Origin: Nitrospira sp.
Lineage (GTDB): Bacteria > Nitrospirota > Nitrospiria > Nitrospirales > Nitrospiraceae
NCBI GenBank assembly: GCA_005116745.1
Contig: SWDS01000001.1
Coordinates: forward strand, 1-64,000
DNA: 64,000 nucleotides
Reading direction: 5' to 3'
How positions within the stretch are numbered: position 1 is the first letter of the stretch; each line of letters opens with the position of its first letter. Position numbers and translations under genes: made by a program. Below are positions 1-64,000 of the stretch, one piece after another. The notes under the pieces were generated by a model. That model saw only the letters and a list, made by a program, of their open reading frames with translations, was not told the origin of the DNA and did not search any database.

Positions 1-404
1 AACGTGAGGGCGCGGCCGCCGGGCTCGATGATCTGCTGAATCTGCGCGCCGTTCCGAACGACCGTCACGGTATTACCGGTGCTGTCGGTGATCGCCGTGA
101 GAAGGCCCTGGCTGTTGAAGGTCCGGACCGTCCCCTGTTTGTCCCGGAGCGTCCCGGTCCCGTCTTGGTTTCGCTGGCCGACCCAGCCGGCCAAGAGCGG
201 CGTGCGCTCGCTGCGATAGGTGCCATCCGTCTGCAACGAGAAGCGTTCTCGGCTGAACCCGCTGATATAGGAAAACGCTTGCGCGCTGGCAGGCTCCACA
301 CGATCGTCATAATCGAGCAAGGCGGTGTTGAAGCCGATCTCGAAAATCGAACCCGATAGCGTGCGCACATTTTGCCGATGTTCGACAAGGGCTGAGTGGC
401 TCAT
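1..404 (-). CDS. RHS/YD-repeat protein, partial (runs off left edge)
   Basis: The reverse strand is open from an ATG at 404 to the window edge, about 134 codons. The visible part reads like the RHS/YD-repeat core: GTVRTFNSQGLLTAITDSTG followed by a GNTVTV segment and GGRALTL, the usual alternation of G-rich turns and ITD.xGN blocks. RHS proteins are large secreted or surface shells that often carry a C-terminal toxin; only an internal stretch is seen here, so no toxin can be judged. The frame stays open upstream to a GTG at 500, but neither start has a convincing ribosome binding site. It may be a true N-terminus or a broken fragment. Confidence 0.6.
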   Translation of the reverse strand, partial: MSHSALVEHRQNVRTLSGSIFEIGFNTALLDYDDRVEPASAQAFSYISGFSRERFSLQTDGTYRSERTPLLAGWVGQRNQDGTGTLRDKQGTVRTFNSQGLLTAITDSTGNTVTVVRNGAQIQQIIEPGGRALT

Positions 405-656
405 TGTCCGGATTCTACAACGTCCTGTGATAGAGGCAAGGGGAACGCTGTATTGCCGTTTGCAGTTCCCCGAACAACCAGCCCACGGAGTTAGCTTCAC
501 TCATGAGTTCTCGCTGGACGAATCCTGCGTGTGAAACCCTGATCTTTTCTTCATTGGAACATCTCTGATAGAATGCCCATCAAGACGATGACATCTTACA
601 ATTCAGCCTTTGAATAGTTAACCTGACGTGACATCAGAAAAAAGGAGCACTCGGAT

Positions 657-938
657 ATGGCAGAGGTTTCTTGCGTGACATGCGGTCTGACCGGTGAGGC
701 CATCACGACCCCCTTGTTTCTCGGCAAGCTTGAAGCAGAAATAAAAGCCAAGGTCTGCACAGGCTGCTGGAAGAAGTGGGAGGGCATGCGGGTGATGGTC
801 ATCAATGAATATCAAGTCAATCTCGGCGATGAGAGTGGCCGCGAACTGGTTCGCAAACAGATGAAAGCCTTCTTGAAGCTAGGAGAACAGGTCGATTCGT
901 CAAAGGTTGCCGAGAACTTTCGCCCGCCGTCCAGCTGA
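657..938 (+). CDS. YggX-like Fe(II)-trafficking / oxidative damage protection protein with two CxxC pairs
   Basis: This is a 93-residue protein. Residues 37-75 match the YggX family pattern (W..W...R.MVINEY..NL.D...R..V..QM..FL), a small cytoplasmic protein linked to iron trafficking and Fe-S protection from oxidants. Classical YggX has one N-terminal Cys; here there are four, in CVTC (6-9) and CTGC (35-38), which suggests a zinc- or iron-binding ribbon added to the fold. The start is set by AAAGGAG at 641-647, ten bases before the ATG. It is monocistronic as far as can be seen. Family assignment is fairly secure; the metal role of the Cys pairs is inference. Confidence 0.72.
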   Translation: MAEVSCVTCGLTGEAITTPLFLGKLEAEIKAKVCTGCWKKWEGMRVMVINEYQVNLGDESGRELVRKQMKAFLKLGEQVDSSKVAENFRPPSS

Positions 939-1001
939 TCAGCAGTTCTTACGGAAGCGTTGTCGCGAGTCCGCATTTTCCCTGCATTGTCGCTGGGTTC
1001 G

Positions 1002-1031
1002 TTGACATTGAGAATTCGAAAATGCTAGGGT
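1002..1031 (+). promoter_or_regulatory. putative sigma70-type promoter for the nuclease/L13/S9 cluster
   Basis: A perfect TTGACA (1002-1007) is followed, after 18 bases, by TAGGGT preceded by TGC, an extended -10 pattern. It lies about 57 bases before the first bifunctional-nuclease gene. The -10 is weak, so this is tentative. Confidence 0.4.
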
Positions 1032-1087
1032 GTTATGTTTTTCTATTCATGCATAAATAATGCAAGCGAGAGGATATCGGTTCGTCG

Positions 1088-1543
1088 ATGATCACGCAGA
1101 TGCAGGTCAAGGGGCTCATGTTTGACCCCTACAACAATGCGTATATCGTCATCCTCCGAGACGAGGATCAATCGGAAATGCTCCCGATCTGGGTCGGAAA
1201 ATCGGAAGCCAGTTCGATCAGTCTGGCAATTGAGAATGTCGCCCCTCCCCGTCCTATGACTCACGACTTGATGAAGACCTACTTGGATGCGTTCAACGCC
1301 AAGGTCATTAGTGTGGTGATTACCGATCTCACAGAACATACGTATTTTGCCAAGATCCATTTGACCTACGCAGACTCAGAGTATACCGTCGATTCGCGTC
1401 CTAGCGACGCCATCGCCCTCGCGCTCCGGACCCAAGCTCCAATTTTTGCGAGTGAGTCCGTGATTCGAAAGCAGAGTTCGGAAGAACTCGGTCAGTGGCT
1501 GGAGAATTTAAAGCCAGAGGACTTCGGAAAATTAGACTCCTGA
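1088..1543 (+). CDS. bifunctional nuclease family protein (DUF151), copy 1
   Basis: This 151-residue protein belongs to the DUF151/bifunctional nuclease (BFN) family, cytoplasmic proteins reported to have RNase and DNase activity and often linked to stress responses. Diagnostic blocks are the LPIWVGKSEA segment near residue 33-42, PRPMTHDL near 54-61, and VDSRPSDAIALALR near 99-112. The start ATG at 1088 follows a GAGAGGA-type Shine-Dalgarno (about 1069-1075). The next gene, 20 bases downstream, is a diverged second copy, so the two were probably made by tandem duplication and are co-transcribed, possibly with rplM-rpsI. Confidence 0.85.
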   Translation: MITQMQVKGLMFDPYNNAYIVILRDEDQSEMLPIWVGKSEASSISLAIENVAPPRPMTHDLMKTYLDAFNAKVISVVITDLTEHTYFAKIHLTYADSEYTVDSRPSDAIALALRTQAPIFASESVIRKQSSEELGQWLENLKPEDFGKLDS

Positions 1544-1563
1544 CACGTTCTCGTGATTATTGT

Positions 1564-2052
1564 ATGGAAGAGCACGCGCCTCACACGACCGAAGCCTTGA
1601 TACAGCTTGAGGTCAATCGAGTGGTCGAAGACTCGACGACGGACACCAGAATCGTCGTGCTGACCCGAGCCGATGGCACGTCAGACCTGTTCATGGTATG
1701 GGTAGGTGCATCAGAGGGTGAATCGATTCGACGTGCCCTGGATACATCGACGACACCACGACCGATGAGCCACGATCTGATCAAGAGTTTCGGGGAGCAC
1801 CTCGGCGTGAGGATGGAACGAGCCGTCCTCACGGACGTCAAGAGCAGTACCTATTATGCGACCGTCTTCCTCGAACATAAGGGAGTCGTACGCACCATCG
1901 ACTCCAGGCCGAGCGACGCATTTGCATTGGCGCTCCGCTGCCAGGCGCCCATTTATGTGACGCAGGACGTGTGGAAACGACGCACCGGTCAGAATCTTGA
2001 TGCGTGGCTGTCCAAGCTAGAAACAAAGAATATCGGAGCCCAAGAAGTCTAA
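1564..2052 (+). CDS. bifunctional nuclease family protein (DUF151), copy 2
   Basis: This 162-residue paralogue of the preceding gene has the same ordered blocks: [26 protein letters not shown] and [21 protein letters not shown] chose ATG 1564 over an in-frame upstream start at 1495 because the latter lies inside the first copy and adds no family sequence. The two copies differ throughout, so the duplication is old. It sits 46 bases before rplM, in the same direction, consistent with one transcript. Confidence 0.83.
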
Positions 2053-2098
2053 CACCTCTCAAAGGACTGGCAAAATTGCAACGGTGGAGAACAACATC

Positions 2099-2527
2099 AT
2101 GATGACGTATTTCGAAAATCCAATTCAAGTGAAAGAAACCTGGCATCTGGTCAACGCCGAGGGGAAAACCCTGGGCCGGTTGGCGGCGCGAGTCGCAAGC
2201 ATCTTACGGGGGAAACATCGCCCGACATTCACGCCGAATGTCGATATGGGTGATCATGTGGTCATCGTGAATGCGGAAAAGATTCATTTGACCGGTGACA
2301 AGATGGACACCAAACTCTACCGGCGCCATTCGGGGTATCCGGGAGGGTTGAAAACCGCTTCAGCCGCGCACCTATTCCGGAAGGACCCGACGCAGCTCCT
2401 GACCAAAGCGATCAAGGGCATGCTTCCCAAGAACCCGCTTGGCAATGGCATGGCGCGGAAGCTCCGTGTCTATGTCGGGTCTGATCATCCACATCAGGCT
2501 CAATGTCCTGAACCTATTTCTCTCTAG
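2099..2527 (+). CDS. rplM: 50S ribosomal protein L13
   Basis: This is ribosomal protein L13 of the large subunit, about 142 residues, the usual length. The protein shows the L13 signature around [17 protein letters not shown], the [22 protein letters not shown] block, and [18 protein letters not shown] near the C-terminus. A GTG at 2084 is also in frame, but GGTGGAGA at 2083-2090 is a good Shine-Dalgarno for the ATG pair at 2099/2102, so the GTG is rejected. It is followed 33 bases later by rpsI, the standard bacterial pairing. The C-terminal tail after the HPHQAQ motif is short but normal. Confidence 0.95.
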
Positions 2528-2560
2528 AGACATGTGCTCAAACAGAAGGAGACGAGTCGT

Positions 2561-2953
2561 ATGGCAGTGGTGACACAATACGCAACGGGGCGGAGAAAAT
2601 GCGCAGTGGCCCGAGCCTGGGTCACTGGCACCGCAGGCGATATTACCGTGAACGAGAAACCATTGGAGAAGGCGTTTCCTCGTCTCACCCTCCGCCAAAT
2701 TATCCAACTCCCGCTTGAAATGGCTGGCCTGATGGGCAAGTACTCCATCAGCGCGACCGTCTATGGCGGTGGACCAACCGGGCAAGCTGGCGCCCTCCGT
2801 CATGCCATCGCGCGAGCGCTCGTGGCGATGACTCCCGCAACTCGCAGCCCCCTGAAGAAGGAAGGGTTGCTCACGCGTGATTCACGCGTGAAGGAACGAA
2901 AGAAGTACGGACAGAAGGGCGCGCGCAAACGGTTCCAGTACTCCAAGCGCTAG
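2561..2953 (+). CDS. rpsI: 30S ribosomal protein S9
   Basis: This is small-subunit protein S9, 130 residues from ATG 2561. The start is fixed by GAAGGAGA (2545-2552). Landmarks are the YATGRRKCAVARAWV N-terminal block, the GGGPTGQAGALRHAIARAL centre, and the basic tail ending KKYGQKGARKRFQYSKR, which reaches the P-site tRNA in known ribosomes. It closes the L13-S9 transcript: a strong intrinsic terminator begins 27 bases after its stop. Confidence 0.96.
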   Translation: MAVVTQYATGRRKCAVARAWVTGTAGDITVNEKPLEKAFPRLTLRQIIQLPLEMAGLMGKYSISATVYGGGPTGQAGALRHAIARALVAMTPATRSPLKKEGLLTRDSRVKERKKYGQKGARKRFQYSKR

Positions 2954-2980
2954 ACGCAGGAGCCGACGATTCGATAGTAA

Positions 2981-3009
2981 GGGGAAGGCTCTACGCCTTC
3001 CCCTTTTTT
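2981..3009 (+). terminator. rho-independent terminator after rpsI
   Basis: A nine-base-pair GC-rich stem (2981-2989 with 2995-3003, loop TCTAC) is followed by six T residues (3004-3009). It separates the ribosomal protein unit from argC. Confidence 0.9.
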
Positions 3010-3070
3010 CTATCTTCCGTGTGGAAGGGAGCGTTGGTCCAGGACCGTGCAGGATAATCGATCGTGACCC

Positions 3071-4123
3071 ATGAATAAAAAATTTCGAATCGCCATCGCA
3101 GGAGCCAGCGGATACGCCGGTGCGGAACTTGTTCGGCTTGCGGCAGCCCATCCCTATTTTACCATCGCCGCCGTGACATCTGAAAAGTCTGCGGGCCAGT
3201 TGGTTTCATCCGTGTTTCCAAGCTTCAAGGGAATCCTCGACCATCAATTTGAAGCCTTGGCACCGGAAGCCCTGACGGAGCGGGCGGATGCCATTTTTCT
3301 CGCCCTGCCGCATACAAAATCGCTGGACCCCGTTGCGGCCTGTATCAAGGCAGGCAAACCTGTCGTTGACCTCAGTGCCGATTATCGGCTGAAGGACGCC
3401 GGCACCTACGAGAAGTGGTATCACACGCCGCATAGCCATCCACATTTGCTCCAAGACGCCGTGTATGGGTTACCCGAACTCCATCGATCCGCGATTGCTC
3501 AGTCGAGACTGGTGGCTTCGCCTGGATGTTATCCTACTGCCGCAGTCCTCCAGTTGGCACCTCTCTTCGCAAACAAACTTGTGCAACCAGAGACGATTGT
3601 GATCGACGCAAAGTCTGGTGTTTCAGGAGCAGGACGGAGTCCGGCCCTGCCCTACCATTTTCCAGAAGCGCATGAATCCTTAGAGCCCTACAAAATCGGT
3701 CAACATCGCCATATTCCTGAAATCGAACAGGAACTGTCTGGACTCATGAAGGCAATCGGCTCCGTGACCGTAGCATTTACCCCGCATCTGGTCCCGATGA
3801 ATCGAGGCATCCTAAGTACGGCCTACTGCAAACTGACGAAGAGCCTGAAACTGTCTGACCTTCAGGCCTTGTATCGAGAGCAGTACAAGGGAGAGCGGTT
3901 CATCCGACTCTTCGAAGACGTGACCCCTAATCCGCGTTACATTAAGGGCACAAACTATTGCGACATCGGCGTGTATGTGGATTCTCGGGCCGGATGGGTT
4001 GTCACCGTGGCAGCAGTGGACAATCTCGTCAAAGGGGCTGCCGGTCAGGCAATTCAAGCCATGAATCTCATGCTCGGTATTCCTGAGGAAACAGGGCTAA
4101 CAGCTCCGGGCAGTTATCCATAA
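3071..4123 (+). CDS. argC: N-acetyl-gamma-glutamyl-phosphate reductase
   Basis: This enzyme makes N-acetylglutamate semialdehyde from N-acetylglutamyl phosphate with NADPH, the third step of arginine synthesis. The protein is 350 residues, normal for the long ArgC type. The Rossmann motif GASGYAG lies at residues 11-17 and the catalytic Cys at 153 in SPGCYPTA. The substrate-binding HRHIPEIEQEL block is also present. argJ follows 57 bases downstream, giving the acetyl-recycling pair; argB is not in the window. Confidence 0.95.
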   Translation: MNKKFRIAIAGASGYAGAELVRLAAAHPYFTIAAVTSEKSAGQLVSSVFPSFKGILDHQFEALAPEALTERADAIFLALPHTKSLDPVAACIKAGKPVVDLSADYRLKDAGTYEKWYHTPHSHPHLLQDAVYGLPELHRSAIAQSRLVASPGCYPTAAVLQLAPLFANKLVQPETIVIDAKSGVSGAGRSPALPYHFPEAHESLEPYKIGQHRHIPEIEQELSGLMKAIGSVTVAFTPHLVPMNRGILSTAYCKLTKSLKLSDLQALYREQYKGERFIRLFEDVTPNPRYIKGTNYCDIGVYVDSRAGWVVTVAAVDNLVKGAAGQAIQAMNLMLGIPEETGLTAPGSYP

Positions 4124-4180
4124 TTGCAACCATTCGACCACTGACACAAGCCGGCATCCCACACCCCACACACCATACTT

Positions 4181-5386
4181 ATGAAATCAAAGAATCTGGG
4201 TATCACGGCACCGCAGGGGTTTCAAGCTGCGGGAATCCATTGTGGGATCAAAAAGCCAGGCCTGCTCGATTTGGCTCTCTGCGTATCCGACGTCAGCGGG
4301 CCGATCGCCGGAGTATTCACAAAGAATCGCGTAGCGGCTGCACCAGTACTCCTGGATCGGCGCCATCTACGGTCTCATTGTGGGCGGGCGATCATCGTCA
4401 ACAGCGGAAATGCCAATGCCTGCACGGGTGAACAAGGGCTCGTGGCGGCGAAGACGATGGCGACCGCCGTGGCCCAGCAGCTCTCCATTCCCGTGCATCA
4501 GGTATTCGTCGGTTCGACCGGTGTGATTGGTCGCGTGCTACCGATTGATCGCATCACCACATCCGTCCCAACCTTGATCGCACGTCTGAGTATTGCAGGA
4601 GGCGCTCAAGCCGCCCAGGCGATTTTAACCACGGACTTGAAGCCAAAAACCGTCACGGTAGAAGGGAGAATCGGCGGGCGCGTTGTCACCATCGGGGGCA
4701 TGGCCAAAGGTTCGGGCATGATCCATCCTAATATGGCCACCATGCTGGCCTACTTAACAACCGATGCCGCGATTACTCCAGCTGCTCTCCAACAGGCGTT
4801 GAAATCGGCAACGAATCAATCCTTTAACTGCATTACGGTGGATGGTGATACCAGCACGAACGACACCGTTCTCTGTCTGGCAAATGGCCTGGCCAAAAAC
4901 CGACTGATTGAACGAGATGCCAAGTCCCATCGTGACTTCGAGCGACTGCTCACTGATGCTGCACAGGAATTGGCTCTGATGATCTGTCGAGACGGCGAAG
5001 GGGTCACCAAGGTCGTCACGATTCGAGTACAGGAAGCCAGCACGACAGCAGCAGCAAAACGAGTTGCAGACACCATTGCGACATCAAATCTGGTCAAGAC
5101 TGCGTTGTTTGGGGAGGATGCCAATTGGGGTAGGATCATCGCTGCGATCGGGCGATCGGGCGTTGCCATCGACCCACACAAAGTATCGGTTCGATTCAAC
5201 GACATTGTCATGGTGCAACGCGGGGTAGGAACGGGGCTGGAGGCGGAGCACAAGATCGCACACGTCTTCAAACGGAAGGAGTTTACGATCACCGTCCAGC
5301 TTGGGCAGGGACAAGCTCATGCCCATATGTGGACAACAGACCTCTCGTATGACTATGTCCGGATTAACGCAAGCTATCGATCTTAG
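4181..5386 (+). CDS. argJ: glutamate N-acetyltransferase / amino-acid acetyltransferase
   Basis: ArgJ transfers the acetyl group of N-acetylornithine to glutamate and, in bifunctional forms, also uses acetyl-CoA. The protein is 401 residues. The self-cleavage site is clear in KGSGMIHPNMATML (176-189): cleavage between Ala186 and Thr187 would free Thr187 as the nucleophile. NSGNANACTG near 74-83 is also a family mark. It forms a unit with argC. Whether it is mono- or bifunctional cannot be told from sequence alone. Confidence 0.94.
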   Translation: MKSKNLGITAPQGFQAAGIHCGIKKPGLLDLALCVSDVSGPIAGVFTKNRVAAAPVLLDRRHLRSHCGRAIIVNSGNANACTGEQGLVAAKTMATAVAQQLSIPVHQVFVGSTGVIGRVLPIDRITTSVPTLIARLSIAGGAQAAQAILTTDLKPKTVTVEGRIGGRVVTIGGMAKGSGMIHPNMATMLAYLTTDAAITPAALQQALKSATNQSFNCITVDGDTSTNDTVLCLANGLAKNRLIERDAKSHRDFERLLTDAAQELALMICRDGEGVTKVVTIRVQEASTTAAAKRVADTIATSNLVKTALFGEDANWGRIIAAIGRSGVAIDPHKVSVRFNDIVMVQRGVGTGLEAEHKIAHVFKRKEFTITVQLGQGQAHAHMWTTDLSYDYVRINASYRS

Positions 5387-5592
5387 TGCACAGGTAGCTT
5401 GAAACCTCGGCAGGACTATGATAGCGTCCCCCATCTCAGTCTGACAGGGGGTTGGGACTCGGCACCAAGCGAGAACAGCCCCATTCATTCAAATAACTAT
5501 CAGCGTCGATACGCTGCGCGGCTTGAGATTAAGGGAAGCGATTCCCTCGCCCCATCGGTGGGCGCTCTGCAAGCGTGAAAGGAGGTGAAGGC

Positions 5593-6366
5593 ATGGGAGT
5601 AGTAGCGATCAAGGAATTGTTAGAAGCCGGCGTTCATTTCGGGCACCAGACTAACCGCTGGAATCCCAAGATGAAGAGGTTTTTATTCGGTGAACGCAGC
5701 GGCATCTATATCATCGATCTTCAACAAACCCTCGTCCGGATGGAGCAGACCTATGCCTTCGTCCGAGACCTTGTGGCAGCGGGAGAGTCCGTCTTGTTCG
5801 TGGGCACAAAGCGGCAAGCTGCGGAAATCCTCGAAGAAGAAGCCAAGCGAGCCAACATGTATTTCATTAACCAGCGTTGGCTGGGTGGGATGTTGACCAA
5901 CTTCCAGACCATCAGAAAAAGCATCGATAAGATGAAGAAGATGGAGACGACGTTGCTCAACCCCAGCGAGCATGGCCTCAAAAAGAAAGAAATCCTTCTC
6001 ATGCAGAAGGACATCGCAAAGCTCCAAAAATATTTGTCCGGCATTAAGAACATGCGCGGCCTTCCAGGAGCGGTCTTTATTCTGGACACGAGAATTGAGA
6101 AAATTGCCGTGCAGGAAGCCAAGCGGCTCGACATTCCGGTCATCGCTATTTTGGACAGCAACTGCGACCCAGACGACATCACGTATCCAATTCCTGGAAA
6201 TGACGACGCGATTCGCTCGATCAAGCTGATTACATCAAAAATTGCTGATGCCTGTATCGAGGGTGCGCATGTGAAAGCCCAACGCGAAGAAGCAGAGTTT
6301 CAAGCCACTCCAGCCAGCGGCGACAGAAAGCCTGCCATGCGCGTTCAAAATGTTCCCGTGGCGTAA
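5593..6366 (+). CDS. rpsB: 30S ribosomal protein S2
   Basis: This is small-subunit protein S2, 257 residues from ATG 5593. A near-perfect Shine-Dalgarno, AAAGGAGGTGA at 5578-5588, sits five bases upstream and rules out the in-frame GTG at 5575. Typical blocks are [36 protein letters not shown] and [11 protein letters not shown]. The 200-base leader after argJ has no gene and could hold regulatory structure. Gene order rpsB-tsf-pyrH-frr is the classic bacterial translation cluster. Confidence 0.96.
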
Positions 6367-6428
6367 CATCAACTGATTGATCCATCAACGGCTTATCCTC
6401 ATCGACAGAACGAAGGAATAACGACATC

Positions 6429-7025
6429 ATGGCAGGATCCAGTCAGCTCGTGAAAGAGCTTCGTGAGAAAACAGGCGCCGGCATTCTGGATTGTCAGAAA
6501 GCCCTCAATGAAAACGGGAATGACGTCGATAAATCCATTGACTATCTACGGCAAAAAGGACTTGCGGCGGCAGCCAAGAAAGCCGGGCGGGAAACCAACC
6601 AAGGGCTGGTTCATGCCTACATTCATATGGGTGGCAAGATCGGCGTCTTGATCGAGGTCAATTGCGAAACCGATTTCGTCGCACGGAATGAGGAATTCAA
6701 AGCATTCGTCAACGATCTTGCGCTTCAGGTGGCAGCCGGAAAGCCGTCATTCGTGAAGCGTGAAGATATTCCGGCTGATGTTGTTGAGAAAGAAAAAACG
6801 ATCTACGAAGGGCAGGCCAGGGAAATGGGCAAGCCTCCCGCCGCATGGTCGAAGATCGTCGAAGGCAAACTTGAAAAGTTCTACCAGGAAAGTTGCCTCT
6901 TGGAACAATCCTTCATCAAAGACCCGGCCGTCACCATCAAGGACCTTCTCGCCCTGAAAATTTCTAAGATCGGCGAAAATATGAACGTCAGCCGGTTCAC
7001 CCGTTATCAATTAGGCGAAGCATGA
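6429..7025 (+). CDS. tsf: translation elongation factor Ts
   Basis: EF-Ts is the nucleotide exchange factor for EF-Tu. At 198 residues it is the short form, as in Thermus-like EF-Ts, lacking the longer second core repeat of E. coli. The N-terminal UBA-like helix bundle ([20 protein letters not shown]) and the EF-Tu contact motif TDFVARN (about 79-85) are intact. AAGGA before the ATG serves as ribosome binding site. Its TGA overlaps the pyrH ATG by four bases, indicating translational coupling. Confidence 0.95.
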
Positions 7026-7747
7026 GCTCTGCCAAATACCAGCGTCTCCTTCTGAAAGTCAGTGGGGAGATGTTAGCTGGTGAGCAGGGTTACGGCATCC
7101 AACCGTCCATTCTGGAAAACCTTGCGGAAGAAATTGCCTCCGTTGTTGCCCTTGACATTCAGGTGGCAGTCGTCATCGGCGGAGGCAATATTTTCCGTGG
7201 CATCGCGGCAAGCGCGTCCGGTATGGAACGAGCCTCGGCCGATTACATGGGAATGTTGGCGACCGTGCTCAATGCGCTGGCGCTCCAGAATGCGCTGGAG
7301 CGGGTCGGCATCATCACCCGCGTTCAATCCGCCATCGAAATGCGCCAGCTTGCAGAGGGGTACATCCGTCGAAGGGCAATCCGCCACCTAGAAAAGAGCC
7401 GTGTGGTTATTTTTGCTGCTGGCACAGGCAATCCCTATTTTTCGACCGATACAGCCGCCGTCCTGCGTGCGATGGAGATCAGCGCACAAGTGATTATGAA
7501 GGGAACGAAAGTTGACGGCATCTATGATGCCGATCCGGTGACTACTCCGTCGGCCAAAAAGTATGAGAGGATTTCATTTCTGTCCATCCTCAATCAGAAG
7601 CTCAAGGTGATGGATTCCACGGCGATCAGCCTCTGTATGGACAATAAATTGCCTCTCATCGTATTCAACCTGAAAGTCAAAGGCAACTTTAAACGCGTGG
7701 CATTAGGCGAGCAGCTCGGAACCTTGGTTACGAGCTGCGATCACTAA
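7022..7747 (+). CDS. pyrH: UMP kinase
   Basis: This hexameric bacterial UMP kinase phosphorylates UMP to UDP in pyrimidine nucleotide synthesis. The protein is 241 residues, the usual size. Family motifs are [11 protein letters not shown] at the N-terminus, [11 protein letters not shown] near residues 51-61, [13 protein letters not shown] near 138-150 and [13 protein letters not shown] near 160-172. It starts inside the tsf stop (ATGA overlap) and is followed 20 bases later by frr. Confidence 0.96.
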
Positions 7748-7767
7748 TCCCATCACGAGGTGTCTCC

Positions 7768-8331
7768 ATGTCCAATGCAGCCCAAGTTCGGCAAGCATTC
7801 CTCTCACAGATGGATCAGGCTCTTGAACACTTGCGAAAAGACTTGTCCGGTCTCCGAACGGGGCGGGCTTCCGTCGCCTTGCTCGACGGCATTCGCGTTG
7901 ACTACTACGGAACCATAACCCCGCTGAAACAGATCGCCAGCGTCTCGACCCCCGAAGCACGGCTCATCACCATTCAACCCTGGGAACCGAAACTGATCAA
8001 AGAGATTGAAAAATCCATATCCAATTCAGGGTTGGGTGTGACACCGTCCAACGACGGCAAGGTGATCCGAGTCCCGCTCCCTCCCCTAACGGAGGAACGC
8101 CGCAAGGATCTGACAAAGATCTGTAAAAAGCATGGTGAGGAGACGAAAGTCCAGATCAGAGGTTTTCGGCGAGATGCGAACGAAGAGCTCAAGAAACTCC
8201 AAAAAGGTGCCACACTCACCGAGGATGAACTGCGGAAGGCCGAGCAAGAAACCCAGAAACTGATTGAGCAATATGGTCAGAAAATCGATGACGTGATCAA
8301 GAAAAAGGAACAGGAAATCATGGAAGTCTGA
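7768..8331 (+). CDS. frr: ribosome recycling factor
   Basis: RRF splits post-termination ribosomes together with EF-G. The protein is 187 residues with the expected two-domain pattern: N-terminal helix LRKDLSGLRTGRAS, the VDYYGTITPLKQIAS segment of domain II, PLPPLTEERRKDLTKICKKHGEE and a long C-terminal helix rich in Lys and Glu. GAGGTG upstream serves as Shine-Dalgarno. It is the last translation gene of the unit; alr follows. Confidence 0.96.
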   Translation: MSNAAQVRQAFLSQMDQALEHLRKDLSGLRTGRASVALLDGIRVDYYGTITPLKQIASVSTPEARLITIQPWEPKLIKEIEKSISNSGLGVTPSNDGKVIRVPLPPLTEERRKDLTKICKKHGEETKVQIRGFRRDANEELKKLQKGATLTEDELRKAEQETQKLIEQYGQKIDDVIKKKEQEIMEV

Positions 8332-8342
8332 TTCTGACTTCC
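8322..8342 (+). terminator. small hairpin overlapping the frr stop codon
   Basis: GGAAGTC (8322-8328) can pair with GACTTCC (8336-8342) around a seven-base loop containing the frr stop. The downstream T run is poor (TAATTCT), so this may be a weak terminator, attenuator or mRNA 3' end rather than full termination before alr. Confidence 0.35.
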
Positions 8343-8360
8343 TAATTCTCCCTTCGTCGC

Positions 8361-9494
8361 GTGCGGATTACGCCACCCTTCCTCCCAACCGTCGCCACCG
8401 TCGACCTGACGGCACTCACACACAATCTCTCCCAATTTCGCCAGATTCTCTCCCCCGGATGCGACGTCATGGCAGTCGTTAAGGCCAACGCCTATGGTCA
8501 TGGCGCAATCGAAACGTCACGGACATTGATACAGCATGGTGTCACCCGCCTGGCCGTCTTCTCGACGGAAGAAGGCATGGCGCTTCGGCAAGCCGGCATC
8601 ACGGTGCCGATCGTTGTCTTAGGGCCGGTCTTTCAAGAACAATTCGGTGATATTTTCGCTTCCCATCTCACCCCTGTGATAAGCGATCCTTCCGTACTCA
8701 TGGCACTGTCGCAGGCCGCGGCATCGCGTGAGGTTGTCTGCTCGATCCATCTCAAAATCGAGACAGGCATGGGTCGGCTGGGTCTGACGCAGGACGAGCT
8801 GGTGGCACTCATCCGCTCACACAAGTTTCCTCCCTCCCTCCACGTAGAAGGACTCATGACCCATCTGGCTGATGCTGACGGATCCACTGCTGACGCGACC
8901 GAAGAACAAATCCGTCGCTTCCAGGACGCGCTGAAAATCGTTCAGAACGGAGGGTTCCACGTTTCTCTCATTCATGTGTCCAATAGTTGTGGAGCGGTTC
9001 GTTTCCCATCGGCACACTTTTCCCTTGTACGACCCGGCATCATGTTATACGGATACCACACCCTTCCCAGCACGGTTGAGGATCCTGATCTCAGGCCAGT
9101 ACTCTCACTGAAGACCCATATCGCCCAGCTCCGGACTATCCAACCAGAATCAACGGTCAGCTACAATGGGACCTTCACCGCAAGACGCCCCACACGCATT
9201 GCCGTGCTCCCGATCGGCTATGCCAATGGCTTGAGCCGACGGCTTTCAAATCGTGGCGCTGTGCTCATTCGAGGACGACGAGCCCCCATCGCGGGATTGG
9301 TCTGTATGGATATGGTGATGGTGGATGTCACTGAAATCCCTGGTACCGCCGTGGGTGATGAGACGATACTCATTGGGCGCCAGGGAAATGACGAAATTAC
9401 GGCCTCCGAAATTGCCAAGTGGACGGATACGATTCCCTACGAAGTCCTGTGCGCAATCAGTCCCAAGATTCCTCGACTCTACCTCTCCTCCTGA
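8361..9494 (+). CDS. alr: alanine racemase
   Basis: This PLP enzyme makes D-alanine for peptidoglycan. The protein is 377 residues. The PLP lysine is Lys41 in VVKANAYGHG, and the second catalytic residue Tyr268 lies in VSYNGTF. The GLVCMDMVMVDVT block and the CAISPKIPRLY C-terminus are also typical. The start is a GTG 29 bases after frr, with no strong ribosome binding site, so translation may depend on the upstream gene. It converges on the FadL-like gene. Confidence 0.94.
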   Translation: MRITPPFLPTVATVDLTALTHNLSQFRQILSPGCDVMAVVKANAYGHGAIETSRTLIQHGVTRLAVFSTEEGMALRQAGITVPIVVLGPVFQEQFGDIFASHLTPVISDPSVLMALSQAAASREVVCSIHLKIETGMGRLGLTQDELVALIRSHKFPPSLHVEGLMTHLADADGSTADATEEQIRRFQDALKIVQNGGFHVSLIHVSNSCGAVRFPSAHFSLVRPGIMLYGYHTLPSTVEDPDLRPVLSLKTHIAQLRTIQPESTVSYNGTFTARRPTRIAVLPIGYANGLSRRLSNRGAVLIRGRRAPIAGLVCMDMVMVDVTEIPGTAVGDETILIGRQGNDEITASEIAKWTDTIPYEVLCAISPKIPRLYLSS

Positions 9495-9562
9495 ATCCTT
9501 CCTCTGCATCTGTTCGTTATCTGAGTCAAAGACAGATAGAAGGCGAGATACAGTGCCTTTGG

Positions 9563-10984
9563 TTAGAAACCGATGCGGACAGAAAGCCCACCTGCGTGCG
9601 CAGTGTTTTGGTAAAACCCATTGACTCCTGCTGGAGACGGAGCATTCTCCGAAATGGTTCTTGGTTCGTAGAGCGACACCTGGTACGACAGGTCCACACC
9701 GACGACTTTTGCCTTTATCGAGCCGATTCCAAGGCTGCCGCAGGAGATCAATCCGAAAAGCGATCCATTTCCCCTACAGAGCAATCCGACGCCCGTCGAA
9801 ATGATATGAAGATCGGCTGACGGGATCGCGGGATTGAACGTGGCGTCTGGGACCTGTGTTTGTAGATTCGAATAGCCGCCTCGTACGGCTACTTCCCACC
9901 CTGGCAATCGATCCATCTTTAGCCATCGATACTCAGTTCCCACTAAAATGGCATAGGTGCTTTTCCAGTTTTGAGGTTGTTCAAGAATGACCGTTCCATC
10001 ACGTCGTCGAAGATCTAAGTTTCTGACCGATTTCCAGCCTATATAGTCGACATTCAGTTCAAGTTTCCACTCGTGTTCAGCATTCCGGACTGGCCACACT
10101 GCGATACCACCAGTGATGACTTGAGGCAGCACCAAGGTTGTCGTTGTGTCTTGAAACTTCACGCCGTTATTCAACCACACGCCATCCAAATGGAGCGTGG
10201 CCTGACTTCGGTAGACAACGGCAACGTTCACAATCGGTAATCCATCTGCGTTCCGCAATGCGGTATATAACGTGCCGATGTTAAAGCCAAGCGCGGTATC
10301 TTTTCCATTCACCTCAACCCTATTCCCAGGGGGGAGGATTCGTTGGAATTCGGCGTGGCCCTCTCCGAACAGACTGGAAAAGGTGTAGATGTCGATCCCT
10401 GCTCCAATCGAGAGATCCGGAAGAAGCTGATACGCGAACGTCGGCTTGATATCGAACAACGGCAATGCGCTGAATATCGTGGTGGCACTAAAAGGACTCG
10501 TACTTGGCCACCTCGTCGCTGAACCAAACGGGGTTGTGACCCCCACCCCTACCGTGAGCTTATCAAGCAGAGGGATACCAAGGCCTTGGAGATTTGCCGT
10601 CACATAGGTATGGGCGGGGGGAGGCCACGCAACGACGCCATCATGATCACCAGCCGTCGTGGTACCGTCCGGACTTCTATGGCTGAGCGGGCCACCGACA
10701 AGGAGTCCCCCTGCCATGATTTGCACACCACGGAGCTGAGTCATTCCAGCTGGGTTGTAATGCAACGCAGATGGATTGTCGGCCTGAGCCGCGAAGGCAT
10801 TGCCCATCCCAGACGCAGCTGCTCCCTGTCCTTGGATGCGGGGAATCTGAGCAAACGCCGGTGAGGAGCACCAGGTGGCGCTGAAAAGAATCAGCAGCAG
10901 GGAGAATCCGCTTATGATGAACTGTCTCAATGGGAACAGACGTCGAGTCTTCTGGACGAGCCCACAGTGGCACTGACCTAGCAT
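9563..10984 (-). CDS. FadL/OmpP1/TodX-family outer membrane transport protein
   Basis: This 473-residue protein is related to the FadL family of 14-strand beta-barrels that pass hydrophobic compounds across the outer membrane. A cleavable signal lies at about residues 20-46, ending in SPAFAQ. It is followed by the family plug/hatch pattern GAAASGMGNAFAAQADNPSA and HYNPAGMTQL, and the chain ends in RIGF with a C-terminal aromatic residue, as outer-membrane barrels do. I placed the start at 10984, ten bases after the kinase stop, because an upstream in-frame start lies inside the kinase and would bury the signal peptide. The substrate is unknown. It is probably co-transcribed with the hybrid kinase. 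Confidence 0.82.
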   Translation of the reverse strand: MLGQCHCGLVQKTRRLFPLRQFIISGFSLLLILFSATWCSSPAFAQIPRIQGQGAAASGMGNAFAAQADNPSALHYNPAGMTQLRGVQIMAGGLLVGGPLSHRSPDGTTTAGDHDGVVAWPPPAHTYVTANLQGLGIPLLDKLTVGVGVTTPFGSATRWPSTSPFSATTIFSALPLFDIKPTFAYQLLPDLSIGAGIDIYTFSSLFGEGHAEFQRILPPGNRVEVNGKDTALGFNIGTLYTALRNADGLPIVNVAVVYRSQATLHLDGVWLNNGVKFQDTTTTLVLPQVITGGIAVWPVRNAEHEWKLELNVDYIGWKSVRNLDLRRRDGTVILEQPQNWKSTYAILVGTEYRWLKMDRLPGWEVAVRGGYSNLQTQVPDATFNPAIPSADLHIISTGVGLLCRGNGSLFGLISCGSLGIGSIKAKVVGVDLSYQVSLYEPRTISENAPSPAGVNGFYQNTAHAGGLSVRIGF

Positions 10985-10994
10985 ACCGCGAAGG

Positions 10995-13853
10995 TCATGC
11001 ACGTCGGAACCACCGATCCATGGTTTGTTGAAGTTGGCCTGCGTCGAACGGTTTAAGCAGGTAGGCTTGAGCGCCCAACCCGATAGCCCGCACGGCAAGT
11101 TCCTGAGATCCCGACGCCGTAATCATGATAATCGGAAGGTGTTGATTCGTCAGACGCACCCGTCGTAGCACTTCCAGGCCGTCGATCTGACCGATTCCAA
11201 TGTCGAGAATCATCCCATCGAACTCTCGTGACTCAAGCAGTGTCAGCGCGTGACAGCCATCGAATGCCGAAAACGTCTGATACCCTTCTGCTATGAGTCG
11301 GTCATGAAGCAGTTGCTGAATGTCGGTATCATCATCCACCACTAAGATGTGTTGGCTCAGGAGATGGGATTCAAGTAAAAGTGGGACCTTCACGGCATGG
11401 ATCGGAATCGTGAAGGACAGTTCTGCGCCACCCTCGGGACGATTACGAGCTGCCACCTCCCCTCCTTGCAGCTCCACTAGTGTTTTCACGATGGACAGCC
11501 CAAGTCCCAACCCTTTGGGGGCAGTACGTTGGCCTTGCTGGATACGGAAGAAAGGGTCAAAAATCTTGTCCAGGTATTCCGGAGCAATACCGGGGCCCGT
11601 GTCCCGAATCAGAACCATTGCCGTGCGGTGAGTCGGCAACTCGCAGGCAACCGACACGGCTCCGCCCGGTGGGGTGAACTTGATGGCATTTTGCACCAGA
11701 TTGACGACCGTCTGGATTAACCGATCACGATCTGCCCACACGACGACATCCGTGCCGGCACAATGAAATTCCAGTGACTGCTGCTTGGCCTGAGCCAACG
11801 GTTTTAGTTGCTCAATCACGTCGGCGAGACAGGGTTCGATTTCGACATCGGCCGCATGCACCTCTAAGCGCCCTGTCTCGATACGGGTGCGATCGAGGAG
11901 ATCCTCGATCATCCGAACCAGCCGATCTGAATTGTCCGACATGCGCACGAGATAGCGCTGCTGCTTCTCATTCAGCGGTCCGGTCAGTCCGTCCAGCAGA
12001 TTTTGGATGAATCCCTTGATGGACGTGAGCGGTGTTCTCAGTTCATGAGACACATGGGAGAGGAATTGCGCACGCAAGCGGTCGGCTCGCTCAAGAGCTT
12101 CAGTGCGCTCTTTGACTTTGACCTCCAACCCCTGATTCCACTCTTCGATCTGCTGGTAGGCCGAGGCGTTATCCAGCGCGATGGAGACTTGACTCGCGAC
12201 CGTCATCATCAGTTCCAAATCGTCTTCCGTCACGCTTTGATTGTGTGAGCGATCAACCGTCAACATGCCCCAGATACGGTCTTGGGTCTTGATGGGAACC
12301 ACAATCAGGGCTTTGGTCCCGCTCAATTCGGCTAACCGTTGATTGAGGGGATGGAGGCTGTGCCGTATCGACTCGATATCCTTGATCAACAGTGGGCGTC
12401 CTTGAAGAACCACCGTCCCCTCGGGACTCTCACAATCAGTAATTGGAATCCGACAGGACTGGGCGAACGTTTCAACCTCCGCAGGCGCGCCAATCAGACG
12501 GATATGTTGGACGCTCTGCTCACAAGGATCAAACATGGACACCATGGCACTGTTGTAGTTGAGCTCGTGCGTCAGGGCTTCCAACACCTGGTGCAAGAGC
12601 GCATCTCGTTCGAAGGTCGAGCCAAATGAGAGCCCCGCTCGGTGAAGCGCCGTGAGTTGTGCCACTTTCCGACGCAACTCCACCCGCATTTGCTCTTGTT
12701 CCAAATAGGCTTCGCGCAATTCTTCATGACGGGATTCGACGAATGTAATCTGTTCTTGGATCAAGGCCTCGCGTCGTTCGCTCTCACGAAGCAGCCGTCG
12801 ATTGACCATGATGCCGACGGCGAGGATCGGGCACAGTCCGACTAACAACACCTCGCCGAGACTCACCGTCGGATTCAGAACACCGACTCCCGCCATGAGA
12901 GCAAGCCCCACCACCCCTCCCCCTACAAACCATGCAAAACTCTGTTGGGCCTGAGGCAAGGACTCAACGCGGGTCGCTACCGAAGCGTGTGCAGCCTGGG
13001 CATTCTCGACGCCGACGACAGACTCACTGCTCAGTCGAGTCGGACGTGTCTGTTCAAGAGGTGAGGTTGCTCGCCAGAATCGCTTCCGATACCGGCTCTT
13101 CTCCTGCCATCGAATTGTCCACTGACACCATTCATCATCATTGCCGATACAGGACGTCTCGATCGCTTCTGCCTGAGAGAGGCCGTGGATGCGATGGGCC
13201 ATGGCGACCATGATGCCTTGTGCAGATTGACACACCAGGCAGGCACACCGCCTGCGGTACGATCCAAACTGCCGAAGCGTTCGGTCGGTAAACCGCATCC
13301 CCACCGCAGCCGTGCTGCTCGTGACTTCCACCACACGGAACTCCACGGACCCAGACGTAAACTTATTCCCAAAGTAGGGAAACATCGTGTAGATCTGTGA
13401 CAGCGAAAATGGGCGAGTCAGGGCCAGCATGATGGGCGAGACTTTTTCCGCCCCTGCTTTAAACGCAAAGCGGGGATCGCCCGAGATCCGTTCACAAAAC
13501 TCATAGAGATACGACGTAAATTCGTACGAGTAGCTGTTCCACGGATTCTTCAACAGCTCCGGAGTCACATGATAGATGGGATCCTTGATGCGATCATTTA
13601 AAAGGCCGCACAACTCCTCGACCGCTTCTTTTCCTGCCGACGCTCCTCCCGCAGACGTCACTAACTTCTCTAAAAAGACCGTCACCGCCCTGATGCTGAC
13701 GCCGCCAAGATCTCGGATCGTCTGACCCTGTTCATCCAACCCGAACGGGCGAAACACCATGGCGCCCTGCTCAAGAATGGTTCGATCTTTTGGTAAGAGT
13801 TCGATGTTCGCGAAAGACTTGGCCTCGACAATGTCGAGCGTGCTGCTTGTCAT
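10995..13853 (-). CDS. hybrid sensor histidine kinase (V4R-like sensor, TM, GAF, HisKA, HATPase, receiver)
   Basis: This is a 952-residue membrane-anchored kinase. Residues about 100-250 resemble the V4R/4-vinyl-reductase sensor module (FCERISGDPRF, then Cys near 235 and 243 in CIGNDDEWCQW), a small-molecule or metal-binding fold. Two hydrophobic spans follow at about 307-325 and 331-350, then a coiled coil, a GAF domain (about 405-565), the phospho-acceptor His603 in SHVSHELRTPLTSIKG, the N-box around QNAIKF (721-726), G-boxes DTGPG (751-755) and GLGLGLS (781-787), and a receiver domain with the acidic pocket DDD (840-842) and phospho-acceptor Asp884. No partner regulator lies beside it, so the internal receiver may act alone or pass phosphate on. 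The FadL-like porin gene follows within ten bases. Confidence 0.88.
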   Translation of the reverse strand: MTSSTLDIVEAKSFANIELLPKDRTILEQGAMVFRPFGLDEQGQTIRDLGGVSIRAVTVFLEKLVTSAGGASAGKEAVEELCGLLNDRIKDPIYHVTPELLKNPWNSYSYEFTSYLYEFCERISGDPRFAFKAGAEKVSPIMLALTRPFSLSQIYTMFPYFGNKFTSGSVEFRVVEVTSSTAAVGMRFTDRTLRQFGSYRRRCACLVCQSAQGIMVAMAHRIHGLSQAEAIETSCIGNDDEWCQWTIRWQEKSRYRKRFWRATSPLEQTRPTRLSSESVVGVENAQAAHASVATRVESLPQAQQSFAWFVGGGVVGLALMAGVGVLNPTVSLGEVLLVGLCPILAVGIMVNRRLLRESERREALIQEQITFVESRHEELREAYLEQEQMRVELRRKVAQLTALHRAGLSFGSTFERDALLHQVLEALTHELNYNSAMVSMFDPCEQSVQHIRLIGAPAEVETFAQSCRIPITDCESPEGTVVLQGRPLLIKDIESIRHSLHPLNQRLAELSGTKALIVVPIKTQDRIWGMLTVDRSHNQSVTEDDLELMMTVASQVSIALDNASAYQQIEEWNQGLEVKVKERTEALERADRLRAQFLSHVSHELRTPLTSIKGFIQNLLDGLTGPLNEKQQRYLVRMSDNSDRLVRMIEDLLDRTRIETGRLEVHAADVEIEPCLADVIEQLKPLAQAKQQSLEFHCAGTDVVVWADRDRLIQTVVNLVQNAIKFTPPGGAVSVACELPTHRTAMVLIRDTGPGIAPEYLDKIFDPFFRIQQGQRTAPKGLGLGLSIVKTLVELQGGEVAARNRPEGGAELSFTIPIHAVKVPLLLESHLLSQHILVVDDDTDIQQLLHDRLIAEGYQTFSAFDGCHALTLLESREFDGMILDIGIGQIDGLEVLRRVRLTNQHLPIIMITASGSQELAVRAIGLGAQAYLLKPFDAGQLQQTMDRWFRRA

Positions 13854-14173
13854 GGCGTCATCCCCTCAGACAACAGGTCCATGGGACGGAACTGGGCGCG
13901 GTGTTGAGCGCTGTCAGCCGGTACGGCAGCCGATGGATTGCACAGAGCAGAGATGTTGATCTACCTGCTCAGTTCACCTACGGGAATAGCACGTATGGCT
14001 CGCGGAGTATATCGACGACCGCGTGAGCTTTGCAATACGAAGGTTGAGCCCCTTCCATCTGTGGGGAGAAGCCGGTCAAAAGGTGGGACTGGCTGCGAGG
14101 GAACTACCTGAGGGGCTGATCCTCTCGGTTCGCGGGACACGGGTATCGGCAGAGTGCCGAAGGATGCACGCTG
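13854..14173. other. intergenic stretch without a supported gene
   Basis: This is 320 bases between the start of the hybrid kinase and the end of the thiamine-binding-like gene. A short plus-strand frame from a GTG at 14022 runs to 14195, but it has no ribosome binding site and overlaps the neighbouring gene. The kinase promoter should lie near its right-hand kinase end; I see no clear -10/-35 pair. Confidence 0.5.
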
Positions 14174-14482
14174 CTAGTGTCTCACTGACCGCTTGAGCTT
14201 TTTTTCAACGCTGGCCACCTTGCTCTGGAGACGTCCGGCATGGCCCTTTCGGTAATCAACTTTGATTGTGCAGGAAATGCGGTTGCAGTCCTTTTTCATC
14301 CGCTCATAGCATCGCTGCACCACCGAAAAGACCTCCTCCCATTCGCCTTCTAAAACCGTGCCCATCGGATTTAATCGATACGCGACCCCACTCTTATCAA
14401 TAATATCGAGAGAACGGGCCACATATTTCCCGACACTCTCGCCCTTTCCCAACGGCGACATGCTGAACTCCAGTAGGACCAT
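14174..14482 (-). CDS. MTH1187/YqgV-family (UPF0045) thiamine-binding protein
   Basis: This is a 102-residue cytoplasmic protein of the MTH1187/UPF0045 family, ferredoxin-like folds that bind thiamine or related compounds. The pattern LEFSMSPLGKGESVGKYVAR at the N-terminus, YRLNPMGTVLEGEWEEVF in the middle and a charged helix near the end all fit. Length is normal. AGGAGA upstream of ATG 14482 is a good ribosome binding site. It lies eight bases downstream of the siroheme gene and is likely in the same transcript, which says little about its job. Confidence 0.82.
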   Translation of the reverse strand: MVLLEFSMSPLGKGESVGKYVARSLDIIDKSGVAYRLNPMGTVLEGEWEEVFSVVQRCYERMKKDCNRISCTIKVDYRKGHAGRLQSKVASVEKKLKRSVRH

Positions 14483-14490
14483 TGTGTCTC

Positions 14491-15153
14491 CTATTGCTGT
14501 GTGGCATCAGGTTGTGCGTTTGCCACCGCCTGAGCCCGCCTTTCCAACCAGACGTTGGGGTATCGGACCTTGCCGAGGAAACGAAAACCGTCTAACGCCT
14601 CGCGCAGGAGTGCCCGCCGCGTCTCGAAATCCGGCTCACTTGCCTTGGCCTGTTCACGTAGTTGCCCAAGCCACTCGACGAAATCAATGAATTCTGCATC
14701 GAGGATCTGTTCCAAATCCTCTTTCATAAATCCGGAAAGAGCCGGTGCCACTCCGCTTGTACTAATCGCGACTCGCACATGACCCACTGCCACAACAGCG
14801 GGCATCGTGACGCTGCTTGCCTCTGGGTAATCTACTGACCAAAGCAGCACACGCTTTTCTCTGGCTTGAGCCACCAACATTTGAGCAAAGTCACGATCGC
14901 CCCGAAGGGTATTGAGAATGAGAATGACGTGTTCGAGATCCGTGTCGCGAAAATGTCGCCCACGATGGATAATCTTACCCGAAGCCGCCAGAAAGCGTAA
15001 CGGTTCATTCAGCGTGGGACTGATCACCGTGACTCGCGCACCGGACTCGAGCAGGCGCTGAGATTTTTCCGATGCCTCCTCATCGCCACCGATCACCAGG
15101 ACCGGCCAGCCTCTTACATCCAAGACCAAGGGAAAACCAGGATTGGCAACCAT
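14491..15153 (-). CDS. siroheme synthase N-terminal-type protein (precorrin-2 dehydrogenase / sirohydrochlorin ferrochelatase)
   Basis: This is a 220-residue Met8/CysG-N-like enzyme that oxidises precorrin-2 with NAD and may insert iron to give siroheme. The NAD-binding fold begins FPLVLDVRGWPVLVIGGDEEA, with a modified glycine motif (VIGGDEEAS in place of the usual GGGxVA). SVTMPAVVAVGHVRVAISTSG and PALSGFMKEDLE match the later family blocks. I chose ATG 15153 because GGGAG lies five bases upstream; a longer start at 15240 would add 29 non-conserved residues. There is no fused methyltransferase domain. Confidence 0.82.
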   Translation of the reverse strand: MVANPGFPLVLDVRGWPVLVIGGDEEASEKSQRLLESGARVTVISPTLNEPLRFLAASGKIIHRGRHFRDTDLEHVILILNTLRGDRDFAQMLVAQAREKRVLLWSVDYPEASSVTMPAVVAVGHVRVAISTSGVAPALSGFMKEDLEQILDAEFIDFVEWLGQLREQAKASEPDFETRRALLREALDGFRFLGKVRYPNVWLERRAQAVANAQPDATQQ

Positions 15154-15379
15154 GACGTGACTCCCAATTTGACTGAATGGCTCAGTATCTGAGAATGAAC
15201 CTCCATCATGCAAGTGGGATTTCGAAAATCCACAGCTCATTTCCCATTTTGGTCAGTCCGTCGCTATAATGCAGCACACTCGAATGAGTGGAATGATTTC
15301 GTGCGCAATATTGGAAGACTGTCCGGAGGGGGGCGGTTACGGACCGATTGGCTTCTGACGATGACGTCAACCCTGCGCG

Positions 15380-15925
15380 CTAGGTGTCAGCTGGATCTGC
15401 ATCCAGCTCCATATTCCAATAGAGATAATCACGCCAGCTTTCCGGTGTGTTGCGAATGCCGATGGTAATGGTAATGACGGGGCTCCACCGAGGTTTCACC
15501 GGCCGCTTTTTCAACTTCATGCTGGCTTCTTCCGGCGTCCGCCCGCTCTTCCGATTGTTACAGCGCCAGCAGGCAGTAACGATGTTTTCCCACGTCTTTT
15601 TCCCACCTTTGGCGATGGGCACGACATGATCAAATGTCAGTTCTTCAGTCCGAAATTTGTGATTACAGTATTGGCAACAGTACCCATCTCGCGTAAAAAT
15701 GTTGATACGGGAAAACTTGACGGCGCGGTGACTGTCCTTCAACTTCACCAGTCTCAACAGGCGCATCACCGAGGGAAGCTTGATCGACAGAGAAATCCCG
15801 TGGATTTCCCTATCGTAGACCTCCAAGACTTCGACTTTTCCTTGCCAGAGGAGCGCGATCGCTTTTTGCCAATGCACAACCCGGAGGGGTTCATAGGTCG
15901 CGTTGAGCAGGAGAGTCATTTCCAT
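15380..15925 (-). CDS. HNH endonuclease
   Basis: This is a 181-residue stand-alone HNH nuclease. The metal-ribbon Cys pairs are CQYC (84-87) and CWRC (119-122). The catalytic core is DHVVPIAKGGKKTWENIV (99-116), with His100 and Asn114 as expected. The N-terminal LLLNATYEPLRVVHWQKAI block is shared by a widespread bacterial HNH family of unknown role, often seen outside phage islands. Nothing near it marks it as mobile or as a restriction enzyme. Confidence 0.88.
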   Translation of the reverse strand: MEMTLLLNATYEPLRVVHWQKAIALLWQGKVEVLEVYDREIHGISLSIKLPSVMRLLRLVKLKDSHRAVKFSRINIFTRDGYCCQYCNHKFRTEELTFDHVVPIAKGGKKTWENIVTACWRCNNRKSGRTPEEASMKLKKRPVKPRWSPVITITIGIRNTPESWRDYLYWNMELDADPADT

Positions 15926-16083
15926 AGAGGAACCTCATCCCCAATCGGACCTCCAGGCCAGTCACGGAGTGTATCCGATGGGCATAGCTACCCGCTGCTA
16001 TTTCTATGCCATATGGTGGCGTTGAAATCAAGCAAGCGCCCTTCTGATGCCACATACGGCAGGCCAAGCGAGAGATGACGATC

Positions 16084-16413
16084 ATGAACGATTTCGTGAG
16101 AGTGGCCTTTACGCACGAGATTCCACCCGGCACAGGGCGAACAGTTGAAGTCGATGGGATCTGGATTGCGGTCTTCAACGTGGACGGAACTTTTCACGCG
16201 ATCGATAATTCCTGCCCCCACGCGGGCGGCCCGCTCGGAGAAGGGAAACTGTGCGACGCGGTTGTCGAATGTCCCTGGCATGGCTGGAAATTCAGCGTGA
16301 TCTCAGGAGAACGCGTCGGCAATCCGAATTTTCAGGTGGTGCGCTGCGAAGTTCGAATCCAAGAGAATGACGTTCAGATCGCCATCCCACCGACACTCAG
16401 AGAACCGGTCTAA
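16084..16413 (+). CDS. Rieske [2Fe-2S] ferredoxin-like protein (NirD/biphenyl-ferredoxin type)
   Basis: This is a 109-residue soluble Rieske protein. Cluster ligands are Cys44/His46 in SCPHAGGPLGEG and Cys63/His66 in CPWHGWKF, the standard CxH...CxxH pair. Such proteins act as small ferredoxins for oxygenases or as the small subunit of NirBD nitrite reductase. No oxygenase or reductase partner is adjacent, so the partner is unknown. The ATG at 16084 is preferred over 16075 for length. It converges with the next gene, and the two stop regions overlap by four bases. Confidence 0.86.
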   Translation: MNDFVRVAFTHEIPPGTGRTVEVDGIWIAVFNVDGTFHAIDNSCPHAGGPLGEGKLCDAVVECPWHGWKFSVISGERVGNPNFQVVRCEVRIQENDVQIAIPPTLREPV

Positions 16414-16892
16414 CTTTTTGACGGACCAGGCGGTGACGGTACTGTTCCGTCCTCAACATCAGGCGCTTTGGGCGTCACTCCGTCCGCCGGTAGCGAGGCC
16501 GCATTGACCTTCTTGAGTTTCAGATGGGCATGCCAAATGAATTCTCGCTCGAACCATTGGCCACGCACCCCCTGATCGCGAAGCTGTACACGGATCTCGT
16601 AGATATCTCCCTCGACATGCTTCACTCGCCATTCACCGAGTCGAACCCCTTGCCCACGATCCTTCATCATACGAACATGCTCGTTCATAGCCTGTAGGAC
16701 TGTCGGGTGACCGATCGCCTGAGAGCTCTGCACCAACGCCAACGCCTCAACTTCTCGCTGGTCTCTCGACGGGGTTGTCGATGGCAGCGTAGTCCATGCA
16801 TAGTAGAGTCCACCCAGCAGTAGGATTGCGACGACTGCATAGCGGATCAGCTGGGTGGCGAGCGATCGCGAAAAGATACGGCTGTTAGTCAT
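16410..16892 (-). CDS. hypothetical protein with N-terminal membrane anchor
   Basis: This 160-residue protein is not recognised. Residues about 15-33 form one hydrophobic span (IRYAVVAILLLGGLYYAW) after a basic N-terminus, so it is probably anchored in the inner membrane with the rest in the periplasm. The soluble part contains a WRVKHVEGDIYEIRVQLRDQ segment that looks like a small beta domain, and a Pro-rich, low-complexity tail. It stands alone on its strand. Confidence 0.6.
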   Translation of the reverse strand: MTNSRIFSRSLATQLIRYAVVAILLLGGLYYAWTTLPSTTPSRDQREVEALALVQSSQAIGHPTVLQAMNEHVRMMKDRGQGVRLGEWRVKHVEGDIYEIRVQLRDQGVRGQWFEREFIWHAHLKLKKVNAASLPADGVTPKAPDVEDGTVPSPPGPSKS

Positions 16893-17078
16893 GCAGATGT
16901 TGTCTCAAACCAACTCGTGAAACCTTGTGACCTGCACGGCATCTTAGGAAGGCCGGAACGCCATGTCAATGCAGCGTCGAGACCTGGCCGTGACGAGTGC
17001 CGCTTGTTTGGTGAAAAGCCGGTGTGTTACAAGTACGGGAAGGTTCTAAGATGGTCGGGCATAGAATGAGTACGGTGC

Positions 17079-17522
17079 ATGAAGTTCTTTTTATACGGTG
17101 ATCTCCTCAATCCTTCGCAACTCAAGCGGCGAGCCCCGGAACATAGATTTCTCTACCTCGCCACCTTGTCGGACCATACGGTGAAATTTTGCCGATGGTC
17201 GTCGCAATGGCGGTGTGGGCTTGCCAGTATCGTACCTTCACAAGGTGAAAAGACTTGGGGCGGGGTGTTTGAACTCACGGACGAAGATATACAAAGCATG
17301 GACCAGTTTGAGCAGGATGTGCCGCAGGGCACGTACCGCCACCTGCAAGTCACCATCTCGACCGATCGCGGAGAGAAGGAACTGGTCACCACCTACGCAG
17401 CGAACCCGATCGGGAAGTTTAAACCCAAAGACCACTACCTGGATTGGGTGCTGAAGGGACTCAAAGAGTGGAAGATTCCGGAGGACGTGATCCAGCAATG
17501 GGCGTCGTATAGGCCGAGGTAA
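17079..17522 (+). CDS. gamma-glutamylcyclotransferase-like (AIG2/GGCT) protein
   Basis: This 147-residue protein has the GGCT fold signature: FLYGDLLNP at the start (the YGxL substrate loop), GGVFELTDEDIQSMDQFE with the likely catalytic Glu at its end, and a Y-rich strand later. Family members cleave gamma-glutamyl compounds or trim toxic peptides; the substrate here is unknown. Length is normal. The ATG at 17079 has no strong ribosome binding site. Confidence 0.75.
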   Translation: MKFFLYGDLLNPSQLKRRAPEHRFLYLATLSDHTVKFCRWSSQWRCGLASIVPSQGEKTWGGVFELTDEDIQSMDQFEQDVPQGTYRHLQVTISTDRGEKELVTTYAANPIGKFKPKDHYLDWVLKGLKEWKIPEDVIQQWASYRPR

Positions 17523-17535
17523 TGCAGGCACTCAC

Positions 17536-17606
17536 AGCTTTCAGCTATCAACCATCAAATAGATTTTACGTTTGAGCCGACGGCTGATTGCTGACAGCTG
17601 GTAGCT
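17536..17606. repeat. imperfect inverted repeat of AGCT-rich arms
   Basis: The 15-base arm at 17536-17550 pairs at 12 of 15 positions with 17592-17606. A second AGCTGA-rich patch lies after the ferredoxin gene (about 17952-18027). Such AGCTGAT/GGCTGAT stretches look like short dispersed intergenic repeats flanking this gene. Confidence 0.4.
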
Positions 17607-17626
17607 CGACTTAGATTGAGGAGATT

Positions 17627-17953
17627 ATGCCAAAACCAAAATATCATATTCTTGTCTGTACCAATTCCCGCCCTCCTGGTCACCCCAAACCATCGTGTGG
17701 GTCAGCCGGTGCGGCACAGCTGCTGATGGCGTTCAACATGGGGCTGATGCAACGTTCTGTCCCACCAGGGGAAGTGTTGGTAAGCGCGACAGGCTGCCTT
17801 GGTCCTTGCGAGCAGGGTCCGACGGTTGTCGTCTATCCCGACAATACCTGGTATTCCAAGGTCACTGAGGGGGACGTCGCCACCATCCTTGATGAACATG
17901 TCGCGAAAGGGACACCGGCTGCGAAGCTGAATCCAGACTCTGTGTGGGAATAA
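17627..17953 (+). CDS. thioredoxin-like [2Fe-2S] ferredoxin
   Basis: This 108-residue protein has the thioredoxin-like ferredoxin pattern: Cys11 in HILVCTNSRPPG, Cys24 in KPSCGSAGA, and Cys57/Cys61 in TGCLGPCEQGP, the four cluster ligands. These small proteins are electron carriers or fused to hydrogenase and complex I subunits. It stands alone between repeat-rich gaps. ATTGAGGAG upstream gives a good start. The redox partner is not evident. Confidence 0.88.
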   Translation: MPKPKYHILVCTNSRPPGHPKPSCGSAGAAQLLMAFNMGLMQRSVPPGEVLVSATGCLGPCEQGPTVVVYPDNTWYSKVTEGDVATILDEHVAKGTPAAKLNPDSVWE

Positions 17954-18042
17954 GCTGAGCCACTGACGGGTGGCTTCGAGCGGTCAGCTGAGACTGACGC
18001 TTGATTGCTTCAGCTGATGGCTGATAGGGTTTCCTTTGACAC

Positions 18043-18555
18043 ATGAGTACACCCACTCATCACGAACACAAAGACCATGCACCCACCTCAATCGGGTGCA
18101 TGGTCATTACCTGTAGCGATACCCGCACACAAGAATCCGACACCAGTGGTCAGCTGATTCGTACGCTCCTTGAAGCGCGAGGCCATACCGTAGTCGGATA
18201 TCATCTCGTGAAGGACGATCCGGCCCAGATCCAGTTGTGGATCGCGCGCGGCGTGATCAACGACGCGGTGCAGGCTATCATCATCAACGGCGGCACCGGC
18301 ATTTCCAGGCGGGATTCCACGTTCGAAGCGGTAGACGAGATGTTGGAAAAACGCCTCGACGGATTCGGCGAAATCTTTCGGTTACTCACCTATCAAGACA
18401 TCGGCTCACCGGCGATTATGAGCCGGGCGACTGCCGGTGTCATCAAAGGCCGTGTTCTCTTTTCTACTCCTGGCTCAGAAAACGCCGTCCGCCTCGCGAT
18501 GGAAAAGCTCATTCTTCCCGAACTCGGACATCTCGTGAAAGAACTCAGCAAGTAA
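18043..18555 (+). CDS. moaB: molybdenum cofactor biosynthesis protein MoaB/Mog-like
   Basis: This is a 170-residue molybdopterin-binding protein of the MoaB/Mog fold, which adenylates molybdopterin before metal insertion in Mog-type members. Motifs are ITCSDTRTQESDTSG near 23-37, IIINGGTGISRRDSTFEAV (about 79-97, the substrate-binding GGTG), and the IFRLLTYQDIGSPAIMSRA segment. The N-terminal 15 residues are His-rich (THHEHKDH), a small oddity. No other moa genes are close. Confidence 0.88.
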   Translation: MSTPTHHEHKDHAPTSIGCMVITCSDTRTQESDTSGQLIRTLLEARGHTVVGYHLVKDDPAQIQLWIARGVINDAVQAIIINGGTGISRRDSTFEAVDEMLEKRLDGFGEIFRLLTYQDIGSPAIMSRATAGVIKGRVLFSTPGSENAVRLAMEKLILPELGHLVKELSK

Positions 18556-18693
18556 CGGTCATGGGTACGTGGTGAGGGACGAGATGTCTCCGAAGCTTCT
18601 CGAGGTATTCCATACTTGACGTGGTACACGCGTCGTGTTCGACTTGTATTTTCCCCTATTACAGACTCCTCGTACGCCATGAAGGAATTCGCC

Positions 18694-18993
18694 ATGCGTA
18701 AAGGTCTTCTACTGTGCTTCGTAGTCCTCGCAAGTCTTGAGACATTCTTGATTGGGCCACATTCGGTCCTGGCTGCGGAGCAATCGCCGAAGAAAGGAAA
18801 CCAGCCTACGCCAGTGGCAAGGAAGACCAACCAGAAGCCATCAGCGAGCGAGGATGTACAGAAGAACGTTGAGAAAGCACAGAAGGATGAGACGGATAAG
18901 ACTGATACGCCCGACAACAAACCTGAATGTGTGACAGGGATGAAGGCCCTTTCGAGACCTTTTTCGGAACCCTGCCGGGCCTACACTGAGTGA
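18694..18993 (+). CDS. hypothetical secreted protein
   Basis: This 99-residue protein has a signal peptide (KGLLLCFVVLASLETFLIG, cleavage likely after VLAAE) and a mature part dominated by Lys, Glu, Asp, Thr and Pro. It ends with two Cys in PECVTG and EPCRAY, which may form a disulphide. I do not recognise a family. ATG 18694 is favoured because AAGGAATT lies just upstream; an ATG at 18679 is also possible. Confidence 0.6.
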   Translation: MRKGLLLCFVVLASLETFLIGPHSVLAAEQSPKKGNQPTPVARKTNQKPSASEDVQKNVEKAQKDETDKTDTPDNKPECVTGMKALSRPFSEPCRAYTE

Positions 18994-19153
18994 GTGCACG
19001 CGAGGTCGCTTCGACCGACGAAAAGAGGGTTCGCTTCACGAACCGCAAACACGCGTGGAAGGAGAAACAGGGCAGCTGGTTCCACCTTGACGGATAGTCT
19101 GGGGCGGTGGTCCCGCATTCCCCTTACGCCTTACCCTTTACCTCTCACCGTTC

Positions 19154-19588
19154 TTAGTCTTGTGTGATCTTCGGCTCGTCGTACGTCATCTCCGTCGAAA
19201 TCTTCGACTGCGCATAACGCTTATAGTGTAACAGGAGGTCACGCACGGAGACGACGCCTGAAATCTCCCCGTTCTTGGTGACGCCGAGATGGCGCACGCC
19301 CAGGTCGGCCATCATATCCTGTGCATCATCGACCGACTGACTCCCCTCGATCGTACAAATCGGCGTCGTCATGATCTTCTCGACGGTCAACTTGCCCAAT
19401 GGCTTTCCGCTCGCAACGGCGAGTCGAACGATGTCCGTGTCCGTCACCACCCCAACCAATCGTTTGCCCTTTTTCACAAAGAGCGATCCCACCCGCGCCG
19501 CACGCATCGCCTTGGCGGCACTGGCAATCGACATTTTTGGTCCAACGCTCTTGGGATTCTTCTTCATGATCTTCGCGACTGTGGACAT
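19154..19588 (-). CDS. tandem CBS-domain protein
   Basis: This 144-residue protein is made of two CBS motifs, adenine-nucleotide sensing modules. Motif 1 runs about 5-60 (IMKKNPKSV..., LVGVVTDTDIV) and motif 2 about 68-125 (IMTTPICTI..., ISGVVSVRDLL). AAAGGAGG, four bases before ATG 19588, fixes the start and excludes a longer form. No effector domain is fused, so it would act through a partner. A second CBS protein lies at 33567. Confidence 0.88.
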   Translation of the reverse strand: MSTVAKIMKKNPKSVGPKMSIASAAKAMRAARVGSLFVKKGKRLVGVVTDTDIVRLAVASGKPLGKLTVEKIMTTPICTIEGSQSVDDAQDMMADLGVRHLGVTKNGEISGVVSVRDLLLHYKRYAQSKISTEMTYDEPKITQD

Positions 19589-19724
19589 GCTTCCTCCTTT
19601 ACGTTCGAATGGACTGACACGAAAGAACACCGGCCACGCTCACTATTGATTGGACTCAGGGTAGCACAGAATGGCAGAGAGGCTCAAAACAGGAAACGAC
19701 ACAACCCAGGACTCAGCAAGTCTC

Positions 19725-20654
19725 TTAGAAGTTTAGCGTTCCTTCGACGACCATCACACAATGCCCACCGACCTTCACACCTTGAATCACATCGTCGTCC
19801 GATTCTACTTTGACGAGAATCCGTGAGGGCCGATCGATTTCATAGCCCTGTTCGATGAGAATGTCCGTCGTCGGTCCAACTTCAACAACACCGTTCTGAA
19901 CCAGGTACGCGCCAAGTGCGCCGCCGGCGCTTCCCGTGGCAGGATCTTCCAAGATTCCAATTTTCGGAGCGAACATCCTCGCGTGAACGGACGCGAACGA
20001 TTCGACCGTCACCGTCGTGAAGACCATAATCCCATTGGCCCCGAACCGTTCACAGACATTGATAATGGCCGACGCATCAGGGTTGATCGACCGGACAGCC
20101 GTCAATGTTCGCACCGGCACGATCAAGACCGGCAAGCCGGTGGACACGACTTGGAGGGGCCATTTCGTATCGGCGATCACGTGCTTCGGCAAACCGAGCG
20201 CTCCGCCGATCAGATACACATCGTCGATGGCGTCGATGGGATCAAGAAATTCAGGTTTAGGTTGAGACATCACGACCCGCACCACGCGGCTCTGTTCTGC
20301 ATGCAATTCGACGGAAAACAAACCGATATTACATTCTTGCACGACCGACGTCACAGGTTCCTGAGTCGAGATCCTCCCGATCTGGGCCAATACGTAAAAC
20401 GTACCCAGTACCGGATGGCCGGCAAAGGGAATTTCTTGTGTCGGGGTAAAGATCCGCAACCGGGCCACTGCGGCAGGGTCGGTTGGTGGAAAGACGAACA
20501 CCGTCTCTGAGAGATTCATCTCCCGAGCGATCTGTTGCAGCTCGGCATCGGTCAGACCATCCGCGTCGGGAAACACAGCAACGGGATTGCCGCCGAACGG
20601 CTGACTGGTGAACACATCCGCCTGGTAGAATTTCAGCGATCGAGTTTCAGACAT
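19725..20654 (-). CDS. PhzF-family isomerase/epimerase
   Basis: This 309-residue protein is a PhzF-fold enzyme, two alpha/beta barrels like diaminopimelate epimerase. Glu50 in MNLSETVFVFPP is the catalytic residue seen in the family. FGGNPVAVFPDADGL, FAGHPVLGTFYVL and DPATGSAGGALGAYLV are the other family blocks. Outside phenazine clusters the substrate is generally unknown. It is monocistronic and ends close to the CBS gene. Confidence 0.9.
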   Translation of the reverse strand: MSETRSLKFYQADVFTSQPFGGNPVAVFPDADGLTDAELQQIAREMNLSETVFVFPPTDPAAVARLRIFTPTQEIPFAGHPVLGTFYVLAQIGRISTQEPVTSVVQECNIGLFSVELHAEQSRVVRVVMSQPKPEFLDPIDAIDDVYLIGGALGLPKHVIADTKWPLQVVSTGLPVLIVPVRTLTAVRSINPDASAIINVCERFGANGIMVFTTVTVESFASVHARMFAPKIGILEDPATGSAGGALGAYLVQNGVVEVGPTTDILIEQGYEIDRPSRILVKVESDDDVIQGVKVGGHCVMVVEGTLNF

Positions 20655-20845
20655 AATGATTCATTCGTGTAGTAGAAATAGTCCCGCGCGTTGAGTCGCG
20701 TATCAGACCTCGCCTGCACGCGGAAGGCCGGATCATTGGCTCAGCTACAATACTCTTTTTTTTAGAAAATGAGAACTGGCTAAGACCAGCGTTCAATGGT
20801 TGGAATAAATTGACAGACCGTGCGTGCCTTTGCGACACTCGCCTC

Positions 20846-21103
20846 GTGAACGATGTGAATGCACAGGACGTAGCCCACGCGCTAGAGATTTTGGAGCTGA
20901 CCCTCCCGGTCACGTCCGACACCCTTGATCGCGCCAAGCGTGTGCAGTTGTACAATTGGAATCCGACACGCTACTCCAACCTGACGAATAATCCCACTCA
21001 ATACATGCAGGCTTACAAGAAGGCCGAAGAAATGACCAAACTGGTCGAGGCCTCTCACGCCCTGCTCTCGGCCTTGCTCGTCCCTGACGAGACTGAACCG
21101 TAA
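20846..21103 (+). CDS. small J-domain-like protein with altered HPD motif
   Basis: This roughly 85-residue protein has a helix-loop-helix layout like a J domain: ALEILELTLPVTSDTLDRAK, then YNWNPTRYSN where a J domain has WHPDR, then YKKAEEMTKLVEASHALL like the KK..EI..AYE.L helix III. The HPD tripeptide needed to stimulate Hsp70 is NPT, so it is unlikely to be an active co-chaperone. The start is uncertain: GTG 20846 or 20855, or a TTG at 20810. The J-like reading is inference from spacing and pattern. Confidence 0.5.
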   Translation: MNDVNAQDVAHALEILELTLPVTSDTLDRAKRVQLYNWNPTRYSNLTNNPTQYMQAYKKAEEMTKLVEASHALLSALLVPDETEP

Positions 21104-21206
21104 TCGTCAACCACAGAGCTCGCACCCCTCGCCAACCGTCTCTCGTCATGCCTCAATCGTGGAGAAGGATGTACCTCCGTCAGATTGACCGCTGACGGTT
21201 TTCACC

Positions 21207-23180
21207 TCAGCCGGCATCATGACTCGTCACACGCGACATCCCTTCATCGCCCTGCGAAAGCGCCACTGGCCACGTGATCAAACCCGATACACCCTCTGGC
21301 GATCCGACCGGCTGCGCTTGCTGCGCGTAGATTTGGGGCAACTGGTTCGTCCCGAACTTCGAGATATAGAGGAAGACATGCTCGCGCGAGTTCACGCGCA
21401 CAGCCCAAGGATGGAAATCATGCTTGTAGAATTCTTCGCAGAGCTGCATCGCATCAAGACATGACAGCGTGCTGGGATCATTCAAGGTGTAGTAATAATC
21501 CAGCGGGAGATCGTACTCCTCCTGCTTATGAATCGTCATGCCAAATTGTTCCGGCTTCCGCACCATCGGCGTATGGCGATAGGCCACGAAGTAGAACAGT
21601 TCCAGCGAGTGAATCACCGGCTGGTTGTTGAGGACAAACTGGCGGGTTTCCATCGCCTCGTCGAATGTTTCGCTTGGGAACCCATAGAACGCCATCACAT
21701 GGTTCCAGATTCCCGCCTTCGCTGCCATCTGGAGATTACGCTGGATCACGTCCTTCTTGGCATGTTTATCCATGAGAGTTAAGACCCGCTCGTTCGCCGA
21801 TTCCATCCCATAATAGAGCGTACAACAGCCAGCCTTGGCCGCCAGATCCCAGGTGGCCTGATCTTGCAGGGTCTCCTCAAATCGAATGAGCGTCGTCCAT
21901 TTAATCCCGACATCTTGATCGACCAGCAACTGTGAAACCTTCTTGAATAATGCCGGCGGATAGGACTCATCGCTGAACAAGAAGTGCCGACAGTGGTACT
22001 TGTCCCGCAGCGCCTTGATCTGATCGATCACGAATTGAGCCGGCATCCCTCGATATTGGTCGAAGTAGCCTTGACCATGGTCGCAGAAGGTACAACGTCC
22101 CCAATAACAGCCGCGCGTGGCCAGATAGGGAATAATCAGTTCCGGAACGAAGTAGCGATCCAGCGGCATCCCGTCAAAATCCGGCAAGGGCAGCGTGGTC
22201 GTCTTCTCGGTATAAACCTCCGAGTTCCGGTGAAGGCCTGACTCATCTCGGTAGATTAAGTTGGGTACAGCGGCAATCGGTCGCTGGCCATTCAGCGCTT
22301 CAATAAGCCATAGCAGAGCATGTTCACCTTCATAGAGAATGGCCGAATCGAATACCTCCGTGAAGAATCTCTCGTGATGCACGAGGTCTTCGTGCAGTCG
22401 AGTGATAACATTGCCGCCCACCACGAGATGGATCTGCGGGAACGTTTCCTTGATCATCTTGGCAAAGGTCAAGCCGGCCAGCAACTGCATCTGTGTCCCA
22501 ATGGAAATGCCGACCACGTCAGGTTGTTCCTTCGCGACCTGCGGCAGAACCAACTGATTGGACAGATCTCGATAGACGTTCACCTGCTCATCCTCCAAAC
22601 AGGCGAACACTTCGTTCGAGACGCCGGGGCGATAGCCGAGATTGCTTTCCATCGGATAGAAGACGAGCGAGGCAGGATAGTAGGCAGCAGAGAGATAGGC
22701 CATCGTCTCACGGAACGTGTTCAGCGCCCCTTCCAACAGCTCCGCATCGTAGAACCGCTCACCACGGACGATCCGCTTCGCATCCTCCGCTCGTTCCGCC
22801 AGATCGAACACATCACGTGCATAGGCCTGCTCGACCACCGCAAGTTGATTCACCTCTCGTTCAGTCAGTGCGTTGGCCTTCTCTTTCGCTTGCAATGACT
22901 TGAGTTGCATCCCAAGCCTAGCCTTCACCCAAATCAGAAAATCCATACTGAAAAAGTGATCCCACATCCCGATATTGATATCGCGCTGGATCACCGTATG
23001 ACCCGCTTCTCGTAGGACCGCAGTCAGCGAAGGCAGGGCAAGATAAGGCGCCGTCGGTACCCACTCAGGAGGGAAGAGCAACATGACCTTGGATCTCTTC
23101 CGATCTTCCTTCTTGATCGGAACCAAACCGTCGATTTGAACAAGTCCGGTGGCACTCATAAATGTCTGCCAATCCTGCAT
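21207..23180 (-). CDS. B12-binding-type radical SAM protein, copy 1
   Basis: This protein is about 657 residues. The N-terminal region has the Rossmann-like start of B12-binding radical SAM enzymes (VMLLFPPEWVPTAPYLALPS, then AGHTVIQRDIN), and a later segment reads DVVGISIGTQMQ and HLVVGGN. The cluster motif is RGCYWGRCTFCDHG: three Cys spaced CX4CX2C, not the usual CX3CX2C. The C-terminal half has the FSDESYPPALF and FYGFPSETFDEAM blocks of the barrel. Substrate is unknown. ATG 23180 was chosen to match the paralogue's length; a TTG at 23210 is in frame. It lies about 127 bases downstream of copy 2 and is likely co-transcribed. Confidence 0.8.
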   Translation of the reverse strand: MQDWQTFMSATGLVQIDGLVPIKKEDRKRSKVMLLFPPEWVPTAPYLALPSLTAVLREAGHTVIQRDINIGMWDHFFSMDFLIWVKARLGMQLKSLQAKEKANALTEREVNQLAVVEQAYARDVFDLAERAEDAKRIVRGERFYDAELLEGALNTFRETMAYLSAAYYPASLVFYPMESNLGYRPGVSNEVFACLEDEQVNVYRDLSNQLVLPQVAKEQPDVVGISIGTQMQLLAGLTFAKMIKETFPQIHLVVGGNVITRLHEDLVHHERFFTEVFDSAILYEGEHALLWLIEALNGQRPIAAVPNLIYRDESGLHRNSEVYTEKTTTLPLPDFDGMPLDRYFVPELIIPYLATRGCYWGRCTFCDHGQGYFDQYRGMPAQFVIDQIKALRDKYHCRHFLFSDESYPPALFKKVSQLLVDQDVGIKWTTLIRFEETLQDQATWDLAAKAGCCTLYYGMESANERVLTLMDKHAKKDVIQRNLQMAAKAGIWNHVMAFYGFPSETFDEAMETRQFVLNNQPVIHSLELFYFVAYRHTPMVRKPEQFGMTIHKQEEYDLPLDYYYTLNDPSTLSCLDAMQLCEEFYKHDFHPWAVRVNSREHVFLYISKFGTNQLPQIYAQQAQPVGSPEGVSGLITWPVALSQGDEGMSRVTSHDAG

Positions 23181-23307
23181 CTCAGGATGTTCAAAAAGGT
23201 CTTCCGGCAAGACCGCAGCAAGTGAGAAGGCGAGGCGTACTCCCCACCGTACGTTGAGCCCTTGAACGATGCGAGAACGAAGCTGGAAGCCTTTTTCAAC
23301 ATCCTGA

Positions 23308-25206
23308 TCACATCTTCCCAGCTAGCGTCGGTGTCACTCCGGTCGCTTTAGCCTTTTGATATTGCAGATCCTGGAGCTTTCCTAAACCAAATTTTGAAAT
23401 GTAGAGAAAGATGTATTCCCGGATGTACAGGCGTAGATCCCAGCCGGGATTATGGTTTCGCTCGAACTGCTCGAATACACGCTCCGCCTCCTCAATACTC
23501 ATCCCATGTTTCACCGTGTAGTAGTAATCGAGGGCCAGATCCCATTCGGGATTCTTATAGGCGGTCACCCCCCATTTCTCCGGATGCTTGGCGACCGGGT
23601 TGTGCCGACCCAGGTCAAAGGTGCCGAAGCCCAGGGAATGCACATGGTCCTTGTTTGCCTCAAGAAATTGCACCGATTGCCAGGCCTCTTCCTTCGTCTC
23701 GCCTGGAAAACCGAAGAAGCCCATACAGTGGTTCCAAATGCCCGCATCGGCCGTGAGCTGCAGATGCTTCGTCATGATCTCAGTCGTAGTCGCCTTATCC
23801 ATCAGCTGCAGCACTCGCTCGACGCCAGACTCATAACCGAAGTGGAGATACTTGCACCCCGACTCCTTCGCACCCTGCCATACCGTCTGATCCAGCAAAC
23901 TCTTTTCAAACCGCATGTGAGTGGTCCAGGTGATGTTCATCTGGCTCTCGATCAACCCGCGCGTGAGCTTACGAAATAACGCCGGCGGGTAAGATTCGTC
24001 GGTAAAGTGGAAGTGCTTGGTGCCATATTTATCGCGCAGAAACTGAATATCCGCGAGCGCATCCTGTATCTTCTTCGACCGGTAACCGGCCGTATAGCCC
24101 TCGCCATGGTCACAGAATTCGCACCGGCCCCAATAGCAGCCGCGCGTGGCGAGATAGGGCAGAATCCTCGTCGGCACGAAATACTTCTCCAGCGGCAAGC
24201 CATCAAAGTCCGGCGGCGGCAGCGCTGCGAGATCCTCCGCATAACTGGTCGATGACGTATGGACCCCGGTCTCGTCTTTGTAGATGGCGTTCGGCACCTC
24301 AGCCAGACTCCGCTTCGCTCCCACCGCCGAGACCAGTTGCACAAACGCCGTCTCCCCTTCATAGACCACCGCACTGTCGAAGTACTGGAACAGCGGCGAC
24401 TGGGGCAACACATCTCGCAAGCGCGTCACCGTATTGCCGCCGATGGTGATGTGGATGTGGGGGAAGTGCTGCTTGATAAGGGCACAGAAAGTCATCGTCG
24501 AGAACATCTGTTGCTGCAGGACAATCGAGATACCGATGACATCTGGTTTCTCTGCCTCGATCGCCGGCTTCACCAGATGGTCGAACACATCACGGTAGAT
24601 ATTCACCTGTGTATCGTTCACCGCATCGATCACTTCAGAGGAGACATAGACCTTGTACGAGAGATCCGTCTCCATAGGCGGCATGCAGATTCTCGCCGGG
24701 GAATAGACCATCGAGATCACCGACATCACTTCACGAAAGACTTGAAGTGACCATTCTAACTTATCGATATCATAGAACTGTTCACTTCGTATAATCCGCT
24801 TCGCCTCTTCAGCATTCTGGATCAACTTCGCCATCCGCTGATGGGTCACGTCGCAGAGCGCCAGCTGCAGATCCATCTCGTTGACATCGAGATCCCGCTT
24901 CTTCGAGAGCTTCCGCAGCCGATCAAGTTGCTGTGGCACCCGGCGAAGAACCTTCTTCAAAAAGTCCTCGCTGAAATACCAGTCCCACATCTCACAGTTG
25001 ATGTCTTTTTGAATCACCGTATGGCCGGCCTGACGGAGGACGGCAGTGAGAGAAGGAAGGCTTAGGTAGGGTTCCGAGGGAAACCAATCGGGCGGGAAGA
25101 TCAGCATGACCTTCATCTTCCGGCCACTGGTGGCTTCGAACTGTTGGCGATTCAATAGGATGAGTTCTTTAGAGGCCCGCTCACCTTTAGAATACTCGAT
25201 CTTCAT
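23308..25206 (-). CDS. B12-binding-type radical SAM protein, copy 2
   Basis: This 632-residue protein is a clear paralogue of the next gene downstream: VMLIFPPDWFPSEPYLSLPS, AGHTVIQKDIN, DVIGISIVLQQQMF, HITIGGNTVTRL and DFDGLPLEKYFVP all align. The cluster Cys are 357, 362 and 365 (RGCYWGRCEFCDHGEGY), again CX4CX2C. A DxHxxG cobalamin-ligand motif is not obvious, so B12 would bind base-off without a protein His, if at all. Two related enzymes side by side suggest successive or alternative steps on one product. No biosynthetic partner genes flank them here. Confidence 0.82.
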   Translation of the reverse strand: MKIEYSKGERASKELILLNRQQFEATSGRKMKVMLIFPPDWFPSEPYLSLPSLTAVLRQAGHTVIQKDINCEMWDWYFSEDFLKKVLRRVPQQLDRLRKLSKKRDLDVNEMDLQLALCDVTHQRMAKLIQNAEEAKRIIRSEQFYDIDKLEWSLQVFREVMSVISMVYSPARICMPPMETDLSYKVYVSSEVIDAVNDTQVNIYRDVFDHLVKPAIEAEKPDVIGISIVLQQQMFSTMTFCALIKQHFPHIHITIGGNTVTRLRDVLPQSPLFQYFDSAVVYEGETAFVQLVSAVGAKRSLAEVPNAIYKDETGVHTSSTSYAEDLAALPPPDFDGLPLEKYFVPTRILPYLATRGCYWGRCEFCDHGEGYTAGYRSKKIQDALADIQFLRDKYGTKHFHFTDESYPPALFRKLTRGLIESQMNITWTTHMRFEKSLLDQTVWQGAKESGCKYLHFGYESGVERVLQLMDKATTTEIMTKHLQLTADAGIWNHCMGFFGFPGETKEEAWQSVQFLEANKDHVHSLGFGTFDLGRHNPVAKHPEKWGVTAYKNPEWDLALDYYYTVKHGMSIEEAERVFEQFERNHNPGWDLRLYIREYIFLYISKFGLGKLQDLQYQKAKATGVTPTLAGKM

Positions 25207-25346
25207 CCCGGCCTGATCTTTCCCTCACACTGGCAAAAAGTGACTGCAAAGCCAATGGGTTAGGCTTGAAGGAAGATATTGTACGGGGGCTGAAGAAGCA
25301 GATGCAAGAGAGAGGGGGATAACGGGGCGCTCAGGTACTTTCCTGT

Positions 25347-25455
25347 GCTCGCTGAGTGCGTACGCAAGAATCCACTGGATTGAAAGACAATGGGCGGTGT
25401 TCCCTCAATGCGCGCAGTCTGGAAACCACCTGGCCGCCCCTATACATTGAGGGAA
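25347..25455. repeat. intergenic inverted-repeat element, copy A
   Basis: An 11-base perfect inverted repeat pairs 25400-25410 (TTCCCTCAATG) with 25445-25455, with an inner GGGCGG/CCGCCC pairing. It shares GCTCGCTGAG (25347-25356) and TCCCTCAATGCGCGC (25401-25415) with the element at 46321-46404, so both belong to one dispersed family. The rest of the 25207-25550 gap holds no gene I can support. Confidence 0.6.
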
Positions 25456-25550
25456 TAGAAACGAACTCGGTCAACGCGTTTGGCTTATGGCCGCCAGAGT
25501 GAGACGGTCCGGTGAAACCGACGCTTCGGACTCACGCTCGACAGCTCGCT

Positions 25551-25580
25551 CATATATCTGATATATAGAACATATATATT
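25551..25580 (+). promoter_or_regulatory. AT-rich operator-like repeat before the RHH gene
   Basis: CATATAT occurs at 25551-25557 and again at 25571-25577, 20 bases apart, with palindromic ATATAT between. In a GC-rich genome this sharp AT patch, just before a ribbon-helix-helix protein, looks like its own operator/promoter. Confidence 0.5.
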
Positions 25581-25596
25581 ACTTGAGAGGTCCCAT

Positions 25597-25881
25597 ATGC
25601 CTCAGGCCAATGTGCAAGTCCCTGTGTTGATGAGCCCGGCTCAGAAACGCCGCCTGGCCCGCAAGGCCAAAGCCGCGAACCTCACCATGGGGGAATTGCT
25701 TCGTCAGGGGGGAGAACGATTTTCTCCGGCAGAAGATAACGCTGCCCTGGATCAATTCGCCAAACAGGTCACGCGGGCTACTCAACGAGCCATCCAGTCG
25801 ATCGATCGAACCTTGGCATTGGTTGCACAATCGGAAACTCGCATCCAAGCCCTGACGAACTCACACCGAAAGCATGGATGA
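25597..25881 (+). CDS. ribbon-helix-helix-like DNA-binding protein
   Basis: This is a 94-residue protein. Residues about 5-42 fit an Arc/MobC-type ribbon-helix-helix: a short strand (NVQVPVLMS), helix 1 (PAQKRRLARKAKAA) and helix 2 after NLTMGELLRQ. The remaining part is helical. Such proteins are antitoxin or plasmid-type autorepressors or relaxosome parts. GAGAGG at 25585-25590 precedes the ATG. The stop overlaps the next start by four bases (ATGA), so the two are coupled. Function is inferred from fold only. Confidence 0.6.
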   Translation: MPQANVQVPVLMSPAQKRRLARKAKAANLTMGELLRQGGERFSPAEDNAALDQFAKQVTRATQRAIQSIDRTLALVAQSETRIQALTNSHRKHG

Positions 25882-26081
25882 TGGGCCTCACTGAACGAGT
25901 CTGGGACGCATTTGCCAGAACGATTCGATTAGTCGACAAAGTCGAACAACTCACCGCCACTGTCGCCAAACAACAACACCACATCGAAGACCTGACCGGC
26001 CGTGTCATACGGCTTGAAACTGCGCTTGAGCTTGCTCTTGGAGCGAAACGTCCCAAGAAATTGTCCAGGCCATCCTCTTAG
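25878..26081 (+). CDS. small coiled-coil protein, probably frameshifted near its end
   Basis: This is a 67-residue protein with a heptad-rich core (VDKVEQLTATVAKQQHHIED, then LTGRVIRLETALEL), coupled to the RHH gene. After residue about 55 its frame turns basic and stops at 26081. The -1 frame then continues with a protein-like stretch (IVQAILLAGAIDSESLEHQ... LEELTRACELL) to a TGA at 26171-26173 and has no start codon of its own. The simplest reading is a one-base frameshift in an originally longer protein of about 98 residues. No canonical slippery heptamer is seen. It could be the partner in a two-gene module. Confidence 0.5.
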   Translation: MMGLTERVWDAFARTIRLVDKVEQLTATVAKQQHHIEDLTGRVIRLETALELALGAKRPKKLSRPSS

Positions 26082-26137
26082 CCGGCGCGATTGATTCAGA
26101 ATCGCTCGAACACCAGATTTCAGGGTGGACAGATCGG

Positions 26138-27328
26138 CTAGAAGAACTGACTCGTGCTTGCGAACTGCTCTGAGATGCCATGTTCAGCGGGAAGAATTAT
26201 GGCAGCGATCTGGCCTCTCCCTCGACCGCTATTTTTCCACTTCGCCATGGCGGCTAGAGCCGATCGGTGAGAACAGCTGATAGGAATACAAGAAACAAGA
26301 TCTGACCCCGATTCCTGCATGCCTAAGGTGCTCTTGATGTTGCGCAGATCGAGCTCGACATGCCATCGGCTTTGAAACAGAGTCTTCAAGGCAGACTTGT
26401 GCGTGGTCTTGGGGCACAGCAGCGTCGTCACCAGGATTTTGCCGCCGGTGCGCAGCTCCCGTACCATCAGCGTACTGGGTGCCTGATCATAGTCCGCTTG
26501 ACACATCCAGTCCGGTTTGTGAATTGGTTTCTGGAGCACAATCAGATGATCGCGTGAGCCTAACCGCTGTCCGCACCGAAAGTCGGTCCGGCGCGCCCCG
26601 TATTGCTCAAAGACCCCATCAATGCCCAATTCACGCAAGGTGCACAGCAGAAAATACGTGGCGTAAAAGGCATCGCCCACGAGCAGATCTCCATACTCCA
26701 ATGTATGGAGTATCGACCGGAGGAGGGTCTGCTCATCGCCTCCTTTCCCCTGATAGCGACCGATGGCGGCATTGAGCACTGCCCCACTCTCGAGACACAC
26801 CAAGCCGACGATCCGGCACAAGGGAAACCCCAGCCCGGGCTTCTGACTCCGTGGTTGAGGATAGGCCGCCTGATTAGCTGGTGTGTCCGGCATGACCACG
26901 GTCGTGCCATCCACCAGCCGGACCGGACGCCCTCGCCACCGCCAGGGCGCCGGAGCCTGTGCCGTGAGCCGTCGCCCGGTCTGTCGCACCAGAGTGGTGA
27001 GCATCTCCGTCGGTACGCGTTGTCGTGCTCGACAATAGGCCCCCGTATGCGTACTGCACCGCGGCAGGCCTCGGGTCATGCGTTTAACGGCGGTGTCGTT
27101 GACGACGTTCTGACAGGACCGATCTGCACTGAGCGTTTGCGCAAGAAACATCGACAGGGTCTCGGTTGGGGAGAAGACCCGTTTCCGATGGGGCGGCACG
27201 AGTGACTCGACCTCACCCAACAACTCAGGGCGAGTCAACAGGGTGAAGAATGTCTCCGCATGACTGCGGTGAATACGCTGGCGAAGGCGTCGTTGTTGCT
27301 GCGCACGTGGGTGATGCTTCGGATACAT
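26138..27328 (-). CDS. IS4-family transposase, C-terminus replaced/truncated
   Basis: This 396-residue transposase has the DDE core: first Asp in RLVDGTTVVMPDTPAN, second in DLLVGDAFYATYFLL, and the R-x3-E-x6-K signature in SRWHVELDLRNIKSTLGM. GGAGGAG ten bases before ATG 27328 supports the start. After LGM, where family members continue with about 100 conserved residues, the sequence switches at the TCTGACCCC motif (26301-26309) to about 60 unrelated residues. So the element lost its end by deletion or by a second insertion and is probably inactive. Confidence 0.8.
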   Translation of the reverse strand: MYPKHHPRAQQQRRLRQRIHRSHAETFFTLLTRPELLGEVESLVPPHRKRVFSPTETLSMFLAQTLSADRSCQNVVNDTAVKRMTRGLPRCSTHTGAYCRARQRVPTEMLTTLVRQTGRRLTAQAPAPWRWRGRPVRLVDGTTVVMPDTPANQAAYPQPRSQKPGLGFPLCRIVGLVCLESGAVLNAAIGRYQGKGGDEQTLLRSILHTLEYGDLLVGDAFYATYFLLCTLRELGIDGVFEQYGARRTDFRCGQRLGSRDHLIVLQKPIHKPDWMCQADYDQAPSTLMVRELRTGGKILVTTLLCPKTTHKSALKTLFQSRWHVELDLRNIKSTLGMQESGSDLVSCIPISCSHRSALAAMAKWKNSGRGRGQIAAIILPAEHGISEQFASTSQFF

Positions 27329-27453
27329 TCAGACTCGCTCCTCCGGTGAAAAATCGATAGGTGTTTAGCCCCCTACCGTATCACTGGAATCGGCCTTTTG
27401 CGCGTCACCTCACCGCTGGAGCTGTTAAGTAAGTGCCATTCCACTCTGACCCC
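26301..27453. repeat. TCTGACCCC direct repeats bracketing the transposase core
   Basis: TCTGACCCC occurs at 26301-26309, exactly where the transposase loses homology, and at 27445-27453 upstream of the AIPR gene, in the same orientation. The same core, read as GGGGTCAGA, is familiar from insertion-element ends. They may be junction scars; only the two short copies are seen. Confidence 0.4.
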
Positions 27454-27533
27454 TATTGCGCACTCAGTTGCTGCGGACAGCGCTGCACGCCAACGCAGAA
27501 CCGGAGCGTTCGGCACACTAGAGGAAAAGAACT

Positions 27534-29231
27534 ATGAGCATCATTCATGTCAACCAGATAAAGAACCATGTCGTGCGCCTCTTCGACGGCAAGATTGATA
27601 TGACTGACGCCGGACGGCCAGGCGCAGACTACGACAATCAGTTTTTGACGAGATCTCTTGCCGCCTATACCATTCACTACCTTTCTGGCGCAGAGCCGAC
27701 TAGCTGTGCGCAGGCTATAACTGATGGCGGCGATGACAATGGGATTGATGCCATCTTCTATCACGAGCCAGAAAAGCGTCTCTATATTGTTCAGTCGAAG
27801 TGGATACACGATGGTAGCGGAGAGCCATCAAATGGGGACATGAAGAAGTTCATCGCTGGTGTTACCGATCTTTTTAATATGCGCTTTGAACGCTTCAATA
27901 AGAAGGTGAACGCGGTCAAAGCAACATTGCTTCAGGTTCTCAATGATCCGCAGTCTACCTACAGTGTTGTTGTTGCATACACCGGACTCAATACGCTTGC
28001 AGAACCCTCACGGCGCGATCTTGATGACCTCATAAAAGAGATGAACGATGCTAGTGAGATGCTAACAGTCACTACGCTCAATCAATCCGGATTGCATGCA
28101 TCACTGACCGCTCGTCTTGCGGGTGAGCCAATCAACGTTGACTTCGGACTCAAGTCTTGGGGAAAGATCGATACACCGCATATCGCCTTCTACGGCCAGG
28201 TGGCTGCCTCGATTATCGCAGAGTGGTGGAGCAAATTCGGGGATCGTCTCTTTGCGCGGAATCTTCGAAGCCTTCTGGGCGACACCGACGTTAACAACGA
28301 GATGCGACAAACGCTTGAGGAGTCGCCGGAACGCTTTTGGTACTTCAATAACGGCATCACAATCATCGCAGGAAAGATCACGAAAACAATGGCTGGTGGA
28401 GGCGGGACGGACTTCGGAATGTTTCACTGTGAGGACATCAGTGTCGTCAATGGCGCCCAGACAGTCAGCACGATAGGTCGCCATGCGGTAAAAGCGTCCG
28501 AGAAGGTTGCACGCGCATTTATTCCTTTGCGGGTAATATCTCTTGAAAAAGCAAATGCCGCTCTTGGCACTGCGATCACGAAAACAAATAATAGACAAAA
28601 CCGCATAGATAATCGAGATTTCGTAACGCTTGACCCAGCGCAGTCGCGTTTGCGCGCAGAGCTGGGTGTTGAGGGAATTATGTACAACGTGACTCGCTCA
28701 GATTCCGTTGTGCGAAATGACAAGTCGTGTGACCTTGTCGAAGCAACCACAGCACTAGCCTGTGCATCCGGCAAACCTGGGCTGTTTGTACAGCTGAAAC
28801 GCGAAGTGGGTAAACTGTGGGAGGATATTACTCGCGCTCCGTACAAGGAGTTGTTCAATGCATCAACTAACAGTCTGTTTCTCTGGCGAGTAGTGCAGAC
28901 TCAACGTTTGATTGATAGCAGCATATACAAAATGTCCACGCTCGACACTCTTGCAGGGCGAGATCTTGGATTGGCAACCCATGGCAACAGAATGATAGCC
29001 GCGATGGTATTCCGCGCGCTTCCCCTGGCACGATTTGGAGATCCTGCATTTGACCTCGCAGCCTCTATCACAGATGAGCAGTTTCTCGCATCTGTCCGCA
29101 GTGCATATGGGAAACTGAAAACCGAGCTGGACAGCAGTTACCCCAACGCAATCGTCCCGACATTGTTTAAGAACTTGACCAAGTGCAGCGATCTGTTCGC
29201 GAAAACCATAATAAGCTTGCCGACATCGTAG
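27534..29231 (+). CDS. AIPR-family (abortive infection phage resistance) protein
   Basis: This is a 565-residue protein of the AIPR family, tied to phage defence and often sitting in restriction islands. The family blocks FWYFNNGITII (268-278), VVNGAQTVSTI (304-314) and a TNNRQNRID segment are intact. The N-terminal part has a restriction-endonuclease-like pattern: Asp72 in DDNGIDAIF and Gln87/Lys89 in YIVQSKW, an Mrr-like D...QxK core. Base composition is less GC-rich than the neighbours, with more A-rich codons, a sign of transfer. It ends 18 bases before hypD and probably arrived with the mobile elements upstream. No methylase or second defence gene is adjacent. Confidence 0.83.
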   Translation: MSIIHVNQIKNHVVRLFDGKIDMTDAGRPGADYDNQFLTRSLAAYTIHYLSGAEPTSCAQAITDGGDDNGIDAIFYHEPEKRLYIVQSKWIHDGSGEPSNGDMKKFIAGVTDLFNMRFERFNKKVNAVKATLLQVLNDPQSTYSVVVAYTGLNTLAEPSRRDLDDLIKEMNDASEMLTVTTLNQSGLHASLTARLAGEPINVDFGLKSWGKIDTPHIAFYGQVAASIIAEWWSKFGDRLFARNLRSLLGDTDVNNEMRQTLEESPERFWYFNNGITIIAGKITKTMAGGGGTDFGMFHCEDISVVNGAQTVSTIGRHAVKASEKVARAFIPLRVISLEKANAALGTAITKTNNRQNRIDNRDFVTLDPAQSRLRAELGVEGIMYNVTRSDSVVRNDKSCDLVEATTALACASGKPGLFVQLKREVGKLWEDITRAPYKELFNASTNSLFLWRVVQTQRLIDSSIYKMSTLDTLAGRDLGLATHGNRMIAAMVFRALPLARFGDPAFDLAASITDEQFLASVRSAYGKLKTELDSSYPNAIVPTLFKNLTKCSDLFAKTIISLPTS

Positions 29232-29249
29232 TTTCTGGGGATCACCTTC

Positions 29250-30359
29250 ATGAAGTACGTGGATGAATTTCGTGATCGTGCCGTGGCAGAGGCTTTGGCG
29301 GAGAGGATCAAGAAGACGATATGCCAGCCTTGGACGATCATGGAGGTGTGCGGGGGGCAGACCCATGCGATCGTGCGGTTCGGTCTCGATAGCCTGTTGC
29401 CGAAAGATCTGACGTTGGTCCACGGACCAGGCTGTCCGGTCTGTGTGACGTCGGTGTCGTTGATCGACCAGGCGGTCTGTCTCGCATCCTTGCCTCGGGT
29501 GATCTTCTGCTCGTTCGGCGACATGTTGCGCGTTCCCGGCTCCCAGGGTGACTTGTTCGGCGTGAAGGCGGCAGGCGGGGATGTGCGGATCATCTATTCG
29601 CCGTTGGATGCGCTCGAACTGGCTCGCAAGAATCCTGATCGAGAAGTCATTTGTTTCGCGGTGGGATTTGAAACCACTGCCCCAGCCTGGGCCATGGCAG
29701 CCTCGCAGGCGAAGCAGTCAGGGGTCACCAACTTCAGCCTGCTGATCGCCCATGTGCTGGTGCCTCCGGCAATGGAAGCGATCCTGTCGTCGCCGAAAAA
29801 TCGCATCCAGGGTTTTCTTGCTGCTGGCCATGTCTGTACCGTGATGGGCTATGAGGAGTACGAGGCCATTGCCCAGCGATATCGAGTACCGATCGTCGTG
29901 ACCGGGTTTGAGCCGCTCGATGTGCTCGAAGGCGTGGCGATGCTGGTGAGTCAGTTAGAGGAAGGGCGAGTTGAAGTCGAAAATCAGTACGTGCGATCCG
30001 TCAGCCGGGAGGGGAACCTACCAGCGAGGACCATCGTCGACGAAGTCTTTGAACCGGTGTCGCGCTCCTGGCGTGGCATTGGCGAAATTCAAGCAAGCGG
30101 CTTGCGCCTCAAGCCGGTCTACGGTGCCTACGACGCCGAAGTAAAGTTTCAACGTGAACTGGCGCAGCTTTCAGTAGGCATTGAAGATCCGGAATGCCAG
30201 AGCGGGCTGGTTCTCCAGGGATTGCTCAAGCCGATGGACTGTCCGGCCTTCGGGGTTCGTTGCACGCCGGAACAGCCGTTAGGTGCGCCGATGGTGTCGA
30301 GTGAGGGAGCCTGTGCCGCCTATTATCGGTATCGCTCCCATGCCACTAGTAAGGTCTAG
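29250..30359 (+). CDS. hypD: [NiFe] hydrogenase maturation protein HypD
   Basis: HypD is the iron-sulfur scaffold on which, with HypC, the Fe(CN)2CO group is built. The protein is 369 residues. Conserved Cys34 lies in MEVCGGQTH, and Cys62/Cys65 in GPGCPVCVT. The C-terminal cluster Cys lie in [12 protein letters not shown] and GACAAYYRY. hypE follows 17 bases later. The expected upstream partner hypC is absent; a defence gene occupies that place. The ribosome binding site is weak. Confidence 0.95.
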
Positions 30360-30376
30360 ACGGAAAGAGCGAGCAA

Positions 30377-31438
30377 ATGACTCTGCATGACAACAAACCA
30401 TTTGAACCGGCTTGCCCACTGCCGATCTCGGCAAAGAACACCGTGCAGCTTGCACATGGTGGCGGCGGTCGCCTCATGCAGGAGTTGATTCAAGACGTCT
30501 TCGTGCGGGCCTTTCATAATCCTATGCTGGCGCCACTCCACGACGGCGCAACGTGGCCCGTCGAGAAAGGCACGCTTGCCTTCACCACGGATTCCTATGT
30601 GGTGCGTCCGCTGTTTTTCCCTGGGGGTGACATCGGGAGTTTGGCGGTCAATGGCACGATCAATGATCTGGCCATGTGTGGCGCCAAGCCGCTGTATCTG
30701 AGCGCGGGATTCATCCTTGAAGAGGGCCTCAGTATGGACGTGCTCCAGCGAGTCGTGAACTCCATGGCCGAGGCGGCGCGAGCGGCAGGTGTGCCGATCG
30801 TGACAGGCGACACGAAGGTGGTGGATCGCGGCAAGGGCGACGAGATCTTCATTAATACAGCGGGGGTTGGTTTTGTCCCAGCCGGCGTCCGCGTGTTGCC
30901 GACGTTGATCCAACCGGGCGATGCCATTCTCGTGAGCGGTGACCTCGGTTCTCACGGTGTGGCGGTGCTCAGTGTGCGGGAAGGACTCACGTTCGAGGGC
31001 GACATCAAAAGCGATTCAGCACCGTTGCATCACATCGTGGCGGACTTACTCGAGAGCGGCATCGATATCCATTGTCTGCGCGATCTCACTCGTGGTGGGC
31101 TGGCTAGCGTGTTGAACGAACTGGCCGTTGCAGCAAAGGTCGGGATGACGGTGGAAGAACCTGTCATTCCGGTGAGCGAACCGGTGCGTGGAGCCTGCGA
31201 GCTGTTGGGGCTCGATCCACTCTATGTGGCGAACGAGGGACGCTTCGTCGCGATCGTACCGGCTCTACAAGCCGAAGCCGCGCTCGCTGTGATGCGCCGG
31301 CACAAGGCAGCCAGCTTGGCGGCTCACATCGGGACGGTGACAGATCGCAATCCTCCGATGGTTATCTTACAGACTGTTATTGGCACGCATCGTGTTCTGG
31401 ATCTATTGTCGGGCGAGCAACTGCCTCGCATCTGTTAG
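30377..31438 (+). CDS. hypE: [NiFe] hydrogenase maturation protein HypE
   Basis: HypE dehydrates the carbamoyl group carried on its last Cys to make cyanide ligands for the hydrogenase iron. The protein is 353 residues and ends in PRIC, so the essential C-terminal Cys353 is kept. [48 protein letters not shown] and [13 protein letters not shown] are the ATP-binding and family blocks. It is the last gene of the unit; no hydrogenase structural gene is in the window. Confidence 0.95.
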
Positions 31439-31683
31439 CACCGTCCGAAGTCTCCCACCTTCACTGAAAAGTGCTTAGCGAAATGTAGCATTCTGCGACA
31501 GTGATCGGTTGACCTTCCGCAGAGTTTTTCCCGACACTAAATGAGGGGCCGCACTGGAGACGGTGCGACGTCCTGTCCTTTCAACACCTTCAGCTTTGGC
31601 AGAGAGGGCTGTACGGTTAGCTCTGATGGCACAATGATTGCGCGGTGGGAATGTTAGAGGTGATCAGCTTGAGGTGGAGGAAT

Positions 31684-32055
31684 ATGTCACTGATATCCAG
31701 GGTGTTGTTGCTCTTGATGACTTTGTCGTGTGTGAACTCGGCCTATGCTGCTTCGGAGCAGATGAAAGGAAGTCCGCAGACGCTGCGTGAACACTACGAT
31801 CTCCAAGAAGGCAAACGCCTCTACGAGCAGTATTGCCGGTTCTGCCATGGTGAACAGGGGAAAGGGAAAGCCTTTGATGTGACTCCGCCACCGGCCGATC
31901 TCACCAGTCCCGCCGTTCAGCAGAAGTCAGATTTCGAGCTCACACAGATTATTCACGGGGGTGAGCAGGGCACCGCGATGGGGGCCTGGAAATGGGCGTT
32001 GTCTGACAAAGATAAGCAGAATGTCCTGCAGTACATCCGATCGTTGGCTCGCTGA
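31684..32055 (+). CDS. periplasmic c-type cytochrome
   Basis: This 123-residue protein has a signal peptide ending in NSAYAA and a single class I heme c: C51-R-F-C54-H55, with a likely axial Met in GTAMGAWKW near the C-terminus. Length fits a small monoheme electron carrier. GGTGGAGGAAT directly before ATG 31684 fixes the start; an upstream in-frame start at 31645 is less likely. Its redox partner is not evident. Confidence 0.88.
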   Translation: MSLISRVLLLLMTLSCVNSAYAASEQMKGSPQTLREHYDLQEGKRLYEQYCRFCHGEQGKGKAFDVTPPPADLTSPAVQQKSDFELTQIIHGGEQGTAMGAWKWALSDKDKQNVLQYIRSLAR

Positions 32056-32248
32056 TGACCAGCTGAGATGTGATTGCCATTACCCATTACAATGTGAATG
32101 TCGTCGCTCATGGGATGGAGAGGCGGGGCTGACAAGATTCGTGTTCCGACATATGAGCCTCGCATGCCCACTTGTTGAGAGGATTCCGTGTAGTACAATC
32201 ATCCCAGGCCCTCAGCTCACAGTTTCAGTATGGAAACGTCTAACACTG

Positions 32249-32653
32249 ATGATCGACACGTCCAGCCGTAGATGTGAAGTGAGAAAGAGTCATGGCAATC
32301 AGGCGATTGCTTTGAGCTGCAGAGGTCTGCTGCTGTGCTGCATCGTCGTATTGGTATGTTCCGGCTGCGCCTCACCTGTATTGATCGAGATGGATTCCTA
32401 TGACCCGTCACACAATCAGATGGAGATCGCCAACTACTATCGCAATCAAGCTGTTGCGATGCGCGAGAAGGCCGACGCGCAAGCGACGGCTGCTGTACGG
32501 TATGAAGCCCTTTTTGGACCAGAGGCTGACTTAGTCTCCGGTGCCAAGTCATTGGCGCACTATTATGAGCAGACGGCACAAGAATTAGAACGAGTGGCTC
32601 AAGCCCATGAGGCTCTTGCTCGGAACAAGCAAACGCCTGCGGCTGTTCGGTAA
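32249..32653 (+). CDS. hypothetical lipoprotein
   Basis: This protein of about 134 residues has a lipoprotein signal (LLLCCIVVLVCSGC, lipid Cys about 40). The mature part is largely helical and Ala/Glu/Gln rich (YYRNQAVAMREKADAQATAA, then YYEQTAQELERVAQAHEALA), likely a periplasmic coiled coil. I do not recognise a family. The start could be ATG 32249 or GTG 32279; an N-terminal extension open from 31961 overlaps the cytochrome gene and is rejected. It lies just ahead of the SPFH lipoprotein and may share its transcript. Confidence 0.65.
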   Translation: MIDTSSRRCEVRKSHGNQAIALSCRGLLLCCIVVLVCSGCASPVLIEMDSYDPSHNQMEIANYYRNQAVAMREKADAQATAAVRYEALFGPEADLVSGAKSLAHYYEQTAQELERVAQAHEALARNKQTPAAVR

Positions 32654-32700
32654 GTGATGAGATTGGCTGAAACGTACACGATAAGAAAGAGGAGGGGGCT

Positions 32701-33558
32701 ATGAAACAGTCTTCGATCATTCGTCTGCTTCTTGTTCTGATCCCGCTACTAATGACCCTTCAGAGTTGCAGTAGTACGGTGTATCCAGGAAGTCGCGGGC
32801 TACGGTGGTCTCCCCTTAGCAGTGGATTAGCGAAAGAACCGCTCAAGGAAGGAATCTACTGGCGGGCGCCGTGGAATGACGTTTTGGTCTACGACACGCG
32901 ATGGAAAAGCTTCCGGGAAAAAGTCGATGCCTTGACTGCAGATGATCTGCCAGTCACGGTCTACGCGACCATCACGATGCGCCCAGCACCCGATGAAATC
33001 TACTTTCTGGCGCAGGAAGTCGGGCCTGAGTGGTACAAGCAACTCGTGCACCCCCAACTCTTGTCGGCTGTCCGTGGGGTCGTCGCCAACTATTCGATGG
33101 TGACACTTCCGGAGCGCAGCAGCGAAATCGGCAATAAGATCGAAGCCGTCGTCGTCGAAACACTGAAAGGTCGCCATTTGGATGTCTACAACGTGGCGCT
33201 TTCCGAAATGGAATTCTCCCAGATGGTCTTGCGGGCCATCGAACAAAAGCAGGCCAAGGAGCAGGAGAAGGAGCAGAAGGACTTCGAGGTGGTCATTGCC
33301 CAGCGCAATGCGGAGATTGCCAGGATTCAGGCCAAGGGCGAGGGTGATTCCTTGAAGATTCGGGCGGAAGGCGAATCCGACAGCATGAAGATCCGCGCCG
33401 TGGGGCAGGCGCAGGCGCAGGAAGTCATCACCAAAACGCTGACGCCGGATTATTTGAAGTTCAAGCTCTATGAAAACCCTAATTCCAAGACCATCATCGT
33501 ACCCGAAAAGCTCAATGTTCCACTGATTCTGAGTCCTGGCGCCGATCACCCGCGATAG
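32701..33558 (+). CDS. prohibitin/SPFH (Band 7) family lipoprotein
   Basis: This 285-residue protein has a lipobox LMTLQSC (lipid Cys23) and a Band 7/prohibitin core: KEGIYWRAPWNDVLVYDTR, VTVYATITMRPAPDEIY, LPERSSEIGNKIEAVVVETL and a long charged helix AIEQKQAKEQEKEQKDFE. The helix is followed by two near-repeats, GEGDSLKIRAEG and GESDSMKIRAVG. SPFH proteins build large membrane rings that scaffold or guard proteases. A lipoprotein form facing the periplasm is unusual but recurrent. AAGAGGAG precedes the ATG, and the CBS gene follows eight bases later. Confidence 0.85.
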   Translation: MKQSSIIRLLLVLIPLLMTLQSCSSTVYPGSRGLRWSPLSSGLAKEPLKEGIYWRAPWNDVLVYDTRWKSFREKVDALTADDLPVTVYATITMRPAPDEIYFLAQEVGPEWYKQLVHPQLLSAVRGVVANYSMVTLPERSSEIGNKIEAVVVETLKGRHLDVYNVALSEMEFSQMVLRAIEQKQAKEQEKEQKDFEVVIAQRNAEIARIQAKGEGDSLKIRAEGESDSMKIRAVGQAQAQEVITKTLTPDYLKFKLYENPNSKTIIVPEKLNVPLILSPGADHPR

Positions 33559-33566
33559 GAGTCGTC

Positions 33567-34025
33567 ATGAGACTGGCGCAGTATTTCGAGCATGCCTATG
33601 ACTCGAAAACGCTCACGGTGCGACACATCATGGAGGGGGCGGTCTGTACGGTGAGTCCTGAAACCAGGGGGATCGTGATTGCCGAGATCATGGCCGAGCG
33701 GAATTTTGGGGCGGTGCCCGTCGTGGAACGCGATTCAACCCTCGTCGGTCTGGTGTCTGAATTCGACCTGCTACGAGCCATTGACGAGGGAAAAGATCTT
33801 CGCCATATCATGGCCGAAGACATGATGACGAGACATGTCGTGACGGTGACCGAAGACATGCTGGTGCAGGATTTTATCAAGCTCCTTCAACAGCAACACC
33901 TTATCCGAACTCCGGTTGTGAAGGGGAACATGTTGGTCGGGATCGCCACGAGACGGGATGCGGTGTTCGCCTATGTGAAGGCGATGGCCCCATACTGGAG
34001 CCCGAGGAAGGGTGGAGATATGTAA
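33567..34025 (+). CDS. tandem CBS-domain protein
   Basis: This 152-residue protein has two CBS motifs (about 20-75 and 85-138): LVGLVSEFDLLRAI and LVGIATRRDAVFAYV are the ends of each. It is separated by eight bases from the SPFH lipoprotein and has its own GATAGGAG ribosome binding site, so they are one transcript. It could tie adenylate status to its neighbours, but the partner is unknown. Confidence 0.87.
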   Translation: MRLAQYFEHAYDSKTLTVRHIMEGAVCTVSPETRGIVIAEIMAERNFGAVPVVERDSTLVGLVSEFDLLRAIDEGKDLRHIMAEDMMTRHVVTVTEDMLVQDFIKLLQQQHLIRTPVVKGNMLVGIATRRDAVFAYVKAMAPYWSPRKGGDM

Positions 34026-34408
34026 TGCTGAAGTGTGCTACGCACACGCTCGGCTGTGGTAGGACTCTCCGAGCGTTGTGGTACTATCGCAAACGTAAGA
34101 GAGTCGGTTAAGACGACCGCAACGCAAGGTATAGGACCCGCTCACTATCTCCGCAGCCTGTAACCCTCCCTGCCATCTTCGCCGATCGAGCACAAACGTC
34201 ACGTTCAGGTTCACATAATACAAGGTGACCTTGATCTTCCCGATTGTGACATGACCCAAGCGGACTTGATGTCGTGCACCATCTTGGATGCGTTGGCTAT
34301 TGTTTCCCTTCCGAGTTTGAGCCACCCGTTGTGTACGTAAAAATAACTGTGTGCCGAATTTGACCTTGCGGGGTCTCTCTAGGTGGACTAGAATCAACTT
34401 CTCTCACC
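34026..34408. other. intergenic stretch without a supported gene
   Basis: This is 383 bases before the PAS kinase. The minus strand is open for 119 codons (34038-34397), but it has no start signal or recognisable family. The promoter of the kinase should be here; I could not pick a clear one. Confidence 0.45.
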
Positions 34409-36787
34409 ATGACACCCAAAGTCGCCAAAAAAGAGCGTTGGGTGAGGGCACGACTGCTTTCACAGGCACCTCACGCCGAAGATCGGCAAGGGAAGGCGGT
34501 CGAATCGGCACAAGACAATTTCTTCGCCGAAGCCTTCCGCCTCAGCCCTCACCTGATCGGTATTACAGATCTCGAGACAGGGCTCTGTCTCGAGATCAAT
34601 GACGCCTGCCTAGCCACATTCGGCTTTCGCCGGGATGAAGTTATCGGAAAGACGACATTGATTTTGGGCATTTGGCCTGATCCTCATGATCGGGCCAGGC
34701 TCATCGATCGATTGAAATCTGAAGGGTCGGTCCGAAACCTTGAAGTGTCGACGCGGATGAAAGATGGGGAGCTGCGACAATTTCTCATCTCGACGGACGT
34801 GATTACTCTCAGAGAGAAGCCCTGCCTCCTGACGATCGGCAATGACATTACCGATCGCAAGCGGGTTGAGGAGGTGCTGCGTCGGACCCATGAAGAGTTG
34901 GAACAACGCGTCCAGGAAAGAACGGTCGACCTCGAGCGAACCCATGCAGCGATGCGGGATAGTGAGGCGCGCTTCCGTTTGTTCATCGAACATGTGCCGG
35001 CTGCTATTGCGATGTTTGACCGCAACATGCGTTATTTGGTGGCCAGTCGCCGGTGGATGGAAGACTATCAGCTTGCAGGGGGGATCCTCGGCCGATCGCA
35101 CTACGACGAGCTTCCAGAGATTTCATTACGATGGAAAGAGATCCATCGTCGCGGACTGGCCGGAGAAATTCTGAGCGCAGATGAAGACCAGTTCGTTCGA
35201 GATGATGGCTCGATGCAGTGGATGACGTGGGATGTTCGCCCTTGGTATAGCGGCGATGAAGTAGGCGGAATTGTGATTGCCACGGAGGATGTGACGGCTC
35301 GTGTGGAGGCACAGAACGCCTTGCATGAAAGGGAGGGACGGTCCGACCAGGTCATTCAGTTGGCCAACTTCGGAATTTTTGATCATGACCATCGCACGGG
35401 GCAAATGTACTGGTCCCCTGCGATGAGAGAAATCTACGGAGTGAGACCCGATGATCCCGCGTCTTTCGAGGGGTATGTTCAGTTACTCCATCCGGAAGAC
35501 CGTGAAACAGTTGTCCTGGCTATCAAGCAGGCCCAAGATCCTGCCGGTGATGATCTCTTCTCGGTGGAACACCGTGTGTTGCACCGCGATGGGAGTGTCA
35601 GGTGGGTGAGTTTTCGATCATGGACGCTATTCGACAACGAGGGGTCTGAGCGCCGCCCTGCTCAAACCTTGGGGGCGATGATCGATATTACCAAGCGCAA
35701 ACAGGCCGAGGAAGCGCTGAAAATAAGCGAGCGCCGATTCGCATCCTTTATGGATAATTTGCACGACTTTGCCTGGATCAAAGATGCTCAGGGGCGGTAT
35801 CTCTACGTCAATCGACTCTTTGAAGAATCTCTCCTCAAAAGATTAGATTGGAAAGAAAAGACTGCGCGTGAGTTGTGGCCTGAGGAGATCGCCGTACAAT
35901 ATGAGTTGAACGATCGGAAAGTGTGGGAGACCAGGGTCCCTCTGCACACAGTCGAGCCGTTCGTTCAGGATGGGGAGTTCCGGCACGCGCTTGTGAGCAA
36001 GTTTCCCATCGTCGATCATAAAGGAGCGCCGGTGTTGCTGGGAGGTGTCGCCGTCGATATCACCGAACGCAAACAGGCGGAAGAGGCGCTTCATCGCAAC
36101 CAGCTGGAATTGCATCAGCAGCAAGTGCAATTGGAAGAACTGACGTCCAAGCTGCTGGCTGCGCAGGAGCATGAGCGAAAGCGAATCGCCCGTGATCTGC
36201 ATGACGATGTCAGCCAGCGATTGGCCGCCTTGGTCTTGGAAGTCGCATCCTTGGAACACCACCCGTCTACGGTACCCGGTGAACTGACTCGAGCGCTAGC
36301 TCCACTTCGTGAACAGTTGGAGCAGCTTTCTGACGATGTGCACACACTCGCGTATCGGCTTCACCCTTCGCTCCTGGAGCATGCCGGATTGCGCCCGGCG
36401 GTTGAAGAGCATGTTCATCAGGTTTCTCGGCGCACGGGCTTGCCCATTCATCTGAAGATGCTTGATGTTCCGGATGCGGTGCCGCTTGATCAGGCGACCT
36501 GTCTTTTCCGTGTTATGCAGGAAAGCGTTCAAAATGTGGTGAAACATGCGCAGGCAACGACCGTGACGGTCCAGCTCCGAGGGTCATCAAAGGGGGTCGG
36601 TCTGTCCGTCATTGATAATGGGAAGGGATTTGATTCACAGGACCTGCGTATTCATCAACAAGGGCTGGGATTGAGCAGTATGGAGGAACGGCTGCGACAA
36701 CTGCACGGGTTCTTCCGACTCCAATCTCGCTCATCTCACGGCACAAAGGTCTGTGCGTGGGTACCGTGCAAGGTGGAGGTCTCATGA
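34409..36787 (+). CDS. PAS-domain sensor histidine kinase (HisKA_3 / NarL-type)
   Basis: This is a 792-residue soluble kinase with no membrane span. Four PAS regions can be seen at about 40-150, 188-300, 310-432 and 440-555; each ends in a PAC-type stretch such as GNDITDRKRVEE, ATEDVTAR, MIDITKRKQAEEA and AVDITERKQAEEA. The HisKA_3 core has phospho-acceptor His598 in RKRIARDLHDDVSQRLAAL. The ATPase part shows ESVQNVVKHA (N-box), VIDNGKGFD and GLGLSSMEERL. No ribosome binding site is obvious at ATG 34409. The stop overlaps the start of a LuxR-type response regulator, its evident partner. Confidence 0.9.
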   Translation: MTPKVAKKERWVRARLLSQAPHAEDRQGKAVESAQDNFFAEAFRLSPHLIGITDLETGLCLEINDACLATFGFRRDEVIGKTTLILGIWPDPHDRARLIDRLKSEGSVRNLEVSTRMKDGELRQFLISTDVITLREKPCLLTIGNDITDRKRVEEVLRRTHEELEQRVQERTVDLERTHAAMRDSEARFRLFIEHVPAAIAMFDRNMRYLVASRRWMEDYQLAGGILGRSHYDELPEISLRWKEIHRRGLAGEILSADEDQFVRDDGSMQWMTWDVRPWYSGDEVGGIVIATEDVTARVEAQNALHEREGRSDQVIQLANFGIFDHDHRTGQMYWSPAMREIYGVRPDDPASFEGYVQLLHPEDRETVVLAIKQAQDPAGDDLFSVEHRVLHRDGSVRWVSFRSWTLFDNEGSERRPAQTLGAMIDITKRKQAEEALKISERRFASFMDNLHDFAWIKDAQGRYLYVNRLFEESLLKRLDWKEKTARELWPEEIAVQYELNDRKVWETRVPLHTVEPFVQDGEFRHALVSKFPIVDHKGAPVLLGGVAVDITERKQAEEALHRNQLELHQQQVQLEELTSKLLAAQEHERKRIARDLHDDVSQRLAALVLEVASLEHHPSTVPGELTRALAPLREQLEQLSDDVHTLAYRLHPSLLEHAGLRPAVEEHVHQVSRRTGLPIHLKMLDVPDAVPLDQATCLFRVMQESVQNVVKHAQATTVTVQLRGSSKGVGLSVIDNGKGFDSQDLRIHQQGLGLSSMEERLRQLHGFFRLQSRSSHGTKVCAWVPCKVEVS

Positions 36788-37437
36788 ATCGGCCCCGCAT
36801 TCTGATGGCTGATGATCACGCCATTGTCCTGGCTGGACTTCGGAAACTGGTGGAAGCCGAGGGCGAGGTGGTTGGTATGGTGGAGGACGGACGAGCCTTA
36901 GTGGAAGCGGCGCAGCAGCTTCGTCCCGACATCGTGTTGCTAGACATCTCAATGCCGTTGCTCAACGGACTCGATGCAGCGCGCCAAATAAGTAAGCTCG
37001 TGCCGGAGAGCAAGCTCATCTTCCTGACCATGCACGCCACCCCTACCTATGCGACCGAAGCCTTTAAGGCCGGAGCCTCCGGCTATCTGATAAAGCGGTC
37101 CGCCGCCGTGGAGCTCAAGCAAGCTATCCAGGCGGTGATGCGAGGACAACACTACATGACTCCGCTCATCACGAAAGATGTCTTGGCAGCGACACTCCAA
37201 TCTCCGGATGGTCAGTTCAATAAGCCGTTGGTGACCTCCCTTACACAACGGCAACGGGAGGTGTTACAGCTTGTGGCCGAGGGAAAAGGTACCAAGGCCA
37301 TCGCCTCGATTCTGAACATTTCCGTAAAAACCGTGGAGTTTCACAAGTTCCGCATTATGAGTGAGCTCGATCTGCACTCGACGGCCGAGCTCGTCAAATA
37401 CGCAATTGCCGAAGGCCTTGTGAGTGTGGTGTCGTAG
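36784..37437 (+). CDS. LuxR/NarL-family response regulator
   Basis: This is a 217-residue regulator from ATG 36784, which overlaps the kinase stop (ATGA). The receiver has the acidic pair in ADDHAIVLAG, phospho-acceptor Asp54 in VLLDISMP, and Lys in GYLIKRSA. The C-terminal LuxR helix-turn-helix is SLTQRQREVLQLVAEGKGTK, then SVKTVEFHKFRIM. The genes it controls are not known; the palindromic sites just downstream at 37508-37534 could be tested. Confidence 0.92.
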   Translation: MNRPRILMADDHAIVLAGLRKLVEAEGEVVGMVEDGRALVEAAQQLRPDIVLLDISMPLLNGLDAARQISKLVPESKLIFLTMHATPTYATEAFKAGASGYLIKRSAAVELKQAIQAVMRGQHYMTPLITKDVLAATLQSPDGQFNKPLVTSLTQRQREVLQLVAEGKGTKAIASILNISVKTVEFHKFRIMSELDLHSTAELVKYAIAEGLVSVVS

Positions 37438-37507
37438 TCGCATCCACTGGGCACGCCTACTACCCGAGGTATCATCGTGTTCTACTGCTACAACATCATG
37501 AACTCAT

Positions 37508-37534
37508 GTACTAGTGTTACCATTCAGTACTAGT
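37508..37534. promoter_or_regulatory. paired GTACTAGT sites in an AT-rich gap
   Basis: GTACTAGT occurs at 37508-37515 and 37527-37534, 19 bases apart start to start, nearly two helical turns. Each holds the palindrome ACTAGT. The gap from 37438 to 37725 is AT-rich and precedes a winged-helix-like gene. A regulator site is plausible but unproven. Confidence 0.35.
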
Positions 37535-37725
37535 AATCTCCCTGCATCTTTCTAGTGGGCTTCCTAGTTCACAAAGTCCGTCATACATCCTTACTATTAG
37601 CTAACAAAATAATTTTTCCGTTTTTGTACGTTGGTGCATGCAATACCGATTCATTTGAGCCTGTAGGATTCTTCGCTAACAGTTGAGAAGTCGTTGTAAT
37701 TTTTGATCTTTGTGTAGGAAGGTGT

Positions 37726-37986
37726 ATGCAAGTTTCAGCGATCATCGACCGTGTTTATGGTGCCCTAGAGCAGTTTGGTACTACTTGCTCAATGGAAGAG
37801 GTGGTTGGGCTTTGTCCAGACCTGACCTGGAACCAAGTGTATCTAGCCATTGACTATTTGAGCAAAACTGGAAAGGTCTCCGTGACCTTAGACCCAGACA
37901 GGACGTACACAGTCCGGGTCTATCCATCAGTCACTGAGACATCTCAATTCTCACCCAAGCAAGATCACGTCCACAGTGCTGCCTAG
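37726..37986 (+). CDS. small winged-helix-like protein
   Basis: This 86-residue protein has an order of helices and strands like a winged helix: IIDRVYGALEQFGTTCSMEE, LTWNQVYLAIDYLSKTGKV as recognition helix, and VSVTLDPDRTYTVRV as the wing. I recognise no named family. It could be a DNA-binding protein or a degenerate wHTH. GTAGGAAGG just before the ATG is a good ribosome binding site. A low-complexity polar tail follows. Confidence 0.55.
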   Translation: MQVSAIIDRVYGALEQFGTTCSMEEVVGLCPDLTWNQVYLAIDYLSKTGKVSVTLDPDRTYTVRVYPSVTETSQFSPKQDHVHSAA

Positions 37987-38115
37987 AACCTTGGCGTAGC
38001 GTACTCTTGCTGCTGGTCGCCCGAGCTTACCGTAATAATCTCCCGTGGAGTATGGGTTCCTGATGAGCTCTGCCTAACGTACTGCCAGCTTACAGCAGTC
38101 TAAACTTTCTAAGGG

Positions 38116-38146
38116 CTCCCTGCCTCATCAAGTGGATGATAGGGAG
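38116..38146. terminator. hairpin between convergent genes
   Basis: CTCCCT (38116-38121) with AGGGAG (38141-38146), and inner CATC/GATG, form a bulged stem. It lies between the convergent winged-helix-like gene and mlaA. It lacks a T run, so termination is only suggested. Confidence 0.35.
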
Positions 38147-38153
38147 ATGTCAG

Positions 38154-39083
38154 CTATTCTCGGATGGCCTTGGCTCGTTTTTGGAGATAGGCGTTTCGGA
38201 CCGCAGCATAGAGGTCGAGCGTCGATTCTTCCACCCCCTGAAACTTTTCCAGATTCAAGGAGCGTTCGTTGACGACTTCAGTCGCGCGTGCGCCAATCGA
38301 TATGGCATACGTGGCCGCCCGCTCATCGATGGAGACCACTGTCGGAATCGAATCGATGTTATGCATGGTCGGCAGGATGAGCCAGTAAATCGGATTGAGG
38401 GCGATGTCTCCGGCATAGCCGGCAAGATCTCGAACCGTATATGGTCCCAGAATCGGTATCATGAGATAGGGACCTGGTGGAACGCCATAAAATCCGAGCG
38501 TTTGTCCAGTATCTTCCTCCGGTGTCGTCAGCTTGAAGTAATGTTGGGCCACATCGAAAAATCCGCCGATCCCGACCGTCGTATTAATGAGAAATCGCCC
38601 GACTTCAATTCCAGCTCCTGTGAATTTTCCCTGAAACATATTATTCAGGAATCGTGGGGTCGCACGGCTATTGTAGAAAATATTGCTGACGCCCACCTGG
38701 ACAACATTCGGCACGATGAAGTTGTACCCCTTCGCGACTGGCTTCAACACCCAGCGATCAAGCTGCCGGTTGAATTCAAATACCTTACTGTTCAGCGGTT
38801 CCCACGGATCGTACTCGTCGCCCGCCTCATCGCCTGGTTTAGAAAACGGATCGAGTGGCTCTTCAGAAGACGCGTCGTGGATCGGTGCTTCTGACGGGAG
38901 ATCTTTGGGATTGGCATCAGCCAGAAGAACTGGCCGAGCGCTCTGCTCGATGGTGGAGGGGAGTAAGTTGGTCGAGCCCTTGTGTGCGGCGCAACCGGAG
39001 AGCACGATCAACAAGACGACAAGAAAAATTCCATATTCACATCGTCTGAAACAGGTCGGCCCATACGCAGCTGTTGTATTCAT
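38154..39083 (-). CDS. mlaA: MlaA/VacJ-family outer-membrane lipoprotein
   Basis: MlaA removes misplaced phospholipids from the outer leaflet of the outer membrane and hands them to the Mla chain. The protein is 309 residues. The lipobox ends at Cys31 (VLLIVLSGC). Family blocks include YDPWEPLNSKVFEFNRQLDR, RFLNNMFQGKF, GRFLINTTVGIGGFFDVA, DTGQTLGFYGVPPGPYLMIP and LGPYTVRDLAGY. An acidic linker (about 45-85) precedes the core. No mlaBCDEF genes are close, so it is an orphan here. Confidence 0.92.
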   Translation of the reverse strand: MNTTAAYGPTCFRRCEYGIFLVVLLIVLSGCAAHKGSTNLLPSTIEQSARPVLLADANPKDLPSEAPIHDASSEEPLDPFSKPGDEAGDEYDPWEPLNSKVFEFNRQLDRWVLKPVAKGYNFIVPNVVQVGVSNIFYNSRATPRFLNNMFQGKFTGAGIEVGRFLINTTVGIGGFFDVAQHYFKLTTPEEDTGQTLGFYGVPPGPYLMIPILGPYTVRDLAGYAGDIALNPIYWLILPTMHNIDSIPTVVSIDERAATYAISIGARATEVVNERSLNLEKFQGVEESTLDLYAAVRNAYLQKRAKAIRE

Positions 39084-39395
39084 TCTTCAGATCACCTTCG
39101 TGAGATCAATAAGACGAGTATCGAGTATACGGTGCCGCACTCTACCAAAGAAGTTGAGTCACCCGCCAATCAATTATTTTGGAATTGCTCTGGTGAAACG
39201 AGGACTTGCGTACGGCCGTCGCTCCTCCGCCATCGTGGCAACAACGTTGCTCCCCTCGTACTCATCGAGAGGTCAACATAGCCAGATGGGCCTGTATCCA
39301 CTGCGGTTCAGGATTCTGCTGAGGGTGTTTTTGAAGGGTAGCTTGCGGCATGCGGGGGGTCTGGTGAGCTCAGGCTTCGAATACGGAGGATGCCG
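39084..39395. other. intergenic stretch without a supported gene
   Basis: This is 312 bases between the divergent mlaA and the stress-protein pseudogene. Promoters for both are expected, but I see no strong -35/-10 pair, repeat or RNA gene. Confidence 0.45.
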
Positions 39396-40240
39396 ATGAA
39401 AGCCGTCGTAGGAGTGGATGGATCGAAGTATTCAGAGTGGGTGTTGGGTTGGCTGGGTAAGATGTCGCTTCGCGTGGCACCACGAGTCACAGTAATTCAT
39501 GTGATGGATCTTCAATCTGTACGAGCGTCGTTCATCGTCCAACCGTCCGTCAGCGGATATGAACCGGACGATGGGGAAGCCATTCATCTCTTGGAGTCTC
39601 GAGCCAAGTAGGTCGAAGCAGAGACGAAGCAGCGTTTTGTGAAGCTTGGGCTTAAGGGCTTGGTGTACGTCGTGCAGGACCAGATTGCACAAGCCCTCAT
39701 CGAACAGGCGGGCCATAAGGGATTGATCGTGGTTGGGAGCCGTGGGTTAGATGCCATCGATCGTTTGGTGCTGAGGAGTGTCTCGATAACAGTCACGCTC
39801 CATGCGTCCCGTCCGGTCTTGATTGTGAAAGAGCCTCCCCAAACCATTCGGCGGATGCTCGTTGCGACAGACGGCTCTCCGTCATCCAAGAAAGCGCTCC
39901 AGTTCATGACCAAACAGTTCACGGCCATGCCTGATGCCAAGCCGCTCGTGATTTTGCTGGTCCATGTTATGCCGTTTCTGCGCTACACGATGGTGAAGGA
40001 GGCGGGGAGCAATTGCTCGCGCAGGAGGCAGTCAAACTTGAAAAAGTCGGGTACCGCATCAGGCAGTTTCCCTGTGTGGGGCCAGCTGCTGAGGAGATCA
40101 TGAAAGTGGTGAATCGCGAACAGCCGGATCTGATCGTGACAGGGGCCAAAGGGCGAAGTGCAGTGATGCGCTTTCTCCAGGGCAGCGTCTCGATGCAACT
40201 CGCCTAACAGAGTGCCTGTTCCGTTCTCGTTGTCAGATAA
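39396..40240 (+). pseudogene. two-domain universal stress protein, disrupted
   Basis: The frame starts MKAVVGVDGSKYSEWVLGWL, an UspA nucleotide-binding start. It runs to an in-frame TAG (39609-39611), reopens at once in the same frame (ALIEQAGHKGLIVVGSRG, RMLVATDGSPSSKKALQF), shifts frame near 40005-40015 to AQEAVKLEKVGYRIRQF and DLIVTGAKGRSAVMRFL, hits a TAA (40205-40207), and shows the expected UspA ending CSVLVVR before the TAA at 40238-40240. So two nonsense codons and one frameshift break a former two-domain protein of about 280 residues. Sequence error could explain one, hardly all three. Confidence 0.82.
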
Positions 40241-40280
40241 GTCGCGAACCCATCAACCTACCGCACGCACAGAACCAGAA

Positions 40281-40313
40281 CCATCGCTCGCCTCTGAGAG
40301 AGGCAAGCGATGG
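40281..40313. terminator. strong hairpin, possible bidirectional terminator
   Basis: A 14-base stem (40281-40294 with 40300-40313, one mismatch, five-base loop) lies between the stress-protein pseudogene and a small minus-strand gene. T-runs are poor on both sides, so termination efficiency is uncertain. Confidence 0.45.
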
Positions 40314-40460
40314 CATGAATAGGAAGAGGCTTGACGAAACGAAAGAGTCCTTGCCCTGAGAAATGTCTCTCTCCGCCAGACCGGATCATCTACCGCGCAA
40401 GAGTACTTCTCAACAAGATGAGGCCTTCCCCAGGAGGATGCCCAATTCTGGGCCGGTGCC

Positions 40461-40541
40461 CTACGCACTCTTTTTGTACACGACCCACGCACCGATGAGG
40501 AGTCCACCCATCACCAATCCGAACAGCGTCATCGTATCCAT
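40461..40541 (-). CDS. 26-residue small membrane protein
   Basis: The reverse strand carries a complete mini-gene: ATG at 40541-40539 preceded by GAAAGGAG at good spacing, then 26 codons and TAG. The product is almost one hydrophobic helix (LFGLVMGGLLIGAWVVY) with a KKSA tail, as in small inner-membrane proteins such as those that attach to transporters or oxidases. No family is recognised. The strong ribosome binding site and clean topology argue that it is real. Confidence 0.55.
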   Translation of the reverse strand: MDTMTLFGLVMGGLLIGAWVVYKKSA

Positions 40542-40776
40542 ACGGCTCCTTTCAATTAAGAAGACTACAAACTCTTGTCTTTGTAAGAGAGCAACTCTTG
40601 TGCTTGGATTCATCGAAGGCGGCGGTCTCTAACCTCATGAAAAAGAAGTGTCTACAACACCTTGTATGCTAAACGTATTCAGGGAGCTGGGGAGAATGTC
40701 ATCAAGGCTGTCTATTCCATTGGACAACGAAAAGTGGGGGGAAGATTCAGCGCCTCAAGTGTGGTGGCTGAAGCGG

Positions 40777-41727
40777 CTAAAACGAGATCAGACGGTCACG
40801 TCCATGGGGTATCGACAAGTCTTGGTCGGGGCCGATCGGGACGATACGGGTCGGGTTGATGTCGTCGTGCGTGACGTAGTAGTGGCGTTTGATGTGGTCG
40901 ACATTCACGGTTTCGGCAATGCCGTCGGTTTGGTAGAGATCTTTCAGATACCCGAACAGGTTCGGGTAGTCGACGATTCGTCGGAGATTGCATTTGAAAT
41001 GTCCGTGGTACACGGCGTCGAACCGAACCAATGTGACAAAAAGCCGCCAGTCGGTTTCCACAAACTCCGGTCCGAATAAGTACCGGTGAGTTGCCAGGCG
41101 CGCATCGAGTTGATCCAGCGCGGTAAATAATCGCCGTGCCGCTCGTTCATAGCCCTGTTGGGATGTGGCGAACCCTGCTCGATAGACGCCGTCGTTCACA
41201 TTCTCGTAGATGAACGTGTTGAGCTCATCGATCTCTTGCCGCAGGCCATCCGGGTACAAATCAATCGGGCTTTCAGTAAATCGATTGAACTCACCGTTGA
41301 AGATTCTCATCAGATCGTCATCGGAGTTGGTGACGATCCGTTTGGTGACGGAGTCCCACAGCACGGGCACTGTGATACGTCCGATATAGTTCGAATCCGT
41401 GGCTTTATAGGCTTCTCGAAGAAACTGGAATCCATTGATGGGGTCGGGGGAATGTCCTGCGCCTTCGCGAAATGCCCATCCTCGCTCGTCACGAATAGGA
41501 TCCACGACGGTCATCCCGATCACACTCTCAAGCTTCTTGAGCTTACGCACAATGATTGTGCGGTGGGCCCAGGGGCAGGCCCACGAGACGTAGAGGTGGT
41601 AGCGTCCGGCAGCGGCGGGATAGCCCGAACTACCGTCGGCGGTCACCCACCTCCGGAACACATCCGGCTGGCGCGTAAACTCACCGGCTGGCGATTGCTC
41701 ATCTGGAAATTGGGCTCGAACTTCCAT
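40777..41727 (-). CDS. Xi-class glutathione S-transferase (glutathionyl-hydroquinone reductase)
   Basis: This 316-residue protein fits the ECM4/YqjG class, which reduces glutathionyl-hydroquinones. The catalytic Cys51 lies in the class motif SWACPWAHRT. FQFLREAYKATDSNYIGRIT, VPVLWDSVTKRIVTNSDD and the IDELNTFIYENVNDGVYRAG and RYLFGPEFVETDWRLFVTLV blocks are also typical. It is cytosolic and likely protects against quinones. It faces the small membrane protein gene on the same strand, 235 bases apart. Confidence 0.92.
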   Translation of the reverse strand: MEVRAQFPDEQSPAGEFTRQPDVFRRWVTADGSSGYPAAAGRYHLYVSWACPWAHRTIIVRKLKKLESVIGMTVVDPIRDERGWAFREGAGHSPDPINGFQFLREAYKATDSNYIGRITVPVLWDSVTKRIVTNSDDDLMRIFNGEFNRFTESPIDLYPDGLRQEIDELNTFIYENVNDGVYRAGFATSQQGYERAARRLFTALDQLDARLATHRYLFGPEFVETDWRLFVTLVRFDAVYHGHFKCNLRRIVDYPNLFGYLKDLYQTDGIAETVNVDHIKRHYYVTHDDINPTRIVPIGPDQDLSIPHGRDRLISF

Positions 41728-41898
41728 ACGGCGGCACTCTCCCTTGAAATCAGTATCTCATATCCACAACCTCTGTTGCAGAGGAGTCTCTTTGCACGGC
41801 TGTCGCATTTCGCTACAGCATCAAGCATTCACAGTGGCAAAAGGCGTCGAATGTACGGCATTGCATGAGAAATATCACGTATTCGGGAGGCATGCCCC

Positions 41899-43179
41899 GT
41901 GCGAGAAGCTCACAGTCGGAGGACGAGTGAATCTGAGATCAAAGAGTGGACCAAGGGGATGGGATTTGTGGCTCATACCTGCCTGAATCAGCACACAACC
42001 GGATTGCGCGCACAGGTCATACGTGGTTTGGCAGCTTGCATAATCATGGCGCTGGGTGTTGCCTGCGAAAACAAACCGGGAGAGACCTCCGCGGTCAAAC
42101 CGGACCTGCCTTCCGCGCGAACGGGCTTGTTGCGTCTGACGCCCGAAGAGTTATCCCGAACGCAGCTGGAACTTGTGCCGGTGGCGCAGGGGCAGCTTCT
42201 TTCACATCGTGAATTTTCCGCAACGGTCCAGGCCAACCAAAACGAATTGGCCGAGGTCACGACCCTAATTCGAGGCCGGGTCGTGAAGGTTCATGTCGAT
42301 GTCGGGCAGGACGTGAAAAAGGGCGCTCTTTTGGCGATGCTCCATAGCGTTGACCTTGGCGTGGCGGAGGGAGACTACCTCAAGGCCGGGGCCAGGTTGC
42401 ATGAAGCGGAGCTGGCACACCTTCGCGCCAAGGAACTGTACGAAAACAAAGCCATCAGTCTCGCTGAACTGCAACGACGCGAAGCTGCCATGAAGACGGC
42501 ACGAGCTGAACTGCGGGAGGCCAAAAACCGTCTCGAACTGCTTGGTGTGCCACTAGAGGAAATCGGCAGGCTGGAGCGGGAATTGACGATTAAGGCCGAC
42601 ATGCCCCTACGCGCGCCGTTCGATGGGCGAGTGATCACACGCAATATCACACGGGGAGAAGTGGTCGAGACGGAACAAAAGCTGTTCACCGTGGCCAATC
42701 TTACGGATGTGTGGGTGATCGGCAACGTGCCGGAGAAGGACGTGCGATTCATCCGCAAGGACCAGAAAGTCACCGTGGTCGTGGCGGCCTATCCCCATGC
42801 GATCTTCAGCGGGACCATCACCTATGTCGGAGACGTGCTTGATCCCGCAACCCGAACCATGAGCCTCCGGGTCACCGTGCCGAACCCCGATCGACTGTTG
42901 AAGCCGGAAATGTTCGCCATCATCAGCGTGTTGGCAACTCCAAGTCCGGACGTGCTGAGCGTTCCGCTAGCGGCTGTCCAGGATGGGCCTGGCGGTACGA
43001 TGGTATTCGTTCAACGGGAGCCAGGCGTTTTCGAGCCACGGCCAATCAAGTTGGGGAATGAAGAGGGAGACGTGATCAGGGTGCTGGAGGGGGTGAAGGC
43101 CGGCGAGCAGGTCGTGACGAAGGGCTCCTTCGCCCTTAAATCTGAAATGGAACGACACAAGATCGAGCCCACGCCATGA
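41899..43179 (+). CDS. RND efflux periplasmic adaptor (CzcB/CusB-like) lipoprotein
   Basis: This 426-residue membrane-fusion protein has a hydrophobic segment that ends in LGVAC (Cys56), likely a lipoprotein signal. The lipoyl/barrel half-motifs are RGRVVKVHVDVGQDVKKGAL and PLRAPFDGRVITRNITRGEV, with an alpha-hairpin between them (about 155-215). GGGAGG eight bases before GTG 41899 supports this start, though it leaves a long N-terminus; ATG 41959 is an alternative. It couples to the pump gene by a four-base ATGA overlap. No outer-membrane factor gene lies next to it. Confidence 0.87.
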   Translation: MREAHSRRTSESEIKEWTKGMGFVAHTCLNQHTTGLRAQVIRGLAACIIMALGVACENKPGETSAVKPDLPSARTGLLRLTPEELSRTQLELVPVAQGQLLSHREFSATVQANQNELAEVTTLIRGRVVKVHVDVGQDVKKGALLAMLHSVDLGVAEGDYLKAGARLHEAELAHLRAKELYENKAISLAELQRREAAMKTARAELREAKNRLELLGVPLEEIGRLERELTIKADMPLRAPFDGRVITRNITRGEVVETEQKLFTVANLTDVWVIGNVPEKDVRFIRKDQKVTVVVAAYPHAIFSGTITYVGDVLDPATRTMSLRVTVPNPDRLLKPEMFAIISVLATPSPDVLSVPLAAVQDGPGGTMVFVQREPGVFEPRPIKLGNEEGDVIRVLEGVKAGEQVVTKGSFALKSEMERHKIEPTP

Positions 43180-46100
43180 TCGCCTCTCTGCTGGAATTTT
43201 CCTTGCGGCAACGGATTCTAGTCATCGGCCTGGCCTGTCTGCTGTCGGTTGTCGGTGTGATTGCCTTTCAGTCGATCCCGATCGATGCCTACCCCGATGT
43301 GACCAACATCCAAGTACAGATACTGACCGAGGCTGCGGGGCTCTCGCCAGTCGAAGTTGAACGGTTCATCACCTATCCGCTCGAACTTCAGATGACCGGG
43401 TTACCTGGATTAGCGGAGATCCGGTCACTTTCCAAATTTGCGCTATCCCAAATCACGGTCGTGTTCAACGACGACGTGGATATGTACTTTGCCCGCCAGT
43501 TGGTCCTCGAGCGAATCATGGCGGCGAAGGATCGGTTACCAGAGGGGCTCGAACCAGTCATGGCTCCTGTCACAACGGGGCTGGGCGAGGTCTATCACTA
43601 CTATGTCGAAGGGCCCCATGCGACAGCGACCGATCCACAGGTCGTCGAGAGGGAGTTGACGGATCAGCGCACCATGCAGGAGTGGGTCCTGCGGCCCCAG
43701 CTCAAGAGTGTGCCGGGAGTGATCGATGTGAACAGTATGGGTGGGTTTGTGAAGCAGTATCAGGTCCTTGTCGATCCGGCCAAACTGCGCAAGTTCGACT
43801 TGACGCTCCAGCAGATCTACGAGGCGGTGGTGAAGAACAACGCCAATGTCGGGGGCAACGTGCTGGAGCGTCATGCCGAACGCTCGATCGTTCGAGGGCT
43901 TGGATTGATCAGGACCGTGGGTGATATCGAATCCATCATTGTGAAAGCGGTTGGTGGCACGCCGGTGTTCGTCCGGGACGTCGCTGAAGTCGGCATTGGC
44001 CATGCCGTTCGCCATGGCGCGGTGGTTCTCAATGGGGAGCGGGAAGTCGTGATCGGAACAGTGCTTATGCTTCGGGGAGGTAATGCTCGTCAGGTGGTTG
44101 AGGCGGTCAAGACGAAGCTGGAGGATCTGCAGCAGAGCAATATTCTTCCGACAAACACAACGCTGATCCCTTTCTATGATCGCATCGAACTCGTCACTGC
44201 GGCCATTCATACAGTGCGGGACGCGCTGATCGAAGGGGTCGTGCTGGTGGTCTTTGTCTTCTTTTTCTTCCTGGGCCATGTCCGCAGCGCCATCATTGTC
44301 ACGGTGACGTTGATTGTCACTCCGCTCGTGACCTTTATCGTGATGGAGCGGTTCGGGCTCTCGGCCAACTTGATGACGCTTGGTGGGCTGGCGATCGCCA
44401 TCGGTGAGATTGCCGATGGGTCCCTGGTCGTCGTGGAAAACGCCTATCGGCATCTCGCTCAACACAGCAGCGCGTCGCAGGAAAGCAGGCTCAGCATCAT
44501 TCTCCATGCGACGAAGGAAGTCGGTCGACCGATCCTGTTCGGCATTCTGATCATCAGTGTTGTCTTCTTGCCGCTCATGACGTTGCAAGGAATGGAAGGC
44601 AAGATGTTCGCGCCGCTGGCCTACACGCTGGTGATTGCACTCTTGGCCTCAGTTGTGGTGACGCTGACCCTGTCACCAGTCCTTGTGTCGCTACTCTTGC
44701 GCAGAGACCGTCTTGAAGAGACGCGCGTGACGGTCTGGATGAAACAGGCCTATCTGCCGGTGTTGCAATGGACGATCCGGCACCGCGGCCTCATCCTGAC
44801 GAGTTCAACAGCGATCGTGCTGTGCAGCCTTTCCCTCGTTCCATTCGTGGGGCGGGAATTTATTCCACTCCTTGAGGAAGGGGCCCTGACACCTCAAGTG
44901 GTGAAGTTGCCGAGCGTGTCGCTTCCTGAGTCTATCGAGCTAGAGAAGCAGACTCAGAAGGCCATGTTGGAGTTTCCCGAAGTGAAGATGGCGGTGAGCA
45001 GGATCGGCCGAGCGGAGATTCCCTACCACCCAGAAGATCTCTACGAGAGCGATCCGATTGTCTCCCTCCACGACCGAAGTACCTGGAAGACGGCGAAGAC
45101 TCAATCAGAATTGACCGATGCGATCCGCCGGAAGTTAGCTGAAATTCCCGGTATCTCTATTCTCATGAGTCAGCCAATCCAAGAACGAGTGGATGAGTTG
45201 ATCTCCGGCATCAGGACCGAATGCGCCATCAAGCTGTTCGGAGACGATCTCGACCTGCTCCGCGACAAAGCGCAGGAGATTGCGGCCCTGATACAACACA
45301 TCAACGGCGTCAAAGATATCAAGGTCGAACAGGTCGCTGGACAGCCCTACCTCATTATCGACATTGATCGGCAAAAGATTGCCCGCTTCGGCATCAACGT
45401 GTCGGACGTTCAAGAGATCATCGCCACCGCGATCGGTGGGAAGGCGGCGACGCAGGTCTATGAAGGCGAGCGCCGGTTTCAGCTCACCCTGAGATTTCCA
45501 GAACCATACCGGAACAGCGTTGCCGCCATCGGAGAAATCCGCGTGAAGTCTTCTTCCGGAGCGCTCATTCCCATGAGTGACCTGGCCAAGATCGAAATGC
45601 GTGAAGGCCCGGCTCGTATCAGTCGAGAGCATGTGAAGCGCCGCATCTACATCGGCTTCAATGTCGTAGGCCGGGATATCGGCGGTGTGGTGGATGAAGG
45701 GCGCGCGAAGCTGGCGGCGCAACTCCACTTACCGGAAGGCTATACCGTCGTATGGGGCGGGGCGTTCGAAAATATGGAACGGGCCAACGCGCGATTGATG
45801 ATTGTCGTGCCGATCACACTGGGCCTCGTGTTCTTTCTTTTGTTCTGGGCCTTCCATTCGATGCGATACGCAACCTTGATCATGATCAACCTGCCGTTCG
45901 CGTTGATCGGAGGCGTCGTGTCGCTCTGGCTGAGCGGACAGTATCTGAGCGTACCGGCCTCTATCGGTTTTATCGAGCTGTTTGGGCTGGCCGTGGGAAA
46001 CGGGATCGTGCTGGTCTCCTATATCAACCAACTGCGCCACGAGGGGCAGCAGATCGATGAAGCGATTCTGGCCGGCTGCAGTCTCCGTCTTCGCCCCGTC

Positions 46101-46307
46101 GTGATGACCATGATGACCACGCTGCTTGGACTTCTGCCGCTGGCGCTGGCGCAAGGAATTGGGGCGGAGGTCCAGCGGCCGCTGGCAACCGTCGTGATCG
46201 GCGGACTCTTCACGTCGACGGCGCTGACGCTGGTTGTACTGCCCGCGCTCTATAGTCTGTTCGCTCGGCAGGAGGTGAGGAAAGAGGAGGCGCCGGAATG
46301 GGTGTGA
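43176..46307 (+). CDS. CzcA/CusA-type heavy-metal RND efflux pump
   Basis: This 1043-residue inner-membrane pump belongs to the HME-RND group. FSLRQRILVIGLACLLSVVG opens TM1, and IPIDAYPDVTNIQVQI is the group signature after it. Large periplasmic loops follow TM1 and TM7. The TM4 region reads AIGEIADGSLVVVENAYRH, differing from the DFG..VDGAVVIVEN of Co/Zn/Cd pumps and the AIGAMVDAAIVMIEN type of Cu/Ag pumps, so the metal cannot be assigned. Proton-driven export from periplasm or cytoplasm with the upstream adaptor is expected. It is followed by a strong palindromic repeat. Confidence 0.93.
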   Translation: MIASLLEFSLRQRILVIGLACLLSVVGVIAFQSIPIDAYPDVTNIQVQILTEAAGLSPVEVERFITYPLELQMTGLPGLAEIRSLSKFALSQITVVFNDDVDMYFARQLVLERIMAAKDRLPEGLEPVMAPVTTGLGEVYHYYVEGPHATATDPQVVERELTDQRTMQEWVLRPQLKSVPGVIDVNSMGGFVKQYQVLVDPAKLRKFDLTLQQIYEAVVKNNANVGGNVLERHAERSIVRGLGLIRTVGDIESIIVKAVGGTPVFVRDVAEVGIGHAVRHGAVVLNGEREVVIGTVLMLRGGNARQVVEAVKTKLEDLQQSNILPTNTTLIPFYDRIELVTAAIHTVRDALIEGVVLVVFVFFFFLGHVRSAIIVTVTLIVTPLVTFIVMERFGLSANLMTLGGLAIAIGEIADGSLVVVENAYRHLAQHSSASQESRLSIILHATKEVGRPILFGILIISVVFLPLMTLQGMEGKMFAPLAYTLVIALLASVVVTLTLSPVLVSLLLRRDRLEETRVTVWMKQAYLPVLQWTIRHRGLILTSSTAIVLCSLSLVPFVGREFIPLLEEGALTPQVVKLPSVSLPESIELEKQTQKAMLEFPEVKMAVSRIGRAEIPYHPEDLYESDPIVSLHDRSTWKTAKTQSELTDAIRRKLAEIPGISILMSQPIQERVDELISGIRTECAIKLFGDDLDLLRDKAQEIAALIQHINGVKDIKVEQVAGQPYLIIDIDRQKIARFGINVSDVQEIIATAIGGKAATQVYEGERRFQLTLRFPEPYRNSVAAIGEIRVKSSSGALIPMSDLAKIEMREGPARISREHVKRRIYIGFNVVGRDIGGVVDEGRAKLAAQLHLPEGYTVVWGGAFENMERANARLMIVVPITLGLVFFLLFWAFHSMRYATLIMINLPFALIGGVVSLWLSGQYLSVPASIGFIELFGLAVGNGIVLVSYINQLRHEGQQIDEAILAGCSLRLRPVVMTMMTTLLGLLPLALAQGIGAEVQRPLATVVIGGLFTSTALTLVVLPALYSLFARQEVRKEEAPEWV

Positions 46308-46320
46308 AGGAGGGGTGGAT

Positions 46321-46404
46321 GGCAGGGGGCAATCCCTGCGCTCGCTGAGGCCCCACATCGGAATGTGCTCCCTCAATGCGCGCGATGAGGGATTGCTCCC
46401 TGCC
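46321..46404. repeat. 84-base palindromic element after the RND pump (copy B)
   Basis: The 17-base arm 46321-46337 pairs with 46388-46404 with one mismatch. Inside lie GCTCGCTGAG (46340-46349) and TCCCTCAATGCGCGC (46369-46383), both shared with the element at 25347-25455. It begins 13 bases after the pump stop and could also end transcription. The rest of the gap to 46618 holds no gene I support. Confidence 0.68.
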
Positions 46405-46618
46405 GTCCACAGTAGGATGGTTGAAGATCAGAGCTCGTTCCGTGTGCGTAGCTGAGGACCAACGAGCTGGCCTCTTGGAGGAGAAACAACGGTGCAGCCA
46501 CGAGTAGGCATCAATCTTGTAAGTGTTCTCGTTAAGTTTGCCAGGTTTGTGACCTTTGTGGGCAGGCGAGGCCGAATCCACAGGGCGATCAGTCAGAATG
46601 GGGAGAGGGGGGCTTCTT

Positions 46619-47860
46619 ATGGGATATGTGTTGGTGAGGATGACCTTGTTGTGCCTCTTCATCGCTCCTGGGGCTGTTGCGTATGCAGCCGGCGGAGAGC
46701 AGGAATTTTCCAAAGGGGAAAACCTGTTGAAGAGCAAACAGTATGCGGAAGCGAGGGCAGCGCTGGAGGCCAGCATCCTGAAGAATCCGTCCAATATCCA
46801 GGCCCATTTCAATCTGGCCGAGGCTTGCCGAGCCCTAGAATCCTGGGCCTGTGCGGAGCAACATTACGAGAGCGCATTGGATCTGGATGCCAAATCAGGG
46901 ACAAAATCCTATTTGCCCAAGACTAAAGCGAAGGTGTGGCGCTTACGGGAGGAAACGACGGCATGGCGGCTTCTGAACGAGGGGAAGGGCCTGATGGCCA
47001 GTGGAAAAACGAAGCAGGCGGAGGAGGCTCTGCACAGCGCCGAGGAGCTTGGTCTCAACAATGAGCAACAGACACTCTATCAGCAACTACAGGCGAAGCT
47101 ACCACGATCACGATCTGCCCCCTCGAAATATCTGGCCTCTGCCGGATCGGTAGGAGGTGCGGGGGAGACGGAGACGCTCGATACGCAGATGGTTCTAGTG
47201 CCGGCGGGGAAGTTTATGCGGGGAAGTAATCTCGGAGACGATGAGAAACCCGTTCGGCAGATCTATCTCAATGCCTTCTATATGGACAAATTTGAAGTGA
47301 CGGTCGGCCAGTACGCCAGGTATCTGCAGGCGACGGAAATGGATGAACCTCCGGACTGGAGCACTATGAATCAAGCACAACATCAGAGACGCCCGGTCGT
47401 CAACGTGAGTTGGGAGGATGCGGTCAATTACTGTAAATGGGCCGGCAAGCGCCTGCCGACCGAGGCGGAGTGGGAGAAAGCGGCGCGGGGAACAGATGGA
47501 CGGATCTATCCCTGGGGTAATGAAGCTCCAAGTCGGCTCCATGCCAATTACGGGAGAAAGGAGTGGGACGACCACCTCGCCTTAGCCCCGGTCGGCTCGT
47601 ATGAAGCGGGGAAGAGCCCCTACGGGATCTATGATATGGCCGGGAATGCTTGGGAATGGGTGTTCGATTGGTATGAACTGGATTACTACAAGAAAAGTCC
47701 TGAAAAGAACCCCATCGGGCCGGCAAAAGGCGATGGAAAAGTGTTGCGGGGCGGATCCTGGCTGTACGTGTCTGAGTTTCTGCGGTCCGCGCACCGGTTC
47801 GATGCGCAGCCGACGAATCGGCTCTTTGGATACGGGTTCCGTTGTGCGAAGACGCCATAG
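46619..47860 (+). CDS. TPR plus formylglycine-generating-enzyme-fold (SUMF1) protein, catalytic Cys missing
   Basis: This 413-residue secreted protein has a signal peptide ending in VAYAAG, TPR-like repeats (about 25-135: ENLLKSKQYAEARAALEASI, HFNLAEACRALESWACAEQH), then an FGE-sulfatase fold: MVLVPAGKFMRGSNLGDDEK, PVVNVSWEDAVNYCKWAGKR, LPTEAEWEKAARG, YDMAGNAWEWVFDWY, VLRGGSWLY and GFRCAKTP. True formylglycine generators have a Cys pair after RGGS; here the stretch LYVSEFLRSAHRF lacks both, so it is probably a structural or binding member, not a sulfatase activator. An upstream in-frame start at 46556 is rejected because it precedes the signal. Confidence 0.86.
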   Translation: MGYVLVRMTLLCLFIAPGAVAYAAGGEQEFSKGENLLKSKQYAEARAALEASILKNPSNIQAHFNLAEACRALESWACAEQHYESALDLDAKSGTKSYLPKTKAKVWRLREETTAWRLLNEGKGLMASGKTKQAEEALHSAEELGLNNEQQTLYQQLQAKLPRSRSAPSKYLASAGSVGGAGETETLDTQMVLVPAGKFMRGSNLGDDEKPVRQIYLNAFYMDKFEVTVGQYARYLQATEMDEPPDWSTMNQAQHQRRPVVNVSWEDAVNYCKWAGKRLPTEAEWEKAARGTDGRIYPWGNEAPSRLHANYGRKEWDDHLALAPVGSYEAGKSPYGIYDMAGNAWEWVFDWYELDYYKKSPEKNPIGPAKGDGKVLRGGSWLYVSEFLRSAHRFDAQPTNRLFGYGFRCAKTP

Positions 47861-47945
47861 CTCTTTTGCCAGCGGCACCGATTGATGAGGGGGCTTTGGG
47901 TATGTCCGGGATGTCGGAGTGCTTCCTTGGTTCAAAAGACAGGGC

Positions 47946-48398
47946 TCAAGGATATTTGGCGAAGCAGATCAAGTCGAGATGGTCATAATGATTGGGAAGA
48001 ATCGTTTCAGCTTTGTAACCAAGGTCCATGAAGAACTGAATGTTTCTGGCTGTGCGCAGCATGGTGCAGGCATAGAACTTGTGGGCATCGGTCGTGGCTC
48101 GTTCAATTTCGTGGATGAGGGCCTTTCCTACTCCTTGACGCTGATGAGTGGGACTCACGGAAAGCAACCGGATCACGCATACGCCGGCTACTGTCCAGAA
48201 GCGCACGGAACCGGCGATCGCTCCCCCCACTTCTGCCATGAAAATATGTTTCTCTCTGGCATCCTCTTGAAGGCTCTCGAGGGTTTCTGTCGTCCAGCCG
48301 CTGATTTTGTAGAGTCCGGCATACTCACCGAACGCGGCTTGTTGCACCTGGAGGAGAGCAGGAAAATCCGCTTCGGTGGCTGGTCGAATGTGAACCAT
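47946..48398 (-). CDS. GNAT-family N-acetyltransferase
   Basis: This 150-residue protein has the GNAT fold: MVHIRPATEADFPALLQVQQ, IRLLSVSPTHQRQGVGKALI with the acetyl-CoA loop (Q/RxxGxG/A as QRQGVG), and NIQFFMDLGYKAE near the end. The substrate cannot be told. ATG 48398 was chosen since the added upstream residues do not fit the fold. It converges on the SUMF1 gene. Confidence 0.85.
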   Translation of the reverse strand: MVHIRPATEADFPALLQVQQAAFGEYAGLYKISGWTTETLESLQEDAREKHIFMAEVGGAIAGSVRFWTVAGVCVIRLLSVSPTHQRQGVGKALIHEIERATTDAHKFYACTMLRTARNIQFFMDLGYKAETILPNHYDHLDLICFAKYP

Positions 48399-48538
48399 CA
48401 CGCAGATCCTGGCTAGAGAAGGACGCCCGCACTTCATAGCGGAAGGAGAGAAGATTCGCAAGAGCGATTGAATTCAGGTTGGAAGAGGACAGCGAGAGGG
48501 GGCATGTCATTGCAACTCAACAATTCAAGGGAGCATTT

Positions 48539-49024
48539 ATGCTGAAAGAAGTAACAGGAGATATCTTACGGACAAAGGCAGAAATGGTGGCACACGGTGT
48601 GGCTCCGAACGACAGCTATGCGAATGGCTTGGCACTGAGTCTTCGAGGCCAATGGCCCGCCATGTACAAAGATTTCAGACATTATTGCCAAACGTTTACG
48701 CCGAAGACCGGTGAACTATGGGCCTGGGCGGGTGCCGGGGGAGTGCGCATCGTCAGCCTGTTTACTCAAGAATCAGCTCCCAGCCATGGAGCCAAGCCTG
48801 GGAAGGCCACGATCGAGAACGTCAATCACTGTCTCAAAGCCTTTGCGAAGTTGATCGAGAGCGAGAAAATCCGGAGCGTTGCGCTTCCCCGCTTGGCAAC
48901 AGGTGTCGGAGGGCTCGACTGGAAAGAGGTGAAGCCGTTGATTGAAAAACATCTCGGCCACTTGTCCATTCCGGTCTACGTGTACGCAACATATCAGCCA
49001 GGCGTTCAGGCCACGGAGGGATGA
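48539..49024 (+). CDS. macro-domain protein (ADP-ribose binding)
   Basis: This 161-residue single-domain protein has macro fold marks: EVTGDILRTKAEMVAHGV at the start (the GD.L...A....H motif), NGLALSLRGQWPAMYKDF, and the loop LPRLATGVGGLDWKEVKPLI near 118-137. It may bind or remove ADP-ribose from proteins or DNA ends. AAGGGAG six bases before ATG 48539 sets the start. No ADP-ribosyltransferase partner (as in DarTG) is adjacent. It faces away from the GNAT gene. Confidence 0.84.
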   Translation: MLKEVTGDILRTKAEMVAHGVAPNDSYANGLALSLRGQWPAMYKDFRHYCQTFTPKTGELWAWAGAGGVRIVSLFTQESAPSHGAKPGKATIENVNHCLKAFAKLIESEKIRSVALPRLATGVGGLDWKEVKPLIEKHLGHLSIPVYVYATYQPGVQATEG

Positions 49025-49132
49025 TGGCTTGCCGCGCGATCAATATGCTGCTGGTTTCTCAAGGTCTATTAAGGTCACCTGTTGACGTTGTGAACAATGC
49101 CGCATCGGAGTCGGCTGGCGACGTGATGCCCG

Positions 49133-49339
49133 TCACGCAGCTTGGCCACCGTACCGGCGGCGCTCGGGATGTGCGGCTCTCCTCGGCTGTGACGTGACGC
49201 GCCGATTATCGCGGATCACATCGTCGACGATCATTCCGCAATTGACGCAGCGCCAACCGTGAAAATCCGCTGGCGAGCCAGTCTGCACCGCGAAGCTATC
49301 GTCACTGACGGCGAGGCCGTTGCATCGTAAGCAATTCAT
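49133..49339 (-). CDS. small zinc-ribbon-like protein
   Basis: This 68-residue protein has two Cys pairs, CLRC (3-6) and CVNC (31-34), 25 residues apart, as in a zinc ribbon, and a basic tail (DNRRVTSQPRRAAHPERRRY). GGGAG upstream gives a start, and the ATG overlaps the stop of the preceding minus-strand gene by ATGA. No family is named. It could be a nucleic-acid-binding helper protein. Confidence 0.6.
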   Translation of the reverse strand: MNCLRCNGLAVSDDSFAVQTGSPADFHGWRCVNCGMIVDDVIRDNRRVTSQPRRAAHPERRRYGGQAA

Positions 49340-49656
49340 TGATCATCTCCCAGTAGAATGTCCTTTCCTATCCGAGGACCCTGTTGCGGAGTCTCGGTGG
49401 TGGCAGCTTGAATCATGCGCTGCATTCGTGCGGCTTGCAGCAAGGCTGTCCCATCTTGGAAGCCCAGCACGTACCGCCTGAGAATCTCGGGAGGGCACTG
49501 TCGATAGTTGTCGGTATGGTCACTATTCATCAGGGCATCCCGCAGTCCATCTGCTTCCGCGCTCCACTCGTCCACTTCCGTTTCTGTGCGAGCCTGTGCA
49601 GATTGCCGTCGACACCACTCGATACGAACAGTGATGGGGTGTGTTGCGTGTTTCAT
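49336..49656 (-). CDS. hypothetical protein
   Basis: This 106-residue protein is not recognised. It is helical and charged, with a VRIEWCRRQSAQARTETEVD segment and CPPEILRRYVLGFQDGTALL later. Coupled by ATGA to the downstream zinc-ribbon gene, so the pair are probably one unit of unknown job. Confidence 0.5.
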   Translation of the reverse strand: MKHATHPITVRIEWCRRQSAQARTETEVDEWSAEADGLRDALMNSDHTDNYRQCPPEILRRYVLGFQDGTALLQAARMQRMIQAATTETPQQGPRIGKDILLGDDQ

Positions 49657-50146
49657 GATTTACTCATTAGATATCCAATCTCACGTCTTATTTCTCTTGG
49701 CAGCAAGTTGAATGCCACGGTAAAGAGTGGCAAAGAACCCTGTCCTGATGGTTCTGCTTACTCAGCAGTTTGGTACGTAATTATAATGAGTTACACGATG
49801 GGATGAGGTCGGCGATGACAAGGCCTATGGATACCAGAGTAGTCGAGGTCAGTGGAGGAGGTGTAGGATGGGGACTCTACTGTTTCCTAATGAGACTAGG
49901 TAAAGCTCTAGAATAAATATCTGGTGCTGAAGAGAGTAGGTTAAGCGTATGGCATCGCAACTCCTGCTTCTCCCTCGTTGAAGATTCCACGATCACTCTA
50001 GCCTTTACCTCCTTTGAACTTCAAAAGGACACAAGAATATGACAACGTGAGCTTAAGGGTGGTCTTCGCAAGCAACATTGTTGCCTGCGCTTCGCGTAAC
50101 GGTTATAAACAGTCCAGAGGATCTTCTGCTCAGGCATTTTCCTAGC
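49657..50146. other. intergenic stretch without a supported gene
   Basis: This is 490 bases between the minus-strand hypothetical and the L7/L12-like protein. Open frames here lack start signals and family resemblance. It is less GC-rich around 49890-49930. No repeat or RNA gene is evident. Confidence 0.45.
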
Positions 50147-50422
50147 ATGGCAAACAAACTACGGCGTTCAACTAATTTTCCCAAAGCAGCGATTGAGGCG
50201 CTGTGGCAGGGCAATGTGATCGAAGCAATCAAGGTGGTTCGCCAGGAACGGAATATCGGCCTGAAAGAGGCGAAGGAAGTGGTCGAGACCTACATCGTGT
50301 CCGAGCCGGCCCTCAAGAAAAAGATGGACCAAGTCCTTGCCACGGCGAAACAGAGATTTATCCGGTGGCTTATCGGATTTCTGGTGCTTGCCGCAGGAAT
50401 TACATATTTCGTGATGGGCTGA
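50147..50422 (+). CDS. L7/L12 C-terminal-domain-like membrane miniprotein, copy 1
   Basis: This 91-residue protein starts with a helical segment, AAIEALWQGNVIEAIKVVRQ and GLKEAKEVVETYI, closely like the ribosomal L7/L12 C-terminal domain (K.IR...GLGLKEAK..VE). It ends with one membrane span (WLIGFLVLAAGITYFVMG). I chose ATG 50147, where the resemblance begins; no ribosome binding site is strong. A paralogue lies at 55371. The fold suggests protein-protein contact at the membrane; the partner is unknown. Confidence 0.65.
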   Translation: MANKLRRSTNFPKAAIEALWQGNVIEAIKVVRQERNIGLKEAKEVVETYIVSEPALKKKMDQVLATAKQRFIRWLIGFLVLAAGITYFVMG

Positions 50423-50943
50423 TTTGAGGCCATGAATGAGCTACTCGCTACCGGTCCTTGCAACCATTCTTCCATTCGTTCTGCCGATCCCTTGATTTCC
50501 GTCGGTTTGCCCCAGCCATGGGCAGTGTGGCGATTTTCACCTGCGGTGTAGATCTCCACGGCATCGTGACGCGTCTGGCGGCGCCAATTGTCTTGATCAA
50601 GGCATGGACGCACTCGATATATAGGCACAAGTAATGCATCATCAAGTATGTCCATTGCGCTCGCATCCTTTCAGCGGAGCTGGGCGTATGGAGCAATCGA
50701 ATCGCGAAAGACGTTCGTTTATTCTGCGTAGTCGTTGACAGCTGCTCAGTCACAGGCAATGTCTTCCAGGTCGCGAGGGATAGGATGAGATAAATCCGCA
50801 GGGGGGATTGCAGTACACGTACTGACTTACAATGGCTGAGAGGGAATGGCCGTGGTATGAAGCCTGGCTTCGGTTAACATCACAAGCGGAGTACACTTCT
50901 CGCTTCCTCAGGCGAGACGGTGCTGCGTAATTGGAGGCATCTG
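50423..50943. other. intergenic stretch, possible decayed minus-strand coding
   Basis: This is 521 bases with a minus-strand frame (50655 downwards; begins DILDDALLVPIYRVRP, later AHGWGKPTEIKGSAERMEEW) that looks partly protein-like but runs antisense into the L7/L12-like gene. There is no ribosome binding site and no family, so it is left uncalled; it may be a gene remnant. Confidence 0.35.
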
Positions 50944-51399
50944 ATGAATGATCAAGACACACAACGAGCGGTCGAAATTCTCAACCGGATTATGGAGCAT
51001 GAACTAGCGGGAGTCGTACGCTATACGCATTACTCACTCATGATCTACGGCTATAATCGCATTCCTATTGTGTCGTGGCTGAAGAGTAATGCTGACGAGA
51101 GCCTTGCCCATGCGCATAAAGCCGGGGAACTGGTTACCTTGCTTGGTGGTCACCCATCGCTGAAGATTGGAACGCTCTTGGAAACCGAGAAGCACGACGT
51201 GGGGGATATTCTGCGGGAGAGCTTGGAGCACGAAAGGGGTGCTATCGCAGCCTATTACGATTTGCTAAAGATCTCCGAAGGAAAGTCCGTCCTGTTGGAA
51301 GAATTTGCACGAGAAATGATCGTGGGTGAAGAACTGCACCTTGATGAGGTGAACAAGATGCTGCGTAAGTCAGGTGATGTTCAGCCATTTCGCCCCTAA
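50944..51399 (+). CDS. bacterioferritin/ferritin-like iron-storage protein
   Basis: This 151-residue four-helix protein has ferritin-like iron ligands: MEHELAGVVRYTHYSLM (Glu20 region), NADESLAHAHKAGEL (Glu52 with His neighbours) and EHERGAIAAYYDLLK, then EEFAREMIVGEELHLDEV. No heme-ligand Met at the usual Bfr position can be confirmed, so it may be a heme-free ferritin-like or Dps-type member. TTGGAGG seven bases before ATG 50944 fixes the start. Confidence 0.85.
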   Translation: MNDQDTQRAVEILNRIMEHELAGVVRYTHYSLMIYGYNRIPIVSWLKSNADESLAHAHKAGELVTLLGGHPSLKIGTLLETEKHDVGDILRESLEHERGAIAAYYDLLKISEGKSVLLEEFAREMIVGEELHLDEVNKMLRKSGDVQPFRP

Positions 51400-51477
51400 C
51401 CCGTCCATGCAATCGGGCACGATACTCGTGCCGAGACATGGTTTGCCTCATCATATGACGGGTGAGGCGTTGTGCTG

Positions 51478-52071
51478 ATGGGGGTGATGATGCCGCGATA
51501 TGGTAAGACGAATGTTCGGATTGGTCTTGGTCTGATGTTGAGCGTGGTGCTGGGGGCGGGGGTGGTGTCGGCCAAGGTGCAAGTCTTGCCAGAGACGGTG
51601 TTACTGGTGGGGGGAAAGAAGGTTACCGAACACAAGGGCATGCTTGACCATCCTGTCGTGAAAGGGCTGCTTGCGGCGTTCGAGCGGGCTGAAGCGGCGT
51701 TACAAAAAGAAGATATCGATGCTCTCATGCGGTTTTATGCGCCCGCCTATGACTATCATGGATTGAAAGATAACGACGTGCGACGGGTGTGGGGCGAGGT
51801 ATTTGAGCATTACAAGGCCGTAGAATCACTCCATCTGTTCTCCGATATCAAAGTCCTGCGGGTGAATGACGAACTCCGTGTAGAGGTCACCTGCACGGGT
51901 GGCTTGTATGGCACTGACGAACACACAGGAAAGCGGCTCACACTCGACAGTTGGTTTCGTGAAGTCCACTATCTGGTGAAAGAGGGTGATGCCTGGCGGT
52001 TTCTTGGCAATGCCGGCGAGGTGCCAGCTGCCGCCCCTTTCTCGTCGGCCCCGCACCATCCGCTATTTTGA
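51478..52071 (+). CDS. secreted NTF2/SnoaL-like protein
   Basis: This protein of about 197 residues has a signal peptide (IGLGLMLSVVLGAGVVSAK) and an NTF2-like domain (about 60-185): LLAAFERAEAALQKEDIDAL, RFYAPAYDYHGLKDNDVRRV and VHYLVKEGDAWRFLGNAG, a cone-shaped fold that can be enzyme or binder. ATG 51478 is preferred because of GGTGAGG upstream; ATGs at 51487/51490 are possible. The role is unknown. Confidence 0.7.
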   Translation: MGVMMPRYGKTNVRIGLGLMLSVVLGAGVVSAKVQVLPETVLLVGGKKVTEHKGMLDHPVVKGLLAAFERAEAALQKEDIDALMRFYAPAYDYHGLKDNDVRRVWGEVFEHYKAVESLHLFSDIKVLRVNDELRVEVTCTGGLYGTDEHTGKRLTLDSWFREVHYLVKEGDAWRFLGNAGEVPAAAPFSSAPHHPLF

Positions 52072-52084
52072 TTATCCGTGAGAC

Positions 52085-52480
52085 TTAGGTTTGTCGACGG
52101 CGAGCCATGATCGCCGGTCTGGCGGCAAAGAGCAGGAGAGCCGCGTAGTAGGCAGCGCCTGACACAGGATCCCGGTTCAGAAACACCTCGGCTGGCGACA
52201 TTCTTCTGAGCCATATCCCCACTACCAGGTCGGCGAGCCAGACGAAACCCATGGCAATGAAGCCAACAGGCAGTGCCGAAGACTGCTGAGCATCGAGCTT
52301 GTGACGGACGACCCATCTCGCTGCGGCGACCATAACGGCGAACATCAGCGGCATCTCCAACAATTCAGCCGCTCTTTCCCCCAGCAGCGGAACGAGGAAG
52401 AGGACCCGCCCGGTTCCCAGCACGAACCCCGCGCCGAACACGAGGAGAAAATAAAGGACTGCTGCTTGCAGGATCCGCAT
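52085..52480 (-). CDS. hypothetical four-helix membrane protein
   Basis: This 131-residue protein has about four hydrophobic spans (AAVLYFLLVFGAGFVLGTG, LLEMPLMFAVMVAAARWVV, ALPVGFIAMGFVWLADLVVG and AAYYAALLLFAARPAI). I recognise no family. AAGGG before ATG 52480 supports this start over one nine codons upstream. It lies just 13 bases from the convergent NTF2-like gene. Confidence 0.6.
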   Translation of the reverse strand: MRILQAAVLYFLLVFGAGFVLGTGRVLFLVPLLGERAAELLEMPLMFAVMVAAARWVVRHKLDAQQSSALPVGFIAMGFVWLADLVVGIWLRRMSPAEVFLNRDPVSGAAYYAALLLFAARPAIMARRRQT

Positions 52481-52854
52481 GGACCCTTGAGGTGTTGGGG
52501 TGAACAATCATTGAGCACATCAATGTGTCACGCTACTAACTGTGTTGAGCTCGTCAACGATGAAACGGGCCATGAGAGTCCAAATTGTTTCACTTCGCTA
52601 CACAGCAGACGCTCGGCGTGGGTGTCATGCCCATTTTCTTGTGTGCGCTACCAGGCGACTAGATTTTTGCCTGCACATCGAAGATAGTGGCTCTGTGTGG
52701 GTGACCAATAGCCTTGTCTGAGAAACGGCTATGTCACGATTGATCGCGGTGCTCGGCGAGTACACGCCCTCATCGGAGTGAACTCTGACGATATTACCCT
52801 CTTGAAGCAGGAGCGGCTCAGAATATCATGAACTAGCATTGAGGGACGAAACAG
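52481..52854. other. intergenic stretch without a supported gene
   Basis: This is 374 bases between the divergent membrane protein and the methyltransferase. Open frames do not have start signals or recognisable sequence; no repeat or RNA gene is evident. Confidence 0.45.
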
Positions 52855-53451
52855 ATGATCGATGCGGCACGGTTCTATGAAACGCATGCACTGACCTATC
52901 TTGAGGATCGAGATCGGTCCCGTGTAGGGGCTGAGGTTGTTCAGAGTTGGGTGAGATCTCTCCCGTTTGGTGCTTCCGTCGTCGAAATCGCCTGCGGCGG
53001 AGGGTATCCCATTACACAGGTTCTTGTGGACTCCGGGCTTGCAGTATGGGCGATCGATACATCTCCCACTTTGCTGAGACAATTTCGATTGCGTTTCCCC
53101 ACGATTCCAACGCAATGCGCGTCGGCCCTTGACAGTGACTACTTCGGGCGGACATTCGAGGCAGTCATCTCGATCGGCCTCGTGTCTTTTCTACGCGAGG
53201 ACGAGCAGCTGGCCTTTCTGCATCGGGTAGCGGAGATCCTCATACCACGAGGTCGTTTTCTCTTCACGGCGCCTGTCGAAACAGGGATCTGGCAGGATGT
53301 CACCACCGGTCTCGACTGTTGGTCGCTCGGTCGAACCGCGTACACTCGTGCTCTCGAACGCAATGGACTTCGCGTGATCCGCACGCATGTCGATGAAGGG
53401 GAAAATAATTACTACGAAGCCGAAAAGATCGGTGAAGCTGCGTGGTGGTGA
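52855..53451 (+). CDS. SAM-dependent methyltransferase (class I)
   Basis: This 198-residue protein has motif I as VVEIACGGGYPIT (SAM loop), a following acidic end of strand 2 (VWAIDTSPTLL), AVISIGLVSFL as motif II-like region and LIPRGRFLFTAPVETGIW as strand 5/motif III region. The substrate is unknown; its size and the absence of extra domains fit a small-molecule methyltransferase. It stands alone. Confidence 0.82.
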   Translation: MIDAARFYETHALTYLEDRDRSRVGAEVVQSWVRSLPFGASVVEIACGGGYPITQVLVDSGLAVWAIDTSPTLLRQFRLRFPTIPTQCASALDSDYFGRTFEAVISIGLVSFLREDEQLAFLHRVAEILIPRGRFLFTAPVETGIWQDVTTGLDCWSLGRTAYTRALERNGLRVIRTHVDEGENNYYEAEKIGEAAWW

Positions 53452-53513
53452 GACAAGGCCCATTATGCCTGTGTGAGCCGGTTCGCCAAACAGCGGGTTG
53501 CTGCTGAACCAGA

Positions 53514-53888
53514 GTGTTGGCCTGTCAGGGAGGCGGTATAAATTGTGAGGATCTGTCGGACACAGACATTCTCGAGATCACAACACCGATCATAGACAAT
53601 CTGATGGAGGCTTCTACCCGGATCGATTACGAGGCGCATGTCAGGGATTTCAGTGATCGGATGAAAGCAATCGTGACCAAAGAGCATCTTCAGAAGGTGT
53701 GTCAGCAATACCAGGCAGAGAAGGGATTCTTCGCTGAACGTCAGCCGGTTGCTGTGTTCAAGCGGCCTGAGTCGGCAGCCATCATCTGGAAACAGCGCTT
53801 TACCAAAGCCAAGGGCGAGTTTGTGGCGGAAATGGTTTTGGTTCATCACAATGGTCGGTATCTTTGCGATCATGCCATGGTGTTCTAA
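53514..53888 (+). CDS. hypothetical NTF2-like small protein
   Basis: This protein of about 124 residues has a pattern like NTF2/SnoaL: IDYEAHVRDFSDRMKAIVTK, FAERQPVAVFKRPESAAIIW and KGEFVAEMVLVHHNGRYLC. The start is unsure: GTG 53514 and TTG 53517 have no ribosome binding site, and ATG 53604 would cut the first helix. It may be part of the decaying neighbourhood around it. Confidence 0.5.
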   Translation: MLACQGGGINCEDLSDTDILEITTPIIDNLMEASTRIDYEAHVRDFSDRMKAIVTKEHLQKVCQQYQAEKGFFAERQPVAVFKRPESAAIIWKQRFTKAKGEFVAEMVLVHHNGRYLCDHAMVF

Positions 53889-53978
53889 GCCATGCCGCGT
53901 GTGCCAGCGTGAGTATGTGGTTGTGGCGATGAATCCAAGCTATGATGGAGCCGCTGATTAGGTCGTTAGCCATCCACT

Positions 53979-54422
53979 ATGCCCCTCCTCCTTCAGCCTC
54001 CTTTCGTGGCCATGCTCATTGCCATGGCAGCAGGGCTCATCCATTCCCGCCTCGGTCCTTGGCCTGAGGTTCTCTGCATGCCGCTCATCGGAGGCATACT
54101 CGTGGTAGCCGGTTTTACATTCATGATATGGGCCCGCATGCTCTTCACGTTTCGTGGGACCACTCTCTTTGTTGGTCAAGAAGCCTCTCAACTGGTGTGC
54201 GACGGCCCCTTTCGATTCTCGCGCAACCCCATGTATGTTGGAGTGCTCGTGTCGTTACTCGGCCTCGCCCTGTGGGTCGGTACAGCGTCCATGTACGTGG
54301 CCGTACCGTTCACATTCATGACCTTCAACTTCTTTCACATCCCACGCGAGGAGCAGAGATTGCGTGAATCATTTGGCGAGCGGTATCTCACCTATTCGAA
54401 GGAAGTTCGCCGGTGGCTGTGA
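53979..54422 (+). CDS. isoprenylcysteine carboxyl methyltransferase (ICMT)/PEMT-like membrane methyltransferase
   Basis: This is a 147-residue integral membrane protein with four hydrophobic spans and the ICMT/PEMT C-terminal motif: CDGPFRFSRNPMYVGVLV, then the HIPREEQRLRESFGERYLTY tail. Bacterial members methylate small or lipid-like acceptors; the substrate here is unknown. The end overlaps the next (disrupted) gene. Confidence 0.85.
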   Translation: MPLLLQPPFVAMLIAMAAGLIHSRLGPWPEVLCMPLIGGILVVAGFTFMIWARMLFTFRGTTLFVGQEASQLVCDGPFRFSRNPMYVGVLVSLLGLALWVGTASMYVAVPFTFMTFNFFHIPREEQRLRESFGERYLTYSKEVRRWL

Positions 54423-54841
54423 CGACCATTCTTGCGTTCCCACTGATTGCCGTAATTCTTACGCTCTCACTCTGGCATGTCTATTGGCTGTTGGGAGGCC
54501 GTATAGGATGTGAGGCTGCCATTCCGGAAGTGGATGGCAAACCGATGTTTCAGCCGTCGGCCGTCGCCACATTCATCGTGGCGGTTGCGTTGGCGCTGTG
54601 TGCCGTATTGCTCGGCGCGACCGCTGATCTCATTCACCTCCCGGTGTCACATACGTGGCTGGTATGGCTGACCCAGGCATTGGCTGCAGTGCTGCTCCTG
54701 CGTGCGATTGGAGATTTCTGACTGGTGGGATTCTTCAAACGGATCCGAGGGACTCGGTTTGCTCGTTTGGATACGGCGGTGTACTCCCCGCTCTGTCTTC
54801 TGTTAGCCATTGGTTCGTCCATCGTTGGGTTCACGTCATAA
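54413..54841 (+). pseudogene. DUF3995 membrane protein, interrupted by an in-frame TGA
   Basis: The frame from GTG 54413 reads three membrane spans and RAIGDF up to TGA at 54719-54721, and then continues in the same frame with [20 protein letters not shown] and [12 protein letters not shown] to TAA 54839-54841. DUF3995 members have [23 protein letters not shown]...YSPLC as one unbroken block, so a CGA to TGA change at the Arg position broke the gene. About 103 residues remain before the stop. Read-through or sequencing error would also explain it. Confidence 0.78.
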
Positions 54842-54865
54842 TCGCACAGTCAGGGAGGTTCTGAG

Positions 54866-55240
54866 ATGGTCGAAGCTACAAGCGAATCGGTTTGGTGTCA
54901 GACGCAGCTCACGAGCGGAGCGCACTCCTCTCTCTTGGATACCACGCGAGAGAAGGGAGGCAGCGAGTCGGGCTTTCATCCTCATGGCCTGCTTGAGGCG
55001 GTGCAGACTGGCATGACGACGAGAGTAATGCAGGACTGTAGCCGTCGAGGGGCGGTCGCCTTTGAGTACGAGGTCGAACTCCAGGGGGAGCGGTCTGAAC
55101 AAAATCGAGATCGCCTGCTCGATGTGGCAGGGAAGTGTCCGGTTCGCCGCACCCTTTTCATCACACCTGACATTCCGCCTCCTCTTCGAGGCCTCATTGA
55201 GTGTGAGGTGTGTGGGATTTGGGCTGCACACACGTATTAG
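54866..55240 (+). pseudogene. OsmC-like protein remnant
   Basis: The ORF of 124 codons has a ribosome binding site (GGGAGG) and OsmC features: GFHPHGLLEAVQTGMTTRVM where OsmC has PYELLLAALGAC.. (the first redox Cys is replaced), then directly RDRLLDVAGKCPVRRTLF, the C-terminal block with the second Cys. The 30-45 residues usually between the two are missing, and the end after TLF is unrelated. It therefore looks like an internally deleted, nonfunctional OsmC/OhrB-type gene. Translation is still possible, since the frame is open. Confidence 0.6.
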
Positions 55241-55370
55241 AGAGGAACTGGACAGGGGAGAATCTAGGCCTCGGCACCCATACGTCTCACTCAGGTCACT
55301 GCGGAAATCAGGAAGACGTGAGCCGATAGATTCTGCTAGACTCTCCCCCACGACGACGAAGGAGGAAAAA

Positions 55371-55646
55371 GTGGCATACGATCTTCCCCAGAAGGCATTG
55401 GAGGCGCTGTTGCAAGGCGAGCGCAATAAAGCGGTCGATCTGGTTCAGCTTGAGGGAAACATGAGTCGGGAGGACGCCAGGGAAGTAGTCGCGACCTATA
55501 TCTTCGCAGACCCCTCTATACAAGCGATGATGAGAATGAAGGAAGCCACAGCGGGAACCAAATGGGGCCTCATGCGTTGGTTAATCCTGTTGCAAGCCAT
55601 TGTCGTCGCGATCGGATACTTCCTCTTTTTCCACAATCAATGGTGA
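55371..55646 (+). CDS. L7/L12 C-terminal-domain-like membrane miniprotein, copy 2
   Basis: This 91-residue protein is a paralogue of the one at 50147: KALEALLQGERNKAVDLVQL and SREDAREVVATYI match the same helices as its sister, followed by a single membrane span near the end (LMRWLILLQAIVVAIGYFLF). GAAGGAGG before the GTG at 55371 is a strong ribosome binding site. A longer in-frame upstream extension runs through the OsmC remnant and is rejected. Function unknown. Confidence 0.65.
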   Translation: MAYDLPQKALEALLQGERNKAVDLVQLEGNMSREDAREVVATYIFADPSIQAMMRMKEATAGTKWGLMRWLILLQAIVVAIGYFLFFHNQW

Positions 55647-55755
55647 GCGGGCCTCAGGCAGGAAGGTGACCTGACTGTCGCTGTCCCGCTGGTTTGGCGT
55701 ATCCCCCGCTTGCGGTCTGCTTTCTTTTGCTCTGGCCCCACCCGGAGACACGAGC

Positions 55756-56771
55756 ATGTTCCTTCCGTGGCTTTTCTTCGTCGTCTCCGCCGGCGCGATT
55801 GTCTTCGCAGGGACGAAACTCTCACGCTATGGTGATCAGATTGCCGAACTGACCGGCTTGGGGCGGCTGTGGATTGGCGTCGTGTTGATGGCCGCCGCCA
55901 CGTCCCTGCCGGAAGTCTTTACCACGATGAGCGCTGGCTGGATCGATGCTCCGGACCTGGCGGCCGGCAACCTCTTTGGGGCCGGGATGAGTAATATGCT
56001 GACGCTTGGGCTTATCGACCTTCTGTACCGTCAGAAGCGGGTATGGCAGCAGGCGGCCTTGGGGCATACGTTGGCGGCGACCCTTGCCATGGTGTTGACG
56101 GCCCTCGCGGCGTTTTTCGTGCTGTTACGGGTCGAGGTTGTCCATTTCGGCGTAGGCTTTGAGAGTGTGATACTCCTGATCCTCTATGTGTTAGGGATGA
56201 GGCTGGTGTTTCGGCAAGAGGACATGGCGCGCCGTCAACTCGAACACAAAGCCGTCGTGGAGGGTCTGGCTGAGGAGCCAGGCTCCGCGGGAGTCGACGT
56301 GATGCCCTCCGTTATGCCGTCAGAGGGTTCTCCATAGGCGCCCTCGTCTTGCTGGTCGCGGCGCCGGTGTTGGCCTGGTCGGCTGAGCGGATCGCAGAAG
56401 AAAGCGGCATGACCGCCACTTTTATCGGAACGTCACTGGTTGCCATCACCACTTCGTTGCCTGAGCTGGTCGTCTCGATTTCCGCCGTTCGATTGGGCGC
56501 GTTCGATCTGGCGGTCGGCAATCTGTTCGGCAGTAATGCCTTCAACATGGCGGCGTTCTTCTTTGCGGATCTCGCCTATCGCGGGGGAGGGTTATTGAGC
56601 ACCGTGAGTTCAACGCATGCGCTCACGGCTTTGTGGGCGATCATTATGATGAACATCGGGTTGATGGGGATCATGTACCGGGCGGAGCGACGGTTCAGGC
56701 TGATTGAGCCGGATAGCCTGTTGATGATCGTCGTCTACGTCCTGGGGCTCTGGCTTCTCTTCAACGGGTAA
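55756..56771 (+). pseudogene. CaCA-type sodium/calcium exchanger, split by a frameshift
   Basis: The first part (55756-56337) has the exchanger alpha-1 repeat AAATSLPEVFTTMSAG and AAGNLFGAGMSNM; the second (about 56288-56771) has alpha-2: VAITTSLPELVVSISAVRLG and DLAVGNLFGSNAFNM. Together they are one inverted-repeat CaCA protein of about 335 residues, with about ten membrane spans. Between them the first frame runs into GSAGVDVMPSVMPSEGSP and stops, while the +2 frame (DALRYAVRGFSIGALVLLVA) already carries the family sequence. So one indel near 56270-56290 broke the gene. Two separate half proteins might still assemble, but I take it as a pseudogene. Confidence 0.72.
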
Positions 56772-56947
56772 CCAGCAACCAACCACTCCTCCAAGTACTC
56801 CCACCTTCTTTGTGTTGCATTTGACCACCATGGCCCTTTGCTGACGTGGCATAACGCCACAGTGAACAGCGTAAGGACGTCAGATAGTCGAATGCTATGC
56901 ATGGCATGCACCCTGCTGTGAATAGTCCTAGCGAGAGGGACGCTGGT

Positions 56948-59713
56948 ATGGATGGAAAAGAAATCATAGGCCCCAGTGGGACGAAGAGCGCAATGGCTTG
57001 GTATGCCAAACCGACAGAAGCTCTGGCTGGTGAACTTCAGACAGACCTCAGCGTTGGTCTGAATGCCGATGAAGCGACACGCCGGCAAGCGCAAGAAGGT
57101 CCCAACGAACTGCCTGAGGCTCCTCCTCCCTCGCTGCTGAAGCTCTTTCTCTCGCAGTTCTCAAGCCTCATCGTGTGGGTGCTGATCGGGGCGGCCATTG
57201 TGTCCGGGTTGCTGGAAGACTGGATCGATGCGGTGGCGATTCTGGCCATCGTGTTTCTCAATGGTGTGCTGGGGTTTGTGCAGGAATTTCGAGCCGAGCG
57301 ATCGTTGGCGGCACTGCGCAAGATGTCAGTCGCGATGGCCCGCGTCATTCGTGGCGGTGCGTTGCAGTCCATTCCGGCACGGGAACTGGTCACAGGAGAT
57401 GTGATCGCCCTCGAAGCGGGTGACCGCATTCCTGCGGATTCACGCCTGTTCTATACGACGAATTTCCAAGCTCAAGAAGCGTCACTCACCGGCGAATCGA
57501 CACCCGTGTACAAGCAGGCAGAGCGACTCGATACCGCCGAGGTGCCGCTCGCCGATCAACACAACATGGTCTTCATGGGTACCGTCGCGGTTTCGGGTAA
57601 AGCCCGCGGGCTGGTGGTGGCGACAGGACTCGGCACGGAATTAGGTCGGATTGCGGCCATGATTCAGAAGGCTGCCGAAGCGGAGCGTGCTGAAACACCG
57701 TTGCAGCGGAGGCTGGAACAATTCGGCCAGACACTTCTGTGGCTGGCGCTCGGCGTCGTCACGGTGGTGTTCACTCTCGGATATCTCCGCGGGGAGCCGT
57801 TGGTCGAGATGTTTCTTACTTCGGTGAGCCTCGCCGTCGCAGCCGTACCAGAAGGCCTTCCTGCTGTCGTCACGATTACGCTGGCCTTGGGCGTAACCAG
57901 GATGGCCAAACGACATGCGCTGATTCGCAAACTCCCCGCAGTCGAAACACTGGGTTCTGCCACCGTGATTTGTACCGACAAGACCGGCACCTTGACGAAG
58001 AATGAGATGACCGTGACGCACGTGATCATGGACAACGTCCACTTCGAAGTGACTGGCGAGGGGTATGAACCATCTGGAGAGATCCGCCCCTTGCCCGTCA
58101 GTCATGCACCCTCACCCCTTCCAGCAGGCATTCATCATCTGCTCACTACGTCGGTTCTCTGCAATGGGGCGGCATTGCGACAGGAGAACGGAGTCTGGCA
58201 AATCATCGGTGATCCGACCGAAGGGGCACTGCTCGTGGCAGCGGCGAAGGCTGGTCTGACGAAAGATGAGCTGGAGCGCCGGGCACCGTTCGTACGCGAA
58301 GTGCCGTTCGATGCTGAGCGGAAGATGATGACGATCGTCCGCCGAACGGAGCAAGGCCCTGTGGCGTACTGCAAAGGAGCGCCTGATGTCCTGCTGAACC
58401 GTTGCACTGGACGCGTCACGCTGGAGGGTCGGACTGAGGCCCTGGACGAAGCGCATCGGCAGCTGATCAGCGAAGCCAACGCCTCGTTGGCTCAACAAGC
58501 CCTCCGCGTACTAGGTGTTGCGTATAAGCCCATTGGGCAACCGGCAAGTTCAGATGAAGAAGTTGAGCGCGATCTGGTCTTTCTCGGCCTCCTCGCGATG
58601 AAGGATCCCTTGCGGCCCGAAGCGACAGAGGCGGTGCGCCTCTGTCGGGATGCGGGTATCCGTACTGCCATGATCACTGGCGATCATAAGGAGACCGCGA
58701 TCGCGATTGCGCGTGAATTAGGCCTGCATCGCGATGAGGGGGTGGCGTTGTCCGGGGCAGAGCTGGATGGCTTGTCCGACGAGCAGTTGACGCAACGGGT
58801 CGAGTGCGTGAGTGTGTACGCCCGTGTGTCGGCGGAGCACAAGCTCCGGATCGTCGAGGCCTGGAAGCGGAACGGGGCCGTTGTCGCTATGACGGGCGAC
58901 GGAGTGAACGACGCGCCCGCCATCAAGGCTGCCGATATCGGAGTGGCCATGGGCATCGCCGGCACGGATGTGACGAAGGAAGCGGCCGATATGGTCGTTA
59001 CCGACGATAACTTTGCTTCGATCGCCGCAGCGGTGGAAGAAGGCCGAGGGGTATTCGACAACATCCGGAAAACGGTACATTTTCTCCTGTCGTGCAACGT
59101 CAGCGAAGTGCTTGTCATGCTGTTCGCGACGCTCTTTGGCCTGCCGCTTCCGCTCCTGCCGATTCACATTCTGTGGATGAATCTCGTGACGGACGGCTTT
59201 CCTGCTCTTGCGTTGGCAGTCGATCCGAAGGCGCCGGATTTGATGCGGCAGCCGCCGCGACAGGCCCAGGCCCGCTTATTGGACGGTGGGCGGTTGTGGG
59301 CCATCGCCGGCGAGGGGTTGATGTTGTCGGTCATCGCCCTAGGCGCGTTCTGGTGTAGCCTATTTATGTGGAAACAACCGATTGAGCAGGCACGGACCGT
59401 GGCCTTTACCGTGATGGTCGCCGCGCAGCTGGTGCATGTCTTCAATTGCCGGAGCGATCGCTGGTCGCTATTCCAGATGGGTGTGACGACCAACCATGCC
59501 CTCATCTGGGCTGTGGTGGTATCTGTTGCCTTACAAGTCGGTATTCTAACGATTCCGTTCATGGAGCCTATCTTCAAGGTCGCGTCGCTCCCGATTGAAG
59601 ATTGGGAACTGATGGTGGCTATGGCGCTTCTCCCGTTGGCCATTGTCGAGGCGGTCAAGTGGTTTCAACGACGAGCAAGCGCCGGGCTTCAGAAGGCACA
59701 AGGCGATCAATGA
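56948..59713 (+). CDS. P-type Ca2+-transporting ATPase (SERCA/PMR1-like, P2A)
   Basis: This protein is about 921 residues. Phosphorylation Asp344 lies in [13 protein letters not shown]; the actuator loop has [27 protein letters not shown] is the hinge. Ca2+ ligands of SERCA are kept: PEGLP in TM4 (301-305), a CNVSEVL in TM5 matching N..E, and NLVTDG in TM6. This points to a cytoplasm-to-outside Ca2+ (or Mn2+) export pump. ATG 56948 is preferred, with GAGAGGG upstream; ATG 56897 adds 17 residues. It follows the broken exchanger, perhaps an older calcium module. Confidence 0.9.
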
Positions 59714-60310
59714 ATGCCCCAGCGAGGGCCTTCCACGGTAGATACAACCCCTCTTTTGTGGGTGATCCACTGGACCAGTATCAACTGGCAGGGCACTAGC
59801 AATTACTCACCCCATTCTGGTTAATTATTATATGGAGTGTGGAATAGCTATGTCTCCGACGGTTGGGTCCTGTCCTGCCTGCTCCCAGAGACTATCGGTA
59901 TTCAGAAATAGTCATTCAAAAGCTTTCTGGTGTTCCTGCAATGCATTCTCTTGCATACGTAGATGATGAAAGTGTCACGACAACTAATCTGGATGATACG
60001 GCCTCAGAGTTGGGTTCCCATAACATTGGAAGTAGGGCCTGTGATGGCCAGGTTTTTTCGTCGGTGATGACACTCGGACGAAGGCTAAGGGGCACGATCA
60101 CGCAGTTGGGTAAGAAGTCTGCTCCTCGTGAGCAGCGAGAGGGGTTATAGAACGTTGAATGGTTGGATTACCGTTCGGCTAGTCCAGTTCCACTTGGGAA
60201 AACCGTAAACGGAAGCTTTGTACCAGGAGCGCGAGGATCGGAGCAATGGACAAAACGAGGGAGCCAGTGTGGGTATTTGTCCAATGCTCTCCGGTGTCGA
60301 TGGAGGCACA
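59714..60310. other. intergenic stretch without a supported gene
   Basis: This is 597 bases before the helix-turn-helix-like gene. A plus frame (59863-60150) is open for 95 codons, but it has no ribosome binding site and no recognisable family. The 60040s hold a short T-run after a weak stem, which could be a terminator but is not convincing. Confidence 0.45.
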
Positions 60311-61192
60311 ATGGCCGTGACGAGAATGCACAATACGCTCAGTAAGGGCCACGTGATGGCTGATCGTATGGCAACGGTGAACCGCCTTGAAGAGGTGGTC
60401 TCGACATCGGATGAGTTCGATCACGTCGTCTCGCAGGCCTTACCGGTTTTGTTGGATCGGGCCACGGGTTATACGAAGCGGTTCTTACGGGAGACCGGCC
60501 AATGGAGCGACGACATCGAACATGAAAAGTTTGCGTTGCGCTGGGGCTCTGAATATCTTGAACGGTTTCTAGTCTGTGGACGCAGTGAAGTCCCATGTCG
60601 GCCCTTGTTTCTATTCGACTCCTTGGTAGCCAAACAGCACAGCAAGCCGGAACCATTTTGTTATCACCCCGACTTGCTGCGGCCGCTCGGTCGATATCTC
60701 GATGGGCTCGTCGCGAGGGCGGTCGTTAGTCGTGACGCGCTGATCGCGCTCTATCATCATTCCTATGGATGGGGCGCAGGGGACGTGATTGCGGTGACCG
60801 GACTCAATGGGTTGGAAAGCCAGCGTATCTACAAGAATTTTCGACGGTGGCGTGAGAGCGGCTGGCAGCGCACGATGGATGAGGTGGGCCTCACGAAGGC
60901 TGAGCTGGCCGAGCTTGGGCAACAGCAGCAGCGACATCGACAGCGATTCAACGGCGAGGCCGAGCGACTGATCCGAGTCGCTCAGTCGCACTACCGAAAA
61001 AGTGAGCCGGATCATTATCCTTGTCTCTCACGGTCTCAATGGGGAGACATGTTCACGCAGGGATATGGCTGCGATTATCGAATTTGGCACCTGGCACTCT
61101 GCCTCGATTGCATGCAAACGGCCTGGGGGCTGGGATCCAGCGGATCTTTGACCGGCGAAAAGCCGCGTTTGGAATTGCAGGTGCGACCGTAG
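60311..61192 (+). CDS. unrecognised protein with a possible helix-turn-helix
   Basis: This 293-residue protein is not assigned. The centre (about 130-180) reads DALIALYHHSYGWGAGDVIAV, TGLNGLESQRIYKNFRRWRE, resembling a sigma region 4 or other helix-turn-helix arrangement, with the second helix basic. A helical N-terminus (LLDRATGYTKRFLRE) could be a sigma region 2-like part, but no such motif is clear. The C-terminal part has four Cys or more (PCL, YGCD, CLDCM). TGGAGG five bases before ATG 60311 fixes this start. It is followed after 50 bases by a membrane coiled-coil gene. It may be a transcription regulator with that partner as its sensor; this is inference. Confidence 0.5.
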   Translation: MAVTRMHNTLSKGHVMADRMATVNRLEEVVSTSDEFDHVVSQALPVLLDRATGYTKRFLRETGQWSDDIEHEKFALRWGSEYLERFLVCGRSEVPCRPLFLFDSLVAKQHSKPEPFCYHPDLLRPLGRYLDGLVARAVVSRDALIALYHHSYGWGAGDVIAVTGLNGLESQRIYKNFRRWRESGWQRTMDEVGLTKAELAELGQQQQRHRQRFNGEAERLIRVAQSHYRKSEPDHYPCLSRSQWGDMFTQGYGCDYRIWHLALCLDCMQTAWGLGSSGSLTGEKPRLELQVRP

Positions 61193-61242
61193 GGGAGCGC
61201 CTAGTAGGCGCGTAGATGCAGTAGGAAGGTGAGGAGGTTCTT

Positions 61243-62481
61243 ATGGGTCACGAAGAGGAATTGGACGCGTATCGATCTCAACTCCTTGAATCATTGAACA
61301 GCCGGCCCGAGATTCGTAGCTGGTCGGATCCTATACAGGTCTATGTCAATGAGCGGCGTGTTGGGGAGCTTGAAGGCGCAGGGATCGGTGCAATGTTGCA
61401 AGTCCAGTGCGTCGATCACATCGAGACGGTACAGCTTCGCGCCGAAGACGGAACGCTCTTAGGGGGGCTCACGGCTCCCGAGTGTGGATATCGAACGGAC
61501 CGTGTCAGGCTTTCCGCTGATACCGTCGAGCTCTCTGTTCACAACCTGGCACAAGGGGGAACGCTCAGTGCGTTGTTCACTCCTGCGCCAAGTTTCTGGA
61601 GCCGCGCCTGGAAGAGCATTGCTGATGTTACCGATAGAGTGGTCGCCCGCCGTCCGGAACCGGCACTGGCCTATGGAATGCGAACGGTTGCCTTCACGCA
61701 AGCGCTATTGGCAATTGCTGTCGTTGGGTTGGTCGCTGACCGTATCACGACCGGAAGGACATCGGATCGTACTACGCCATCTCCGGTTGTTCAAACAGCA
61801 ACTCTTTCGCCGGCTCCGGCCGTTGACATGGCAAAATTTGAGCAACAGCTGGATGAGCTGGCACGGATGCAAGCGAAGGTTGATGACGCGCTCGGGTTTC
61901 AACAGAAAGGCGTGGTGCAGCTGCAGCAGGCCTTGGTCAAGCTGTCGTCGACGCAGGAGTCCTTCGAGTCCAATGTGCTGACTGTCCGGGAGGAGATCGA
62001 AAAGCGGCTGGAAACGGTCGGTCGCGAGACAGATCGCCAGACACGCCAGATGGCGAGCCGAGGGCGGGTCGAGCAGGAGCAGTTGGAAGCTGCTATCCAG
62101 AATCTTACAGCGGACAATCATCGGCTCTCCAAAGAAGTCGTCAGCTTGGAAGACTATAACCAGGTGCTGAAGACTAAGTTGCAGACGGCAGTTGCGAGTG
62201 CATCGAAAGCTGTCGATCCAAGCCCTGAGCGGCTCTTGAAAATGGCTGACAGCCTCCAGGCGACTCAGCAGCAGATGCCGTTTCTCTTCTGGGTGACTTT
62301 CAGTGATGGCACCAGTCAAGAAAGCATCGACAAATGGGTTTATGAAATACAAGGTCACAAGGGAGCCGTCAGTGAAGGCTGGCAGGAAGTACGGATCGTT
62401 CCACCGGCAGTCCCACCCGATCGATTCCTGGAGCAGATTAGAGGCGAAAAAATCGTCAAGGCAGCGCGGATTGGCCAGTAG
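61243..62481 (+). CDS. single-pass membrane protein with long coiled coil
   Basis: This 412-residue protein has a cytoplasmic-type N-terminal beta-rich domain (about 25-115), one membrane span (146-165, VAFTQALLAIAVVGLVADRI), a proline-rich stretch, a long Gln/Glu/Leu coiled coil (about 195-315) and a small C-terminal fold (345-405, LFWVTFSDGTSQESIDKWVY). GTGAGGAGG before ATG 61243 is a strong ribosome binding site. With the previous gene it resembles a regulator-membrane partner pair in layout only. I do not recognise either half. Confidence 0.55.
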   Translation: MGHEEELDAYRSQLLESLNSRPEIRSWSDPIQVYVNERRVGELEGAGIGAMLQVQCVDHIETVQLRAEDGTLLGGLTAPECGYRTDRVRLSADTVELSVHNLAQGGTLSALFTPAPSFWSRAWKSIADVTDRVVARRPEPALAYGMRTVAFTQALLAIAVVGLVADRITTGRTSDRTTPSPVVQTATLSPAPAVDMAKFEQQLDELARMQAKVDDALGFQQKGVVQLQQALVKLSSTQESFESNVLTVREEIEKRLETVGRETDRQTRQMASRGRVEQEQLEAAIQNLTADNHRLSKEVVSLEDYNQVLKTKLQTAVASASKAVDPSPERLLKMADSLQATQQQMPFLFWVTFSDGTSQESIDKWVYEIQGHKGAVSEGWQEVRIVPPAVPPDRFLEQIRGEKIVKAARIGQ

Positions 62482-62954
62482 GGTGTTCCGCGAGAAACGC
62501 CTTTCCTGCGCATCGTTCGGTGGGCATGGACCTATCGAAATCGAGACAGGAGGGGATGTGTTCCCCGTGTCCCGTCCGTGAGGTGATATCGATGTTCGTT
62601 GCTGGTAAAACGCCTAGATCACGTCCAGTCAGCTGTGGGGGGCTTCATTTTCCGATGGGCGTCAACATGAGCTTCAGTGTTCAGTCAAGCGTCCGGGGCT
62701 GGACATATTCCGGCTTACTCCGAGAAGTTTTGTCCGTTGAGCCCGAGAAGCTGTGGTGAGTAGCATGTCGCTTATGAATGACGGACAAAGCAGCAACACC
62801 AACAGCTCACGTGTCCGATCGAGACTCTGGCATGTAACCTTGAGCCGATGATTCGACGATCACAGTCCGAACTGGCCCTTATAAATAACGAAATCATATA
62901 CAAGCAGATGACTAACCGAATACAGTTGCGTACCAGAGGAAGAAAGGAAGGCTC
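62482..62954. other. intergenic stretch without a supported gene
   Basis: This is 473 bases before the glycosyltransferase. A plus frame (62520-62759) is open for 79 codons, but has no family resemblance or ribosome binding site. No repeat or RNA gene is evident. Confidence 0.45.
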
Positions 62955-64000
62955 ATGAGAATCGCACAAGTGTCTCCATTGTGGGAAAGCGTCCCGCCCA
63001 AGCTGTATGGGGGTACGGAACGAATTGTTTCGTATATTACGGAAGAGTTGGTTGCCCAGGGACATGACGTCACGCTGTTTGCCAGCGGCGACTCAGAAAC
63101 AACCGCGCGGCTTGAAGCGATCTGCCCCCAGGCCCTCCGGTTGAACACCGGCATCTTCAACCGAGACGCTCCGATGATGATGCTTCAGGAACGGGGCCTT
63201 GGCGCGGCGAAGGGCTTTGACATTATTCATTCACACCTGGATTTCATCGGATTCCCGTTGGCACGGAGGAACAGCATTCCGGTTGTGACGACCTTGCACG
63301 GTCGTCAAGATCTTCCCGAATTGGTACCCGTCTTTCGTGAGTTCCCAGAAATGCCCTTGGTGTCCATTTCAGATGCCCAGCGCAAACCGCTACCGTGGGC
63401 CAACTGGGCGGCGACTATCCACCATGGTCTTCCTCGAAATCTCTATACGTTTCATCCTCAGGCGCAAGGGTATCTGGCTTTTCTGGGGCGGATCTCCCCT
63501 GAAAAACGTCCGGACCACGCGATCGAAATCGCCAAACGCACTGGCCTTCCCTTGCGGATTGCGGCAAAGGTCGATCCGGCCGACCAGAACTACTTCGAAG
63601 CTGAGATTGAACCGTTGCTCAACCATCCACTGATTGAGTTCGTTGGAGAGATCTCCGATGCTGAGAAAGACGACTTTCTGGGCAATGCGATGGCGTTGGT
63701 GTGTCCTTACGATTGGCCGGAGCCTTTCGGGTTGGTGCTGATCGAGGCCTTGGCCTGTGGAACTCCGGTGTTAGCGTATCGACGCGGATCGATTCCTGAG
63801 ATCATCAATCACGGCGTCACCGGCTTCATTTGCGAGACGGTCTCCGAAATGGTGGACGCGGTTGGGCAGGTCTCCTCTATTGATCGACAGCACTGTCGGG
63901 CGGCCTTTGACGATCGGTTTACGGCGGAGCGGATGGCACGGGATTACGTGGCCTTATATGAGCGTCTTCTCGAAGACGGATCCGCGCAAGCCGCACACGC
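62955..64000 (+). CDS. GT4-family glycosyltransferase, partial (runs off right edge)
   Basis: From ATG 62955 (AAGGAAG just before it), 348 codons are open to the window edge. The N-terminal Rossmann half begins RIAQVSPLWESVPPKLYGGTE, with a GGTE loop typical of GT4 enzymes that use a nucleotide sugar. The C-terminal donor-binding half has AFLGRISPEKRPDHAIEIAK and the EX7E-type PEPFGLVLIEALACGTPVLA. GT4 members move sugars onto lipids, proteins or disaccharides; the acceptor cannot be told. It lacks its stop, so the last residues are not seen. Confidence 0.88.
   Translation, partial: MRIAQVSPLWESVPPKLYGGTERIVSYITEELVAQGHDVTLFASGDSETTARLEAICPQALRLNTGIFNRDAPMMMLQERGLGAAKGFDIIHSHLDFIGFPLARRNSIPVVTTLHGRQDLPELVPVFREFPEMPLVSISDAQRKPLPWANWAATIHHGLPRNLYTFHPQAQGYLAFLGRISPEKRPDHAIEIAKRTGLPLRIAAKVDPADQNYFEAEIEPLLNHPLIEFVGEISDAEKDDFLGNAMALVCPYDWPEPFGLVLIEALACGTPVLAYRRGSIPEIINHGVTGFICETVSEMVDAVGQVSSIDRQHCRAAFDDRFTAERMARDYVALYERLLEDGSAQAAH

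Follow-up and report, generated by a model that had tools for sequence, protein, structure and literature searches.

The window analysed, a stretch of 64,000 nucleotides from a Nitrospira sp. genome, contains two open reading frames in tandem on the minus strand, genes A and B, located where the original prediction had placed a pair of radical SAM paralogues. Their products share 48 % identity across 607 residues. The following features were assigned:

23308..25206, minus strand: gene A, B12-binding / radical SAM protein of 632 aa (open reading frame, Pfam, dN/dS)
24334..24582, minus strand: B12-binding core of A, residues 209-291 (Pfam PF02310, E 2.4e-11)
23662..24150, minus strand: radical SAM core of A (PF04055)
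24112..24138, minus strand: CX4CX2C motif of A, CYWGRCEFC, residues 357-365, predicted [4Fe-4S] ligands
21207..23159, minus strand: gene B, tandem paralogue of A, B12-binding / radical SAM protein of about 650 aa from the ATG (open reading frame, Pfam)
22314..22604, minus strand: B12-binding core of B, residues 203-299 (Pfam PF02310, E 1.9e-8)
21633..22121, minus strand: radical SAM core of B (PF04055)
22083..22109, minus strand: CX4CX2C motif of B, CYWGRCTFC, residues 368-376 counted from the TTG, cysteines invariant
20810..21103, plus strand: gene of a small protein of 97 aa, convergent with B, J-domain-like by eye

The mechanical open reading frame of gene B (21207-23210) encodes 667 aa counted from a TTG at 23210; the orthologue alignment and the sequence make the ATG at 23159 the likelier start. 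Matches to PF02310 (A 43.9 bits, B 34.6 bits, cut-off 32.1) and PF04055 (A 48.7 bits, B 52.0 bits, curated cut-off 29.5) exceeded the thresholds in both proteins, the B12-binding domain preceding the radical SAM domain. Around A and B, sequence patterns of promoters and terminators were no more frequent than in shuffles.

Direct reading confirmed RGCYWGRCxFC in both proteins: four residues separate the first two cysteines, two the second from the third. All three cysteines of a radical SAM motif are present, spaced as CX4CX2C instead of the canonical CX3CX2C, and cluster binding is a prediction. The motif was produced in none of 5000 shuffles of either protein. Its cysteines were invariant in all 24 aligned rows and the motif was kept by A/B homologues at 80 loci (79 + 73 + 1 copies), thus it is not a sequencing error, as had been anticipated, and together with the shuffles this conservation also rules out chance. 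The reading of the spacing as an error or as the sign of a degenerate, inactive enzyme starts from the departure from the textbook CX3CX2C, its sole support, and is extremely improbable in view of the invariance across orthologues, dN/dS ratios of 0.04-0.07 (A about 0.04, B 0.06-0.07) and the same spacing in a large subgroup and in GenD1. Strong purifying selection on the pair is well supported. As a new subgroup marker, however, CX4CX2C did not hold. It was present in 35 of 49 rows of a quick tree and, besides A and B, in a third paralogue, C; this genome alone encodes at least five proteins with it, and a large 'GCYW' subgroup is marked by it. The spacing has already been reported for GenD1 of gentamicin biosynthesis (PMC4340712), and a paper of 2011 gave the radical SAM signatures as 'CX3CX2C or CX4CX2C' (PMC3087415). 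Like A and B, GenD1 combines this spacing with a cobalamin-dependent radical SAM architecture, a comparison by motif spacing from the paper alone (PMC4340712); this C-methyltransferase acts in aminoglycoside antibiotic biosynthesis, a setting that differs from that of A and B.

The B12-binding domains had been overlooked in the original prediction, which noted the lack of an obvious DxHxxG motif. Neither A nor B contains DxHxxG, but this is uninformative on cobalamin because the B12-dependent Mmp10 is also reported to be without it (PMC8828468). As an argument against B12 the absence was rejected on this precedent and on the PF02310 scores over cut-off, next to folds of the cobalamin family. 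The AF2 model of A, computed from a shallow alignment of 24 rows, had a mean pLDDT of 75.8 and a pTM of 0.81, with the cluster loop 363-374 at a pLDDT below 50. VIA Z scores for this model were highest for OxsB and TsrM (both 19.6), AprD4 (19.1), the MCR glutamine methylase MgmA (18.3), CysS (18.2) and TokK (17.4), followed by MiaB and RimO (both 15.3), while the remaining radical SAM folds reached about 11 or less. Foldseek retrieved the same set of structures. Matches in the PDB outside the cobalamin family (MiaB, RimO, HemN, NifB) were set aside as they rank lower. For the solved structures of TsrM, OxsB, TokK and CysS the Z of 16-20 extended over about 380-420 residues of the model at 13-19 % identity, and their substrates are secondary metabolites. 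Domain profiles and the predicted fold together lend good support to A and B being class B, that is cobalamin-dependent, radical SAM enzymes; a gene of cobalamin-ring synthesis, CbiC, is encoded in the genome.

Among curated profiles, the best similarities of the two proteins were sub-threshold and pointed to PhpK (TIGR04479, 139.7 and 123.3 bits, cut-off 600) and RiPP C-methyltransferases (TIGR03975, 106 and 115.6 bits, cut-off 281.85; C 159 bits, likewise below). BchE (TIGR02026, 77.2 and 65.7 bits, cut-off 481.35), MgmA (TIGR04014, 40-50 bits, cut-off 360) and the HpnJ, HpnR and ladderane-type models also remained below their thresholds. The PhpK-family P-methyltransferases share B12-binding and radical SAM domains with A and B, but, unlike in PhpK systems, no phosphinate pathway genes were among the neighbours examined. 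RiPP C-methyltransferases of the PoyB/PoyC type have the same architecture and, in the corresponding loop, cysteines whose spacing also departs from the canonical one, in their case CX7CX2C (PMC5682303), whereas A, B and C have CX4CX2C; no precursor peptide was noticed near A and B, although not searched for systematically. By sequence, A and B would be members of a known enzyme class without match to a curated family of known substrate. The assignment to a subgroup of known substrate, which the original prediction had weighed against itself, was not obtained, since no such family claims either protein. Methylation is the probable chemistry: the top profiles are methyltransferases and most structural relatives methylate (TsrM, MgmA, CysS, TokK). 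The non-methylating OxsB and AprD4 fit the fold of A as well as the methyltransferases do, and with the BchE profile they speak for a cobalamin radical SAM enzyme that catalyzes a reaction of the OxsB/AprD4/BchE type (rearrangement, dehydration or oxidative cyclisation); against the methyltransferase matches we consider this unlikely.

Major nitrite oxidisers belong to the Nitrospirales, as do the comammox bacteria. Matches to A at E <= 1e-100 were present in 140 of 146 Nitrospirales genomes and the second copy lay immediately downstream of the first at 77 of 80 loci; a tandem pair, side by side and nearly universal in the order, is well supported. Among the best 80 of 164 relatives of a genome-contig scan, together with plasmids, orthologues of A and B were found in Nitrospirales only, and by title the rows of these best 80 were Nitrospirota nearly throughout. 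The plasmid search outside Nitrospirota yielded 27 % identity as its best match. Two rows carry doubtful labels: L006 is titled Nitrosospira and L080 Nitrospinota, the latter with the gene order of Nitrospirales.

The third paralogue, C, has about 36 % identity and both PF02310 and PF04055 over cut-off. Its gene lies between two genes for NxrC-type haem-b subunits (PF09459) and beside a gene for a NarJ/TorD-type chaperone (PF02613), with a ferredoxin and a multihaem cytochrome also encoded around it. C was encoded with NXR genes at all 15 loci examined, in two families and with identical gene order; the conservation of this operon is well supported. Two of the genes around C match N. moscoviensis genes described in PMC6606698: nxrC_2 (NITMOv2_3624), one of the most strongly transcribed in that organism, and TorD (3625).

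The surroundings of the pair are more variable. The original prediction saw no biosynthetic partner genes; this is correct for the window, but many relatives have enzyme genes as neighbours. The suggested comparison with other genomes revealed a further radical SAM gene (rSAM8) adjoining the pair in many and a class I SAM methyltransferase gene in some. Both come and go while A and B stay, thus they are not obligate partners. A search for rSAM8 elsewhere in this genome, run without positive control, gave no match. A PhzF-family gene is also among the neighbours in relatives; PhzF, ADH and MogA form a constant block near the pair and may be unrelated to it. These neighbours, as a small-molecule pathway might have, the sub-threshold likeness to HpnJ, HpnR, BchE and ladderane-type models, and the separation of the pair from nxr genes at almost every locus read (the one exception being the MAG contig G202:C76 of family f33, with B 4.4 kb from nxrA) allow another reading. 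A and B would be class B enzymes that serve a lipid, quinone or cofactor pathway specific to Nitrospirales and have nothing to do with NXR; they would belong to the core through the age of the order, and C would have been recruited separately into the nxrC operon. We regard this as a serious possibility, though short of an even chance. It is weakened by the possibly unrelated PhzF block, by the inconstancy of rSAM8 and the methyltransferase, and by the clustering of A, B and C in the quick tree of 49 rows (support 89, below the starred level). Of other candidate partners, the hydrogenase genes hypD and hypE downstream in the window were found in no other fetched locus, and an MBL-like gene beside the f33 pair occurred in one genome only. 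The gene of the 97-aa protein, which had no Pfam or NCBIfam match, was kept beside B in three Nitrospirales families.

Our preferred reading, held at about even confidence, is that A and B are cobalamin-dependent class B radical SAM methyltransferases forming a trio with C in the service of the nitrite-oxidation machinery. In each of the pair the B12-binding domain, a Rossmann domain at the N-terminus, precedes a radical SAM barrel, whose CX4CX2C loop would hold the [4Fe-4S] cluster, and a C-terminal region follows. In the most probable chemistry SAM would donate a methyl group that methylcobalamin hands on to an unactivated substrate carbon. The Nitrospirales-specific trio would modify some protein or cofactor in the electron-transfer machinery of nitrite oxidation, after the model of MgmA and Mmp10 methylating methyl-coenzyme M reductase. 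The proposed analogy lies in MgmA acting on the central enzyme of an energy metabolism; MgmA also shares the class B fold, but it has 15 % identity to A over the aligned part and belongs to archaeal methanogenesis. An NXR-related target is slightly favoured for C and less likely than not for A and B, which in the loci read do not lie beside nxr genes except on G202:C76; a protein and a small molecule are about equally plausible as substrate. More specifically, the trio might be dedicated to the post-translational C-methylation of NXR or of its haem/electron-transfer partners, a bacterial counterpart of the methylation of MCR in methanogens, and make nitrite oxidation depend on cobalamin, which is rather doubtful. 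To our knowledge, C-methylation of an NXR residue has not been reported. Titles and abstracts of open-licence papers held nothing relevant on Nitrospira radical SAM proteins, and no report on the trio was found among open-licence papers. A conserved trio with one member encoded between subunit genes of the key enzyme suggests an unstudied maturation or modification step; if true, nitrite oxidation would be linked to cobalamin and mass spectrometry of modified residues would have a concrete target.

The co-occurrence of A, B and C with NxrA inside one order is confounded by descent, and one gain or loss event might account for it. Related NXRs occur in Nitrospina and in anammox bacteria as well. 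Family f34, the sole Nitrospirales family in which NxrA is not detectable, even at E 0.001, also lacks A, B and C, which speaks for the NXR link. Seven genomes with A or C but seemingly no NxrA were rechecked: NxrA fragments were not found in G110 and G018, whereas short pieces of an NxrA end were present in the other five. Several of these pieces lie at contig ends, and such remnants are what the collapse of repeated nxr copies during assembly should leave. G108, a single contig, carries an NxrA stub of 46 residues.

Two open reading frames (ORFs) of the minus strand carry RGCYWGRC[ET]FC, which bears out the original prediction of tandem radical SAM paralogues with a CX4CX2C cluster motif:

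23308-25206, minus strand, A, ORF of 632 aa
21207-23210, minus strand, B, ORF of 667 aa as listed from TTG

The proteins share 48 % identity across 607 residues. Pairwise dN/dS was about 0.04 among sequences of A and 0.06-0.07 among those of B. Alignment of B orthologues, which begin at MSxxGLVQIDG, together with the sequence places the likely start of B at an ATG at 23159, thus B is probably about 650 aa long. Between A and B lies an interspersed, imperfectly palindromic repeat of 119 bp (23185-23303, minus strand), overlapping the stretch that the TTG start adds to B, probably spuriously. The repeat has 42 genome-wide matches, two of which are in the region of nxrC and a third paralogue, C (C2:264157 and C2:266600).

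The motif was absent from 5000 shuffles each of A and B. Among the best 80 of 164 relatives from the genome-contig search it occurred as TRGCYWGRCEFC (79), TRGCYWGRCTFC (73) and TRGCYWGRCKFC (1), and the three cysteines were invariant in 24 of 24 aligned rows. The spacing is an ordinary radical SAM variant: GenD1 of gentamicin biosynthesis shares Cx4Cx2C with A and B (PMC4340712), a 2011 paper gives the signature as 'CX3CX2C or CX4CX2C' (PMC3087415), and the window's genome encodes further such proteins, namely C, L137 (contig C7) and L086 (contig C2). A quick tree covered 49 rows, comprising window proteins, loci proteins and relatives of our choice, of which 35 had CX4CX2C, 13 CX3CX2C and one CX7CX2C. 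Eleven CX3 rows ('GCP') separated on a branch with support 100; the opposite side held mainly CX4 rows, mostly 'GCYW', interspersed with the CX7 row and the remaining two CX3 rows. The spacing label was strongly clustered (3 changes versus 12 in shuffles), a contrast inflated by near-copies on a tree with several long branches. The L137 protein (L137:6487-8658, 724 aa) adjoins a flagellar FlgC-like gene; its relatives on the tree come from other classes of Nitrospirota and from a plasmid of Ideonella. A distant Nitrospirota genome shows a separate tandem expansion, with three CX4CX2C radical SAM genes in a row (L108/L121/L129, G150:C116:584-5886).

Both proteins exceed the Pfam cut-offs for Radical_SAM and B12-binding. 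The predicted lack of a DxHxxG motif was observed, however it is uninformative on cobalamin, since Mmp10, a B12-dependent radical SAM enzyme of known structure, is reported to be devoid of any canonical B12 motif, DxHxxG included (PMC8828468). Among NCBIfam models, PhpK was the top match, followed by the RiPP C-methyltransferase subfamily, yet both were far under the curated cut-offs. For A, AlphaFold2 run on an alignment of 24 rows gave a model (mean pLDDT 75.8, pTM 0.81) that was closest to OxsB, TsrM, AprD4, MgmA, CysS and TokK (Z 16-20 over about 360-420 residues); MiaB and RimO reached Z 15.3, most remaining structures about 11 or lower, and the Foldseek result was concordant. The model is silent on the cluster geometry, because the cluster loop (363-374) has a pLDDT below 50. 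Fold and cofactors are supported by homology. SAM and a [4Fe-4S] cluster bound by CX4CX2C would yield a 5'-deoxyadenosyl radical, and methylcobalamin on the N-terminal domain would be the methyl donor for a C-methylated substrate; methylation is the commonest chemistry of the class (PMC9692996).

Its relatives identify the window's genome as a Nitrospira. Matches to A at E <= 1e-100 were present in 140 of 146 sampled Nitrospirales genomes; per-genome match counts are too low for C, which scores near the E limit with A as query. In 77 of the 80 best loci the gene immediately downstream of A was a second copy, and two of the three exceptions stop at a contig edge. Among 198 Nitrospirota genomes, matches outside the order were much weaker, the best reaching 3e-74 at about 31 % identity, and are unlikely to be orthologues. 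Beyond the phylum, the best match among the plasmids searched had 27 % identity.

The motif by itself is ordinary; of more interest is that B12 radical SAM enzymes form an uncharacterised trio across the order, one of them embedded in an accessory operon of the nitrite-oxidising enzyme NXR. C (G000:C2:269080-270765), which shares about 36 % identity with A, lies in a single-strand gene run for an unknown protein of 367 aa, a 4Fe-4S ferredoxin, a NarJ/TorD-type chaperone (PF02613), an NxrC-type subunit (PF09459), C, a membrane protein, a TPR protein, an NHL protein, a second NxrC-type subunit (PF09459), a PDZ protein and a multihaem cytochrome c. All 15 loci examined, which came from two families, had this gene order; in four of them the run begins at C, where the contig ends. 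Counterparts in N. moscoviensis include nxrC_2 (NITMOv2_3624), which ranks with the most transcribed genes, a TorD-like chaperone (3625) and nxrC_1 at 3617 (PMC6606698). By synteny, the counterpart of C should be about NITMOv2_3623, a tag for which a literature search found no paper. As C sits within the nxrC operon, the preferred substrate class is the proteins and cofactors of electron transfer in the NXR machinery; for A and B this is an extrapolation from paralogy and co-occurrence, and somewhat less likely than not. NxrA was detected in 116 of 146 Nitrospirales genomes. Seven of the apparently NxrA-negative genomes with A or C were rechecked: five hold short NxrA end fragments, several at contig ends, as would fit repeated nxr copies that collapsed during assembly, and in two no NxrA was found. 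In the four genomes of family f34, A, B and C were all absent, and a search for NxrA at a limit as loose as E 0.001 found none; the pattern is consistent with a functional link, yet amounts to one phylogenetic contrast. In family f33, one 13.8-kb contig (G202:C76) has B and nxrA 4.4 kb apart. In one f33 genome a metallo-beta-lactamase-like protein of 539 aa with a PqqD-like stretch, recognised by eye, lies between nxrA and B (L160:6728-8344).

A search for shared neighbours, proposed with the original prediction, revealed the A/B pair as the constant element between variable flanks. Downstream in relatives is a small convergent protein, often followed by a 412-aa radical SAM protein and then PhzF, ADH, MogA, ferredoxin and GGCT-like genes; a class I methyltransferase precedes the pair in some. 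The 412-aa radical SAM-like protein (CPVKCEFC; L064:12292-13527; cluster 8, 24 loci) adjoins B in many Nitrospirales; its homologue L067 had no Pfam or NCBIfam match, and a search of the window's genome did not find the gene. Between A and hypD/hypE, the window holds a NikA-like gene, a DDE transposase and an AIPR protein (25597-31438), which suggests a mobile insertion upstream of A.
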